64,000 bases of DNA from Paramecium tetraurelia (lineage: Eukaryota > Ciliophora > Oligohymenophorea > Peniculida > Parameciidae). Under the pieces are notes generated by a model that saw only the letters and a program-made list of their open reading frames with translations, had not been told where the DNA came from and did no database searches. A program made the position numbers and the translations under genes. Positions within the stretch are counted from its first letter, which is position 1. Every line of letters begins with the position of its first letter. The stretch lies in NCBI RefSeq assembly GCF_000165425.1, contig NW_001799533.1, positions 358,463 through 422,462 of the forward strand, read 5' to 3'. Positions 1-64,000 of this stretch are shown one piece after another.

Positions 1-2339
1 CAATGGATAATATAATCATCAAAGTCTTATGAATATGTTAGCTAAATACTTTTCATATACAAGTAGTTTAGTTCAAAGAATCAAGATTATTGAAATTATA
101 TAACAAAAATTCCCTATTCTTGTAAATCAAGTTGAGGATTGGAAATAAATTGTTGAATATCTTTAATAAGAGTGTTTTAGTAGCAATCATTAAGTAAAAT
201 ATGATTTGATTTTTAAGTTTAGAATGTTATCTCTCCATGCCTTAAATTCCATAGTCCCAGTCCTGAAAGAATAATATAGCACTTTTCATATAGGAATTTT
301 TGATATTTTTATCAATGCCAGCTATTAGAAAGAACTATATATTGCTAGTCTCACATTACTAAATACAGTCAGACTCCATCATTCCTACTCATTTATGAAT
401 AAAATAGCTTAACTTCCTGAAATAAAGATATTCAAAACCAAAAAGCTCACAATACTTCTCAAATGTACATTAATGGCCAGGGCTTAATTTTGTAACACAT
501 TTTGATTTTATTGAATAGGTTTATTTGAATAACCAATCAGCGAATTGTTAGCAATTGTAAGACAACAGATAATTTCAGTACCTATGTCAAAAGAAGTGTT
601 ACATCTCTTATACAATTATCTTAAAATTGCTTCGCATTTCAAAGACTAAGAATCCTTCATTCTTAAAATTTTAACATCAGAAGAAACCATAAACTGTATT
701 GGATAATGTTCTGAAAAGATTCAAGAACTTTTTAGGCTAAGTTACAAACACTATAAATTAGAATTTAAAACAGTGTATATAATTTATGGAGATCAATACT
801 CAAAAAAAAATATAATAGAATCTATATTGTAATATGATAACTTATACAATTACACTCAAATTTTATCTACAGAAGACTTAATCTCCTTTCAGGACTTGCT
901 TTTTTATTCCTATGACTTTGCTTGTAATGAAATTGTCAAAACAGTAAGTGTTTAAACTGAATAAAAATTAATTCAGGTCTTGATCAAATTAGACCATCTG
1001 ATAGGATAATTATTCGAAAAATAGATTAACTTAAGCAAAAAACCTTTTTCCTCATCTCAGAAATGTTTGAACAAATTATTATTGCTTTCTGTTTAATTAC
1101 TATCTGCTTAAATTACGTTCACTGAATTCAAAGGAACCAACAGTTTAACTTTTATTTTAAGTTTACTTATAAAAAATTAAAATACCTATCTGATGTTATA
1201 ATCAATTAAGCTCTTACTTTCAATTAATTAAGTTGAATAAGCAACCTATTTGGCCTCTTAAATAAACAGCTAAAGTCCTTACACTTAAGTATTTTTGAGT
1301 TATCTAAAATCCTTATAAAACTCTGAAGAATTTACATATTGGAATGATTTCTAAATTAATTCAACCTAGCATTTGATTAGACAGGAAATTTATGATTATT
1401 ATCAAGAATTTGATAAATGTTTACAAGAAATATAAGAAATTGAAATAGACTAAGCAATGGCTATGGAATTATTTTAAAAAATTACCTATCTGCTAAACAA
1501 AACCACAATTTTAAGTGCGAAAATTGAGTTCTTTTCGAATAGAGCCTATGCAGAAGATGCTACCTTCTTTTAGTTCATTATTTTAGATAAGATAAATCTC
1601 TGTTTGTAAAGGAATTATCTAGACTTAGAAATAGAGTCTTTAAATTACGAGAATTCTAATCTTATAATTCAGAAACTAATTGAATATAACAAAAGTTTTT
1701 TTATTAAAAAATTCTTACCTAATTTAAGAAAAGACAAATTAAAAGAGTTTATCAAACAAATGAGAAATTCTATTTACAATTATCCAAAGATTCTACTATA
1801 ATTAATCTAAACACCAAACTTAGAGATTTAATGTTTTCAAGAAGATTAATAAGGATCGCATACTCTCTTAAGATTTTCAGCTCATCTAATCTCAAAAGAA
1901 AAAAAGGCAAACTGCAAATTGTTTTTGATTTACTCTATCAATAACTTTTAAGAAATCTAAGTTGAAATGATTATGAAAGAATAATCATGTAAATATTTGA
2001 ATATTAAATATAGCTCTTTTGAAAATTGTTGTTGAGGGTAATTCGACTATTGCATATCAATTAATTTGCAAATATTAAGGCATTTTGGTTCTGCAAACAG
2101 AAGTTTAAAACATGACTATCAATTGTGTATAAAATTGAATATTTTATTATATCAAGAATTTTTTATTTTTGTTTTTAAGTAAAGTATTCTAAAATATCCT
2201 CATTATAAAGCATTTATTGAATAAGTTAATTGAGTATAGAGCTTCATTATAATACTTCTCTATTTATAGAAGCATTTTAGTTGCCACTAATTTCAAGTAT
2301 TATCTTAGATTACTTTCATAAGGATATCCGTAAATGTGA
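1..2339 (+). CDS. Large helical protein of unknown function, 5' end outside window
   Basis: The frame is open from base 2, so the start lies to the left. It reads as a Leu/Ile/Lys-rich alpha-helical protein, possibly an armadillo/HEAT-like solenoid, with no family I recognise. A 27-nt intron at 492-518 removes an in-frame TGA. A second 25-nt intron (about 1989-2013) is needed because the old frame hits TGA at 2033; after splicing the frame continues through KIVVEGNSTIAYQL. A 30-nt intron 2127-2156 with an unusual AAG 3' end would carry the frame to TGA 2337-2339; without it the gene would stop at 2138. A further 33-nt GTAAGT...CAG segment near 930-962 could also be an intron, but it keeps the frame. 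Coding nature is likely; the exact 3' end is uncertain. Confidence 0.6.
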
Positions 2340-2451
2340 AATTAGATAAATATCTTGAATTTGAAGCGTAAGTAATACAATTTACATATGATATTAATTT
2401 AGTTTATAAAATTTAGTTGTATTATTCAATAAATTATAAAATTAACGACTT

Positions 2452-3403
2452 ATGAGTAATGCTGCAGAAAAAATAAGTGATCTATTCAATGTTTCATTAA
2501 CAGAGCTTGAAACAAATATTGTTGCAAGTGCTGTCAAATTCAACGCATAACCTTAGCGTTTGCTCGATGTATAATTTCTAATGATGTTGTTTAGGAATTA
2601 TAATAATCAGTGATGGATTTCAAGTCTAAATTCTATGAATCTCTACATAACTTATTACAGTTTATTGCTTAATTCAATAATGGCAAGGATATATTAAAAA
2701 TAACTCAATAAGTTGAAACTCACATAACAAAATTCAAATAATAACAACTTCTTATTTAGATGAAAGTAGTGCTAAATAGCAAATTAAAAGCTTTACTAGA
2801 AACATTCTGCGGAGAAAATTAGCAAAAATTTGAAGTATCAAAATTTATAAATATTGTAGGTCTAAAATTAAATCAAGCATCTCAAGGATTCCTTGTTTAA
2901 GATAGAAACAACTCTCATGGAATAGTAATAGCTTACATCGACTCCATAATAACATTTCATAACTCCATATCCAAAAAAGAATTTCATAACAGCATCATCT
3001 TAAGATATCTTGACACCAAATTTGAGTGACGAGGCCGAAATGAGAGGAAGAGGTTTCTTTATAACCCCTGAAAATAGATAACAACAGCCAAGATAATTTG
3101 ATCACTCTTAATAACAATTTTCTTCAAATGAAAGTTATTCTGTTTAACAGAACAAAACATTAAATTCTTTCGATAAAGAAAAATCAGAAGATAAAACTGA
3201 TCTACAAAGTCCATTTTTTGGATTACAATAAGGGAATACCTAATAACCCAAGTTATTTTAAAATGAAACTATGAATGATTATTTGCAAAGAGTCCCTCTT
3301 GATGAAGGTCCCCAAGAATCCCAACTATTGGATGAATCTACTCAAAATTTTCATTAAGAATAAATAACTAAAACTATATAATAATTACAATAACAACAGT
3401 AAC

Positions 3404-3437
<34 letters not shown>

Positions 3438-4020
3438 GCAATAATAATAATAACAACAATCACAATAGTAACAATAATAACTATAACAATAGTAATAATT
3501 ATAGCCATAATAATCTAATAAGAATCAATAAAAGGTACAGTCATAACCACAAAAATAATAGACCTAATGGTAAAATTTGCAATTACAGCAAACATTTTAA
3601 CATTTAGATTCGTTATAAACAACGCGAACAGAATAATTGGAAACATAAGCAAGAGTATCGACTCCAAAAGATAATTAAGCCTAAACTCGAAATTAATCAG
3701 TTGAACCAAATATTAGAGATATTTCATAGTCGCCTAATGGAAAGAGACTAATATAAACTTCAAAATCAAAGGAACCATTTTCAAGATGCCGATCCTCACT
3801 GGAAACAACAAATCTACTCCAAAAATTAAACTCTGTTGAGGCTTCAAAGTCTAGCAATAAGCTTAATAAATCAAAATCCAATAAAGAAAATTAATCTTAA
3901 CCTGTAGTTAAGTGTTCAAAACCAAGTAAGCCTCAAATTACTGTTTCAAAGCAAAAAAATTAAATCGCTACTAAACCCCAGTTATAGATCAACTTAGTTA
4001 AGAAATAAAAGTCAAATTGA
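2452..4020 (+). CDS. Gln-rich coiled-coil protein with polyQ tract
   Basis: ATG at 2452 lies 112 bp after the previous stop and TGA is at 4018-4020. Two canonical introns, 2569-2594 (26 nt) and 2835-2859 (25 nt), give an uninterrupted 505-aa protein. Without the second intron the frame stops at 3029 and one wrongly sees two genes. The N-terminal 170 residues are helical with coiled-coil character (MSNAAEKISDLFNVSLTELE). A low-complexity middle follows with a polyglutamine run written almost wholly as TAA/TAG/CAA (about 3380-3500). The C-terminal half is Ser/Lys/Pro-rich and looks disordered. No family is recognised. Confidence 0.75.
3380..3520 (+). repeat. (TAA)n/CAA polyglutamine-coding repeat
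   Basis: An almost pure run of ATA/TAA triplets, interrupted by CAA, CAG and TAG, lies in the reading frame of the surrounding gene. In the ciliate code it encodes a long glutamine tract. On the genomic level it is a trinucleotide microsatellite and so may vary in length between strains. Confidence 0.85.
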
Positions 4021-4585
4021 TTTATTCGTTAATTGTTTAGTATATTATAAAGCTTAAAATTATTTCGATAACTTTATATCAAGTATTTAATTTAATTAAA
4101 CTTCTAATTGTTTTGGGAATCATTAAAAATACCTTCTAAATTGATAAAAAAGAAAAAAAAGAGAAAATGTTTAAAACAGAAGAACAGATATATAAATAAA
4201 TAATAAGCCATATAATTTATTTATATTCTATTTTATGTATTTTATTGCTTAAGATTAAAATCTAAAATAATAAAAGTAAGAACCCTTTCTCAAAAATTTA
4301 GGAACTTATCTATAGCAGTGCTAATTCTCCAAAAAAGAGAAAATTAATTCACTACATTCTTATTTTCATATTTCTAAGGGATAATTATCATCTTCATATA
4401 TTTAGCCTAATATTTACATAAACCTTTAATAAATTAATAACTGACTCCAAACAAATTGTTATTAAGTTTAAACTATAAGCAATTCTTGATTCAAAGAATA
4501 TTTTTCTTCGGTTAATGCTTAATTTGTTAGTTTTAGTTTTCTTATTTGTTCATTTATACTTTCCTGTTATATATAATTAATTTAT
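4021..4585. other. Intergenic stretch, no convincing gene
   Basis: 565 bp of very AT-rich DNA between two + strand genes. A frame starting with ATG at 4167 stays free of TGA, but its composition is not convincingly coding, and open frames are common here because only TGA stops. A slightly less AT-rich patch at about 4280-4400 is unexplained. Confidence 0.5.
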
Positions 4586-6003
4586 ATGCTACCTAATTTA
4601 ATTAAACCGGACATAAAACCAAGATCATTTTCCCTTAATGTAGATTAATACTGGTTAAAGCATAAAGCAAAAAGGAATAATTCCCACTACTCTTATAAAA
4701 TAGTAGAAAAACTTCATTCTTAACCTACATCTAATGGGAATATAAATTTAGTTCCATAAAAGGAAATATCAGGGTCGTTAATAATTATTATAGCGAATGT
4801 CGAAGCCTTTTTAAAAGAAATAGCATCAAATCATAAATATTAATAGTTCTTAAAGTTCAAGGATTTTCTAAATGATAAATAGGTTACTTAATTTTTTCAT
4901 TACATATCGAATTTTCTGATAAATTTGTAGTGCTCTATTTTTGAACATCACTATTGTACTTTCTCACAAAATAATAAGGCTATTGATATTGTAACAGCGG
5001 ACAGTAAAACAGTTTATGAAGTTATTACAGAGTTTTTACATCGTCATCAAAAAAACCATGAAAACATATATATTTATGGGGGAGATTTTCAATTGATACA
5101 TAAGTCAGAGTTTCGATAAATTATTTATATTTCTGGAACAAGGATTGAAAAATAAATTAATAAAGATGTCAAAATGAATGATAAAATATTCCGATTTAAA
5201 ACTTAAATATAATGTTAATTAAACGATACTAATTCAGACGATGTTCTAATAGATCATAGAGTCTATCAAATTGGTATGCATAAGAAGAACAAAGAGATTA
5301 AATAGTATTTACAATAATAAAATAATGAGAAAAGAGAATTTGTTACAAAATAAGGTATGAATTTACTTAATATGAAGGGAAATCAAAAGAATTACAAATA
5401 AAGAAGATTAGTAGTAGTTAAAAAGAGAAAAAAATAGATTTGGCTTAAGAATTGCCATAAATTTGTGATTAAATTTATGAAAAGTTTAAAAGGCTATTTC
5501 ACATAGAATATATTATTGTAGATAGAGATGTTTTCTCTTAATTTTTATTGCTTTGTGAGCTCAGTATCTACTATTCCAAAAATTTAACTCTATAATAATA
5601 AATTTCTAGATTGAATGACGACAATGAGAAATTCAGATTACTTATAAACAATGTGCTTTATTTTGAATTCAAGATTCTAAAGAGTATGAATCTAAACTTA
5701 TAGAAATTGCAAAATAGTGTAACACAAACTTTATTGAAATTTATTAACCAAGATACAAAATGTTCAGATGCTTTAAACAAAATATACTGGAATGCATTTT
5801 TGAGATTCAAGACATTTTATATAGACTAAAAATGGACGAGCAGCGATTTTCGTTACTTTTTACTTCTACTTAACGAAGAATCTCCATTAACCTTATAGAT
5901 ATACTTGTAACTACCTCTAAGAGAATTATCCAAGACAATTTTCTCACTCAATGAAGACCTACTTTAATAAATAGTATGGCAAATTTTATATACTAAATAA
6001 TGA
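4586..6003 (+). CDS. Unknown helical protein
   Basis: ATG 4586 begins MLPNLIKPDIKPRSFSLNVD, the only one of three open frames with protein-like composition; it runs to about 5354. A 23-nt intron near 5355-5377 (ending AAG, so atypical) shifts the frame, which then continues to TGA 6001-6003, giving about 464 aa. The C-terminal half (KRLFHIEYIIVDRDVFSQFL and onward) is strongly helical, leucine-rich and free of Gly/Pro. No domain or family is recognised. The frames before and after the proposed intron are clearly coding; the precise splice is an inference. Confidence 0.6.
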
Positions 6004-6098
6004 TAATTATAAATTCAAGTTAATTTTTACTACGCATTAAAATAATCATTAATAGCTTTCGTTTTATTATTTCAAATCTAACAATTAAATTATTCCGA

Positions 6099-6416
6099 AT
6101 GATTTCTTCATCTCCTGGATTCAAATTAACAGCGATGACTCCTTTGAGTGTTCATCACAAAATAGAAATTATTGAAGACGAACCTTATGATTTAGAATTG
6201 GATCACTCTAAAATATCCTTTAATGAAAATATCGTCGTGTGTACATACAAACCAAGTTAGAGTGTTACAATGATTAAAAAGACAATTTTAAAGTTGAAAG
6301 GATAACCTAATACAGACTGGATAAATCCATGCCTTGGAACTGAAGAAATGAAGAGATAAATTTCTATATTGAGAGACTCCTAATCTTCAACCAGAATCTC
6401 TTCATTTTTCTTTTGA
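6099..6416 (+). CDS. Small unknown protein
   Basis: A single-exon frame of 105 aa from ATG 6099 to TGA 6414-6416, 95 bp after the previous stop. It is mixed in composition, with an acidic patch (IEIIEDEPYDLELDHSK) and a basic, Ser-rich tail. No family is recognised. A different frame (positions congruent to 2 mod 3) stays open from 6344 to about 6740, so a longer spliced gene cannot be excluded. Confidence 0.5.
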
Positions 6417-7359
6417 ACTTCTTTATATATATTATCTATAAATTACTAAAAACACATTAGAAACAGAAACATAAATAGCGAACTCTATTATCTGGTTTAA
6501 GATAATTCTTACGCGTATAATTATTGAATAATCATCGTAAAACTACAAATAGTTTATTCGTTCCAATTAAATCAATTAACGCAATTGGTTATTGGAAGCA
6601 ATTAGTGACTACAACACTTATATTCTATTTTCTAGTGAATCATATCATTTATTCTACTAGTTATTCTACTCCCTTTCCAATTTCTCTCTAAATTCTTTTT
6701 TGTAGTAAGTAAACCTACTTATGATTTATTCAGAATATTAAAACTTTTAAAGTATCGAGAATTATTGAAATTGTTCTAAGAGCATAAAGATTTTAATCAA
6801 CTAATTGTTATTTTTTATTTACTGTAATACTTTTTCTAACCAGATTAAACAAATGTATTTAATAAACAATATTAGAAGAACTAATAATAATAACTAATTA
6901 AATTTTGGATTTTAATATTTTAATATTTTCATTAAATATTTAAAATTATTCATTTCGTTAATTATAACTAAGTATATCCTTCAGAAAATGAATACTGCTT
7001 AAACTTATTATCATAAACACAAAAGAATTTCACAGATTATCCACCTAGTTTTATATTTTCTAACATAATATTATGAAGAATCAATGAATATTTGTTATAT
7101 TAGATCATAAGAACAATTTAAAGAGTATACTAAATTCGCATTAACTTTCTTCATTTAGAATTTGATCTTTACGTAAAGCATTAATAATTTAATTTTTATA
7201 TAACTAATTGAGGTATGCATATTTTTTAATTGATTCATAAATAAATATTCTTTATCAAAATTTTAAGTAGCATGTTATGAGGACTAAATTTTGTAAATTA
7301 GTTGATAATAAGCTGAGATAGGTTGAAGATGCTTTTTAATAAATTTAACAATTTTTATA
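6417..7359. other. Gene-poor stretch with weak coding signal
   Basis: About 940 bp between a + strand gene and the 3' end of SNRPC. A + strand frame from about 6422 reads plausibly (for example KTTNSLFVPIKSINAIGYWK near 6540-6600) and could be extended with two introns to about 7073. No start or family is evident, and chance open frames of this size are expected in this code. The 6900-7350 part is plain AT-rich DNA. I would not call a gene without transcript data. Confidence 0.35.
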
Positions 7360-7758
7360 TCAATATCTCATTTGCATTCCGGGGGGCATCATATTATAAT
7401 TCATAGGTTAATAGGCACCTTGAGGAGGGAGGATCAACGTAGGTTAGGGCATGTATTAGGTCCTTGTGCCACTCAATCCTAAACTATCAATAGTTTCTAC
7501 AAACGCAGGAGTTAGGAGACCTTAAAAGACTGAAGAGTGTGTAATGAGTAATCTTTTGATAGTGTCCTTAGAGATGAAGGTTGGGATGATATTTTTCTAA
7601 AAGGATGCTTTCAATTAATCTACTAAATCACTCATTACAGCTCTATAATAGTCTTCTCTAGCACTGATATGCTTTTTTCCGAGGGAGTGTTGTTTTCTTC
7701 CACTTGGAGATGAGTGAGTTAGATAAATTCCACAATATTCACAATAAAACTTAGGCAT
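7360..7758 (-). CDS. SNRPC: U1 small nuclear ribonucleoprotein C
   Basis: Intronless 132-aa protein starting [20 protein letters not shown]. This is the N-terminal U1-type C2H2 zinc finger of U1-C: Cys6, Cys9 and a downstream His pair in [11 protein letters not shown]. In the family this finger helps the U1 snRNP contact the 5' splice site. The C-terminal part is Pro/Met/Gln-rich and ends [10 protein letters not shown], as in other U1-C proteins. Length is typical for a small U1-C. The initiator Met is conserved across the family, which fixes the start. Confidence 0.93.
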
Positions 7759-7841
7759 ATTTAAAATAAATAATAAAAAATATATTTATTGTGTAGTGTA
7801 TTAAAAAATAGTTATTAAAAGTAATTAATAATATATAACTT

Positions 7842-8607
7842 ATGCAAGGTGCAAGGTTTGTGGAGACAAATTTGGTATAGAAAATGTTGAGAAATCAGAA
7901 CTATGATTTCCACAAAAAGAAGTTAGATGAAATCTAGACGGAGTAATGATATTCTTGTATGGCTAATAGCAAAAAGGGAAGATTTGCATTTAAGGATCTG
8001 CCCGTCCTGAGTAAAACGCAACAGATCAAGGCATAATCTTCTAGGTTTTAGAAATCGGAATAAAGAAAAAGAATTGATGAATAGAATTAATATCTGAGTT
8101 CTCATATAATTGAAATATAGGAGGGTAAGAACTCTTAATTCAGATCGATATGGACAGTGTAGAACTTAAGAGAGAAAGCATATGTAAAGGATTTCAAGAG
8201 ACTTTTTAGGCTGACACTTCTCAATGGTGTGAGAATGCCTTGGGTAAAAGACTTCATTCCCCTTTGAGGAGGAAACAGTAGCAGAAGATTGATGAAGAAA
8301 ACCAGGAACTACAGAAAAGACTTGAATTAACCAAACAAATCTTATTAGAAAAGTAACAGGAACAAATCTCTAAATACGAAAAGCTTCGTGATCACATGAC
8401 TCGTGTATAAAAGACTTATAAAGCTAGATAAAATCTAAGGGACCTAATTCTCCCATGATGAATACTCACTTTCCATCAGTAAAGAGCAAAAGCACTACTC
8501 ATTTGATAAACAAGCCATTCTAATCTGATTCACTGATACAAAATAGCAAAATGAATGACTTGTTAAAGTCAGAAATCAATATCAGCAAAATATCCAAAAT
8601 AGAATGA
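7842..8607 (+). CDS. Small coiled-coil protein, unknown
   Basis: Starts MQGARFVETNLVQKMLRNQN at 7842 and ends at TGA 8605-8607, about 230 aa. Introns are at 7943-7969 (27 nt) and 8405-8427 (23 nt); a third of 23 nt, beginning GTT, is needed near 8088-8110 to keep frame. The centre (about residues 110-180) is a Lys/Glu/Gln-rich coiled coil (RRKQQQKIDEENQELQKRLE). The tail is Ser/Lys-rich and disordered. No homologue is recognised; the shape is that of a small cytoskeletal or ciliary protein. Confidence 0.65.
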
Positions 8608-8669
8608 ATTATATATCTATCCAATTATTAATATAATTTATTTACATATATCTTAGAGCATAACAAACA

Positions 8670-11600
8670 ATGAGTGGATTCACACATTATAAGATAGAAA
8701 CTACAGAATAGAGAGGAGATGGGTATCCTTCGTAGAGAAGTATATAATAATACGGGAACACATAAATCAAGTGAATAATTATAATATTTCCTAGGAATGA
8801 GGAGTACCGAATTTAAGTTACTTCTCCAGTCACAGAACAAATTGTGATAACCGATTAGTCCTCTTTTTAGAAAATAATTGAAGCAAAAGAAAGAGGTAAA
8901 TGTATTCGTTATATTAAAGAAATAACAAATCTGAGGGAAAGTGTAAAATCGTTAAACAATCAAATATAAGACTAATTGAAGGAGTTGGAAATCTGGAAGA
9001 ATAAATGCAGACAACTGCAATCTGATAAAGGGTTCAGTCGAATAACCACAACTGGTTAATAATCAAACGATTGGGAATTACTATAATTAAAAGAAGAAGT
9101 CAATAAATTAAGGTCGGAGAATAACGAATACAAATTTAAACTAGAGAGGAATGTTAGTGTGGTCTCAAATGATTATGAAGTGAATCAATTGAAACTGTAA
9201 ATCAAATCTTTGGAAGAACAACTCAGATCCAAATCATCTGTTACTTAATACACATCATTCAATAATAATTCTCAAGAAGTCAATCAATTGAAGGATCAAA
9301 TTAGAGTACTTACCTAAGAAAACGAAGACCTGATAAAGGCTAAGAACTTGCTCAATCAATAATTTCAGCAATCCTAAATCTAATGGCAACAAAGTGCTTT
9401 TAGAAGTACTTAAAATCAGGATTCCGAATAATCAAGAGCACTCTAAAATGAGAGGGATGATTTAAGAAGAAAAGTGAAGGTCTAAGAAGAAAGAATTGCC
9501 GAATTGTAATAAGAAGTTTAAAGGTTAAACTTTAATTGTGATTCTTACATTTAAGAAATACAGCAATCCTAATTTAGACTAAGTTCAAAGAATTAAAATT
9601 AAGAGATTGAGGGCTATTTGAAAAGGATATCAGCCTTATAACATGAAGTCTTGGTGTGGCAAGATCGTTACAAAGCCAAAGAAGTCTAGGAACTATCACA
9701 TGCTCAAGAGTAGAAGGTAGCATAAAAGGACAATCAGATTCAGTTTTTATAAGAGAGAATAAAATAATATGAAGGCTAAATGGACTAATTGAGATTTGAA
9801 ATTGACAAATAGAGAAAGGAATTCGATGGATAAAGAGCAACCTATGACAGTAGAAGAACAGATTAAGGAGAAGTGGAGAGTTTGAGAAGAAAGATTGCAG
9901 AAATGGAATCAGATATTTAGATTTTGATTGCTGATCTTCAAGAAAGAGATTAAAGAATAAGCATAACATAGAATGAATATGAGGAGGAAATTAGGATCTT
10001 GAAGAATTAAGGTTAAGTATAATACTAGACTGAAATCAATAAATTAAAAGAAGAAAGAGAAAAGTACAGACTAGACTATGAAAGATTGTCGAATGACTAT
10101 ACAAATATTTAGAGACAAAGCGAATAATATAAGAGCAATTCTTATGAAGTGGATTCATTAAAGTAGAGAATCATCGAGTTAGAATCGCAATTGAGAAATG
10201 CTTCAAATCAATATCAATCTCTACAAGGTTAATACTCTTAATTGTAAATTTAATACTAAAGCTCACAATAATCATAGTAATCTTAATTTTAATTAATAAG
10301 CATTCGAGAGGATTATTAAAAATTGTAATCCCAATTCAGTTAACTGTAATAAGAGAACATGTCATTGAAATAATAGAAATAATAAATAGAAAGCAATTCC
10401 TATTAATATAAGAATATTCAAAGCGATTATTAAGCTCTTCAAGACAGATACAATCAATCACTGAATGAAATCTAATAACTAAATGAGTAAATAAGGAAAT
10501 ATAGAAATGATTACGATTCATTGAATCAAAATTACATTCAATATTAAAGGGATAGTGAAATCAAGTTTACTCAAACAAGTAATAAGGAACTAGACATTAT
10601 GAAATCTCGAATTTCGTAGTATGAGCAATAGATTTAACAATTAAGAAGTTAATTGTCTAACTAAGAAAGCTAATTGGAATAGTAATTTAAGGAGAGATTG
10701 AGAGTTGAAATGTATTAAATTGAACAGAAAGCAAGTAGTCAAAGTAATATGGAATTGCAATCATTATAAAATAAGTATAATTAATTGAAGACTTAATATG
10801 ATTAATTGTAATTTAGATATCAGGAATAAAGTAATCAAATATTGGTGGTTAAGGAGAAGAGCACAAGGGAAAGTTAATTTGAAATTTAGAGTCTAAGAGA
10901 TCAACTATAATAGTATAAATAGTCGAATATGCAATTGAATTAGGATATTTCGATTTTGAAAGAATAAATTACAAAGTATAGAATGGATGTGGAATAGTCG
11001 AATCAAAAGTATATTTTGATTTAGAGGGAAAGTGAAATGAACAAATAAAACATTGGAGAAGTTGAAAAGTTGATGGCTAGAATAAGAGAATTGGATTTTG
11101 AGTGTCAGTAGAAGAATCAGTAAATAAGTAAATTGTAGATGGATATGAGAAATTAAGAAATCGGGATAAGAAATGAATTGGAATAATAGTTTATTTCTAG
11201 ATTGATGATTGAGAGACAAAATTTGGAGAGCAAATTGTCAACTTAAAGTTCAGCTGAGACTCAAAATTTATAATATCAATTGAAATCATTGCAGTAGGAA
11301 TTGAGTTAATATAAATAAAGATACTCACAATTGGAGCAATAATTTAATTAATCTAAAATAGAGATTACTTAATTTAGATCTCAGTAGTCGAATGTGAATT
11401 TGGAGTAAGTTAAGCAATTGCAATTGAGGATAACTGAGTTAGAACATGAGAACCAGACTCTGAATGTAGAAATTGAGAGACAGAGGAACATCAGAAAGGA
11501 GCAAGAGAATAAAATTTAAGTGTTGATTACCAACATAACCAATTATGAATCAAAATTACATATTTTGGAATAAGAGAATGCCAGATTAGAAGCCAAGACT

Positions 11601-12006
11601 AAAAAATAAATAGTAATCGAGAAGCCCGTTGATTAGTACATTGTAAATCAACTGTTGGGATAACCAAGTTCTTAAATTAAGACTAATATCATTACCACTA
11701 CTACTACAAATGTCTAAAATGTTTAAGGCAGTGGTATAGTAACTAGACAATCTGGGATGAATCAGATAAGTTAGGTTCCATCGACTTATAACTAGTATTA
11801 TGATTAGCATAGATTGCAATCGCAGAATGAAACAAAGCAATCTCAATTTTCTTAGAGAATGTAAAGTCCACAACCTTAGGTTTCAAATTATTTGAGTCCA
11901 GACAAGAAGTAAAGTTTGTTTTATATAATTTATTAGTTTTTAAACTCAAAAGATTACGACTACAAAGAGTGTTAAATAAGCAATTATGTCATCAGCGAAT
12001 TAATGA
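8670..12006 (+). CDS. Very long Gln/Glu-rich coiled-coil protein
   Basis: A 1,094-aa protein, nearly all coiled coil and extremely rich in Gln, Glu, Lys, Asn and Ser; hundreds of its codons are TAA or TAG. ATG 8670 is followed by an in-frame TGA at 8772. This is removed by a 24-nt intron 8771-8794 which begins GTG rather than GTA. A second 28-nt intron near the 3' end leads to TGA 12004-12006. The N-terminal 40 residues and the C-terminal roughly 150 residues (Thr/Asn/Gln-rich) are not coiled coil. It looks like a structural cytoskeletal, basal-body or filament protein, but no family is recognised. The 3' end faces the convergent gene at 12051, 44 bp away. Confidence 0.85.
8771..8794 (+). other. 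Intron with GTG 5' end
   Basis: 24 nt beginning GTGAAT and ending CCTAG. Its removal is required because the flanking frames are continuous and coding while the unspliced reading stops at TGA 8772-8774. Most Paramecium introns begin GTA, so this is an unusual donor. Confidence 0.65.
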
Positions 12007-12050
12007 ATGATGAATTTATAAAATCATATTTATTTTTAATAAAATGATTT

Positions 12051-12518
12051 TCATTGACTTAATGGTTCACTAAATTTATGCTTTAATAGGAAGTTAGAGT
12101 TGTATTTGTGCAGTGTAAAGAAAGAGTAAAATGAGTCGGTGGTTGATTGAGTTTTAGTCTTCTGTCCTTGAGATCTATTAGTGTTCGGAGGATCAATATG
12201 AAGGTATGCACAAATCTTCTAATTTGTGGGAATCTTTAATGAAGGCTTAACTAACTACTTATTTTTTATTTCTCTATTTGATTAATAACATGGTTTATTG
12301 AGCAATTTCCCAAGAGAATTTCTCTCTTTGAAATAAGGAGCAAAAACTTCTTCATTCCTTATTAAACTATTGATTGGATGTGAGGGCTGGTTGAGACTGT
12401 CTTAAATAACAGTCCTTCTGAATAGTTTGTTGTATTGATTGTGTGGTTTCTTGAGAAGGTGGGATTTACGATAGTAGATAGTTTCATTCTTCAATAAATC
12501 ATTAATTTGTGAACTCAT
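12051..12518 (-). CDS. Small basic protein, unknown
   Basis: Intronless frame of 155 aa starting MSSQINDLLKNETIYYRKSH and ending with TGA at 12051-12053. It is Lys/Asn/Ser-rich with scattered aromatic residues, mostly predicted disordered, with no signal peptide or membrane segment. Its start lies only 15 bp downstream of the UFD1 stop on the same strand, so the two are tightly packed, although co-transcription is not implied. No family is recognised. Confidence 0.7.
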
Positions 12519-12533
12519 TATATTATATTAATA

Positions 12534-13410
12534 TCAAGCATTCTTTTTATTTTAAGTGCCTGTATTTCCCAATTTGATAGAAGATCCAATAAATTGAGCA
12601 GCTTCTTCAGTTTGCTTTAATCCATTCACCAATTTGTGTTTACGAGGATTATATGGTTCCACAGGTTTAACATCTTCTGAAGGCTTTCTCATTTAAGTAG
12701 TTAAAGGTTTTCCGTCGATGCGGACTCCAGTTCCTGTGAAGACTGTTTATTATTTTTAAGCCTAAAGCTCTTCTTGTTAGACCAAAGAACTAGACTTCTT
12801 AACTAAATTGGGTGGAGCATCGTTGAAGTCCTATTCAAACTCTAAAATATAATACTAATGGTTTCATGAAATCAATTTCAACGTCTGCTTCATTAATGCA
12901 AACAGCCTTAAGATTGTTGGTAGGTTCAACCTTCACAATGTCTATTAAGTAATTGGTGTTATGGAAATTTATAGAAATAGTTTCTCCTTCTGTCAGGCAG
13001 ATGAAATTTCTTAGATGATTCTCTAAAATAGCTCTTGGATCAGGTAAATCAATAAAAGCAGTTTCATGAGGCTAAATTCTAATTAACTTTCCTTAATCTA
13101 ATTTTTTTTCATGAGAAATAATAATATTGCACCCGTCAAAAAACCCCATGCTCTCCAACATCCAATCTGGTACTACGCATGTACCTTCTTCTGCTGTGAA
13201 TTCCAGAACACCTACATAAGTATATTTTTTATCATCCAAAGTAGATTAGAGTCTAAAAATCATTGGGCCTTGTTATTTCAAATGTAGCACTTATTATAAT
13301 GCAGATGCAGGAAGCAGAATCTTATTTCCTTGATTAAGATTTTTTTTTTGGAAAGTGGAGGCAGAATAGACTTCTAACATATTTTGATAACCTCTAAAAT
13401 TTCGATTCAT
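12534..13410 (-). CDS. UFD1: Ubiquitin fusion degradation protein 1
   Basis: 283 aa with one 25-nt intron at 12831-12855. The N-terminal double-psi beta-barrel domain reads through GNKILLPASALQQVL, TYVGVLEFTAEEGTCVVPDW and PRAILENHLRNFICLTEGE, all diagnostic of UFD1. The C-terminal part has the FTGTGVRIDGK block matching the family's p97/NPL4-binding tail. UFD1 with NPL4 recruits CDC48/p97 to ubiquitinated substrates in ER-associated and nuclear protein degradation. The length is normal and the start Met matches family N-termini (MNRNFRGYQNMLEVY). Confidence 0.93.
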
Positions 13411-13567
13411 TTTTTATAATTAATTATAATAAATAAATATCTTGATTCTTAAAGGGGTGAGAATTCGAAAGTATCAGTAGTTAATAATCATTCACATCAT
13501 TTAACCCAGTGTTAAGAGAAAAGTCATATTCCTAGATTTATTTAATATTAATATCATAAAAACAAAT

Positions 13568-14462
13568 TCAATATTGCTTAGATAATAATTATTACTAAAG
13601 AGCATAGTGTTTAATATTTAATTGATTATCTCTCTCCTGCAATTTATTTTAGTAATGGCCTCTAAGATCATCAGGCACGATGTCTTCCACTCCTTTACGA
13701 TTCTCACCTTTAAAATATAATTCGCATCCAATACCTGTTAATAGATTGTAACCACAATTAGCTCTATTATCTAAGTTTTATGCTCTTACTAGCTATCTAA
13801 CCTAAGTCATCTCATCTTGTCGTTTTAAGGCTTATCCCTACTCATTTTAAGCATACTCTAATGTCAAAGGGTTGTATGCTAATCCATTTAAATTTCTTTT
13901 GCCTTATGTAAATTACTCCTAATGGTATTGTCTTTTTAAATCATCCTGCTATTACTGATAATATATACTTTTTATTGATAAAGCTCATTTCTCTACCAAA
14001 TCATGCCTTCTCTCTCTAAATTAGCCAATCTTCGCGATTCATATTATAACTGTTTTTATTTATTTTAATATTCCCTTTGCAATTTGTCGTGAGTAGCAAA
14101 ATCCTTTAAAAATCGTTCTTATTCTACAAGATGAACTTGAAAATTACCCTATTAAAATAATGTAGTATTTGGAGCTGGACTATGTAATAGTGCTTTCATG
14201 TCTTCTTTTTATGGTGTGTCAAATTCTTCAAACTTTAAATAAGAGTTTACATCTTGATTGCATTATAGCTTATTATGAATTGACTTCCTTTAAATAGTCC
14301 TAAATCATTAACAACATCAATTACTCTTTCTGCCCTAGTTCTTGGTTATTGGTTATGATAGGCTTGCTGATTCTGAGGTTTGAATATTCCAGCCCCATAA
14401 CTCTAAGAAGTAGGTTAGTAAATATCTCTAGGGTTGTAATCCTATTGTTAAGAGAAGAGCAT
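13568..14462 (-). CDS. Coiled-coil protein, possibly ciliary
   Basis: Starts MLFSQQQDYNPRDIYQPTSQ, followed by a central Gln/Arg/Lys coiled coil (LQYESRRLANLEREGMIWQR) and a conserved-looking C-terminal block (NCGYNLLTGIGCELYFKGEN) before the stop at 13568. One 20-nt intron lies after NELYQQK. Another net frame change of 2 mod 3 is needed between about residues 45 and 65, where several short introns are possible. Expected length is about 280 aa. The arrangement resembles cytoskeletal or axonemal proteins of ciliates, but I cannot name the family. Confidence 0.7.
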
Positions 14463-14507
14463 AAGTTATTAAAATTAATATATAAAGTATTCATTTTTAA
14501 TTAATCA

Positions 14508-15060
14508 TCACAAAAATAAATTGTAAATATAAAATATTATCATTTCATATTAGGTTGATATGAAAAGGGTCTAACTATTTTATTACTATGGGTTAACATA
14601 GAGTGAACTATTTGTTTTTCTTAATTGAGTATGTTTCTTCTAATATTTGATGTTAATTTATTACTAATAAGTTCTATTATTTATGATTTATGAAGGATCA
14701 TTCTTTATCAAATTAGGATCCATGTATGAGTAATAAACATAATACTCATTCTAAGATAGAGGTAAACTAAAATATTTCACACATAGTCTTATTATATAAT
14801 TAAAGTTGCATCAAATAAGTATACTTTGTTGAGTATTAATCTTATCTTGAATATCACCTATTAATATAAATTGCCTCATTTATCATTTAGAAATCCAATT
14901 CAAATAAGTCTAAAAATTGGCTAATTGAGGCTTCCAATCAATTTCTTAATTTCATTGTCTCATAATTTCGACTATGATTTGCTTCTAGATTGAAGTATTA
15001 AATAGAGAAGTGATTTAGCCAATACAATATTTATAATATTAATAAGTGCCATTAAAATTT
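14508..15060 (-). pseudogene. Gene relic with three in-frame TGA codons
   Basis: On the minus strand one frame carries protein-like sequence for about 150 codons: NQEIDWKPQLANFQTYLNWI, then MRQFILIGDIQDKINTQQSI, then LCVKYFSLPLSQNEYYVYYS and MDPNLIKNDPSQIINNRTYQ. It is broken by TGA three times, near 14955, 14885 and 14815, and no GTA...TAG intron removes all of them without changing frame. The 5' end is unclear. Most simply this is a decayed gene, as expected for a lost duplicate after Paramecium whole-genome duplications. Alternatively it is a real gene with introns I have not found. Its 3' end lies 45 bp from the next gene. Confidence 0.4.
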
Positions 15061-15093
15061 GAATAAAAAATAATAAACCCTCGAAATTTAACC

Positions 15094-15928
15094 TCAAATT
15101 TTAATCAATGTATTTATATAAGCATATCTCGAAAACACAACAAACAGCTTTCTATACCATACAAATTACGAATGGTGAATTTACATTGACCTCCATGCCT
15201 TTAAGATATTTAGATTCACCATGAGATTATCATTAAGGATAGAAGAGACGAAGAAGTCTAAAATTGAACTATATTTTCTTAATATATTTGTTGTCTCCAA
15301 CGCAAACACCTTTAACCCTTCTGGTCTTTTCATACTAGATATTGCTTTATAACATGCGATATGATTTAAATGCCCTGAAATACCTTTGTTATCAAAAGTT
15401 ATCACTCCCTTAATATTATTTTCTGCAATATATCTAAATTATAAGCCATCTATTCTTACTCTTCTACTATTTTTTATATTTTTTCTATTGGCCACATAAC
15501 ACTCATTGAGTCTTATAATTGTTCATCATTTATTATGGTTACCTACAAATCAATATTTAATAGATACTTTATTTATGCTTAGGTATTTACAACACTTTTC
15601 TAATTCTGCTTCTCTTATTTTCCCAATTTTATTAGCATTTCCATTCGATAAACATATTAAATGAGCTTCGTAATTGTTATCATTTAAATAAGTAATTGTA
15701 GGTAAAAAAAACATGGCTTCATCATCAGGATGAGCAGTGACTAATAAAACTGGTTTTTTTTCCTTATCTAATTACTATTACCATTACTTCTTTTTCATTT
15801 TACTATCTCCTTGATTTAATATATAGAAGTATAAAAATTGTAATGAAGTTCGATATTATTAATCCATATTTTAAAATAAACAGCAAATCATCATCAACTA
15901 TCTCTTCAATTATATCAAAAAGTTCCAT
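15094..15928 (-). CDS. PIGL: N-acetylglucosaminyl-phosphatidylinositol de-N-acetylase
   Basis: 252 aa after removal of introns 15434-15459 (26 nt), 15543-15567 (25 nt) and a 25-nt one near the 5' end. The PIG-L signature is clear: VTAHPDDEAMFFLPT (zinc-binding HPDDE), the middle GVITFDNKGISGHLNH with a second His pair, and a C-terminal LFVVFSRYAYINTL. One N-terminal membrane segment (LLFILKYGLIISNFITIFIL) precedes the catalytic domain, as expected for the ER-anchored enzyme. It performs the second step of GPI-anchor synthesis, de-N-acetylating GlcNAc-PI. Paramecium surface antigens are GPI-anchored, so the gene fits the organism. Confidence 0.93.
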
Positions 15929-16085
15929 AAAGTTAAAAATTATTAAAATTAAAATAAGAAGAAAATATGCTTATTCACATACATCAGATAATATAAAAAG
16001 AAAATATGTCAATCTCTAATACTAGTTTTTTGTTAAAATTAAGAATATTTATTGTAACAAATATATATATTATTGATGTATAAAC

Positions 16086-16825
16086 TCATTTTGTTTATTT
16101 ATTTGTGTCATTTAGATTCTCAAGCATGCTTTTTATATTGTGTTAGCTTTTATCTAAGGTTATCTTGCTTGCGATATAGTCCTTTTTTAATTCTTTAATA
16201 AGTTCTATGGATTGTTCATTAAAATCAATAATCCTTGGATTTTTTGATAAATCAGTATATTCCTCTGAGAATTATACTTTGTTTTCATGCTAAAATGATT
16301 GATATTAATAATACTTCTTCTAGACGATTAAATACTATAGATGCTCTATCTCTTAATTCTTCAATATCTTAAATTAGACCCAATTCTTTAGCTGAATTTT
16401 TGTTAAGTTTTCTTTTAGAAATTGCATATTTTTCTAACAATTTATGAGCTTTAATTAATTCTTGGATGATGAGTTAATTTTTGTCTCTAATTTATTTTAA
16501 TTACCCTCCCATTGATTATTCTAACTATTCAAAGATATATTAAAGTAATTACTTAAACAACATAGCCTTGAAACTCTCCAACATTTTAAACTTGGTTTGG
16601 TTTAGATTTATCTTAACCGGTTTTTTAAAATATGGCTTAAGTAAGGTGTGTTTTGTTTTATTCTAATTTACCTTTGAGTGCTTCCAATTCAGCAGATGTA
16701 GTGTTTTAATGTTATTTTAAAGTTTCATTGATCTGTTGCATCTAAAACACTTCTCCATAAATGAATTATAAGTTATTCTAAGTTGTATTCTGGGGTTGAA
16801 GTGTTTGTTATTAAAAACTCAACAT
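16086..16825 (-). CDS. Coiled-coil protein of unknown function
   Basis: 228 aa from ATG 16823-16825 (MLSFQQQTLQPQNTTQNNLQ) to TGA at 16086-16088, with introns 16290-16314 (25 nt) and 16525-16552 (28 nt). The centre and C-terminus are amphipathic helix rich in Lys, Glu and Gln (KQIRDKNQLIIQELIKAHKL). The N-terminus is Gln/Asn/Thr-rich. The same frame stays open upstream of the chosen ATG, so the gene might begin further 5'. No family is recognised. Confidence 0.7.
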
Positions 16826-16839
16826 TAAATAATATTAAT

Positions 16840-17230
16840 AATAATTCAAATATTTAATTTTTGTAATGCTTTATTTATTATACTTCATGATCTATATCTC
16901 CTTTGAAAAGATAACATTACTCTTATTCCTAGGGGGTAGTTGATGAATCACCTATAACACTTTTGTGATTAAATTAAGTTTCAATTTTATAGATTTTTAA
17001 ACCTTCATCTTTTTGGACTTATATTTGCGTGTTAATATTTCAAGTTTTTCTTCTCCTTGCAATTTATCATCTAAGCAAATTGACCAACCGATTACTTTCC
17101 TTCGCATTGATAAATCTTATTATTCTAAATTATTCTGTTTTTCAATGTATTCAAAGCGCTTAGATTACTTAAGTCACTAGATTGAACATGCTTAAAATTG
17201 GGTGGAAGCCTTTCTAAAACATTAACAATA
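16840..17230 (-). CDS. Probable gene fragment, structure unresolved
   Basis: Two stretches look coding on the minus strand but in different frames. One, near 17160-16990, reads KRFEYIEKQNNLEQQDLSMR followed by VIGWSICLDDKLQGEEKLEI. The other, near 16990-16870, reads GLKIYKIETQFNHKSVIGDS followed by STTPQEQEQCYLFKGDIDHE. They are probably joined by an intron I could not place. Upstream (17230-17640) only TGA-broken scraps remain. It may be a short gene, a 5' extension of the neighbour at 16825, or a decaying copy. Confidence 0.35.
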
Positions 17231-17640
17231 ATTTAACATTTAAGGTATATATTTCCAAGGCCATTAATAAGAATATTAATTCTTATTATTAATATAGTTT
17301 GATCAAGCATAATTATTATTTTAGAGGATTTATTTTTTTTCTATTTCATCGCTAAGCAATCATGTAATAGAATAATTAAATCCCTATATTAAGTGATCTT
17401 TTCAATTCATTATTTTCTTTAATTCAATCATCATGTATGAAATTAATCATAATCTTCTTATCCAATATATTTGATCAAAATTTCCAAATATTTTAAAAAA
17501 TTCCATATTTACCTTTATATTACATAATTTGCTAAACAAAAATAGAATTGAAGGGTAGCCTAATATTATTTCCATTTTATCAAAAAGAAAATTAATATCA
17601 AATTTTATTATTATTTACTAAAGATATTTTATATTATATA

Positions 17641-18821
17641 TCACAATAGCATAATGAATTCATATGCAATTAATGGCTACTTATATTCTGGTTTTTTCAT
17701 TAATATTGCAATTTTATCTTTTGATTTCAAAACAATAGTTTTGTTGTTTACAATCCTTGTCCAAGTACCAAGAATAATCTAATAAATTGATTTGATTGTT
17801 ACCTCATCATTATTTTTGGTCTATTCCTCATCCCTATAAATAAATATCCCATTTGGGCTTTTATTTTATAACTTAAAAATGTATTCATAATTATTATTTT
17901 CATCCCCAGGCTTTGCTTCTTCTTATTGTTAGGAATTATCAATGCAGGTGTAAAATATTCTAAAATAAGACTGATATATACTCTTGTTATTATGGTTAAT
18001 GTTATTCTGTTGGTTTATCAATTTTAATTTTTTTTTATGGTACTTCGAAATTATCGCTATCAAATTTTTATTTTTATTTTCTAATGCATGTTATAGTTGC
18101 ATGATCTCTAGAAATAGTTTACACCTGCTAAACTTCCATCTACAATTTTCTATAATATTCTCTGCCAAATTTAAACACTTCCAACTCATTACTTTCATTA
18201 TTCGTAAATTGTAACTCAATTACTTCTATTGTATTTATGATATTCATTCTAAACTATTGTTTAATGTGGTCCTCTGCAATCAACTTTAATTAGATCTTTC
18301 CTTGGGATTGATTACCTAATTTTTATTTTTCTTCATACTTTGAACTATCTGATCATCATCAATCTACGTTTCTTCTACATGGGTTGTAACATTCTTTTAT
18401 TTCTCAACTGTACTCGTCTAAGCAAGAGCCAAACTTGTTATTAAATGATTGTTCAATTGCTGACTAAGTCGATCCAAAGCCTATGATTTATCTTTGATAT
18501 CATTGTAAACACTCCCAAAAGGCAATTTGGATAGAATTGTATTAATACTATATTTTATATTAAATTAATACTATGAGTTGCGTTCTGGTAATTTGGAGAG
18601 TAATTGAGAAGACTCTGTCAATTCCTTTTTAATCTAGCCTTGCAATTGGACATTGATTCTACAATATACGCAAACCATTACTGGAAATCCTTCTATTCTA
18701 ATTTCTATAATTATTCTTAAAGAGATGACAATTTAAGTCTAAAGAATTTGACCTCTTCACCATTTTCTTCGTGTGCTTTAGCCAAATCAACAGCTGTCTA
18801 CACCAACCCAAAGAGATCCAT
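17641..18821 (-). CDS. Protein with MLKL/HeLo-like N-terminal helical bundle
   Basis: Starts MDLFGLVQTAVDLAKAHEEN. Introns of 23, 24, 32 and 22 nt give a continuous 359-aa protein ending MLL before TGA at 17641-17643; if a 27-nt GTG intron (17618-17644) is used it would extend further. The first 130 residues have the layout of the MLKL/HeLo four-helix bundle: a helix with VKFFRLKLSSLQEQLQKLE, a helix with ESSQLLSKLPERNSYINTIL, then FGSVYNDIKDKSQALDRLSQ and LNNHLITSLALAQ. The rest is a Gln/Lys-rich linker and an alpha/beta C-terminus (IKSIYQIILGTWTRIVNNKT). The fold assignment is by eye only. No kinase domain is present. Confidence 0.65.
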
Positions 18822-19499
18822 TTTCTGATTAATTAATTATATTTTAAATTCTCACTAAGAGTATTAGCTTATTGTGAAAGTGGTTCAATTTAATAATAAT
18901 TCTTATTTTTCTTTTTTAAGTATTTTATCAGAATTATGACATTTTCCATCACCTTCTAATGTTTTCAATGATGTTAATCCTCCGAATTCATAATCAATCT
19001 AAAAACCTTTAAATCAATCACCATTCAAAAGAAATATCAAAAAAAGTTTATGTTAGACATAAATTTGAAGATAAATTCTGCTTCTTATTAAAATCAATTC
19101 AATTTTTGGAATGCAGGTTCAATAATATTAGAATATTAATAACAATATCCTAATTTTATAGACCCCCCTGAGTCTAAATTTTAGTTAAAATTATCTAAAA
19201 GAAATCTAGAATTCATAACTCATTGAATTAAGTCGGAAATTATAAAAAAAAGAAAGTATTTTAAGGTTTTAAAGTCAGATTAAAAATATAAATATTCATA
19301 AAATGAATTAGGTACAAGAGGGTCTCTAATTTGATTGATACGATTATTTACTCAAGTCTTAAAACAACAAGTATCTTTAGTGTTTTTCAAATAATTATAT
19401 ATGAAAATTTGTATTACAGAATATTAAGTTGTTTAAGAATTTATAAGATTATTGATCAGGATTATTGTATTGAAATATTAATTATTTATAATAAAATAA
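18822..19499. other. Stretch without a firm gene; minus-strand coding relic
   Basis: About 680 bp. On the minus strand near 18885-18985 a short frame reads YEFGGLTSLKTLEGDGKCHN and then SDKILKKEKQELLLN before TGA. It looks coding but has TGA immediately upstream and no start, so it is probably a relic or an isolated exon. The 19030-19499 part is AT-rich, with nothing I can support. Confidence 0.4.
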
Positions 19500-20346
19500 A
19501 TGGATTAATAGCAATTTGACTCTGAATTGCAAACTTATTTTCTACATATTAAACATGAAATCAAATAGGAACATATAGAATATTTGAAAAAGCATCCAGA
19601 GTTAAATTAAATATTAAATGACTTCACAAGTTAGATAATATTAGAAAAAGTAACTCTTCCATTTTATTTCAGCCAGATAATGTTTATCAATATGCTAAAG
19701 AATATTTCAGTTTCTTCAATTAAGAAAAAGATCTGAAGACTTGTAAGCCATTACTATTTTCAGGAGCAAGTGGAGTTGGAAAAGTAATTAAGTTATAAAT
19801 TTTACTTAATAGGGAACCTTATTATAGATGCTATTTAAATAATATCCACAATAATTTGTGTTTAGTGTGAGTTACACAACAAGAGCACCAAGACCAGGTG
19901 AAGTTCATGGATAACACTATTATTTTGTTAGCAAAGAAGAATTTTAGAAAGAAATCGAAAAGAAGGCTTTTTTGGAATATTGTGAAGTTCATGGTAATTA
20001 TTATGGAACTCATTTGGCTCAAGTCTAAAAAGTTATGAAGCAAGGATAAGTTTGTGTTATTGAAATTGATGTCTAAGGAGCTGAAAAGATTAGTAAATCA
20101 ATGCCTAATCAATGTAATTATATTTTCATTAATGCTCCCTCCAATGAAGAATTGAGAAAGAGATTGACTGGAAGGGGAACAGAAACAGAAGAAGTAATTG
20201 AAAAAAGAATGAAAAATGCTGAAAAAGAGATAGAGAAAGCTCATTCATTAGGATTCTATAATGAAATATTAAATGATGATGTACAAAAAGCATTTAAGAA
20301 ACTCATTGACCTTCTCAAAACATTTTATGCCGATTTAAAATTATGA
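19500..20346 (+). CDS. RIIa-domain guanylate kinase fusion
   Basis: 264 aa with introns 19650-19672 (23 nt) and 19784-19812 (29 nt). Residues about 1-75 form an RIIa/AKB-like dimerisation-docking domain (YLKKHPELNQILNDFTSQII, then LEKPDNVYQYAKEYFSFF). The rest is a full guanylate kinase: P-loop LLFSGASGVGKGTLL (the 29-nt intron falls exactly after its GK), GMP-binding SYTTRAPRPGEVHGQHYYFV, EIDVQGA, and lid region RLTGRGTETEEVIEKRM. The kinase converts GMP to GDP with ATP. The RIIa part, typical of proteins that bind amphipathic helices on AKAPs and radial spokes, suggests tethering in cilia. The start was chosen as the first in-frame ATG. Confidence 0.9.
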
Positions 20347-20949
20347 TATGAAATATAGAATATTCAAAAAATATACAAAACAAAATGTTTATATTCTTTT
20401 ATTTCTATTAAATTTTTATCTTTACATTAATATGTTTTTGGAAGGCTCATTTCTTTTCGAAGATAAATAAAGTAAATACTTGACATATATTATATAAAAT
20501 ATATTATTAAAAGAATATAATTTTGGTAACCAAATTGATATTTCCAAAGAAACAATAATAAATTAATACTAACTTAAACTATCTATTAAATTTAATAACA
20601 AACAACTAAATTTCACACATTTTTGATATCCAACTCTTCTATTTCATGAATATTTTAGCAACTTTTAGTTGAAATGTTTAGAACCTTATAATATCTTTCT
20701 AAAATTGAAATGAATCCACTAACATTTGTTTCATAAATTTGAAGTTGGAATATTTTCATTAATGTATTGATTTATAATTAAACTAAATGCAACTTATTCA
20801 CAAAGTAGATGAACAAACACAAATAGATTAAAATAAACTTTTATTAAAGACTGATTAAGGAATTTAAGAATAATGACTAAAAGCAAATATTAAGAATCTT
20901 GATTATTTTCTGAAACTTGGATGTTTATTTTGTTGATATTTAATTTAAC
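20347..20949. other. Convergent intergenic stretch
   Basis: About 600 bp of AT-rich DNA between the 3' ends of the guanylate kinase and the CFAP96-like gene. I see no convincing coding frame, RNA gene or repeat. Confidence 0.5.
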
Positions 20950-21985
20950 TCAAAACACACGGTTATTAAGTTCTCTTTTAAGATTATAAGGGAAACAGGA
21001 GATACTTGGAGTAGGTCTCACTATATCCATAAGGTGATTAGGTCTTAATTTATTTTTTGACATTACTTAAATGGTTCTTTACCTTTCACGAAATCTCTTC
21101 TTTATGTTGGTTTAAGAGGATCACCTTTATACTCTGGATACTTGCCTAAACAGCCAGTTTCTCCGCTTTTAGTAGGGTTAGATGGTTTGAATGGAGCTTC
21201 GTGCTTCATAATAATGGGTTGAAATTCCTTGACTTAAGTTGGCTATTGGAATTGTTAATAAAAGAACACTTACTTTGGGAAGGTTTGTTTCTCCATAAAC
21301 CTACTTATCAGAGCTAAAATTATCAGTAGTAACAATTGTGCTTTTAAAGGGTTACTTATCTTTTAATAGTTTCTATTCATTAAATATTCTCTCTCTCTCA
21401 AATTATTGATATCTATTGTATTCATCCTTCTCATGCTTTGGAAATTGATCTAAGGCCTTGCTTGAAGGATTAGTTGTTATGTTTTTTGGTCCGATGTGTA
21501 CCCTGTTATCAGGTCCCTTATGATTGTTTGGTCCTTTTGGTATTTCATAATCAGCCATATGACGATATGAGCTACCTATCACCTCTTTATATCCTGAAGG
21601 AGGGATGAAATTCTTTTTGTCGTCTGAAGAATATTTCCTTTTTTCTTCTAACTCTTGAATTCTGATCCTTCTTTCTGGATCTAGATATTTATCACCTATC
21701 GTTGTGAACCCTAGCAGACTAAAATATGACGACTTTATTTTCCCCTGTTTAGGAGCAGTTATTTTAATGTTTGAGGGAGAAGTAATCGGTTTCCCTTAAT
21801 CATTTCTGGGGGCTATTTATATAATGTAATGTAAAACGTCTTGGTTTGTTATCATAACTATTATCACCCATCCCAAGTGGAACAGGGGAAGAAAACAATC
21901 CAAATCTTTATATTGAGGCTAATTTCTCAGTTTCTGCCAAGGCTTTTTTACCTAATTCTCTTAAAGTAGCTTCTTTGTCAGCCAT
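20950..21985 (-). CDS. CFAP96 (C4orf47)-like ciliary protein
   Basis: 318 aa after removal of introns of 25 nt (begins GTT), 31 nt and 23 nt; the spliced length is an exact multiple of three. The protein has the features of the C4orf47/CFAP96 family: an early RFGLFSSPVPLGMGD block, FTTIGDKYLDP, many Gly/Pro/Lys turns (EIPKGPNNHKGPDNRVHIGP), and C-terminal repeated PFKPS.P-type motifs (HEAPFKPSNPTKSGETGCLG). Family members associate with centrioles and axonemal microtubules. The start MADKEATLRELGKKALAETE is the first ATG. Assignment rests on motif order; I could not align it. Confidence 0.75.
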
Positions 21986-22722
21986 AATAATTTTTATTCT
22001 TATAAATATTTTGATTAACTAGTATTGGATTAAATGAGACCGATTTAATATAAAGCGTTAGTGTTATTAAGAAATGATGTTTAAGAAACATTTATTGATG
22101 GTTACTAAAATTGTATAGCATCTTTGAATATATACTTATTTATTTAATTGATATCATATGTATACTAAACATATGAGAGAGATATCTTATTTAAATATTT
22201 ACTTTATCCCTCTTAGCTTTAGAATATGATATAAATAATTTGAAGTTATCTTTGATTATAAAAATAACTAATATATGAATATTTATCTATGATATTATGT
22301 ATACCTCTAATAAGATCGCATATAAAATCATATTACAATTGTTCTAATGCAAAGTTTATGTCTTTATAAATTGATTTTTACATATTTACAAAATGTTAAA
22401 GAATTAATTTATTACCTAAAATTTTAAAAAGAATTTTGTAAAATAAATCCTAGCAAATTAATGATAAAATGATTTGAAATACAAAATAATTGAGATTGAT
22501 CTCCGAAACAATCATTACAAACAGATATAAGAGTACATCTTTAAGGTTTTATATAATTAAATTAACTCTTCCTAGTGTAATTATTTTTTGTTAGATAAGA
22601 AAAGTATAAGCTAATATGTTTTAGTATGATTAAATTAATAAATAAGAAGCAGATGTATAAGAAAACAATTATATTGATGCTCTAATAATTTCTCATAGAG
22701 GTTTTTTATAATTTCAATAATA
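21986..22722. other. AT-rich intergenic stretch
   Basis: About 735 bp between the start of the CFAP96-like gene and the stop of SNRPD2. Composition is uniformly AT-rich, with short open frames on both strands only. No gene, RNA gene or repeat can be supported. Confidence 0.5.
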
Positions 22723-23055
22723 TCACTTAGGATTTCTTAAGATGTAAATCACGGAATCCCCTCTTAAAAACATCTTTGGAATAAATCTTTCTTTGTTTGT
22801 AGCATGAGCTTTCTTTCCCTTGTTTCCCTTGGGGATTTCTGTCCACATTTCAGTCACATTTTCAAGGATCTTTATTAATAATTAATATACCATATTCATA
22901 TGTCGATCGAATGCTTTAACTCTTCCTAATAGTTTTCTATTATTTCTAAGCTCTATTAGCACTTGTGTATTGTGACTCACTGTAATTGTCAACAAACCAA
23001 AAGGTCCTTTTTCCAATGTTTCCTCTTATGCAGTTCGCTTCTACGTTTCAGCCAT
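22723..23055 (-). CDS. SNRPD2: Small nuclear ribonucleoprotein Sm D2
   Basis: 103 aa with one very short 21-nt intron at 22870-22890. The two Sm motifs are plain: Sm1 in [20 protein letters not shown] with RHMNMILENV, and Sm2 in [17 protein letters not shown]. The [12 protein letters not shown] insertion between them is typical of Sm D2. Together with other Sm proteins it forms the ring on U1, U2, U4 and U5 snRNAs. It is the second spliceosome component in this window, after U1-C. Confidence 0.95.
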
Positions 23056-23242
23056 TTAAAATTAAATTAATTATAATAACAAAATTGGTTCATTCTGTAT
23101 TAATAGATTATAGATTCACATCTATATTTACCATATGGAAACTTGAAAATCTGTTGATCTAAAGGCTATACTTCAATCCTAGGTCTTTGGAACACTCAGT
23201 TGACTTTTATGAATAATTATCCATTCATATATTTAATAATTA
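23056..23242 (-). other. Short intergenic patch with coding-like composition
   Basis: Between the AGC kinase stop and the Sm D2 start, the segment 23110-23215 is markedly less AT-rich than ordinary intergenic DNA. It can be read on the minus strand as VFQRPRIEVQPLDQQIFKFP followed by YGKYRCESII. It has no start, and TGA lies directly upstream. It might be an extra kinase exon, a 3'UTR element or a small non-coding RNA; I cannot decide. Confidence 0.3.
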
Positions 23243-24499
<1,257 letters not shown>

Positions 24500-25793
24500 T
24501 TTTCAATTTTTATTAATTATACAACTAAAGAATAAATTTACCAAAAATTTATTAAGAATTATGCCATTCCTTCTATTAAAGCAACGGGATTTCTAAATTT
24601 CATTTACTTTCTTATCATTTGAAAAGTTTAATTCTAAATGATTTTCTACATATTCTAGAAGGTTCGAAAATTCTTCTAGATTCTTATGCTTTTGTATTTA
24701 TTTCATCAGAATTTGAATTGTTTATAGATACATTATGATTGCAGTGAAAAATGAAGATATAAATTATTCTGACAAATTATTAAATTTAAGTTTAAAGCAT
24801 ATTAAATTTATGCTATGAACTGTTGTGATGTACTTTATTCTTTTTTCTGTGTCAACTACTCATTACTTACACTTAGTCCTTTAAATTCTATATTTTAGAG
24901 AACTTATATCAATTATTAGAATATTATTTATCCTATGTATTGATATTTTCTGTTTAGCATTCTAAATAAGTGAAATGAGTAATTTTCTATTTTTATGTTT
25001 ATGTGATTCTTTTTCTCTATTTTGAATCTTACCCTATCAGAATTTAAGTTAAAAACTAACTCATTTTGAGAATTTGAATAATAAGTATAAGCATTAGATT
25101 ATTATGAAATGCAAATAATATGGAGCATAACTATACAATAGGAATAATGTCATATAAAATATTAATTGAAGATTTAAAATTATTATACATGAGAATATGA
25201 TTTGTACAAATTTTAGTGATCCATATGTTTGAACAGGAATAAAATAATTATATCAAATGAATAAAAGATGAGGAAAATACAGAATTAGATTGTTGCAAGA
25301 TCAAATAAATAAAATTTGAATGTTTTTTTTTATCAGATCAAAACGGAATATTAATTCATTTAATTTTTGACAATCTATAGATAGTATAGATAAATCGATC
25401 TAAATATTTATTCTATTATTGAGCAGTTTTTAAATTTATATAAAGATAATAAATATAATTAATTAATAAGTGATACATTGAATGAGGATTTCAAATAGCA
25501 TTATTATTTCATCTTTTGCACTATATATATAATGCTAAAGTGTTGTATTAAATGTAGATAAATGGAATTCTTAATACCCTTTAGGCGATTTCAATTTGTT
25601 AAAAGTAATATGATGTTAAAATTAACGAATACCGATATTTAATTATTTAAGTAATGCTGATAGATCTGAAATTCTAACTGCTCAGATTCTATGACAGTCA
25701 TGGAATTCTTAGAAAAATGAAGACCATAATAATATTGAAATTGATGTATAAATAAATAATATATAAAATTTAAATTTATCATTTTAACAATCA
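24500..25793. other. Gene-poor stretch with scattered coding-like blocks
   Basis: 1.3 kb separating the AGC kinase from the kinesin. Minus-strand blocks that look coding but do not join are: a frame 24503-24733 (MYLQTIQILMKQIQKHKNLE...), a block near 24850-25010 (KLLISLIQNAKQKISIHRIN), and one near 25640-25720 (SMTVIESEQLEFQIYQHYLN) that overlaps no clear start. On the plus strand 25268-25660 is open (listed separately). This could be one decayed gene on the minus strand. Confidence 0.35.
25268..25660 (+). CDS. Doubtful small ORF
   Basis: A 130-codon frame from ATG 25268 to TGA 25658-25660, including IDLNIYSIIEQFLNLYKDNK and LISDTLNEDFKQHYYFIFCT. It lacks introns and any recognised motif. 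Open frames of this length do occur by chance in this AT-rich genome where only TGA stops, so it is weakly supported. Confidence 0.25.
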
Positions 25794-28710
25794 ATGAAAT
25801 TAGTTTGCCGTTTAAGACCATAGCCCAATAACACATCTTAAAGTACTGTAAACTCTAAAAAGGATGTGCGTACAAATATCTTTGCAGGTGTGCTATCTAA
25901 TGAAAGTATGTTTTGAACCATAATAAGCACCCCAGACTCTTGTTGTAAGTTCGCGTAATGCAATATCACAGAAACTGATCTTTGAGTATTTAAAGAATGA
26001 TTCGGATATAATGAAACAACGATAATAGATAATAGAGAATTCTGATCTCTTCCAATTTGATTAAGTATTTGGTGAAAAGGCCAATCAATAATTGATTTAT
26101 GATTAAGTGCTGGCAACTAAAGTAAATAATCTGATCACTGGTTCATCGGGCTCCTTGATTCTATTGGGAGGACCTGAGAGTGGCAAAAAGTATACTCTCA
26201 AAGGCGAGGAGAGAGGCTAAGAGAAGGGTTTAGCTGTGTTCATAGTAGAAAACATACTCAATTTGATTGAGAGTTCAAAGTAGTTAAGAGGGAAGGGAAA
26301 ATTAAACGTTTCAATATCATTGGTAAATAACCTCGAGACCATAGATTTAGTAGGTTCATCTAGAAGTTAAACAGTTAAATTTTCATAAATTAAGGGTGCA
26401 AGTGAATTCAAAAAAATGCTTAATTAGAGTTTATTTTAATATAAGTAATATGTCAAAGAACATCCAGAGACTAAAAGCAATCATATTTTTATTAAATATT
26501 TAATTGAGTAGGATAAATAGGAGGTAGCTTAATTACATTTGGTACTTTTCAACGAATTTCGTAGAGTTACTTAGGATGCTAAAGATTTTCAAGGGAAATT
26601 GAAATAATTGCTAGTATCTTAGTAGGATTTCTAAGAAAAAGAGTTGGATAGCAAATCGTTGCTGTAACTCTATTTATCTTTGAGAGAAACTAAATTCAAT
26701 AACATCACTGTTTTATTTTGTGTTTCATAAGTTTAACAGGATCATATCACTGCTTATATGACCTTGTAATTTGCTGAAGATTTAAGATAGACAATAAAAC
26801 CTTAAACTTAAAGAATAGCCTTGTCACAATTGGAGAATCAATCAATAAAGTCAAAATCACAATAGGGAAGAGAGAATTTGACTTAGTAATTTGGATCAAA
26901 AGGATCTCTGGAGGAAAAGTTTGATTAGCCATCAAGGATTGTAAGACCAGGAGGATCAGATTATTTAATTAGATTTGGATCTGATTAGAATTTGAGGCCA
27001 GGATCAGACTAAACTGTTTTGCATTAATCAAAAATATATAGTACAATAGACAGATAGCCGAGTAGATAAGAGGCGAATTTTTCGAAGCAATTCCAAGAAC
27101 TCAAGGAGTTGTTAAAGGAGAAGGAAGTGATGGAAGATTGCAAGTAATTATAAATGAATATAGTTATTAGAGTGTAGAGGTTTGAGAAGGAACTAAAGAA
27201 TTTGTACGAGGAGAATTCGAGATTGCAGAGTAAGGTTTATCAATAAGAGGATTCAATAAGATAGAGGGATCTGTTAATTTAATAGTTGGAATAACATATG
27301 GACGATAATAAAAAGCAGATGGAAGTCGAACATCAAATGTTTACTTAGGCAAAGTAGAAGGAGAATATATATGAGCAAAATCAAGAGGAATTGAATGAAG
27401 CAGTAGCACAATTGAATCAGTAATTGAGATATTGTAATGATGAATCCTAATTATAAAAATAAAAGATAAGGGTACTGGAGAATGATATTGAAATGTTGAA
27501 AGAACAAGAGTTTAAGAATGTGAAACATTATGAAAAGAGAGAAGATGAATTTATGGGTCTGATTTAGTAGGAATAGGAGCGTAACAAACAACTGTATCAA
27601 GAGTTGGATTATTTCGCTATTGAACTCAAGAATAGAGAATAATAATTGTCAGCCAGTGATGAAAATATTAAGACTTTGAATAAGGTGATTGAAGAATAAT
27701 CCAAGAGGATAGAGGAGGAGAAGTAGAAGAACAAAGAGTTGTGTGAGAGCGTTAACAGTCATAAATAAAAATAAGAAGAGGCTGTTAGAGATATAAATTA
27801 AATTGAATAGAGATTCACTAGATTGAAGGCAAAATTGGAAACTGAGAATCAGCAATTAAAATAGGATAAGGAAAAATATCTATAAAAGTATAAGGAGAAA
27901 TTAAAAAAATATAAAAGTCAGTTGAATTAGTTTGAATAAGAGAATGGATAAATGAAGATGGAAAGAGTGAAATTGTAGACAGAAAATGATTAATTGTATG
28001 GAATCTCGAAACAATTAGAGACATAATTGGGTAGAGTGCATAGTGAAACGACAGAGAGAATAGGTGGTTCATATGATGCATATGAATAGGATAAAATCAG
28101 ACAACAAAATTTCCAGTTAAGTTCACAACTAAAATAAGCAGACTATGAAGTAAATCTAATTTAGTATATTTTTTAGATTAAATAATTATCACTTTAACTT
28201 AACAATGCTATTTAGTAGTTGGAACAAACTAATGTTGAATATGATCATGTTTTGCAGGAGAATTAGAAATTACAAAAATTATTGGATGACAAATAGTCTG
28301 AAGCCAAGAAAAATGAGTTTATGATTGAAAAAGTTGTGGAACTTAGTGATAAACAATTGGATGACTTAGAATCGAAGTTCAACAAGTTAACAGCTTAAAT
28401 TAATTCATTACAACATGAGAAGAAATCATTATAATCTGAGAATCAGAATTTGAAGAATCAATTAGAATAGATGGATGGGAATGATCTAGTCTTGGAGAAG
28501 AGAATAGTGAAATTAAGAAAGGAGAATAAAGATCTAAGTAATTAAATCAAATAGTTAAACTAAAACATGAAAGAAATGATAGTTGAAAAACACTCTGAAA
28601 TGAGAAATACATCCTTACGTTAAAGTAGATATAGTAACAAATTGTTAAGTCAGAATTAATCATATAGATCATAGAGATTAATGGATTATGAAGATGATGA
28701 TGTTATTTGA
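25794..28710 (+). CDS. Kinesin-like protein with degenerate motor
   Basis: About 960 aa. The N-terminus MKLVCRLRPQPNN matches the first strand of kinesin motors. After one intron (exact ends unsure, near 25845-25915) come FQFDQVFGEKANQQLIYDQV, the normal kinesin block before the P-loop, and then ILLGGPESGKKYTLKGEERG at the P-loop (about 26165). The usual GQTGSGKT is altered to GPESGKK, the SSRSH switch I reads SSRSQ, and no DLAGSE-type switch II is visible. After about residue 330 the protein is a 600-residue coiled coil. It is probably a kinesin-family protein with impaired or altered ATPase. The stop lies 37 bp from the convergent gene at 28748. The 27 nt near 28149-28175 could be an in-frame intron. 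Confidence 0.8.
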
Positions 28711-28747
28711 TTTACTTATGTTTTTATGTATCAATATATATGATAAT

Positions 28748-29486
28748 TCAATAATTTCTACTTTATCCCACTCTTTGTTAGGATGTACGAACATCTTGAT
28801 TTTATTTCTCCAATCTCTTTTGTTCTTCTTGTAAATCTTATAATTATCTTTATGATTATGAATAATCTCTTTCTAATTACTGGAATCTCTTCTACCAGGT
28901 TTCTATTTCATTCGAGTAATGGACTGTTCTTTCCTAGATTTGTATTTCAATTGATTCCTATTATTGGTGAATTTGATTCTCCAATTCAGAAATCTCTCTA
29001 TCTCTATCCTAAATCATCTGTTGCAATTAGGCTTTCTTCGATTCCAATTCCCTTAATCTGGTATCATCAATAACTTCAATGGCATCTGGTTCAGTAGGGC
29101 CTGGTCCCTTTCTCAATTGAATTTGCAATTCCAAAATCTGTCTCTCTAGAGTTGCACACTTTAATCTCCAGGGAGCTTCGATTTCTATTGGAATAATTTA
29201 GATTGTTACCGTCCATATTTATGACTTAAGTGGGTTTCTCTTAATAGACAGTAGGTAACACATTGGGTTTCGTTTATATAGTTTAGGGCACATAATTGAC
29301 TTGGGGTGGAAGTGGAAATTATGGTTAGAATTGCAATGGCTGTTAAACAATTGGTTAGGTTGGTGGTTGCATGGGATAAGCCTATCTTTGACCGATAACT
29401 GGCTAATTAGTATTGGGTAGTATGATATTATATTGATTTTGATTGGGTTGTTGGAAGAATGCTGGATTTCGATTATCGTTGATCAT
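28748..29486 (-). CDS. Pro/Gln-rich protein with C-terminal coiled coil
   Basis: 237 aa, starting MINDNRNPAFFQQPNQNQYN, with one 25-nt intron that joins an N-terminal Pro/Gln/Asn-rich region (about 100 residues) to a long C-terminal coiled coil (LRLRELESKK-type heptads, QDRDREISELENQIHQQQES). An upstream in-frame ATG at 29553 exists, but the 22 codons between are AT-rich and look untranslated. No family is recognised. The architecture suggests a scaffold or cytoskeletal adaptor. Confidence 0.75.
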
Positions 29487-29564
29487 TTGAGAGTATTGGC
29501 TTAATATATTATTACAAATATATAATTAAATAAATCTTCTATGAGTATTCATTTTTAGTATATT

Positions 29565-30403
29565 TCATATATCCGCACAACAATTATTACACTAAGCCTT
29601 CTTTTGATTAGTTTAGTTTTGCTCGCCATAATATTCTATAAATTCTTCACTATTTGAATTATTCATCTATTAGTGCTGTTATTTGATTACCTTTTGTTAA
29701 TTATATTTATTGGTTATGGCCTGTTGACTTACAATTTTACTAGTTGACATGGAACTGTTGGCATTATTTACATATTTGATGCCATATTATTCATTTACTA
29801 GTTTGGGGTCCTCCATGGCCATCTAGTAGATTTGATGAGCCAATTCCATGAATGCATTTTCTACATTGGATCCTTGCAAGGCTGAACATTCAGTATAGAG
29901 ACATTCGTTTTCTTTGGCATATTGGGCTGCTTCGTAGGATTCTACTTCTCTATGACTCTGAAGGTCGGTCTTGTTGCCAATAAGTAGAAATTTCATCCTA
30001 CTGTTGCCGTTGTCAAGTGCCTCACGATGCCAGTTACGGATGTTTTCAAAGGTCTCTCGTCTTGTAATGTCATAAACCATGATTGCACCTGCTGCTGCTC
30101 TGTAATACAAACGTGTCACACTCTTGAAACTCTCTTGTCCAGACTTTTCATTAAGGATCTTTTTACTGTATCCCACATCTGCAATTTAATGACATGATCA
30201 TTCACTTAGATATATTTGATATTGAATTCAACTCCAATAGTCAAATTATAGTCATCACAAAAACGCTTCTCCACAAATTACTTAAGTAGCGATGTCTTAC
30301 CAACAGCTACGAAATTCAGTGTATCATAAATACCAATATCTCCAATTAAAATAAATTTGAATAACAGACTTGCTTCATTCTCATCAATATTATTTTAAAA
30401 CAT
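29565..30403 (-). CDS. Rab-family small GTPase with Gln/Asn-rich tail
   Basis: 262 aa with introns 30144-30166 (23 nt) and 30307-30333 (27 nt). All GTPase motifs are present: P-loop GDIAVGKTSLLKQF (split by the 27-nt intron), switch I LTIGVEFNIKY, switch II WDTSGQESFKSVTRLYYRAA, NKTD and ECSAL. The RabF-type YYRAAAGAIMVYDIT and effector region place it near Rab2/Rab4. The tail is unusually long (about 90 residues), rich in Gln and Asn, and ends NNCCADI, a CCXXX-type prenylation signal. It acts in vesicle traffic; the exact Rab subtype is not certain. Confidence 0.9.
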
Positions 30404-30489
30404 TATTATTATTCAAACATTGAATTTGAATTATCACTCTCTATATTCAAAAGGTGTAGGTATAAATATATATAAATGTATAAAAGCTA

Positions 30490-32449
30490 TCATTATTAAG
30501 GGTTAGGATCTGATGAAGGAGCTTGTTTGACAAAATTATTTAAAAATCCTTACTAAGCCAACCCTTATCCGAAGGCTTGAGTGGCAATTCCAAACTTGAC
30601 TGATTGTTGATTTGCTTAAACGTCTTGGATCATCGATTTATACTGTTATTGCTATTAGTCTGTCAATTCAACTTGGAGTTATGGAAATACATTTTGCATA
30701 GGTTATGACATTTGAATGTTATTCTTTTGATCTAAATGAATAGATAGACAACTATATTTACATGAAGGAGGCTTTGGAGGAATCTTCATCAATTCCATAT
30801 ACTCTACTAATTAATCTGGCAATTCAGCCAACACTTCTTTAGATAAAAGAGCTGGATCATTTTTGAATTCATTAAATGGAACAAATTGCACTAAATCTCT
30901 TATGGCCTTGAACCCTTTGCTATTTACCATGCTCTTGTCATCATTGTCAAGAATGTTCATCTTCTTGAAATCTGCATTGCCTATCCCTACAATGATTATA
31001 GATAATGGTAAATGAGAAGATGCTACAACATCATCTATCGATGCTTGTAAGTCATCAGTTTGACCATCTGTTAGAATCATTAAAATCAAGTAGTTCTCAC
31101 TACCTTTATCCTTAACTTCTTAAGCCATCTCCATAGCCTTTGCCAACACTGGATGAATGTATGTTGGACCATCTAATTGCATCTTCTAAACCGCATTCTT
31201 ATAGACTTAGACTATGCCATCTAATCCATACACTCTAAAGGAATTAATAGAATAATTACTCTGGATCATCTGGGTTGTCATTCAAAGGAAAGATGTGCAA
31301 CGTTTGATTTGTATTCAGTACATTGAATTTTGGCTTGCATCCAAAACCATACACTGGCACCTTCTTGTCGTAATCGTAATTAATTAAGATTTCCACTACA
31401 CTTGTGATTGCTTATAAATATTAACTGGGATTCCCATTCTCTGTCATATAATGCAATGAATTCTTTTCTTTTGGGTTACCATTCGATGCTGTAAAATCAA
31501 TAGCGAGTATCAAATTCAATTATTAGCCACCTTGACGATAATCTAAGAAAGTATGTTTCTATTTTAAAATGAAATTGTCGAAGTTTATTGTTCCTGCAGG
31601 GGAATTGTTCTTTTACTTATTTCTAAATTCCTTTAAAAAGGGTTTATTCTATAGGAAAGCATCTCTGAGTTCTTCAATGCAAAAGGAAGTTTCTCCCAAA
31701 TATAGATGTTTTCCTGAGGTTCTATAATCCCAAAGTTCGACTTTGATGGGCATTTAATAATCTCCATTGCACAGTTTTTATGCTCTACAGGAGATTGGTT
31801 TCCAAGTAGGATTTGAGGAGTCTTTTATGAATTCGCTTTCATAAACCAAAACTGGATTGGTATCATCTTTTCTCAATCTGTAAAATCTCAAGAATGGATT
31901 AGCTCCATGCCAAAACCAAAATCTGGTGTCAGGTAAATTCTAACCAGAAACTGTGATTTCCACTTCATCATTGCATTGCTTGACTTAATCAGCCTTAACT
32001 ATAATCTTGCCACTTTTTTTTTTTTATGAATTAAATAGATCTGCCATCAAAAGTTGGTCTTTTGATCCAGCTATTTCTGCCACAGTAGTTTCTGCAATTC
32101 CTATTATCTATAATTGTTATGTTTCGCAATACTTTTGATTGAGTTTGACTAACAAAATGATGCACTTCTAACTTAAGGTGTTATTGTGCTTCAAATTGAT
32201 ATTCAATTTAAAATGAAGTAGCAAAATTTGGATTTAAATTATTCCAAATTAATTCCGTTTAACCAATCTTAAGCCCTATATTATTATTTAAAGATCAATA
32301 CATTTCTTTTAACTATTCAATAAATAAAGAACCACGAATGGATCACTCACACTAACTGTATCCAAGTCATCCAATTAACGACAACTAATAAATAATTCCA
32401 ATTTCTAAATTGATTCCGAAAATTGACATTGCTCTAATTGTGTTGACAT
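30490..32449 (-). CDS. Copine
   Basis: 628 aa after introns of 26, 22 and 25 nt. Domain order is that of copines: C2A (LDDLDTVSVSDPFVVLYLLN, GQTELIWNNLNPNFATSFQI), C2B (RFWFWHGANPFLRFYRLRKD, SSNPTWKPISC, KVELWDYRTSGKHLYLGETS) and a C-terminal vWA/copine domain (LILAIDFTASNGNPKEKNSL, VYGFGCKPKF, LMILTDGQTDDLQASIDDVV, IIIVGIGNADFKKM). Copines bind membranes in a calcium-dependent way and recruit partners through the vWA domain. The tail after residue 540 is Pro/Gln-rich. The 22-nt intron begins GTT. Confidence 0.93.
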
Positions 32450-32896
32450 TTTAATTTAATTTATATTGAAAAATGAATTGATCAAATTTAATTTATACAT
32501 TTTAATTAAATGGTAATAATCAGTATAATTTTATAAATAACTAAAACTGATTTCTATCATTATAAATATATACGAATTATATAAATATATACGAATTATA
32601 TAAATAAATCTCAATTATATAAATATAATTAAATCTCACTTATATAAAAGTCTATTAAATACTCCACACTACATAAATTGAATTTTCATCTAATTGGTCT
32701 CAATTTGAATATGATATAAAAATAACTGAGGCATTTTATATATCTTAGAATTAGACTATATTAAGAGGTTGAATGAGGGTTCTATTAGATATAAATTAAT
32801 CAGAAAATAAATTTAAATTAAATCCATCAGATTGTTTTCGGAATTCAATCATATATATAGAGATAATTCTAATTATTCTTTAATATATTAATAAAC
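32450..32896. other. AT-rich divergent intergenic region
   Basis: About 450 bp between the divergent copine and secreted-protein genes, therefore expected to hold both promoters. It contains the short tandem repeat listed separately. No coding frame is convincing. Confidence 0.5.
32563..32655. repeat. AT-rich imperfect tandem repeat
   Basis: A unit of about 18-19 bp (ATATACGAATTATATAAAT) occurs twice almost exactly, then decays through three more related copies with TCTCAATT or TCTCACTT in place of ACGAATT. It sits between divergent start codons. Confidence 0.75.
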
Positions 32897-34024
32897 ATGG
32901 CAATTCTCTTAACACTGACAATACTCTCGATAGCTTTTTCACAAAAGAAGACAGCAATTTGTGATATCGAATAATACTTTGAGTTTGAACAAAATGAAAA
33001 TATTCTTGATCACACAAAAATAAATTAGACTGATATTATGCTTACTAATTCCAATATCTATCTATTGGATGAAAACCTGATGGTGCTTAATTCCATTAGA
33101 ACCCCAGATATCCAAGATTATGAGTGCAATAGAGTGACTACTCATCCACTTCATTTAATATTTTTATTAGCTTGCCAATCTCAACAATAAGGTGTCAATC
33201 CTATCCTGTTTGCATATAAAGCAAATGGACTCAATAATTACGAGTAATTTGGAGATGCAATTTATTTGCCCTCGATAAAGGAGAAGTTTGAAAAGATGAC
33301 GATTGTGGGTAATAGTTTGCTCATTCCACTGAGTGACAAAATACTTACTTTCACAACAGTTATTTCAAACACTACATGGTATTTAAAGACTACTTCATAT
33401 ACTATTGATGCGTAATTCTTGAATGTATCCACTCTAAACATCACAGGCTTTGATATATATTCATATGCCAAAGACTTCCAAACAAATTTTAGAATCTTAA
33501 TTTCTGACTTTGAAAGTGGTGTTTATTGGATTGAAGCCATTCTGAAATCAAACAATATTGTACCATATAACAGTGGAAAATTCAATCTTAAAAATTTCTA
33601 TATTCTAAATACTGCCAGATTCAGGTCAGTGGTAATTTTGAATGCTACTGACAGCAGTACACTTTTTGTTCTATAAACTTATGTTGACGGTAGTTTTATG
33701 TTTGAAAACTTATTTACAAATGGTTAAATTTATTTCTATTCCACATTAAACAAGTACAAAGATTGGAATCCAATTTCATCTATTAGAAACAATTAGAATG
33801 CCATTTTAATCCCATATCAAAATTATCAAAAGGTGGTTGTCATTAATTTATTCAACATAAGATCCTTGAAGGAGAATGAATTGATGGTTGAACCCAACGA
33901 TTTGTTAATTTCAGCTTCAATTGATGACTTAATCTTATACTTTATTTCTGAAAATAGATTAGTCTTTAGAAGTGATGTGGATGCTTTGACAAGATGTACA
34001 CTAATGAATTACTAAGAAGAGTGA
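32897..34024 (+). CDS. Predicted secreted protein, unknown
   Basis: Single open frame of 375 aa. MAILLTLTILSIAFSQKKTA is a good signal peptide with likely cleavage after FS or SQ. The mature part is beta-rich with Asn-Xaa-Ser/Thr sites and few Cys, with no family recognised; it reads like a repetitive extracellular beta protein (LILYFISENRLVFRSDVDAL). If the 23 nt at 34021-34043 (GTG...TAG) are an intron, the frame continues for about 95 more codons (SINYYYSDVFCLVQSIYFYF, RFMPLFEEMRHSDSDKCFPF), but then no TGA appears before the next gene. The end given is the first TGA. Confidence 0.7.
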
Positions 34025-34334
34025 TTGTTATAATGTATAATAGCATTTTACAATTATCATTTCAATAAATTAATTTTATTATTATCCTTATTCTCATAGA
34101 TCTATCTAAATAATTAACCTAGAAATCACTTCCTTAAGATTCATCTATAAATTACTACTATTCTGATGTATTCTGTTTGGTTTAATCAATTTATTTTTAC
34201 TTTGTGTTCAATAATCATTCAAATTAATTTAATGTGAAAACTTTAAGATTTATGCCTCTGTTTGAAGAAATGCGTCATTCGGACTCTGATAAGTGTTTCC
34301 CTTTTAATATATATCTTTTTAATATAAATTAAAT

Positions 34335-37300
34335 ATGTAAATTTTAAAGAAGTTCACAAATACTAAGTCAACCAAGATAGGACTAATTGTGGCTTTGGGT
34401 TTGAGTGGAATTGCTTTGAGCTATCATTTTTATGATAAAAACAACCGATGTTGCAGATCTGCTATCCAAACCCCATCTCTTCCTTAAAATCCAATTGAAA
34501 ATTAAAATGAGTTTGGATAGAACAGATTTTTAACATAGGCAGGGGCCATTCAAAGATGGCGTCAAATCAAGGAAGGAAGTATTTCATACAAAGTGGATTT
34601 ATTATTGAAAAGAGGTATTCATATAATAATGATAATGTGTAGGTGAATCATATAGTGGGTTGGTCGCTTTAGATTTTGAAGTAATTGATAATTCGAAAGA
34701 TTTGTATGTCGATTTCAAAGGAAGTAAAGTTGTTAGCTTGTATGTTAATGGAAATAAGATTAATGATTTGGATTGGAATGGATTGTTTATCAGAGTACCC
34801 AAAGAATTCTTGAATACATCTCAAAAGAATAGAGTGAACATCTAATTCGATTAGAATTATGCTAAAGATGGATGTGGATTACATGGCTTTATTGATAAGG
34901 ATGGCAAACAATACTTGTATAGTTAATGTGAGTCTTACTTCACAAATAGATTGTATAAGAATGTATTAATAAATTAGTTTCCCTTGTATGGATCAACCAG
35001 ATTTGAAGGCCAAATTGAGATTCACAGCAGTGTGTCCAAAGGAATGGGTAGTAATTTCAAATGAAAATGCTGACCAAAAGGAATAGTTTAATGTTGCTTA
35101 GGCAACCAATACCATTACTGCATATCATCCATAAGAAGTAGTGTAGAGTCAACTCCAAAATTTCGAGAATTCAGATTCATATAATTTTTGGGTGTTTGGT
35201 GAAACTATGACATTGCCAACCTATTTGTTTGCATTGGTGGCAGGGGAATATTGGTCTATAAAATTTTAAGGAGAGGAAGGTGATACACCATAAACTATCT
35301 ATTGCAGAGAAAGCTTAAAAGAACACATGATGGGTTTAAAGGATTTCATTTTTGAAGTCACTAAGAAAAGTATGAAATTCTATGAGAATTTCTTTGGAGT
35401 CAAATATTAATTCAATAAATACGATTCAGTGTTTGTTAATGAGTACAATTGGGGAGCAATGGAAAATCCTGGATGTGTGACCTTTAATGATGTTTATGTT
35501 TTTAAAGAGAAGAAGCCAGCAACTAGTTATACATAATTTGCAAATACAATTGCTCATGAAATGGCACACCATTGGTTTGGAGACTTTGTAACAATGAAGT
35601 GGTGGAATGACTTGTGGTTAAATGAAAGTTATGCTGATTTCATTTCACACTTTTGTTTGCAAAACATTCAAATTGAATCAATCAAATTATCTAGTATTCC
35701 TGTTATGTTCAATTAAAGAAAGGGATGGGGATACAGAGAAGATTAAATGCTTACCACACATCCAATTGCAGGTGAAGTTATCAATACTGAAGTAGCTGAA
35801 AATATTTTTGATGGAATTACATATTCCAAAGGAGCTTCAGTTATGAAATAATTATTGTGCATTATGGGAGCAGCTAAATTCGGAGAGGCTTGTGGTAATT
35901 ATTTTAGAAAATTCGGATGGAAGAATGCTGTTTTATAAGATTTAATTGATCATTTATAAGAGAAATTTGATAATCCAGAATTTACCTTGTCCTATTGGAA
36001 GTAACAATGGATTGAAACAGCTGGTATGAATGAAATTGAACCATAATGGGATTAAACAGATAGAACTCATCAAGCTAAATTAACTATATTTTAAAGACCT
36101 GCTTTAAGTTAATTCCCTGCATTGAGAATTCACAAAATTAAAATAGGATTATTCCATGATAATGGCCTTGATTCTATTGATGCAGTGCTCCAAGCAACAG
36201 AGGAGAACGTTATTACTTATGATGGCAGTAAGGGATATAGAGCAGTATTGTTGAATTTTGAAGATTAATCTTTTGTGAAGGTCCTCCTTGATCAAGAGTC
36301 CACAAAATACTTCAGTTAAAATTTACATGCAGTCTAAGATATCCTAACAAGAACCTTGATTTACAGAGCTCTTTTTGATAGTGTGAGAGACGGTAAAATA
36401 TGCTCAGAGGAGTATGTTGATTTCCTATTGGCCTAATTACCCAGAGAGACTTCAGATGAAATTTTGAATACCCAATTGATGTTTTTATAAGGTGCAATCG
36501 GATCTATGACACCAAGAAAGTAATTTATTCTTATTATCATCATTATAGATTCAAGAAGATTCTTGGCAAGAGAGTCTTTTCATTCCTTATAGCTGAATTA
36601 GTCAAAATCAGTGGAGATGCACAATTAGAAAATAGATTGATTTTATTAAGAAACAATTTAGTAGCATTTGCATATGATAACTCCTGTGTTGATGAACTCG
36701 TAGATTGGTTCTAAGGCTAAAATAATAATCAATTATAATAAATTGAATGCACAAAGGATAATAAGTGGGCAATTGTTAAATTAGTTTATGGTTCTAAAAA
36801 ATATGATGAATAACCTGAATTGAGAGAATAATTACTACAAAAGATGTTGGAACTTGATAATTCTGATGCAGCTACCAGAGCCCAATTGAAATGCCAGGCT
36901 CTTAAGGCAAATGAATAAGAGAGAGCAGCCCTTTGGTAAAGGTTCGTTGATCCAGAGAATAAGGAATCAGTGAAATTGATAGCAGAATCAATGGCTGGAT
37001 TCAATAATGAAAGACGTTATCTTAGTTTGGAACCCTATTAGGAAAAGTTCTTTGAAGTCATCGTTCAAATCTTCCAAACTAGAAGCAACGATTTCAGTAA
37101 GACCTTCTTTGATTACCTGTTCCCAATCACTGATGATTTGGCCAGTCTTTGCAATGTATTATTTGTATTTACAATTTTAGAAAATAGAGAAGTTGAGAAC
37201 TACTGTTCCTGAAAATTTGATCACCCTCAAAATGCAAGTGGATAAATCACTTGATTCAATTAAGAGATAAGTGAAATAGTTTGAGTGTTTCTGTAACCAA

Positions 37301-37342
37301 GCCAAATTAGCCACCCAATAGGTCTTAGAAAATGATGTATGA
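34335..37342 (+). CDS. M1-family zinc aminopeptidase, membrane-anchored
   Basis: 966 aa after four introns (28, 25, 29 and 25 nt), an exact multiple of three. Peptidase M1 hallmarks are all seen: the substrate motif NWGAMENPG, the zinc site [15 protein letters not shown] with NESYADF supplying the third ligand Glu, the upstream [20 protein letters not shown], and an ERAP1-like C-terminal helical domain. One N-terminal hydrophobic segment ([20 protein letters not shown]) follows a short basic start, so it is a type II membrane protein or has an uncleaved signal. It removes N-terminal residues from peptides. ATG 34335 is the only in-frame start that includes the anchor. Confidence 0.94.
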
Positions 37343-37379
37343 GATATAACAGATACAATAATATTAAAATATAATTAAT

Positions 37380-38272
37380 ATGAATACCTCGTTTGAATAA
37401 ATAAACAAATCCCCATTGAATCATTCTGTTTCCAAATAGCTTTACTCTTTCCCAAAAGCCAATCGATTCAAAGAATTCAAGGATACAGCGTAATTCCCCA
37501 TTACCATATATCTAGATGTCCAAACATTTACACACTCCCAAGTATGATGAGCAAACGTGGAGCTGGAATTGGATATGGATAAAAGTCAGACTTGATCTCA
37601 GAAAGCATTACACCAGGCCCAAATAATTATCAAATTAGGACTACTCTCAATACAAGCAATGGTTGGACTATGCCTGTCGGCAGAGATGTATTCATCATTT
37701 AACATTCCAAAGAAAAGCAATAAATATGAAGGTATCTTTCTTGGTTTAATTCAAAAAACCCCAGGACCAGGACAATATGAGTTCCATGAATCTAAGTCTC
37801 CAATCAAATACTCTATGAGAATGAGGACTGAAAGTCATAAGGAAAAAGATAGGAAACCTGGACCGTAAATATATTATTCTACTATTATAAGTGGAGAATA
37901 CAATTTGCCAGAAGCACTAACTGAAAATGGAAAATATTAAATTAGCAAGTTTAGAGAGTAAATTTAATTTTAAAACCAATAGTTCTGGTGCAATCATTCT
38001 CTCTCCACCCAAAGCCTTGAGTTCTCGTTTCTCTCCTGCTCATTAACGCACTCCAGGCCCAGGATAATATCAACACAAAGGAGACATCGATCCCTAAGGA
38101 CTTTATTATTGTTCCAAATTCGCAGACACAAAATCTACAGTCTTCACTAAGGCAAAAAGAGAACTAACTAAAATTAGAATGGAATCTCCTGGTCCAGGAG
38201 CCTATAAATTACCATCAGAATTCGGGTATTATTCATTATAAACTTAGTTTTTATGAAAAATCGATTAAATGA
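37380..38272 (+). CDS. SHIPPO/STPGR-repeat protein (ODF3-like)
   Basis: About 255 aa with introns of 26, 25, 27, 25 and 22 nt; a further 33-nt segment near 37730-37762 could also be spliced in frame. After splicing, Pro-Gly-Pro repeats appear at regular spacing: ITPGPNNYQI, TPGPGQYEF, KPGPGEYNLP (created by the 27-nt splice), TPGPGQYQHKG and SPGPGAYKLPSEFG. These are the STPGR/SHIPPO repeats of ODF3 and related microtubule-inner or outer-dense-fibre proteins, so a ciliary axoneme role is likely. The frame ends FYEKSIK before TGA 38270-38272. Confidence 0.88.
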
Positions 38273-38509
38273 AACTTATATAAATAGTTAATATATATCA
38301 ACATTATATATATTTTATATCTATTAAATCTACAAAATTCCAGATATAACTTCCAATCTTCCACGAAAATGTTAAAAATATGATCAGTAATCTAAATGTG
38401 AATTGGACAATCTCACTAGAAGAGGTATTAATTCAAATGAAAGAATCAATTAACAATGCAACTACATCATTTATAGGCAATTTCATTACAATAAGTATTT
38501 ATTATTTAA
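38273..38509 (+). other. Short stretch with ambiguous + strand coding signal
   Basis: Between convergent genes. Two + frames are open from about 38340: one reads MISNLNVNWTISLEEVLIQM then KESINNATTSFIGNF, the other KIPDITSNLPRKC and on. Both would run into the antisense 3' end of the kinase. It could be an extra exon of the SHIPPO gene or a tiny gene; unresolved. Confidence 0.25.
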
Positions 38510-40050
38510 TCAAAATCTCTTTATTGTTACTTGCTGTTCTTTAAAATACGTATAATTTTGAAACTGATTTTAAGTTATTTCCTATCTAAGTAATAGTGAT
38601 TTTTCTTTTATCAATTCATCTTATGAATCATGATCGGACGAAATCTCCCGAATAAAGTCTTCATCTGATTATTTCATTAATTTGAATGGAGAAGGCAACT
38701 GCTTCTCATGCAACCCTTTCCATGGGAATCCTGAAAACCATGGATGAGTTTAGATCTCTTCAATCCCACTATACCCTAAACGAGCCTGAGGTTTTCTCTG
38801 TAATAATTGATTAATGAAATCAGCTGCTTCCCATGACCAATTAGGAGGAACATCCTGCTTCTTGAGTGATACCTGTTTGGCAATAATAGCATCTCTAATA
38901 TCTCTACGACTTTTGCCTAAGTATGGTCGTTTCCCCATCATAAATTCATAAGCCATAACTCCTAATGCGAAATGATCTACTCCAAAACTATGATTTTATC
39001 TAAACATCACTTCAGGTGCTATTTAATAATATATTATGTTAGTACCCATATATCCAGGAGTACCACTAGTCTCTTAAGAATTCTCGGGTTTCACTATCCT
39101 TGCAATACCAAAATCTGTCAATCTCGGATACCCTTTCTTATCTAGAACAATGTTCTCAGGTTTAATATCTCTATGAATAATCCCATTTCTATGTAGGTAC
39201 TCTAAAGCCAATAGCATACTAGCAATCAGGAACTCTATCAATAATCAAATTATTTATCGTACTTGTATGTTATTCTGAAAACCTACGCATTTTTCCAATA
39301 TGAAATCTAAGATCACCACCTGTTAATAAATCCATTACTAGATACAAATTTTCTCTATCTTGAAAAGCATAATGAATATTTGCAATAAAAGGATGTTTAA
39401 GTTACGACAGTAGATTACGTTCATTCATCACTGAATTGGCAGAATTTTTGGCCAAAACCCTATTAGTTAAAATGAACTTACTTGGCTTTACTCATCTCTT
39501 TCATAGCAAATAGCTTTTGTGATTTAATCATTTCCACCCTCCATACTTTCCCAAATCCACCTTTTCCAAGAACATAATGAAATTTAAAATTACTCCTTCC
39601 AATTTCCGCATCGGTAGTGGGCAATCTTAAAGAATATTAATCCTCAATAAGTCTTGAATTAGGTCTGGAATATATAGAGTTTCTAAAACTCCGTTTTTCT
39701 TGGGATTTTGGAGCTTGGAAAAGCTTCGGTTACTAATCTAACTATAATTGAAATGATTTGCGAGGCAGTTATCTTAATTGAGGACTAGCACTCTTCTTGT
39801 TGCTGGAGAACTCATCTGGTCTTTTTCGTGTTTAACTAAAAGAACCGTCCAATTGAAAGCAAAGATTTGTTTTCCACATTTTTGGTTATTCCTTGGGAGA
39901 TGTTGGAGTTGAAATTGGAATCGGGTTATTAAATGAAGGTAATTTGGAATGGCGACAAGTAAGTATTGATTGATTCTGTTTTACTCGATAGAAACTTGTA
40001 TCTACAGCGTAATTTTGTATAATATTTCTTTGGCCAATCGAATTCTTCAT
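38510..40050 (-). CDS. AGC kinase, STK32/YANK-like
   Basis: 487 aa after introns of 22, 28 and 27 nt. Kinase motifs: [107 protein letters not shown] and [20 protein letters not shown]. The [14 protein letters not shown] block and general layout are closest to the STK32 (YANK) group. An N-terminal roughly 150-residue Ser/Arg/Lys/Gln-rich region is probably disordered and regulatory. The start used is M at 40050; an upstream in-frame ATG at 40140 would add 30 hydrophobic codons that look like untranslated DNA. Confidence 0.88.
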
Positions 40051-40535
40051 TTTAATTAATTTAATATATGCAATCACAACTATTCCATAGGAAATCACTT
40101 TGTTGAATCTATCAAGCATAAAATTCTGAAGAAGTTCCATGGCAGATTAAGAACACTGAGAATTATTAATAAATTTCAAGAAGGACGATATTTAATTATA
40201 ATTTATGATTCCTTATTTAATATCTATATCTATTCAAAATTCACTGAGAATAGAAATGCTACAAGCTAGGAAAATAAGTTTCTTTTGTAATTTTAATACA
40301 GCAACCTAATTACTTCATAATGTTCTTTTATTTTAACTATCATGATATCAGTTTAAATAGCTAGTTTAATGTTCATCTATGATTATAGGACAGTGGTATC
40401 TATTATAGTTTCATTTGAATATAAAATTTGAAATTAGAGGTTTGAATAGTTTTTGTTTATATAAATAGAAATCATAAAAACTTTTTATAAATTTTTAACT
40501 CTTAAGGCATGGATCCAATACTTTAATCACTTTTT
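40051..40535. other. Intergenic stretch
   Basis: About 480 bp between two minus-strand genes, AT-rich throughout. The 5' 90 bp could be coding if the kinase starts at 40140. Beyond that I see no gene or repeat. Confidence 0.45.
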
Positions 40536-41935
40536 TCAATATTTTTCACATAATTACTTGAATTAGTGTATCTATTGACTTGTATTATGATGAGAACTAG
40601 TTTTTCTATGTTAGGATGGAGTCGAAAGTCCTATTATTTCCTGATGCAGTTTTTGCATCACTTTAATGGATTATATGAGTTCTCCCTCATTATCTCCTAT
40701 TCTGGTTGTTAAGATTTTGAGTTTTTGATAGATGCTTTGAGGATCCACTTATTTATTGTTTACTGCTGCAATTACATCCTTTTCTAGCTTCAAAACATTC
40801 TTTTGAACCATCTTGAAGTAGGATTGAATAATCTACACAGAGGCTTATTCTTCAGTTTCTTGTATTAGACCTGTCGAACTTCTTTTGTGTCTGGAGTTGT
40901 CTGATATTTCCTTTGAAGTATTTGAACTATCTTTAGCAATGTCTTTTAATAACTAGTTCTCCTTTTCTTTAATAATTTCACTATATTTTGGAGTTGATAG
41001 TTTCTTTTCTTCTGGAAAATATTATTTATTCTCAAATATTTTGTCAGTTTTACTTTGCTATTACAACTATTATTAATATTATAGTTATTATTGTTATTAT
41101 TATTGTTGCTAGACGAGTTGTGGTTAGACAGGTTTTTTGTTTTCAGTTTATTGAAAGAGTAACTGTGATGCATTTGTTGTTGGAGTTGCAACAGGTGTAT
41201 TGGAATTGGGTTTAAAGAAATCATTAATTTTATTTTATTAAATATTTGATGTATTAGCTTAGGTTTTAGCCTTGCCTTTAAAATATTTAATTTAATACAT
41301 TCAATTGCAATTTCTTATTAAGGTATTTAATAAGATTACTTTTTCTAATGATTTGATTAGGTAGGCTTAGACATTTGCTTACTGGGAGATATTCTCTCAC
41401 TTCCTAAATTAGGTTTCTTTTTATTGAACTGAGAATGATTGAATGCATTTTAGGGATTGTTATGATTAGCTTACACAGAGAGCATTTCACCAATTTTTGA
41501 GGCATTCTTATTATTTGGTTCAGATACTTCTTAAAATTAATAAGCATTGGATTGTCTTCTTCCCAAGATTGCATCTTATTAATTCTTCTAGAGTGAGAAT
41601 TGACTCTAGTTTGAATATGAAACTTACTTCGTTAAGTACTTCTTTTTCCATTTCACTTGAATCTGTAATTAGATATAATTCATTATTTTCAATCAATAAA
41701 TTCTTGATATCATAAGTGTGTGTCAATTTACGACATTTTGGACATTGGATTCTAAATTTATTCTAGATTTGACTATTGTTTAGATTGAAATGAGATACCT
41801 TGTATTTTCTTGGATTTGTATATTGACTCCACATTTCATGCACATGGAATGTGAACATATCAATTGGATTGGATTTTAAGCAGTCATTTTGCATAGCTGA
41901 CAAATAGTAGATGAGTTTGAACTTTTATTTAGCAT
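40536..41935 (-). CDS. RING-finger protein with polyQ tract
   Basis: 442 aa after introns of 26, 22 and 23 nt. The N-terminus holds a RING-like zinc finger, TICQLCKMTAQNPIQLICSH then SMCMKCG and later IQCPKCRKLTH, suggesting E3 ubiquitin-ligase activity. The middle is Asn/Gln/Ser-rich and disordered, with a polyglutamine run around 41060-41115 encoded mainly by TAA/TAG/CAA. The C-terminal third is a coiled coil (LIQETEEQASVQIIQSYFKM, LKILTTRIGDNEGELIQSIK). The combination resembles TRIM-like or ciliate-specific RING proteins; substrates are unknown. Confidence 0.82.
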
Positions 41936-41977
41936 TAACTGATTATTATATTTTAATATTAATATATTGTAATGTGA

Positions 41978-42362
41978 TCATTATGACTTGGTGATTTCTG
42001 TTTTTAAGCCATCGAATGTATCAACAGGAACATGTTGAGCAAGTGTATAATATTTGCCTTTTCCATCATCTTCCTCCTTCTTCTTTCTTTGTAATCTGAC
42101 TCTGATTCTTCTGGGAAGATTTCTGATTCCTCTAGCCCACACTGCCTCATTCAAAGATGGGTCAATTCTGACATCTTCTGTAAGCATATTCTTTCTTGCT
42201 GACAAATCAACTCATTTTCATACCGAAATTAACAATATATGAGACTGCTCTTGGGGCTTTTCTCTTAAATGTTTCCTTGTGAACACCCTTATGAAGATTG
42301 ATTGTGTAATCTCTGCTCACTTCACCTAATGGATTTGGCTTTCCCTTCTCCTTCTTTACCAT
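41978..42362 (-). CDS. RPL31: 60S ribosomal protein eL31
   Basis: 119 aa with one 25-nt intron at 42199-42223. It matches eL31: [76 protein letters not shown] and a C-terminal [19 protein letters not shown]. It lies near the peptide tunnel exit of the large subunit. In the ciliate code the last codon before TGA is TAA, giving a C-terminal Gln. The gene sits 43 bp downstream of the RING gene start on the same strand. Confidence 0.96.
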
Positions 42363-42427
42363 TTCAAATAAATAATTTATTTAATATCTTTAATCAAAAA
42401 AATATATGAAAAAAAAGTTAATTAATC

Positions 42428-43140
42428 TCACAATTGCTGCTTCACCCTTATAGGTCTCATATTACTATTCTTACGTGATTGCAATCTATAATATTCCAAA
42501 CATATACTATAGATTCATACTATTGTTCTGACTCTGCAACTTCTACGTATCATCATCAATCCATCTATATCCTAGAAATATTTCTTGTTGTTCTTAATTT
42601 TGATGATGCGAATACCGTTCATCACTCTCATGACAGACCTTTCATACTCAGCAAACGTACCTTTTTTAGTACTGATTTCAAATATAAATTTCTACGTTTT
42701 AAATGCATTATTGCTTATAATTGATTCTAAGTATACGCCTTTATGTGTTATGGTTATCCTGGAATTCCATTCAATTTTATACGCAAATGGGCAATATTTA
42801 CTGGTTATTGCACTTTTGCATTTCCAATAAATACTCTCTGGGATTACTCCATCTCAATATTATACTTGCTTGTCTCCTTTTTCTTATTTATTAACTAATT
42901 GCTGAAAACAAATTTTTGTTATATTGAATTTCGAAGTGGAGTAGTCTAATGAATTGAAGGATGCACTCTGAGTGGTGAAAGTTGAGGACTCTTTAAGTAT
43001 ACCTTCTTTAAACATAGCCTATCTGACGGCGAAGTTTTTGTAATGCTTGAAACCTAAGTGACTTGTTTTCTTTCACCATCATCAGAATCCATTGATTATT
43101 CAATATCCCAACCTTTAAGTTAATCATTCTATTTATACAT
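42428..43140 (-). CDS. Small basic protein, unknown
   Basis: 214 aa after three introns (23, 23 and 22 nt); the summed exon length is a multiple of three and frames agree across all splices. Starts MYKQNDQLKGWDIEQSMDSD. The N-terminal half is Ser/Thr/Gln-rich and probably disordered. The central part (FIGNAKVQQPVNIAHLRIKL and NAFKTQKFIFEISTKKGTF) looks folded, and the C-terminus is basic (NSNMRPIRVKQQL). No family is recognised. An alternative start at the ATG of MDSDDGERK (about 43091) is possible. It is divergent from DHFR-TS, 106 bp away. Confidence 0.72.
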
Positions 43141-43246
43141 ATAATTATATTCTTAAATTATATTGAATGCAGATAATATTAATTGAATAACAAAAGTTTA
43201 TAAATTGGATATTTTAAATAATAACAAGGGAGGGAATTAAAAAAGA

Positions 43247-44635
<1,389 letters not shown>

Positions 44636-44718
44636 TTTTTACAATTTATCCTTAAAATTTTTATTACAATTCAATTTAAATTAAACTAATTTTTTAATTT
44701 CCTACTTAATCCCTTATA

Positions 44719-46469
44719 ATGTAAATTAACTAATTGCCATCAAATTGCAAGGATAGATTAGCAGATCTGGAAGCTCGTATTCTAAAGAAGCCTAAAGTTG
44801 AAATATTGGAGGCTTTCCAAAGAGGAGATTCTTTTGAGGTTTTTTCTTCTGAAAAGGAGCGCAAATTGCCTACTAAATAATTATCTTTACAAGGAACTCC
44901 TCGTAAGAGTTCTAGTGATCAAACACTCTTTCGATAATTATAAATTACGTAGTTTACAAAGAATATGTAGAGGAAATAAAATTATAATAATAATTTCGAT
45001 TTAAACGTGGATGAATTATAAAATGCTGAGTAGACATTGAAAGAGAAATTAAATGCTATAGCCATATAGGATATCCGCATAAAGGAATTGGAAGCAAGAG
45101 TTACTGAATTGAATTAAGAATTATAAGTATAATAATGTAATAATCAATAGGAACAAAAGGAGCAGCAATTCAAAAGTGAGAATGCAATAAGATAATTTGT
45201 TATAGAAGTAGATTAATATGAGAGAATGCATATGATAATGGAAATAGAGAAAAATAAAGAGAAACTAGGAGAATACTCTTATTAGAGAGAGAAGACTTAG
45301 ATTCAGGAAGTGTGGGTGGATGGAAAGGAAATAAAGCAAATCAAAGAAAAGATTAAATTGATTGAAAACTAGAAAGAAGAAATAGAGAATAAAAAAAAAT
45401 AATTTTAGTTTCAATCTTCTTCTTAATATCTGAAATATGTGTTATTATCTAAAGAATAATCACTATTATAAGAGTAATTAAGTCGCTTGGAAAATGAAAG
45501 ACAAATCTTTATAAAGTAATTAAGGAGATAATATGATGAAGAACATGCTCGATTCAAGAAGATTAATGAGTATAGAACAATAGGAGAAAGATATGTGCTA
45601 TTATAATTACTAGGTAGAGGAGGCTTTAGTGAAGTATATAAGGTATGAAATTTGCTTATTATTTTACTAGGGATATGATTTAAAAGAGCTTAAATATGTT
45701 GCTTGTAAAATACATCAATTGAATCCAGATTGGTCAGTCAATTCAAAATCAAATTATGTTAAACATGCAACAAGAGAGTACAAAGTACATAGGGAATTAT
45801 AACATCCTAATATAGTGAAGTTATATGATTCAGTAGAAATCGATATGAATGCATTTTGTACAGTTCTAGAATATTGCGATGGCTGTGATCTATCAATCTA
45901 TATCAAGAGATACAAGTAGTTTCAAGAAAAAGAAGCCAAATTAATTATCTAATAAGTGTTAAATGCAATCAAATATATTCATTAGAGTAACATTATTCAC
46001 TATGATATCAAACCATAAAATATTTTATTTCATCAAAATGAAATCAAATTATCAGATTTTGGATTATGTAAGGTAGTTGATAATGATAAATCTAAAATGG
46101 AATTGACATCATAAGGTGTAGGCACCTATTGGTATCTTCCACCAGAGTGTTTCCATACCGGGGATTAACCTCCCAATATCTCTAATAAGGTTGATATTTG
46201 GTCTTTAGGAGTAATCTTTTATGAAATGCTTTATGGAGTGAAGCCCTTTGGACATGGATATAGTCAAGAGACTATTTTGAAAGAAAAAGTACTTTGTTTT
46301 CTATTATTTAAAGATTATTTTAAAATCTGAATGTGTAAATTTCCCCGCAAAACCTGTGATTTCTAACGAATGCAAGGATTTTATAAAAGGATGCCTCAAT
46401 TATTCTTAGGCTGAAAGATTTGATATAGTTTAAGCTTGTAATCATTAATACATGTAACAGAGAAAATGA
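44719..46469 (+). CDS. TLK: Tousled-like protein kinase
   Basis: 565 aa with introns 45643-45670 (28 nt) and a 25-nt one near 46285-46311. The N-terminal 280 residues are disordered then coiled coil ([20 protein letters not shown]), as in Tousled kinases. The catalytic domain is clearly [88 protein letters not shown] (HYD instead of HRD, as in TLKs), [27 protein letters not shown] and [20 protein letters not shown]. In other eukaryotes TLK phosphorylates ASF1 and supports chromatin assembly and S-phase progression. It lies 83 bp downstream of DHFR-TS. Confidence 0.95.
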
Positions 46470-46534
46470 AAATAATTATAATAATATATTCTTTATATTT
46501 ATTCATTGAAGATGGCTATTAAGCTATTAAGCAA

Positions 46535-48338
46535 TCAAGGCCAATTTTAAATCTGCTTATCTAAGAAGCTATTTATTCTTTGACCTAAATTTCGAGAGTA
46601 TAATTACCATGAACAGTTGATTTGATTGCTGTGAATTCAGATTGATTCTAATACAAATGATCTGAAATATATTTTAATACATTGTGATCGCTTAGCACTA
46701 AGAATTTCTTTATTACATAATTTGCATATTGATGATTGGATAAAACAACGAAATTGCTTGTGCTATTAAGATATCATATGATATTATGTACTATTGATTA
46801 GGACTTCTGCAAAGTAGCCATTTCATAATAGAAACTAATTCTTGTTTGCCTATGGCTTCCAATGCTCGTTCAACAGTGTTACTGGTAATTTTAAATAGTA
46901 AATGTACCTTGCATATTTATTAATGCTGAGTTGAAAAAACTGTTGTAAAACTAATTGAACTAAATGGAACTTCTCTTGACTTGGAATCCAATATTAGAGA
47001 ATATGTTGTAGTACATAATTGCCATATTCAGTTTAACTTAAAATATTGTAATTTTGGACTGATAATCTAATAATTTTGGTAATCTATTGTTGAGAATATT
47101 GCTAAATAATTTTATGAATGATTTTGCAGCCATAAATTTGTTGTCCCATATAATTGAACTATGAATATAATTTATATGAAATACTGATTCTTCAACTATA
47201 GGGATCATAAATTCCATTTTAAATTTATCAAAGGTTTCAAGCATTTTAAAAATGACATAATTTCCATTCAAATCATATACCAAAGATCGCATATTTGATT
47301 GCAATTGTTATAAGACTAAGATTTGGAGATCATTTCGATTATAGGTGTACTCAATCAATTTCTACATGACTCTGCATCCGAAAGCATTTTTAGATAAATC
47401 ATAGAAATGAGGTTTCAGTTTAGTGAACATTCTCTATTGCAATTTATTATTGGCTATTTTGATAATATAAACAAGTACTGCATTCAAAGATCTTTTATAC
47501 AACATAATTGCCGAATATGTCTTTCTCCACTTGAGGACTAACTCGTTCCAATTTCTACACTATCAATTCCTTTTAATCATTTGATCCTGTCTCCAGCATC
47601 TTCTGCAATTTCCTACTGACTATCTGGTTGCCCCACAATGAATCCTAAGATGGAAAGCAAATTCTTACCACCAGACTTGTTATATACAAATCCATTTCAA
47701 TATCAGGTTCATACATAGGACTATTACAATCCATCAAAGGAGTATAAATGTTTAGAGTAGGTATTTTGTAATCAACAATTGGTATTTTTTGATCCACAAT
47801 CTCTTTGAAGTATTCAGTTTCACTCTTCTCTGAATTCCAGAGTTCCTTGATAAATTTCAATGTCTGGGCATTCATTGAAGATGTGTCTGGCGATTGCTGA
47901 TCTGTATGAGTCTCTAAGTTTTATTCTCCTAATTCCAATTATGGCACTGTCTATTGTGGTTGATAAGTCTTGTGCTTTGGCGATTTCCTAATCTAATCTT
48001 TAGCCACCTTGAAGCTTTGATATTTCTGTTATATATAGAAGAGTAAATCTACTTATAATTTGCATTTATTTTCTTCTTATTCATTTATGGTGTCAATATT
48101 TTCATAATTTTTATGATTCACAACACTCTCCTTTGGTGAAGTGTCCAAAGTTATTTGTTCAAAATCATACGTCAAAGTGTTACTCATAGGAGTCATCATG
48201 CCCAAGTTCCCCAATCTGTAATATATTAAGTTTAGATTACTTCACTTTTTACTAATCACTTAACTGTCCCTCTCCATTTTCAGTTCCTTGAAAATCATTG
48301 GGTAAAGAAGGCAGACTATCACTTAATGTAGTATTCAT
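46535..48338 (-). CDS. Pumilio-family RNA-binding protein
   Basis: 541 aa after seven introns (25, 24, 25, 26, 26, 29 and 23 nt), with an exact multiple of three. The C-terminal 350 residues carry PUF repeats: DSLWGNQIVSRKLQKML, EKDIFGNYVVQKIFECS, SKNAFGCRVMQKLIEYT, DLNGNYVIFKMLETF, QIYGCKIIHKIIQQYS, TEYGNYVLQHILQYW, SINKYASNTVERALEAI and NHQYANYVIKKFLVLS. These bind 3'UTR elements and repress or regulate mRNAs. Several repeats keep the N/S-Y/R-V-Q pattern, but some are divergent, so the RNA specificity may differ. The N-terminal half is acidic, Gln/Thr-rich and disordered. Confidence 0.92.
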
Positions 48339-48889
48339 CTTGGGTGATTAATTTAATAAATCTTTTATATTTTTTTAATTCAAAATCTTCCCTCATTTAG
48401 ACTATTTTTTATGTAATAAAATGGTATGATGTTAAAACATATTATAATTCTTTATTAAATAATTAGTGTAATATTGATCATATTTTCAATCTTGTACTAA
48501 TATGTATAAGTAATGATGTTGAAGTTATCATTCCACTTATCCTTTTATGTTAAAAAATTATCAACAGAATTATGAGTTTATCTGAATCTTAACGATATCA
48601 TAATCTGTCTGTTAATCTAGATTATAGACTGTGTATTATTAATTAACTCAGACTAACTGCTACATAGGTTTATTGTAATAAACTATAGACAGTCTAACAA
48701 AGATTAAATATCTTAGGTATTTGCAATAAGTTTAGAATACTGTTAAAAATGAATCCACTCCCTTTATTATAAGTTAACTTAGCTCTTTTTGAAACATTTG
48801 TTTAAATATTTTAGACTATATTCTTTATATATCTATTGATTTGAATTAAGTCTAATATAATTACAATTATATTAAGAATAAATTAAAGA
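48339..48889. other. Divergent intergenic region with small inverted repeats
   Basis: 550 bp between divergent genes, AT-rich. It contains a 16-nt perfect palindrome-like hairpin, GTTTATTGTAATAAAC (48668-48683). This lies inside a pair of 8-nt inverted arms, TAGACTGT (48625-48632) and ACAGTCTA (48689-48696). No gene is convincing. Confidence 0.5.
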
Positions 48890-49594
48890 ATGCATTATCG
48901 ATCTTAGAATGAATATTTCAAATTTTTTGATATAAAGACGTAGATATCACCAAGATAGATAAAGATAGAAACACTTCCATCTACTAACAGAAAGATATAA
49001 AATTTCTCATTAACGAACAGATCGTAATAGAAAGATTAACAACTTATATATGAGATTGAGGGGAATTCTAAAATTAATCGTTCGACATATAACCATTTCC
49101 TCAACTCCAAAAGCAGAAGACCTACTAGACATCTTCAAAAAAATGGGCTTTTTCAACATGGTATCTTAAAGCAATAATAAAAACCTTTGGAACGTTTGCA
49201 TTCTCAATCATATAGATAAACCTAAAGTTAAAATAAGAATAGAAGTTAAAGAGATATTTTTTTGAATACAAAATTCTTTCTGTCTCCTAAGCATTTGCAC
49301 AAAAAAATAAAACAGGAAACATTTCATTAAAATTATTAAATTGAGAAATAGATTGATCTCCCACCGAAAGAAAAGATTCCCTATTTGCAGATTAGTCAAA
49401 CTGATATTATGCCACTTGTAAATCATAATATCTGTTATAATAACAAAGTAGGAATGAAAAATAAGTATAAAATAATTTCGTATGCAAAAAAAGATGATCC
49501 TCAACTAATCTCATCGAATAGAGATAATGAAAATATCGATGATGATAATTCTGAATTCTATTTGGTGTTATTTAGATCAAAAAAAGAATTATGA
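48890..49594 (+). CDS. Basic protein of unknown function
   Basis: Single-exon frame of 234 aa from ATG 48890 (MHYRSQNEYFKFFDIKTQIS) to TGA 49592-49594. It is rich in Lys, Arg, Gln, Ser and Asn with a strongly basic middle (NRSQRDIFLNTKFFLSPKHL), then a more acidic end (SSNRDNENIDDDNSEFYLVL). It is probably mainly disordered. No domain or family is recognised. Low GC, but codon use resembles the neighbours. Confidence 0.65.
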
Positions 49595-49656
49595 TTATCA
49601 TTATATATAGATTTCTTTTCTTATATTTAATTTTACAATTACCTCAAATAATTTTA

Positions 49657-50976
49657 ATGAAACTCTAGCCAAAATATCCTAACTTCTATAAATTACTCTA
49701 TTGTACAACAATTATTATGCTTTGTTACACCTTTTAAAATGCAGGAAAGAGCATTTCGTATAATATTTATAATTCGGTATTGTTTATTTTATATACAGTA
49801 AGGGCTAACATTCCTATATTCAATGCAGTTTACAATCAATTATTTTATATCCCCTATAGCCTTGTTGTTTATGGATGCAATCATCTCTAGATTATCCATG
49901 AGCACCATACTATATTTAGGAAGCTTCAATGCCTTTGCATTTTTATTAGGTGCTTTTGTTGTATCCTCATGCCAATAAGCAGATTTATTTTATTGCAATG
50001 TAAGCACATTAACACTTGCTATTGCAATTGAAACTCTGTTAGGAGGAGTGGCATCATGTTTACTTTTTGTAGGTTATCCTGTTTATATCAATTCCATTTC
50101 CAATCCTTAGAATAAATCGTATTATTTTGGCATTGGTTATTCCATATATTCAATATCTAGCTTTACAGGAAACACAATTGGTTATTTTACTTCAACAAAA
50201 ATAGAACCATTTTATTATTATTCAATTTTAATAGTAGGATTAGCAATTACATAATTATTCCTCTTTAGAGTAGAAGACTTAAGAGATAGAACTCAGATTG
50301 TTAAACAATCATTTTCGAATATGTTCAAACAACAGATTAAATAACTAAAGAATGCATTTAATAATAAGGATTACTAAGCATTTATTCCATTTCTAATCTT
50401 TTGTAGTATGCTATAGGGTTGCTATTTCACATTTTTACCTGCTCTTTTGAAACATGTACAAGGTGGAATTACTATAAATGAACACACTTTTCTACTTTAT
50501 TTAATTGGCGGGCTTGGAATGATGTTAGGAGGTATATTTGCAGGGAAATTGTCTCAGAAGGCAAATTTATTTATTGTAGGATGGTGTTAAGTTTTCTTTG
50601 CTATTTTATTTGTAATTTTAGCAATGACTTCATATTATTGGAAAATTCTAAACACAACTTATACTACTGGGTTCTTCTGTGGGATTGTATTTACAGGAAC
50701 AGAATCCTTGGCTGCTATGATTACAGGTGTCTTGGTATCAGATAAGAGTTACTACTTTGTTGCAAATGACATATTGATAGTATAAATTTGTTATAATTTT
50801 AGTGCTTAGGAATAGCTCTAACATCGAGTATTTCTTTATTGTTGAGCAAATCTAATTTGTAAGCTATGGTCTATGTGGTAATGATGATTTTGATGTTGAA
50901 TATTGTTTCCCTGATTTATGCATAAAGGATTTTCAAGACTCCTAACAAGAATTCTAAAGTGTAATTACTAAACTGA
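49657..50976 (+). CDS. UNC93-like major facilitator superfamily protein
   Basis: 424 aa with introns 49777-49798 (22 nt) and 50780-50802 (23 nt). The protein is almost entirely hydrophobic, with about 11-12 transmembrane helices (for example GSFNAFAFLLGAFVVSSCQQ, LLYLIGGLGMMLGGIFAGKL, IVGLAITQLFLF). The opening KLLYCTTIIMLCYTFQNAGK and the order of helices match UNC-93-type MFS proteins. The family includes UNC-93 (potassium channel regulator) and UNC93B1 (trafficking chaperone); a transport substrate is not known. The first helix begins after a short cytosolic start. Confidence 0.82.
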
Positions 50977-51112
50977 TAAAAAAAAGAGGAAATTATAGTT
51001 GATTATTTTGATATTGTGATATCAATATATTATATAATTATAAAACGAATAATGCATACGCTTAGAACAAGCTTACTGTTATGTATGTTAATTTATATTA
51101 ATTATGCAGGGT

Positions 51113-54100
51113 ATGTTTGCATCTAATCTTAGATCTGAAGCACTGAGCTTATTGAATCAAATGAAACCAAAATTCAAGGAGGAATCAGATCTAGGCACAG
51201 AAGACTTAATATATAAGAAAGTCACTGAATAATTAAAACAATAACAGCCTCATTTCGATACTGATGAAGAAGAAACAAAGAATGAAGTCTCCTTTAGAGA
51301 ATTTTATAAAAATGTACGATCAGGTAAACATGAGTTAGTTGATGATGAAGAAATCAATATTATAGAACCAGAACATAAGGAAATTCAAATTCAATCCTAC
51401 TTATAAGAATTGAGTGATGGACTCGAACCATAAACCGAAACTATTGCAGAAACTGAAATTTAGACTGATCCTGAAAAGTTAGGAAAGTTTAAAAAGTACT
51501 TTATTAAAGAGGATGAAAATAAACAATAAGTGAACATAGAAACCAACATTGAAAATAGTAATCCTATTGAAAAGAAAATGACATTGAGAGAGAAATTAGA
51601 AATGAAAAAAAAATAGGCTTAATAACCCCCAGTTTTAGCTGCAATCTAGATTAAATAAGAAGTAGATAATCAAGAATAAGTTGCTGATTAGAATGTTGGC
51701 AAAACAACATTAATCAAAAAGATAGAAGAATTCAAAAAAATGAAATAGTCTAAGGATACAAAAGAAACTTAATAAGAAACTTAATAAGAAAATCAATAAG
51801 AACAGACAATCAAATCAGTACCTGAGAATCCTTTGAGAAAACTCTTAAATAAAAAGGCAGAGGAGAGGAAAGAATAAGAACTCAATTAATAAATTGAATA
51901 GAATAAATTATAAATATAGACACAAGAAGCTGAAATAGAATTAAAATAAATAGATGCAGAAGATATACCATTCGACCAAAATACTGATAATGAGTAAAAT
52001 ATAGATAATCAATCAGAACAAAAGGAATCTTCCGAAAATAATGATGAAACCATAAATTAATAAGAATAAGATAATGATGATACCCTAAATTAATAAGAAC
52101 AATATAATGATGATACAATATATTAATAAGATTAAGATAATGTTGAATCTCAATAAGAAAATAAAATTTAAGATGAAAACGATAATGATGCAAGTATTTA
52201 ATAACAATAATAAATCGAATCTGATATAAATCCAAATATTGATCCTGAAATTTAAGAAGATTAAACTATAATTGATGATGAATCATAAAGATTTTAATAG
52301 GATTCAGAAGGTATTACTAACACAGATTACGATCAGCAACAATAACATATAGCTAATGAAAAATAAATTAATTCCAATGAAGATTAATCATAAGTTATTA
52401 CAAGCGAAAATTATGAATAAGAAATTGTTAATAATAATGATCAAGACCAATAGATGGTTAATGATAATGATTATGAAATAGTTAATAATAATGATCATAA
52501 AGTATCAAATAATTTTGATTAAAATATAGATAATAATAATGACTAAGAAATAGTAAACAATAATGATTAAGAGCAGTAGTAGTATAATAATGATTAAGAG
52601 CAGTAGTATAGTAATGATTAAGACTATTAGAATAATGACTTAACCAATTAAGAAATTCAATAAGAGAATTAAGAATTTGAAGCATAGGAATAATAATAAT
52701 CTTAATATAAATTATAATAATAAGAAATATAAACTGATAATTAATAATAAAATATAAATGATGATGACTATAACTAAGATTAATAATAAAATTAAAATGT
52801 TGATGATTATAATTATGAGGAATAATAGAATATGGATTAAGATTAAAATTTAGAAAATTAGCAAGAATCATCAAATATTAATACTTCTAAATAAGGAGAA
52901 AATAATGATATAATAAATGAAGAGAAAGTTGAAAATACATTGTCAGAAGGTTTTGTGATGGAAAATAATGTTGAAAATTCAGATTATCTTGAGGATGTAC
53001 AAGACGCTGAAATAATACAAAAGAAGAGAGAAGTAGAGGAAATGATTGAGGAAGAAGAAAGAATTAAATAAAAATTAGAATTAAAAGAATTAGATGATGA
53101 GAAAAAACTCAATGAATTAGAAGAATAAGAGAAACTATTGATTAATGAAAAAGAATAAGAATAGAAGGAAATTGAAGAAGTTTAAAAATAAATTGATTAA
53201 GATTATAGTTAATTAAAAGATATTGAAAAAGGAGGGAAGAAATAATAAGATTATTAAGAAAATGAATTAAAATAAGAAGATAATTAAGAGGTAGAACCTT
53301 TGTAGGAGGCATTACAAGAAGATTTAAATATTTCGACAGATATTCCCTTAGAAAATCAAAAAGATTAATAAAAAACTCAAAATCAATTAGAATAGAATAC
53401 TAAATAAGAAGAGAAAGTTGAACCCTTAGAAAGTAAACCAGTAGATGGTAGCATTTAATTATAAGATGAAACTCTAGAAAATGGATTTAATATTGATGAA
53501 TATCAAAGATTACAACATTAAAGTGAAGATAAATCCGAATAGGATACTACTAATTATTCATAAAGTAGTGAATTATATCATAAAAATGAGTACATCACTT
53601 AAATTAAAAATGATCAACAAGATTAAGTAATATAATAATCAGAGCCAACATTATCAATAGATAAATAAACAAATTTCAAGGATCAAGATGTTTAATACTA
53701 ACCAAAGATCTAAATAACCTAGGAAATATCAACAGGTGATAACTAAGATCTTACATAAAGCAATTAAGAATAAGAAGGGCTTAATACTACAAAAGATAAC
53801 TAATTAATAGAAGAAAAGAATCCTAATTCAGATTAATAAGAAAATACTTATTTGGATAATCAAATAGAAAGCACAAATGGGAGTGACATATCTAACGAAT
53901 CTACTAGTTTAGAATCAAAAATAGACGTTTCCAATGAAACCCATAATCTTTCAGAAAATTAATAAGATTAGTAATCACTCTAATAATAAGAGAATTAAAT
54001 TTAAGATGATGATACTCCTAGTCTGATTCCTGTAGATGAATCAGAAAATTTAAACCCATCATATAAATTTGATCTCAAACTTGATAATGAAGAGAACGAA

Positions 54101-55755
54101 ATAGTTTAACTTGATGATTCTAATTCTTTTGTTGATGATGAAATAAAAAATGCTGCATAAGAATAATAAATCGACCCAACTAATACTTAATTATTACCAA
54201 ACCCTGATTTATTAGCTTAAAACCAATTTCAGGATACTTCAAATGTACTTTCAGCCAATAAACTTCATTCAAATTCATAAATATAATAATCTATGCAAAT
54301 TGATTATAAAATTAAAATTGAAAATATTGATGTAGATATAAAAGAAGAATAATAAATTTAAGAGAATATTTTAATCAATCAAAATAGATAGTAAGCCAGT
54401 TTCTTACAAGTAGAAAAAACTGATATTGATTAAAAAGAAAATCAATTTGAAATATTAATTTCTTAAAAGAAAGAGTAAGGGTCAGAGGAAAAAAAGAAAA
54501 AAAGAAGAAAATAAAAAAGAAGGAAGCAAAAATAAAGAAAGTTATAGGAGGAATAATTTTAGTAGATCTTATAATAAAAATAATAATAAGAAATCTTAAA
54601 ATAATAATAATAGTTAATTGAATTACAAAATTAATAATTATTGAATAAATAAAAGTATAAGATGGCCACAAAACAAAACAATTAAGTTATCATAGAAAGC
54701 AAACCAATTAAAAGAGATAACTTTATTCATTTATAAAAGCAATAATCATAAATTTAACTAATAAATTAATAAATAGATACTGAATTTTCCTTTTAACAGA
54801 TTATTTCAAAAGTAGAAAAAGAAGAAAGGTAAGGATAGAAACAACTAAGAAGTAATACCAAACATGTCAAAAATGCTGATTTAAATTTCTTTTAATTGAC
54901 TGAAAGTAATCATTTTCATAATATTAGAATAATAACAAAATAAGATTTCCTTACAATCCTAAGATTTATTTGAGGCTATTAAATAAGAGATCAAAGAATG
55001 TGATTTAAATAATTACACTATTAATTTGTGCTAATTATGTTAAAGTGATGTTGTATACGAAATAAATGATGATAATTGGTACCTTATTGGAATTGCATAT
55101 GGATTAAAGTATCTAAATTTTTTAATCAAAATAGGAGACATTTCTAGAATCTATTGAATACTGTACAATATCATTTCAAGAACTCCAAGATATATACCTC
55201 TTTCAATAAGGAATAATAAGTTTGTCTCACTTTAGGAGATCAATTTGAAATTGAAAATTTAGAGGATATCCTTAACTACTATAATAATTAAACTCTCCCT
55301 AAGAATTCATAATTTTTGAGGATACCATAAAAAGTAAATTATAATTTTTCTATTTTTAGATCAAAGCAAACTTCGCTTAAATGAAAGTTGATTTGAATCA
55401 ACATAAATTTATGAATTTTAGTTTGAATGCAGCAATCAAAATTTAAGAAAACTATAATGGATTTACTGTTTCAGAGTAATATATTAAGATTTCAAATGAT
55501 TTTGATTACTCTTAATAAGGTAACATATTTTACCCTGGGCAGTCTATTCCCTATAAATTGATTGTTTAATCTAATGGAATTGAAAATATGCAATTAGATT
55601 TGAATCCTTAAATATATGAAAAAGTCTTAGAAAGCTTTTTAGCAAAGAATTACTTGCAATAGATTTAAGTTACATATAGAGACAACTTAAATAGCAACTT
55701 TGTAGTTGTGGATAATGAAGACCTCTTAGAAATTGAGATTACAATATAAAAATGA
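51113..55755 (+). CDS. Giant Glu/Gln/Asn/Asp-rich low-complexity protein
   Basis: 1,522 aa after introns of 22, 26 and 26 nt, all near the 3' end. Residues 1-1250 are one uninterrupted exon (3.8 kb) of acidic low complexity, mostly Glu, Gln, Asn, Asp and Lys, with most Gln encoded by TAA or TAG. Short internal tandem repeats occur (NNNDQEQQQ-type, DDTLNQQEQ-type). The C-terminal 270 residues are normal in composition and look folded (DLFEAIKQEIKECDLNNYTI, NWYLIGIAYGLKRHFQN, GQSIPYKLIVQSNGIENMQL); all three introns lie in or next to this part. Start MFASNLRSEALSLLNQMKPK. No family is recognised; it is probably a scaffold with a globular C-terminal domain. Confidence 0.85.
52045..52143 (+). repeat. 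Coding tandem repeat, about 33-bp unit
   Basis: Three successive, decaying copies of a unit of roughly 30-33 bp containing GATGATAC and TTAATAAGA lie inside the giant acidic gene. They encode a DDT.NQQ(E/D)Q-like peptide. Confidence 0.6.
52540..52622 (+). repeat. Coding tandem repeat AATAATGATTAAGAGCAGTAG
   Basis: Two near-exact and two looser copies of a 21-bp-class unit encode NNDQEQQ repeats in the giant low-complexity protein. Confidence 0.65.
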
Positions 55756-56186
55756 ACTAAAGTAGTCTTTGAAACACATATTATTATTTATGAATTACAG
55801 TTCTATTAAAGTGTATCTGACAATCCATAGTTTTAGTAGAATTTTTCAATCTAATTCTTTGATTCATACTTATTATACTTATTGAGGATACATTCATAAT
55901 TATTATTAAAAACTATCTTAATAGTATATTAAACCATTAAGTTTTAATTAAAATATCGAAGGTAATTCTTGGTATACACTAAGATAAGAAATGATATTAC
56001 CAAAAAATTCAATTAATTAAAAAAACTATTAAAACAAAATATATATATATATCATAATTCAAAATTCAGCCCATTTTTGAAAATAAATAACATATTAGTT
56101 CTTTATAATTATTCTTAGAATATGAATAATTTGATGAAATCTTTATTGAATTGATCATAATAGGACTAATATATTAACATAAATCT
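55756..56186. other. Convergent intergenic stretch
   Basis: 430 bp between two convergent 3' ends, AT-rich, including an (AT)n run near 56040-56053. No coding frame or RNA gene is supported. Confidence 0.55.
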
Positions 56187-58335
56187 TCATTTAAACAATT
56201 TCTTTAATTAATGTAATTAGATTGAAGTCTTTTATTGATTACTCTCTTATTCTTCTTGATTTAAATCAATTCCATATGATTGATGTTTTTGCTATTCACT
56301 CAGATCTTATTTCAAAACATCAATAACTCGATCAGCCAAGAATGTCAAGGAAGGCAACATTTGTGACTATGGGATTAAAAATTCTTTAATGTTGAGTTCC
56401 TTTCTTAAAATAAATGACTATATTACATTTATCTAGCTTATTTAGCTAATTATAATCGTCTATAAACATTTGAATCAAGGGGTGCTGCATCTTCAATTAT
56501 TGGTTTTTCAGGTTGTTCAGCTTATTCAAAATGAGCTGTCTCTTACTCATCCATCATTAGGGAAGCCTTTCTCTCTGTGCTTAGAACTGTTAAATATTTG
56601 TATTAATTATTCTGGTTTATGTAAGAGTATAATAAAGTTCTAACATTAGATGAATATAGTAAACCTGCCATTTATAGTTGCTGAGATTAATTTCTGAGAA
56701 GCAATTCCATGCTGAATTTTAGACTATTTAATATCTACAATCAACGCCTATTCATTTTCATATTAAATAGCAATAAAATGGTCATTCAATTTACTGATTG
56801 ATTTAGCCTTACCAAATTAAGTGATTATCTATTTTTTAGTATCCTAATAGAATGTAATTGTTCCACCATTACAAACTAAAGCACCTGATTAATATATATG
56901 AGCAACCTCAGGAGTTGTTTGATCCAAAGGCAATTCTTTAATAATGTTATTATTTTTTGTATTGATATGCAATATACTAATAGAAGTAACGATGACAATG
57001 GTGGTTTCATCTTTAATATATGCTGTTAAAACGTTTCTTCCTTTGTATCCATGACCTCTGAAAACACAATTCCAATTGAATTATCCTTTTGTTTACTTAA
57101 TTTATCTCCATATTCTAATTTCTCCATTTCCCCAAGTGATTATTGAATTATGTCCTATATCCATTCCTTCAATATCATAATCGGTGGTTGTTACAAGATT
57201 AAATTCAAAATTATTAACATTTTCAAAGATTGATAGTGTTTGCTTAAGATCAGAACCCAAAACAACAATCAAAAATCTATCCAGCATGGCAAACTATAAT
57301 TTAAATAATAAAAATTACTTAATTAATTGTGGTTCTATCTCTTTTATATGAATCTTCAATATTAGACACATAATTTCTTTGTTATATAGGAATTATGTTT
57401 AATAAACTACCTTGTGTAGGATAAATAACTTATAAGGTTCCATTTGCTCCTTAGGTAATTAATTTATTCTAATAAGTGATGAAATTATTAGGGTAAACAT
57501 GATGAATTCCTTAAAAATAGGGTAACTTATTCTAGCCCATTAAAGAAATCTATTTAATTTGATTAATTCCTTTTATATTAATAATGAGATTATCATCATT
57601 ACTACACATAGCTACAATTTCTCCTCCTTATCTTGGAAAGAAGGCCTTTCTTGCAACTCTCAAATGCCATTATACAATGACACCTTCCTAACCAGCAGAA
57701 TATAGTGATGCTCCTGCAAATAGTAACGCATTAACTTAATGAGCATGCCAATGATCTTATTATACAATGATACCAGTAGAGAATTATAATAAGATCAATT
57801 AACCATTGTTTAATCCACAAGCCAAAAGATCTTAATCATCATCTAATTACATAATCGTTACTGCAAGTCCAAATTCTCTTATGATTCTGTCTTCATTAGC
57901 AATCACATGAATCTATTTATCATCAGCAATAATTAATTATTCTTTATATGCTGAATATTGAATGCAGTTAATATTCGTAAATGATTATGCATCATATATT
58001 TTAGAACAAGTGGTTCCTACTCTAACAATGTTATTTCCATCATATGCAATAAAATGATCATTATGAAAACAAGCATGCTAGAATTGCTTTCCTTTATGGT
58101 GTTTACTCTATAATTATTTCCCATCTACAGAATAGACAAGAAAATGAGAATTATGTGTCAATATAAAAATGTCTCCATTAATAGCAAATGTTTAAATGGA
58201 TGCACCTACATTGATTCTACTATTCAATTTCATTGTGTCCTTTTCTAAAATTAACAAATCTTCTCCAGAATAAGTGTAAACTAAAGAATTGCAACAAAAT
58301 AATTTATGTCCCACTTAATCACCAAAATTAATCAT
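56187..58335 (-). CDS. WDR75/UTP17 (NAN1)-like WD-repeat protein
   Basis: 691 aa after introns of 25, 25 and 23 nt. It is a run of divergent WD40 blades, for example DLLILEKDTMKLNSRINVGA, DHWHAHQVNALLFAGASLYS followed by GQEGVIVQWHLRVA, and SIITWGNGEIRIWRQIK. It then has the characteristic C-terminal helical tail containing QSQMLPSLTFLADRVIDVLK, which matches the LLPS.sxL end of WDR75/Nan1. The family is part of the t-UTP subcomplex of the small-subunit processome and acts in pre-rRNA transcription and 18S maturation in the nucleolus. Length is a little shorter than in yeast and human. Confidence 0.8.
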
Positions 58336-58445
58336 AATTAATATAACATATTCACTAACAATATTTTTAGTATAACAAAGAAATTGTAGGTTATGAATCT
58401 AAAAAGTAGGATAAATATTATATAGAGAATATAGAATATGAATAT

Positions 58446-59708
58446 TCATTATTTTATCCAATCCAATAATTAAATTGCATCATACCATCTGTAATCGGTA
58501 GATTTACAATTTAATAATACAATTATATAAGAATTATTATTATCCAAATAATATTCGACAACACAAGGTCCAGCCTCCTTAGTCTAGCCAGTCTTCACTC
58601 CTTGAAATCCATTGTCTAATAATTTATTAGTATTTTCCCAAAGGATTTCTTTTATGTTACCAAATTTATCTATAATTTCACTAAAATAGATTTTTGTTTT
58701 AACAATGTTAGCAAAGTGTTCATTTTACAATGCTTGAAAACATAGGATTCCAATATCAAGAGCTGAAGAGTAATTAAATTTATGGTATAAACCTAATGAA
58801 TGTTGAAGTAATAATACCATGAGGATTCATATATTATGTTGATTTGAGACCAAATTCTTTTGCACAACTATTCATTTCATCTATAAAATTGATTCCTGTA
58901 GTTTATTCGAAATTGTGTTTTAAAGTGACGGCTGCGTCATTGCCTGAAGGGAGCATGAGTCCATAAAGTAGATCTCTTAGATTCAATTAGTCCCCTGTTT
59001 ATAGTTATGCTGAAGTACCACCAACATTTTCAGCCTATGTATAAGTAGTTTAATACTGCTTCAGGGACTGTGAAATAAGTGTTATCTAGATCTAGTGATA
59101 TTAATGAGACGAATTTGAGAGATAAAAAACATGTCATAATTTTAGTGATGGATGCTATTTAACATTTAAATTTTTCATTGAAACCAGCCAAAAGTGATCC
59201 ATCCTTCCCATTTATAATACACCAACTCTATGCTGTTATTGGTGGACCAAAAGGAATTGAAGGAGATAATGGAATATGTCTAGGCAATATTCTTGGGTTT
59301 CTCTTAAAGGCAGTTTAAGGTTGTTGAGGTTTTTTCTATTTTTGATGATTGATAATAGGATCATAAGTGTAACTGAGCTATTAAATACAGGTGTTTGCCC
59401 TAGAATTTTTCTAAGTGAAAATGTGGAATTATTTGGTGTCAATTGACATAGTATTGGATTGAGCAAAATTAGTTGGATCATAATGTTAAGATGAAGAGAC
59501 TTGGGACATCTTACGTAGCTAAACCTTTTCTATGAGTGATTTATATCCATTATGTACTTTTGATGGAGTCCGAGATAGATTTATTGGTTAAGTCTAATTA
59601 ATAGGTTTGTTTTTTAGCAGTAAAAGGCTGTATTTATAGTCTATAATCTGGAGGGTGATGATTGAGACGAAGAATGTACTATCTAGGAGTGGTTGCATCA
59701 ATTTTCAT
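58446..59708 (-). CDS. S11-family D-Ala-D-Ala carboxypeptidase-like protein
   Basis: 395 aa after introns of 28, 22 and 25 nt. It has the three active-site motifs of the penicillin-binding serine transferase fold in the right order and spacing: SxxK in IASITKIMTCFLSLKF, SxN in YGLMLPSGNDAAVTL, and KTG in GFQGVKTGQTKEAGPC. Around them, GPPITAQSWCIINGKDGSLL and ENVGGTSAQLQTGDQLNLRD match S11 peptidases (DacA/DacC type). In bacteria these trim the peptide stem of peptidoglycan; ciliates have none, so the substrate is unknown. No signal peptide is seen; the N-terminal roughly 160 residues are a Gln/Pro/Thr-rich extension. Introns show it is a nuclear gene. Confidence 0.92.
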
Positions 59709-59722
59709 TTAATATATAATAA
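59709..59722. promoter_or_regulatory. 14-bp space between divergent start codons
   Basis: The S11 gene starts at 59708 going left and the next gene starts at 59723 going right. Only TTAATATATAATAA separates the two ATGs. Any promoter must be this AT-rich core or lie inside the coding ends. Confidence 0.6.
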
Positions 59723-61816
59723 ATGCTAAAATTCGAGGCATTCAAGAAATAACAGAGACTCATTGAGAGATCACCTTAGTTTATTGTACAATAGTTACTG
59801 CAGAGGAAGATTGTGTTTATTCGCGAAAACTTCAGTTCCAAGGAGAATTTCATGATTCAAGTAAATATTAATGACTAACAACCTTAGAAATAAGAATCAT
59901 AAGAGATTATATATCTTAAGCCAGAATGTGGTGATCAGGTGATGAATGAGTTGACCAGAATAGCAATGTCTGAAATTCCAGAGAACGAATAATTAGAGTA
60001 CCATATAAGGGCATAGCAATTATTAGATTACTTCACATAGAATCAGTATGCTAGCATACAATATTTTATAGGATTCAAGTCCAATACACAACAGTTTTAT
60101 TTCATAAGATCAATTATGCATTGGCTTTGAGAAAGTATGGATTGACTGAGGAAGTCATCAATTTATTACTGGATAGCGATTAGATTCTCAAAATCAAAGG
60201 GAAACAATTGAAAAAGCAACCTCTTGATATCCAATTATTAGCTAGAATTGTATAAAACAAACTAATGAGATTGCGTATCATCTTTTAATGCACTTTATTA
60301 TTTTCAGAAAGCAGAAGGTAATACTATCTAGGATATAATAATAGAAACAAACAGGCATTGGAATTGGCAAAAAATGCATTAAAACAATTGAAGGCTATTT
60401 ATGAAGCTACCATCAAATTATGTTAGTAGATGAATCTAACCAATTTAATAAATAAGAAATAAAGAGCCAATTCAGAAATGAGTCTAGCCACCATGACATC
60501 TTAGCAACCCTAAAAATTATCCTATAGTTAGATTGTCGAAATGGTATTTAAGGAAATATTGGCACTCATCAAGTGTTCAATGCCACAATCCTAATTCGAA
60601 GATAAGAGTACTCAAATCATTAGAAGTTATCAAAGTAGAAGTCAATCCTTAGATAAGTACAGCGAATAAATCTCCTTTGGCAACACTAGCAACTAAAATA
60701 ATAAGTTGTATCCAAACATTAATGATAATCATCCTATGTTACAGATGCAGATCCTAGGTTTGATTTAAATGACACAAGTAGACATAGAAGAATTGTATCC
60801 TATTAGCAATCCTGAAATGGTAGTTACAGAAGAAGTCGTACTAGAATTGATTATGTTGGCTGGATTAAGTTTTTATAGTATATCCACTGAATTGAGATTC
60901 ATTAACTCTAATTTTGATAATCGATCCAATCTTGAAATATGGCTATGCAAGAGTCTCGAAATCTATTACACTTATGTTCCTCATATGTCATAGATTTTTA
61001 ATTAAATTTACCAGGTTTACAAGAAACTCTATGGTGTAGACAAACAAATGATACCTGAAGATTAAGAAATCACCCACCTAACAAAGTTATTGCGACCACA
61101 CCAATTTAATAACAAAGCTACATTAGCTAATAAAGTAGTTATAGTAATTAAAGTGCCTGAAGGTCCAGGATCTGCAAATAAACATGCTAATACTTAACAG
61201 AAAACAATACCATCTAATAAAACAAGCAAAAAGTACAATAGATTGAATATATTATAATAGACACCTTTTAACCTAAGTTGAAGATCAAGAAGATACAGGA
61301 AGATCTCCTAGTCGCATATTTTTAAAACCAACAAAATCATAATAGCCATTGGAAATCAAACAAAGGGTTGATTTTTTAATGAATCACATATTAACTCAAT
61401 AAGCTAAGTTAAGTAAGGAGAAGATGAAAATTATAAAGAGCCGTCTTAAACCTGATCTGAGTAATGGCAATGTTGGTATGACTGCCTCTACAAATACCAC
61501 TAATAATACTACATAGAATACAACACAAAATTCAGCAAAATCACCACCAAAACAATTGAGCCGTTCTCTCTCGAATTCTCGTAAGGCTAGTCAGTGTATA
61601 GTACCTGCTTAATTAAATATTCAGCAAGCATTGCAATAAACAAGAACAGCATAATTAAAGTACAGATATCGAAATCAATTTAACACTTTGCCAATTGAAG
61701 AGAGTCCCACATAATTTAGTAGCTAAAGAAAACAAGGAACTCTGGATTCTGCAAAAAAATAATACCAAAATAAATATTAATTAGTACTTTAATAGAAGCT
61801 ACAGAACCTCAATTGA
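59723..61816 (+). CDS. Large helical (TPR-like) protein, unknown
   Basis: 679 aa after introns of 26 nt and 28 nt; an extra 33-nt segment near 60269-60301 may also be spliced in frame. The first 250 residues resemble helical repeats (QYTTVLFHKINYALALRKYG, RNKQALELAKNALKQLKAIY), compatible with TPR-type solenoids. The middle is helical, ending in VYKKLYGVDKQMI, and the last 170 residues are Ser/Gln/Thr-rich, basic and disordered. Starts MLKFEAFKKQQRLIERSPQF. No family is recognised. Confidence 0.78.
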
Positions 61817-61969
61817 TATTATAATTTATAATTATATAACTGATCGGTAATGAATTTATTATGGAACACAGTTAGACAATGAAGTTTCGAATATACAGGT
61901 GTAGAATTAGTAAGAGTGTATAATACTTTCATATGCTTCTTATTTTTATATCCCCACATAATATACATA

Positions 61970-62911
61970 TCATTTAATATTTTCATTTCTGAACCATGGT
62001 ATGAAAACACTTACTCTCTTTTATTAGATGTAATATTTGGGTCTCTTTCGTAAAATATGTTTCTCCATCTCTGGAATTGAATAAAATAGAAATAAGGATT
62101 GCATTATGACTGCTCCTATTATTGTAAACCAATATTAGAAACCAAATGATAATGTCATAATAAATATTCCCCACCAAAACATGCATTCGCCGAAATAATT
62201 AGGATGTCTTGAATATCTCCACAATCCTTCATCAATAAATTCTTCTGTCTTTTTAGATCTCCAAGGGAATAATTATAAATCTGCTATAGTCTCTATTGTT
62301 AAGGCTGAAAATGAGAAGATGACTCCGAAATAAAAGATAAATGGGTTGTAGTCTTGATCACTATCAAATAAGGCATAATATGTTGGAAATAATCCAAAGT
62401 AGACCATTAATGTAGGTCCAACATGTAACCCTAAATAACTGAATACCCAATATATAAATTCATTGTTTAATTTTTTTCTAAATACTGGATACCTAAAATC
62501 TTCGTATGTTAAGCCCGGCCAAAATGATAGAAAATTGTAATTGTGTCTAATAAAATAGGCAAATGGCACAATAATCACCCATATGTTTGGTTGATATGGT
62601 GTTCTAAATACCCAATAAATAATCAAATAAAATCCAGGAATTTACCAATAGAAATCATATATCGAGGTATTACTAATAATTGAGATATTGCTTACTTATA
62701 TCTGTAAGATTGAATAAATACAATAGAAGTTGCAATCAAATCAACAACAAATGTTACAATCAATTCATTTTTAATGTATTATTCTACAAGGAGTGTCAAT
62801 GGTATCCTAAATTTATTATTATTATTATTACCATAATGCAGTAATTATAGCATATGGATAAAATACTATCCAACATGATTAAGAATATGTGTAATGGGTG
62901 GGCTTTTACAT
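61970..62911 (-). CDS. DUF1295 / steroid-reductase-like membrane protein
   Basis: 297 aa after introns of 25 and 23 nt. Several transmembrane helices ([40 protein letters not shown]) end in the diagnostic motif [20 protein letters not shown]. This is the conserved C-terminal signature shared by DUF1295 proteins, steroid 5-alpha-reductase-like enzymes and ICMT/PEMT-type methyltransferases. It is an ER-type membrane enzyme, probably a reductase of lipids or sterols; the reaction is not determined. The start at 62911 ([20 protein letters not shown]) uses TAA as the second codon (Gln). Confidence 0.87.
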
Positions 62912-62966
62912 TAATATTAATAATATTAAGGATTCTTAATACTATTTATTTATTATTTAAATAATA

Positions 62967-63957
62967 TCATTTTTTAGCAATTTTTGGTGGCCAAAACTAA
63001 GTTAGATTTTCAGCAGTTCCTAAATACTTTTTCTCTAATTGATCTTATGGAATTGCTTCCTTTAATTTTTCTAAAGTTTTCTTTGTCAAAAACACATTTT
63101 TAGATTTGCTTTCATCATCCATAAATGCAGCACCAGCTTTCCAAGATAAATCAACTCCTGTTGATGGATTTAGCACATACATTCTATGTAAACATCCAAC
63201 AAAATTAAGAGCCATAGTTTTAATTATATCTCCTAATCCAGAGGGTAATCCAAAAACACCAATATCTTTAGTATCAATAATACAAATCCAATTCTCAACT
63301 TTTCCAGGCATCATCATATATTTCTTGACAAACCCCAAAAAGAATGACAACACCTAGATCATAAAGTCCTTTGGATACTATCATTAGGAACAGTAAATAC
63401 TTTTTTTTAATCTACTCTGTATGCCTCTAAATAAATGACAGGTCTAAATTAGTAGTCTCTTCCAAATGTGTATAGAAATCCAGCATCTAAAAATTCTTAC
63501 ATTTATTTATTCAATGTATGCATATTAGAATTAGCTCTCCAACCTAAGTGAAGTGATAATCTCTATAAATGATATAATTTATTATTACCTCAATGCAATC
63601 TTTGATCTTGAATTTACCATTATACAAAATTTTGAGAGTGTCAGTTTAAGTCCAACTAAAGGTATATACACATATAAATACCCATCTGGTAATTATATTC
63701 CTTTCTTTTTGATCTCCTCCTCTAATTATTTAATATGCTGCATCTCAAATAAATCAAATTGAACATCTCCTCCAAATATCTTTCTATATTGCTTGTCTTT
63801 TTCTGTTTTTCTGATATATAATTCTAAATTATAATGCATAGTAAATACATTCATGTTGGATGGCCATGGCTTCAGCTGGACATTGTAGATAAGAATATTC
63901 TGATTAATCCATTTATAATTTTTAATTAACAGAAAATGATAGTAATGAAAAGATCAT
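62967..63957 (-). CDS. CRAL-TRIO (Sec14-like) lipid-binding protein
   Basis: About 294 aa with introns of 26, 26, 23 and probably 31 nt (5'-most, begins GTT). The C-terminal two thirds is a CRAL-TRIO domain: GRDYQFRPVIYLEAYRVDQK, ENWICIIDTKDIGVFGLPSG, TMALNFVGCLHRMYVLNPST and VFLTKKTLEKLKEAIPQDQL. The N-terminal helical part (DVQFDLFEMQHIKQLEEEIK) resembles the CRAL-TRIO N region. It binds or exchanges phosphatidylinositol or other lipids. The first exon is uncertain: a start at 63957 works, but a further upstream exon beyond the window edge is possible, since an intron-like segment lies at 63965-63985. Confidence 0.85.
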
Positions 63958-64000
63958 TTTCTCATCCTATAAAAAGAATTACTACTTTTTATAAGTCAGC

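What the first reader, a model, noticed from the sequence alone, without database searches (positions are those of the whole stretch)
58446..59708. A penicillin-binding-protein-fold (S11) gene in a ciliate nucleus
All three motifs of bacterial D-Ala-D-Ala carboxypeptidases (SITK, SGN, KTG) are intact, but Paramecium has no peptidoglycan. The gene has three ciliate-type introns and ciliate codon use, so it is nuclear and long established. It may be an old transfer from bacteria reused to process bacterial cell walls of prey or symbionts, or for an unrelated amide or ester substrate. The long Gln/Pro-rich N-terminal extension and missing signal peptide are odd for either job.
Basis: partly seen in the sequence, partly recalled or inferred. 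Interest (0 to 1): 0.75.

Follow-up and report, generated by a model that had tools for sequence, protein, structure and literature searches.

The report
Ciliate cytosolic penicillin-binding-protein-like enzyme family
Paramecium carries about twenty genes for an enzyme that bacteria use to trim their cell walls; its catalytic site is intact but the export signal is gone, so ciliates, which have no such wall, seem to have taken it over for a job inside the cell that is still unknown.

Summary
Our four-exon splice of window 59708..58446 gives the annotated P. tetraurelia protein P0001 (395 aa) letter for letter. It has a full Peptidase_S11 domain (151.7 bits) with SITK, SGN, KTG and the counterparts of PBP5 Arg248 and His151. 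It is not a lone gene: the genome has S11 matches at 20 loci, and 18 of 20 gene models keep all three motifs. Domain dN/dS is 0.03-0.09 in 10 of 10 pairs. Homologues occur in six other named ciliate genera; ciliate rows (17 named, 10 unnamed) form one clade (99/99). The best bacterial hits are Planctomycetota, but the donor is unresolved. Signal-like N-termini: 2 of 165 in the clade, 24 of 30 outside. Eight other cell-wall-enzyme families gave no match in the genome; a ninth, PF07478, gave two, one of them a biotin carboxylase. Best reading: one old bacterial acquisition, retargeted to the cytosol, trimming peptide C-termini. Activity, location and substrate are untested; a tubulin glycine-chain trimmer is the boldest reading.

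The parts
58446..59708 (-). S11 gene, ATG to TGA, code 6, 395 aa, equal to the annotated P. tetraurelia protein P0001
   Evidence: exact translation of the four-exon splice; P0001
59558..59708 (-). exon 1, low-confidence N-terminal extension; the start MKID..TPRQYILRLN is nearly kept in P. sonneborni P0003, while the P. primaurelia record P0002 starts later
59530..59557 (-). intron 1, 28 nt, GTA..TAG
59057..59529 (-). exon 2, rest of the extension and the start of the S11 domain with SITK at 59152-59141
59035..59056 (-). intron 2, 22 nt, GTA..TAG; same position and phase in my models of paralogues C114, C162, C108 and C149 (the annotated C108 protein P0010 is spliced otherwise near this place)
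58818..59034 (-). exon 3 with SGN at 58947-58939
58793..58817 (-). intron 3, 25 nt, GTA..TAG; same position and phase in my models of C114, C162, C108 and C44
58446..58792 (-). exon 4 with KTG at 58595-58587 and Arg382 at 58490-58488; the protein ends with the S11 domain
58449..59254 (-). span coding the Peptidase_S11 domain, residues 143-395 (two introns inside)

Best explanation
The gene encodes a catalytically competent serine peptidase of family S11 (the low-molecular-mass penicillin-binding-protein fold). It belongs to a ciliate family that descends from one bacterial acquisition before the last common ancestor of the sampled ciliates, lost its export signal, gained a probably disordered N-terminal extension and multiplied (20 loci here). 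Proposed mechanism: Thr348 and Arg382 hold the free C-terminal carboxylate of a peptide; Ser177, activated by Lys180, attacks the last peptide bond and releases the C-terminal residue; water, placed by the Ser238/Asn240 and His280 side, or another amine, clears the acyl-enzyme. It works inside the cell on an endogenous or imported peptide end that is D-configured or achiral (D-Ala or Gly), not on an intact bacterial wall; the different N-terminal extensions would steer paralogues to different places. Shown: gene model, motifs, predicted fold, purifying selection, one ciliate clade, lack of a signal-like N-terminus. Inferred: activity, cytosolic location, direction of transfer, substrate, role of the extension. 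The roles of single residues other than Arg248 rest on recall of the family.
Against: No activity, expression or location data. The motif counts are biased: the searches started from intact queries, and the gene models were chosen partly by profile score. Two of four annotated P. tetraurelia proteins compared (P0010 for C108, P0014 for C169) are spliced otherwise than my models, though both keep the motifs. The signal test is a hydropathy rule, not a trained predictor; one Ichthyophthirius protein (P0214) scores as strongly hydrophobic near its N-terminus (3.63). The six-frame family searches do not splice and can miss intron-rich or divergent genes. PF07478 did match twice; one is a biotin carboxylase by Pfam, the other was not identified. 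The AU test does not reject placing ciliates with Bacillota (p 0.132) or Chloroflexota (p 0.161), so the donor is open.
Confidence: 0.55

Rival explanations
1. Cytosolic salvage of bacterial stem peptides: food-vacuole digestion releases muropeptides, transporters import them, and S11 removes the terminal D-Ala that ordinary peptidases cannot.
For: Family chemistry, intact active site with the carboxylate-binding Arg; most ciliates eat bacteria (recalled).
Against: No match in the genome to S66 LD-carboxypeptidase, Amidase_2, NlpC/P60, GH25, phage-type lysozyme, VanY or the alanine racemase C-domain; other lysozyme families were not searched. S11 records are kept in the parasite Ichthyophthirius. 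Twenty loci with different extensions look excessive for salvage (inference).
Confidence: 0.22
2. Secreted or phagosomal enzyme digesting prey cell walls, reaching its place by an unusual route.
For: Ancestral function of the family (recalled); two clade members, P0214 and P0064, score signal-like.
Against: Signal-like N-terminus in 2 of 165 clade members. In P0001 and the 20 P. tetraurelia models the highest 11-residue hydropathy in the first 45 residues is 1.61, below both controls.
Confidence: 0.1
3. Non-catalytic reuse: the fold serves as a binding or scaffold protein, as has been proposed for LACTB (recalled).
For: C207 has lost the motifs (CLTK, GGN, no KTG), so the fold can be kept without them.
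Against: 18 of 20 models keep the three motifs and Arg382; domain dN/dS 0.03-0.09.
Confidence: 0.08
4. Bacterial contamination or a very recent transfer.
For: A bacterial-type domain in a eukaryote.
Against: TAA/TAG read as Gln, 22-28 nt introns, positions shared with paralogues, 20 loci on 20 contigs, close relatives in several Paramecium species.
Confidence: 0.01

Closest known systems
Streptomyces K15 DD-transpeptidase (S11; PDB 1skf)
   Different: Bacterial and exported (recalled); a Cys (C98, from PDB mutant titles) where the window protein has the Asn of SGN
E. coli PBP5 / DacA (S11)
   Same: Motifs, His151 and Arg248 counterparts; Lys213-Arg248 and Lys347-Arg382 are both 35 residues apart
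   Different: DacA has a signal peptide, a second domain and a C-terminal tail; the window protein ends with the S11 domain and has a long low-confidence N-terminal extension
Planctomycetota S11 proteins, e.g. Gemmata sp. G18 P0109
   Same: Closest bacterial type by search: 29 of the first 30 rows are assigned to Planctomycetota; P0109 is 39% identical and also ends soon after the S11 domain
   Different: P0109 has a hydrophobic N-terminus (2.66) and a bacterial host
Other ciliate S11 genes (Tetrahymena thermophila P0127, Stentor P0020, Blepharisma P0018)
   Same: Same clade; hydropathy of the first 45 residues below 1.8 (0.99, 1.61, 0.47)
   Different: Different extensions; named only by the sources' own annotation
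Tubulin CCP deglutamylases (comparison of role only)
   Same: Carboxypeptidases that remove side chains from tubulin (PMC12340829 and PMC11244163, passages)
   Different: Metallopeptidases (recalled); no sequence kinship tested

Membership tests
Peptidase family S11 (PF00768) | Sequence match over the curated cut-off | tested here: met
   151.7 bits, cut-off 27.6, 8-238 of 239 positions
Peptidase family S11 (PF00768) | SxxK, SxN and KTG motifs in order | tested here: met
   SITK 177, SGN 238, KTG 347
Peptidase family S11 (PF00768) | Penicillin-binding-protein fold | tested here: met
Peptidase family S11 (PF00768) | DD-carboxypeptidase or transpeptidase activity, penicillin binding | not testable with these tools
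   no assay
Exported low-molecular-mass PBP working on a bacterial wall | Signal peptide | tested here: not met
   hydropathy maximum -0.11 in the first 45 residues of P0001; controls 1.88 and 2.37
PBP5 type with a second domain | PBP5_C domain (PF07943, name recalled) and C-terminal membrane anchor | tested here: not met
   PF07943 not among the four families at E 1 or less; the S11 match ends at residue 377 of 395 and the model's domain runs to the last residue
Serine beta-lactamase-like S12 / LACTB (PF00144) | PF00144 match | tested here: not met
   not among the four families at E 1 or less; separate S12 matches exist elsewhere in the genome
Tubulin glycine-chain peptidase (no family defined) | Removal of glycine side chains from tubulin | not testable with these tools
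   no assay; two papers call the enzyme unidentified

The most novel reading that the evidence does not exclude
Ciliates turned a bacterial wall-trimming carboxypeptidase into the missing cytosolic enzyme that shortens polyglycine side chains on tubulin. The active site still has what holds a free C-terminal carboxylate, glycine is achiral and so may pass for D-Ala, Paramecium tubulin bears up to 18-19 glycines, and the 20 loci with different extensions would serve different microtubule sets.
Probability: 0.06. Interest if true: 0.95.

Novelty: new variant of a known kind. Interest (0 to 1): 0.62.

Why it matters
A peptidoglycan enzyme kept intact, without an export signal, and multiplied in a phylum with no peptidoglycan points to an unknown peptide chemistry inside ciliate cells: a D-residue or glycine C-terminus that needs trimming. 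Fluorescent penicillin and feeding RNAi make it directly testable in Paramecium. If the substrate is tubulin, it would answer an open question of the tubulin code.

Tried and rejected
Rejected: contamination (code, introns, 20 loci). Rejected as shown: a definite planctomycete donor. It is the best-tree neighbour, but the AU test leaves Bacillota and Chloroflexota open, and the fourth test, with the Verrucomicrobiota cluster, did not finish. Rejected: PF07478 (D-Ala-D-Ala ligase C-terminus) as evidence of wall synthesis. It had two matches; the gene model at one (L124) is a biotin carboxylase by Pfam; the model made at the other (L123) was not searched, so that one is unidentified.

Weak or empty leads: the viral collection gave two S11 loci that sit together on a long branch among other bacteria. 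Seven paper searches listed no paper whose title or abstract start is about ciliate S11 proteins; they cover open-licence PMC only, one search listed 20 of 55 papers, and the listed papers of these seven searches were not opened. My first gene finder ran the window gene into its neighbour and misjudged several paralogues; the refined models were chosen partly by profile score, so they lean towards a complete domain. Of four annotated P. tetraurelia proteins compared, C12 is identical to my model, the window model equals P0001 from its residue 58 on, and C108 and C169 differ in splicing.

Rows dropped: the first tree used 32 of 45 Planctomycetota loci and left out 10 other bacterial loci. The second dropped Ptet C44, C36, C154 and C181, P0087, the two viral loci, ten Planctomycetota and two other bacteria, and added DacA and PbpG, which have long branches; L045 and L111 (a Pseudoxanthomonas MAG) were counted with the PVC group after the first tree had been seen. 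Its bootstrap had not settled. C207 was left out before the count, where four P. tetraurelia genes stand twice (own model and database protein); that FastTree clade has support 0.62 only. In one search dS exceeds 1 in four pairs, so those ratios are rough, and one pair includes C11.

Full report
What was claimed. A gene at 58446-59708 with all three S11 motifs, three ciliate introns, a Gln/Pro-rich extension and no signal peptide, in a Paramecium nucleus.

Check of the gene. On the minus strand the gene runs from ATG 59708 to TGA 58446 in code 6. Introns 59056-59035 and 58817-58793 (GTA..TAG, 22 and 25 nt) join the S11 frame. For intron 1 three solutions were open; the annotated P. tetraurelia protein P0001 uses 59557-59530, and the four exons translate to it exactly. 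A start like MKID..TPRQYILRLN is also seen in P. sonneborni P0003, while the P. primaurelia record begins later, so the exact start is likely but not certain. Of the extension, only Pro is clearly above the window's coding average; Gln is not.

A family, not a single gene. The window's assembly (69 Mb, 231 contigs) has 43 matches to PF00768 at 20 loci on 20 contigs, a lower bound. Gene models were built by a small splice-aware search and chosen partly by profile score. Of four annotated P. tetraurelia proteins in the database results, C12 is identical to the model, the window model equals P0001 from residue 58 on, and C108 and C169 are spliced otherwise; all four keep the motifs. 18 of 20 models keep SxxK, SGN, KTG and Arg382; C207 is degenerate, and C11 reads its SxxK segment out of frame in the model. 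Intron positions 209.0 and 281.1 of the window gene are both found in my models of C114, C162 and C108, the first also in C149 and the second in C44; the C108, C149 and C44 cases depend on my splicing. dN/dS of the domain is 0.03-0.09 in 10 of 10 pairs, four of them with dS above 1; dN of the extension exceeds that of the domain in 9 of 10.

Distribution and origin. Named eukaryotic hits in the listed rows are Paramecium (tetraurelia, primaurelia, sonneborni, pentaurelia, octaurelia), Ichthyophthirius, Tetrahymena, Blepharisma, Stentor, Halteria and Moneuplotes; Stentor and Paramecium belong to the two subphyla Postciliodesmatophora and Intramacronucleata. Many further hits are unnamed, some from MMETSP and EukProt. 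In the careful tree of 75 rows the 27 rows that I labelled ciliate (17 named, 10 unnamed) are one clade (99/99), PVC-type bacteria another (90/96), and the two join at 88/67. The AU test does not reject ciliates with the Planctomycetota core (p 0.166), Bacillota (0.132) or Chloroflexota (0.161). One old acquisition is well supported among the rows sampled; the donor is not resolved.

Where it works. In P0001 and the 20 P. tetraurelia models the highest 11-residue hydropathy in the first 45 residues is 1.61, against 1.88 and 2.37 in DacA and PbpG; two other ciliate-type proteins reach 1.84 and 1.86 there (P0122, whose record begins inside the domain, and the unnamed P0064). In a 335-tip tree the clade of named ciliates has 222 members (203 database proteins, 19 own models; four genes stand twice) and no bacterial locus. 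Of 165 with Met start and a complete domain start, 2 have an 11-mer of 1.8 or more before the domain within 35 residues; outside the clade 24 of 30 do, 9 of these 30 being near-copies. The clade's support is only 0.62, and most members are unnamed.

What is missing around it. The genome has no match to the PBP transpeptidase, GH25, S66 LD-carboxypeptidase, Amidase_2, NlpC/P60, alanine racemase C, phage-type lysozyme or VanY families, each of which rings in 3 to 10 of 14 control genomes. PF07478 gave two matches; one is a biotin carboxylase, the other is unidentified. S12 beta-lactamase-like matches exist at three loci. These searches do not splice, but the same method found the intron-bearing S11 genes. 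Other lysozyme families were not searched.

Reading. An intact, selected, multiplied enzyme of a wall-making family, without a wall, without the companions tested and without an export signal, is best explained by reuse inside the cell. The kept carboxylate site suggests true C-terminal trimming. Because S11 enzymes act on D-Ala ends (recalled), the substrate should end in a D-residue or in glycine. Paramecium tubulin carries up to 19 and 18 glycines on alpha- and beta-tubulin, and the enzyme that removes glycine chains is called unidentified in two papers (PMC11244163; PMC12340829; passages seen). That link is a proposal without direct evidence, and S11 activity on a Gly-Gly bond was not looked up. 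Salvage of imported bacterial stem peptides is the main rival.

Verdict. Observation confirmed and enlarged; origin by bacterial transfer supported, donor open; prey-wall digestion not supported; substrate unknown but testable.

Noticed in passing
window 59708-59723: The S11 ATG (59708) and the ATG of the predicted gene on the + strand (59723-61816, 679 aa model, no Pfam match) lie 14 bases apart head to head; either a shared promoter or a later true start of one gene.
   Followed up: partly
L033 (G000:C207:104800-105333): An S11 paralogue, intronless in my model, has lost the motifs (CLTK, GGN, no KTG, Glu for Arg382) yet keeps an open frame; possibly a pseudo-enzyme.
   Followed up: partly
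L040 (G000:C11:283401-283798 and upstream): In the chosen model the SxxK segment is read out of frame, unlike its close paralogue C64; either a damaged gene or a model error.
   Followed up: no
G000 C228:81803-82405, C91:53014-53475, C210:345332-346106: S12 beta-lactamase-like (PF00144) matches in the same genome, a second serine penicillin-recognising family (the C91 model confirmed by Pfam).
   Followed up: partly
window 56187-58335: The downstream minus-strand gene (692 aa model) has WD40-type matches (WDR75, Utp21 and CDC20 propellers), all below the Pfam cut-offs.
   Followed up: no
P0214 (Ichthyophthirius IMG5_197030): A named ciliate S11 protein with a strongly hydrophobic N-terminus (3.63); it may be membrane-bound or exported.
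   Followed up: no
L121, L122 (viral contigs): Two contigs of the viral collection encode an S11 domain on a very long branch.
   Followed up: no
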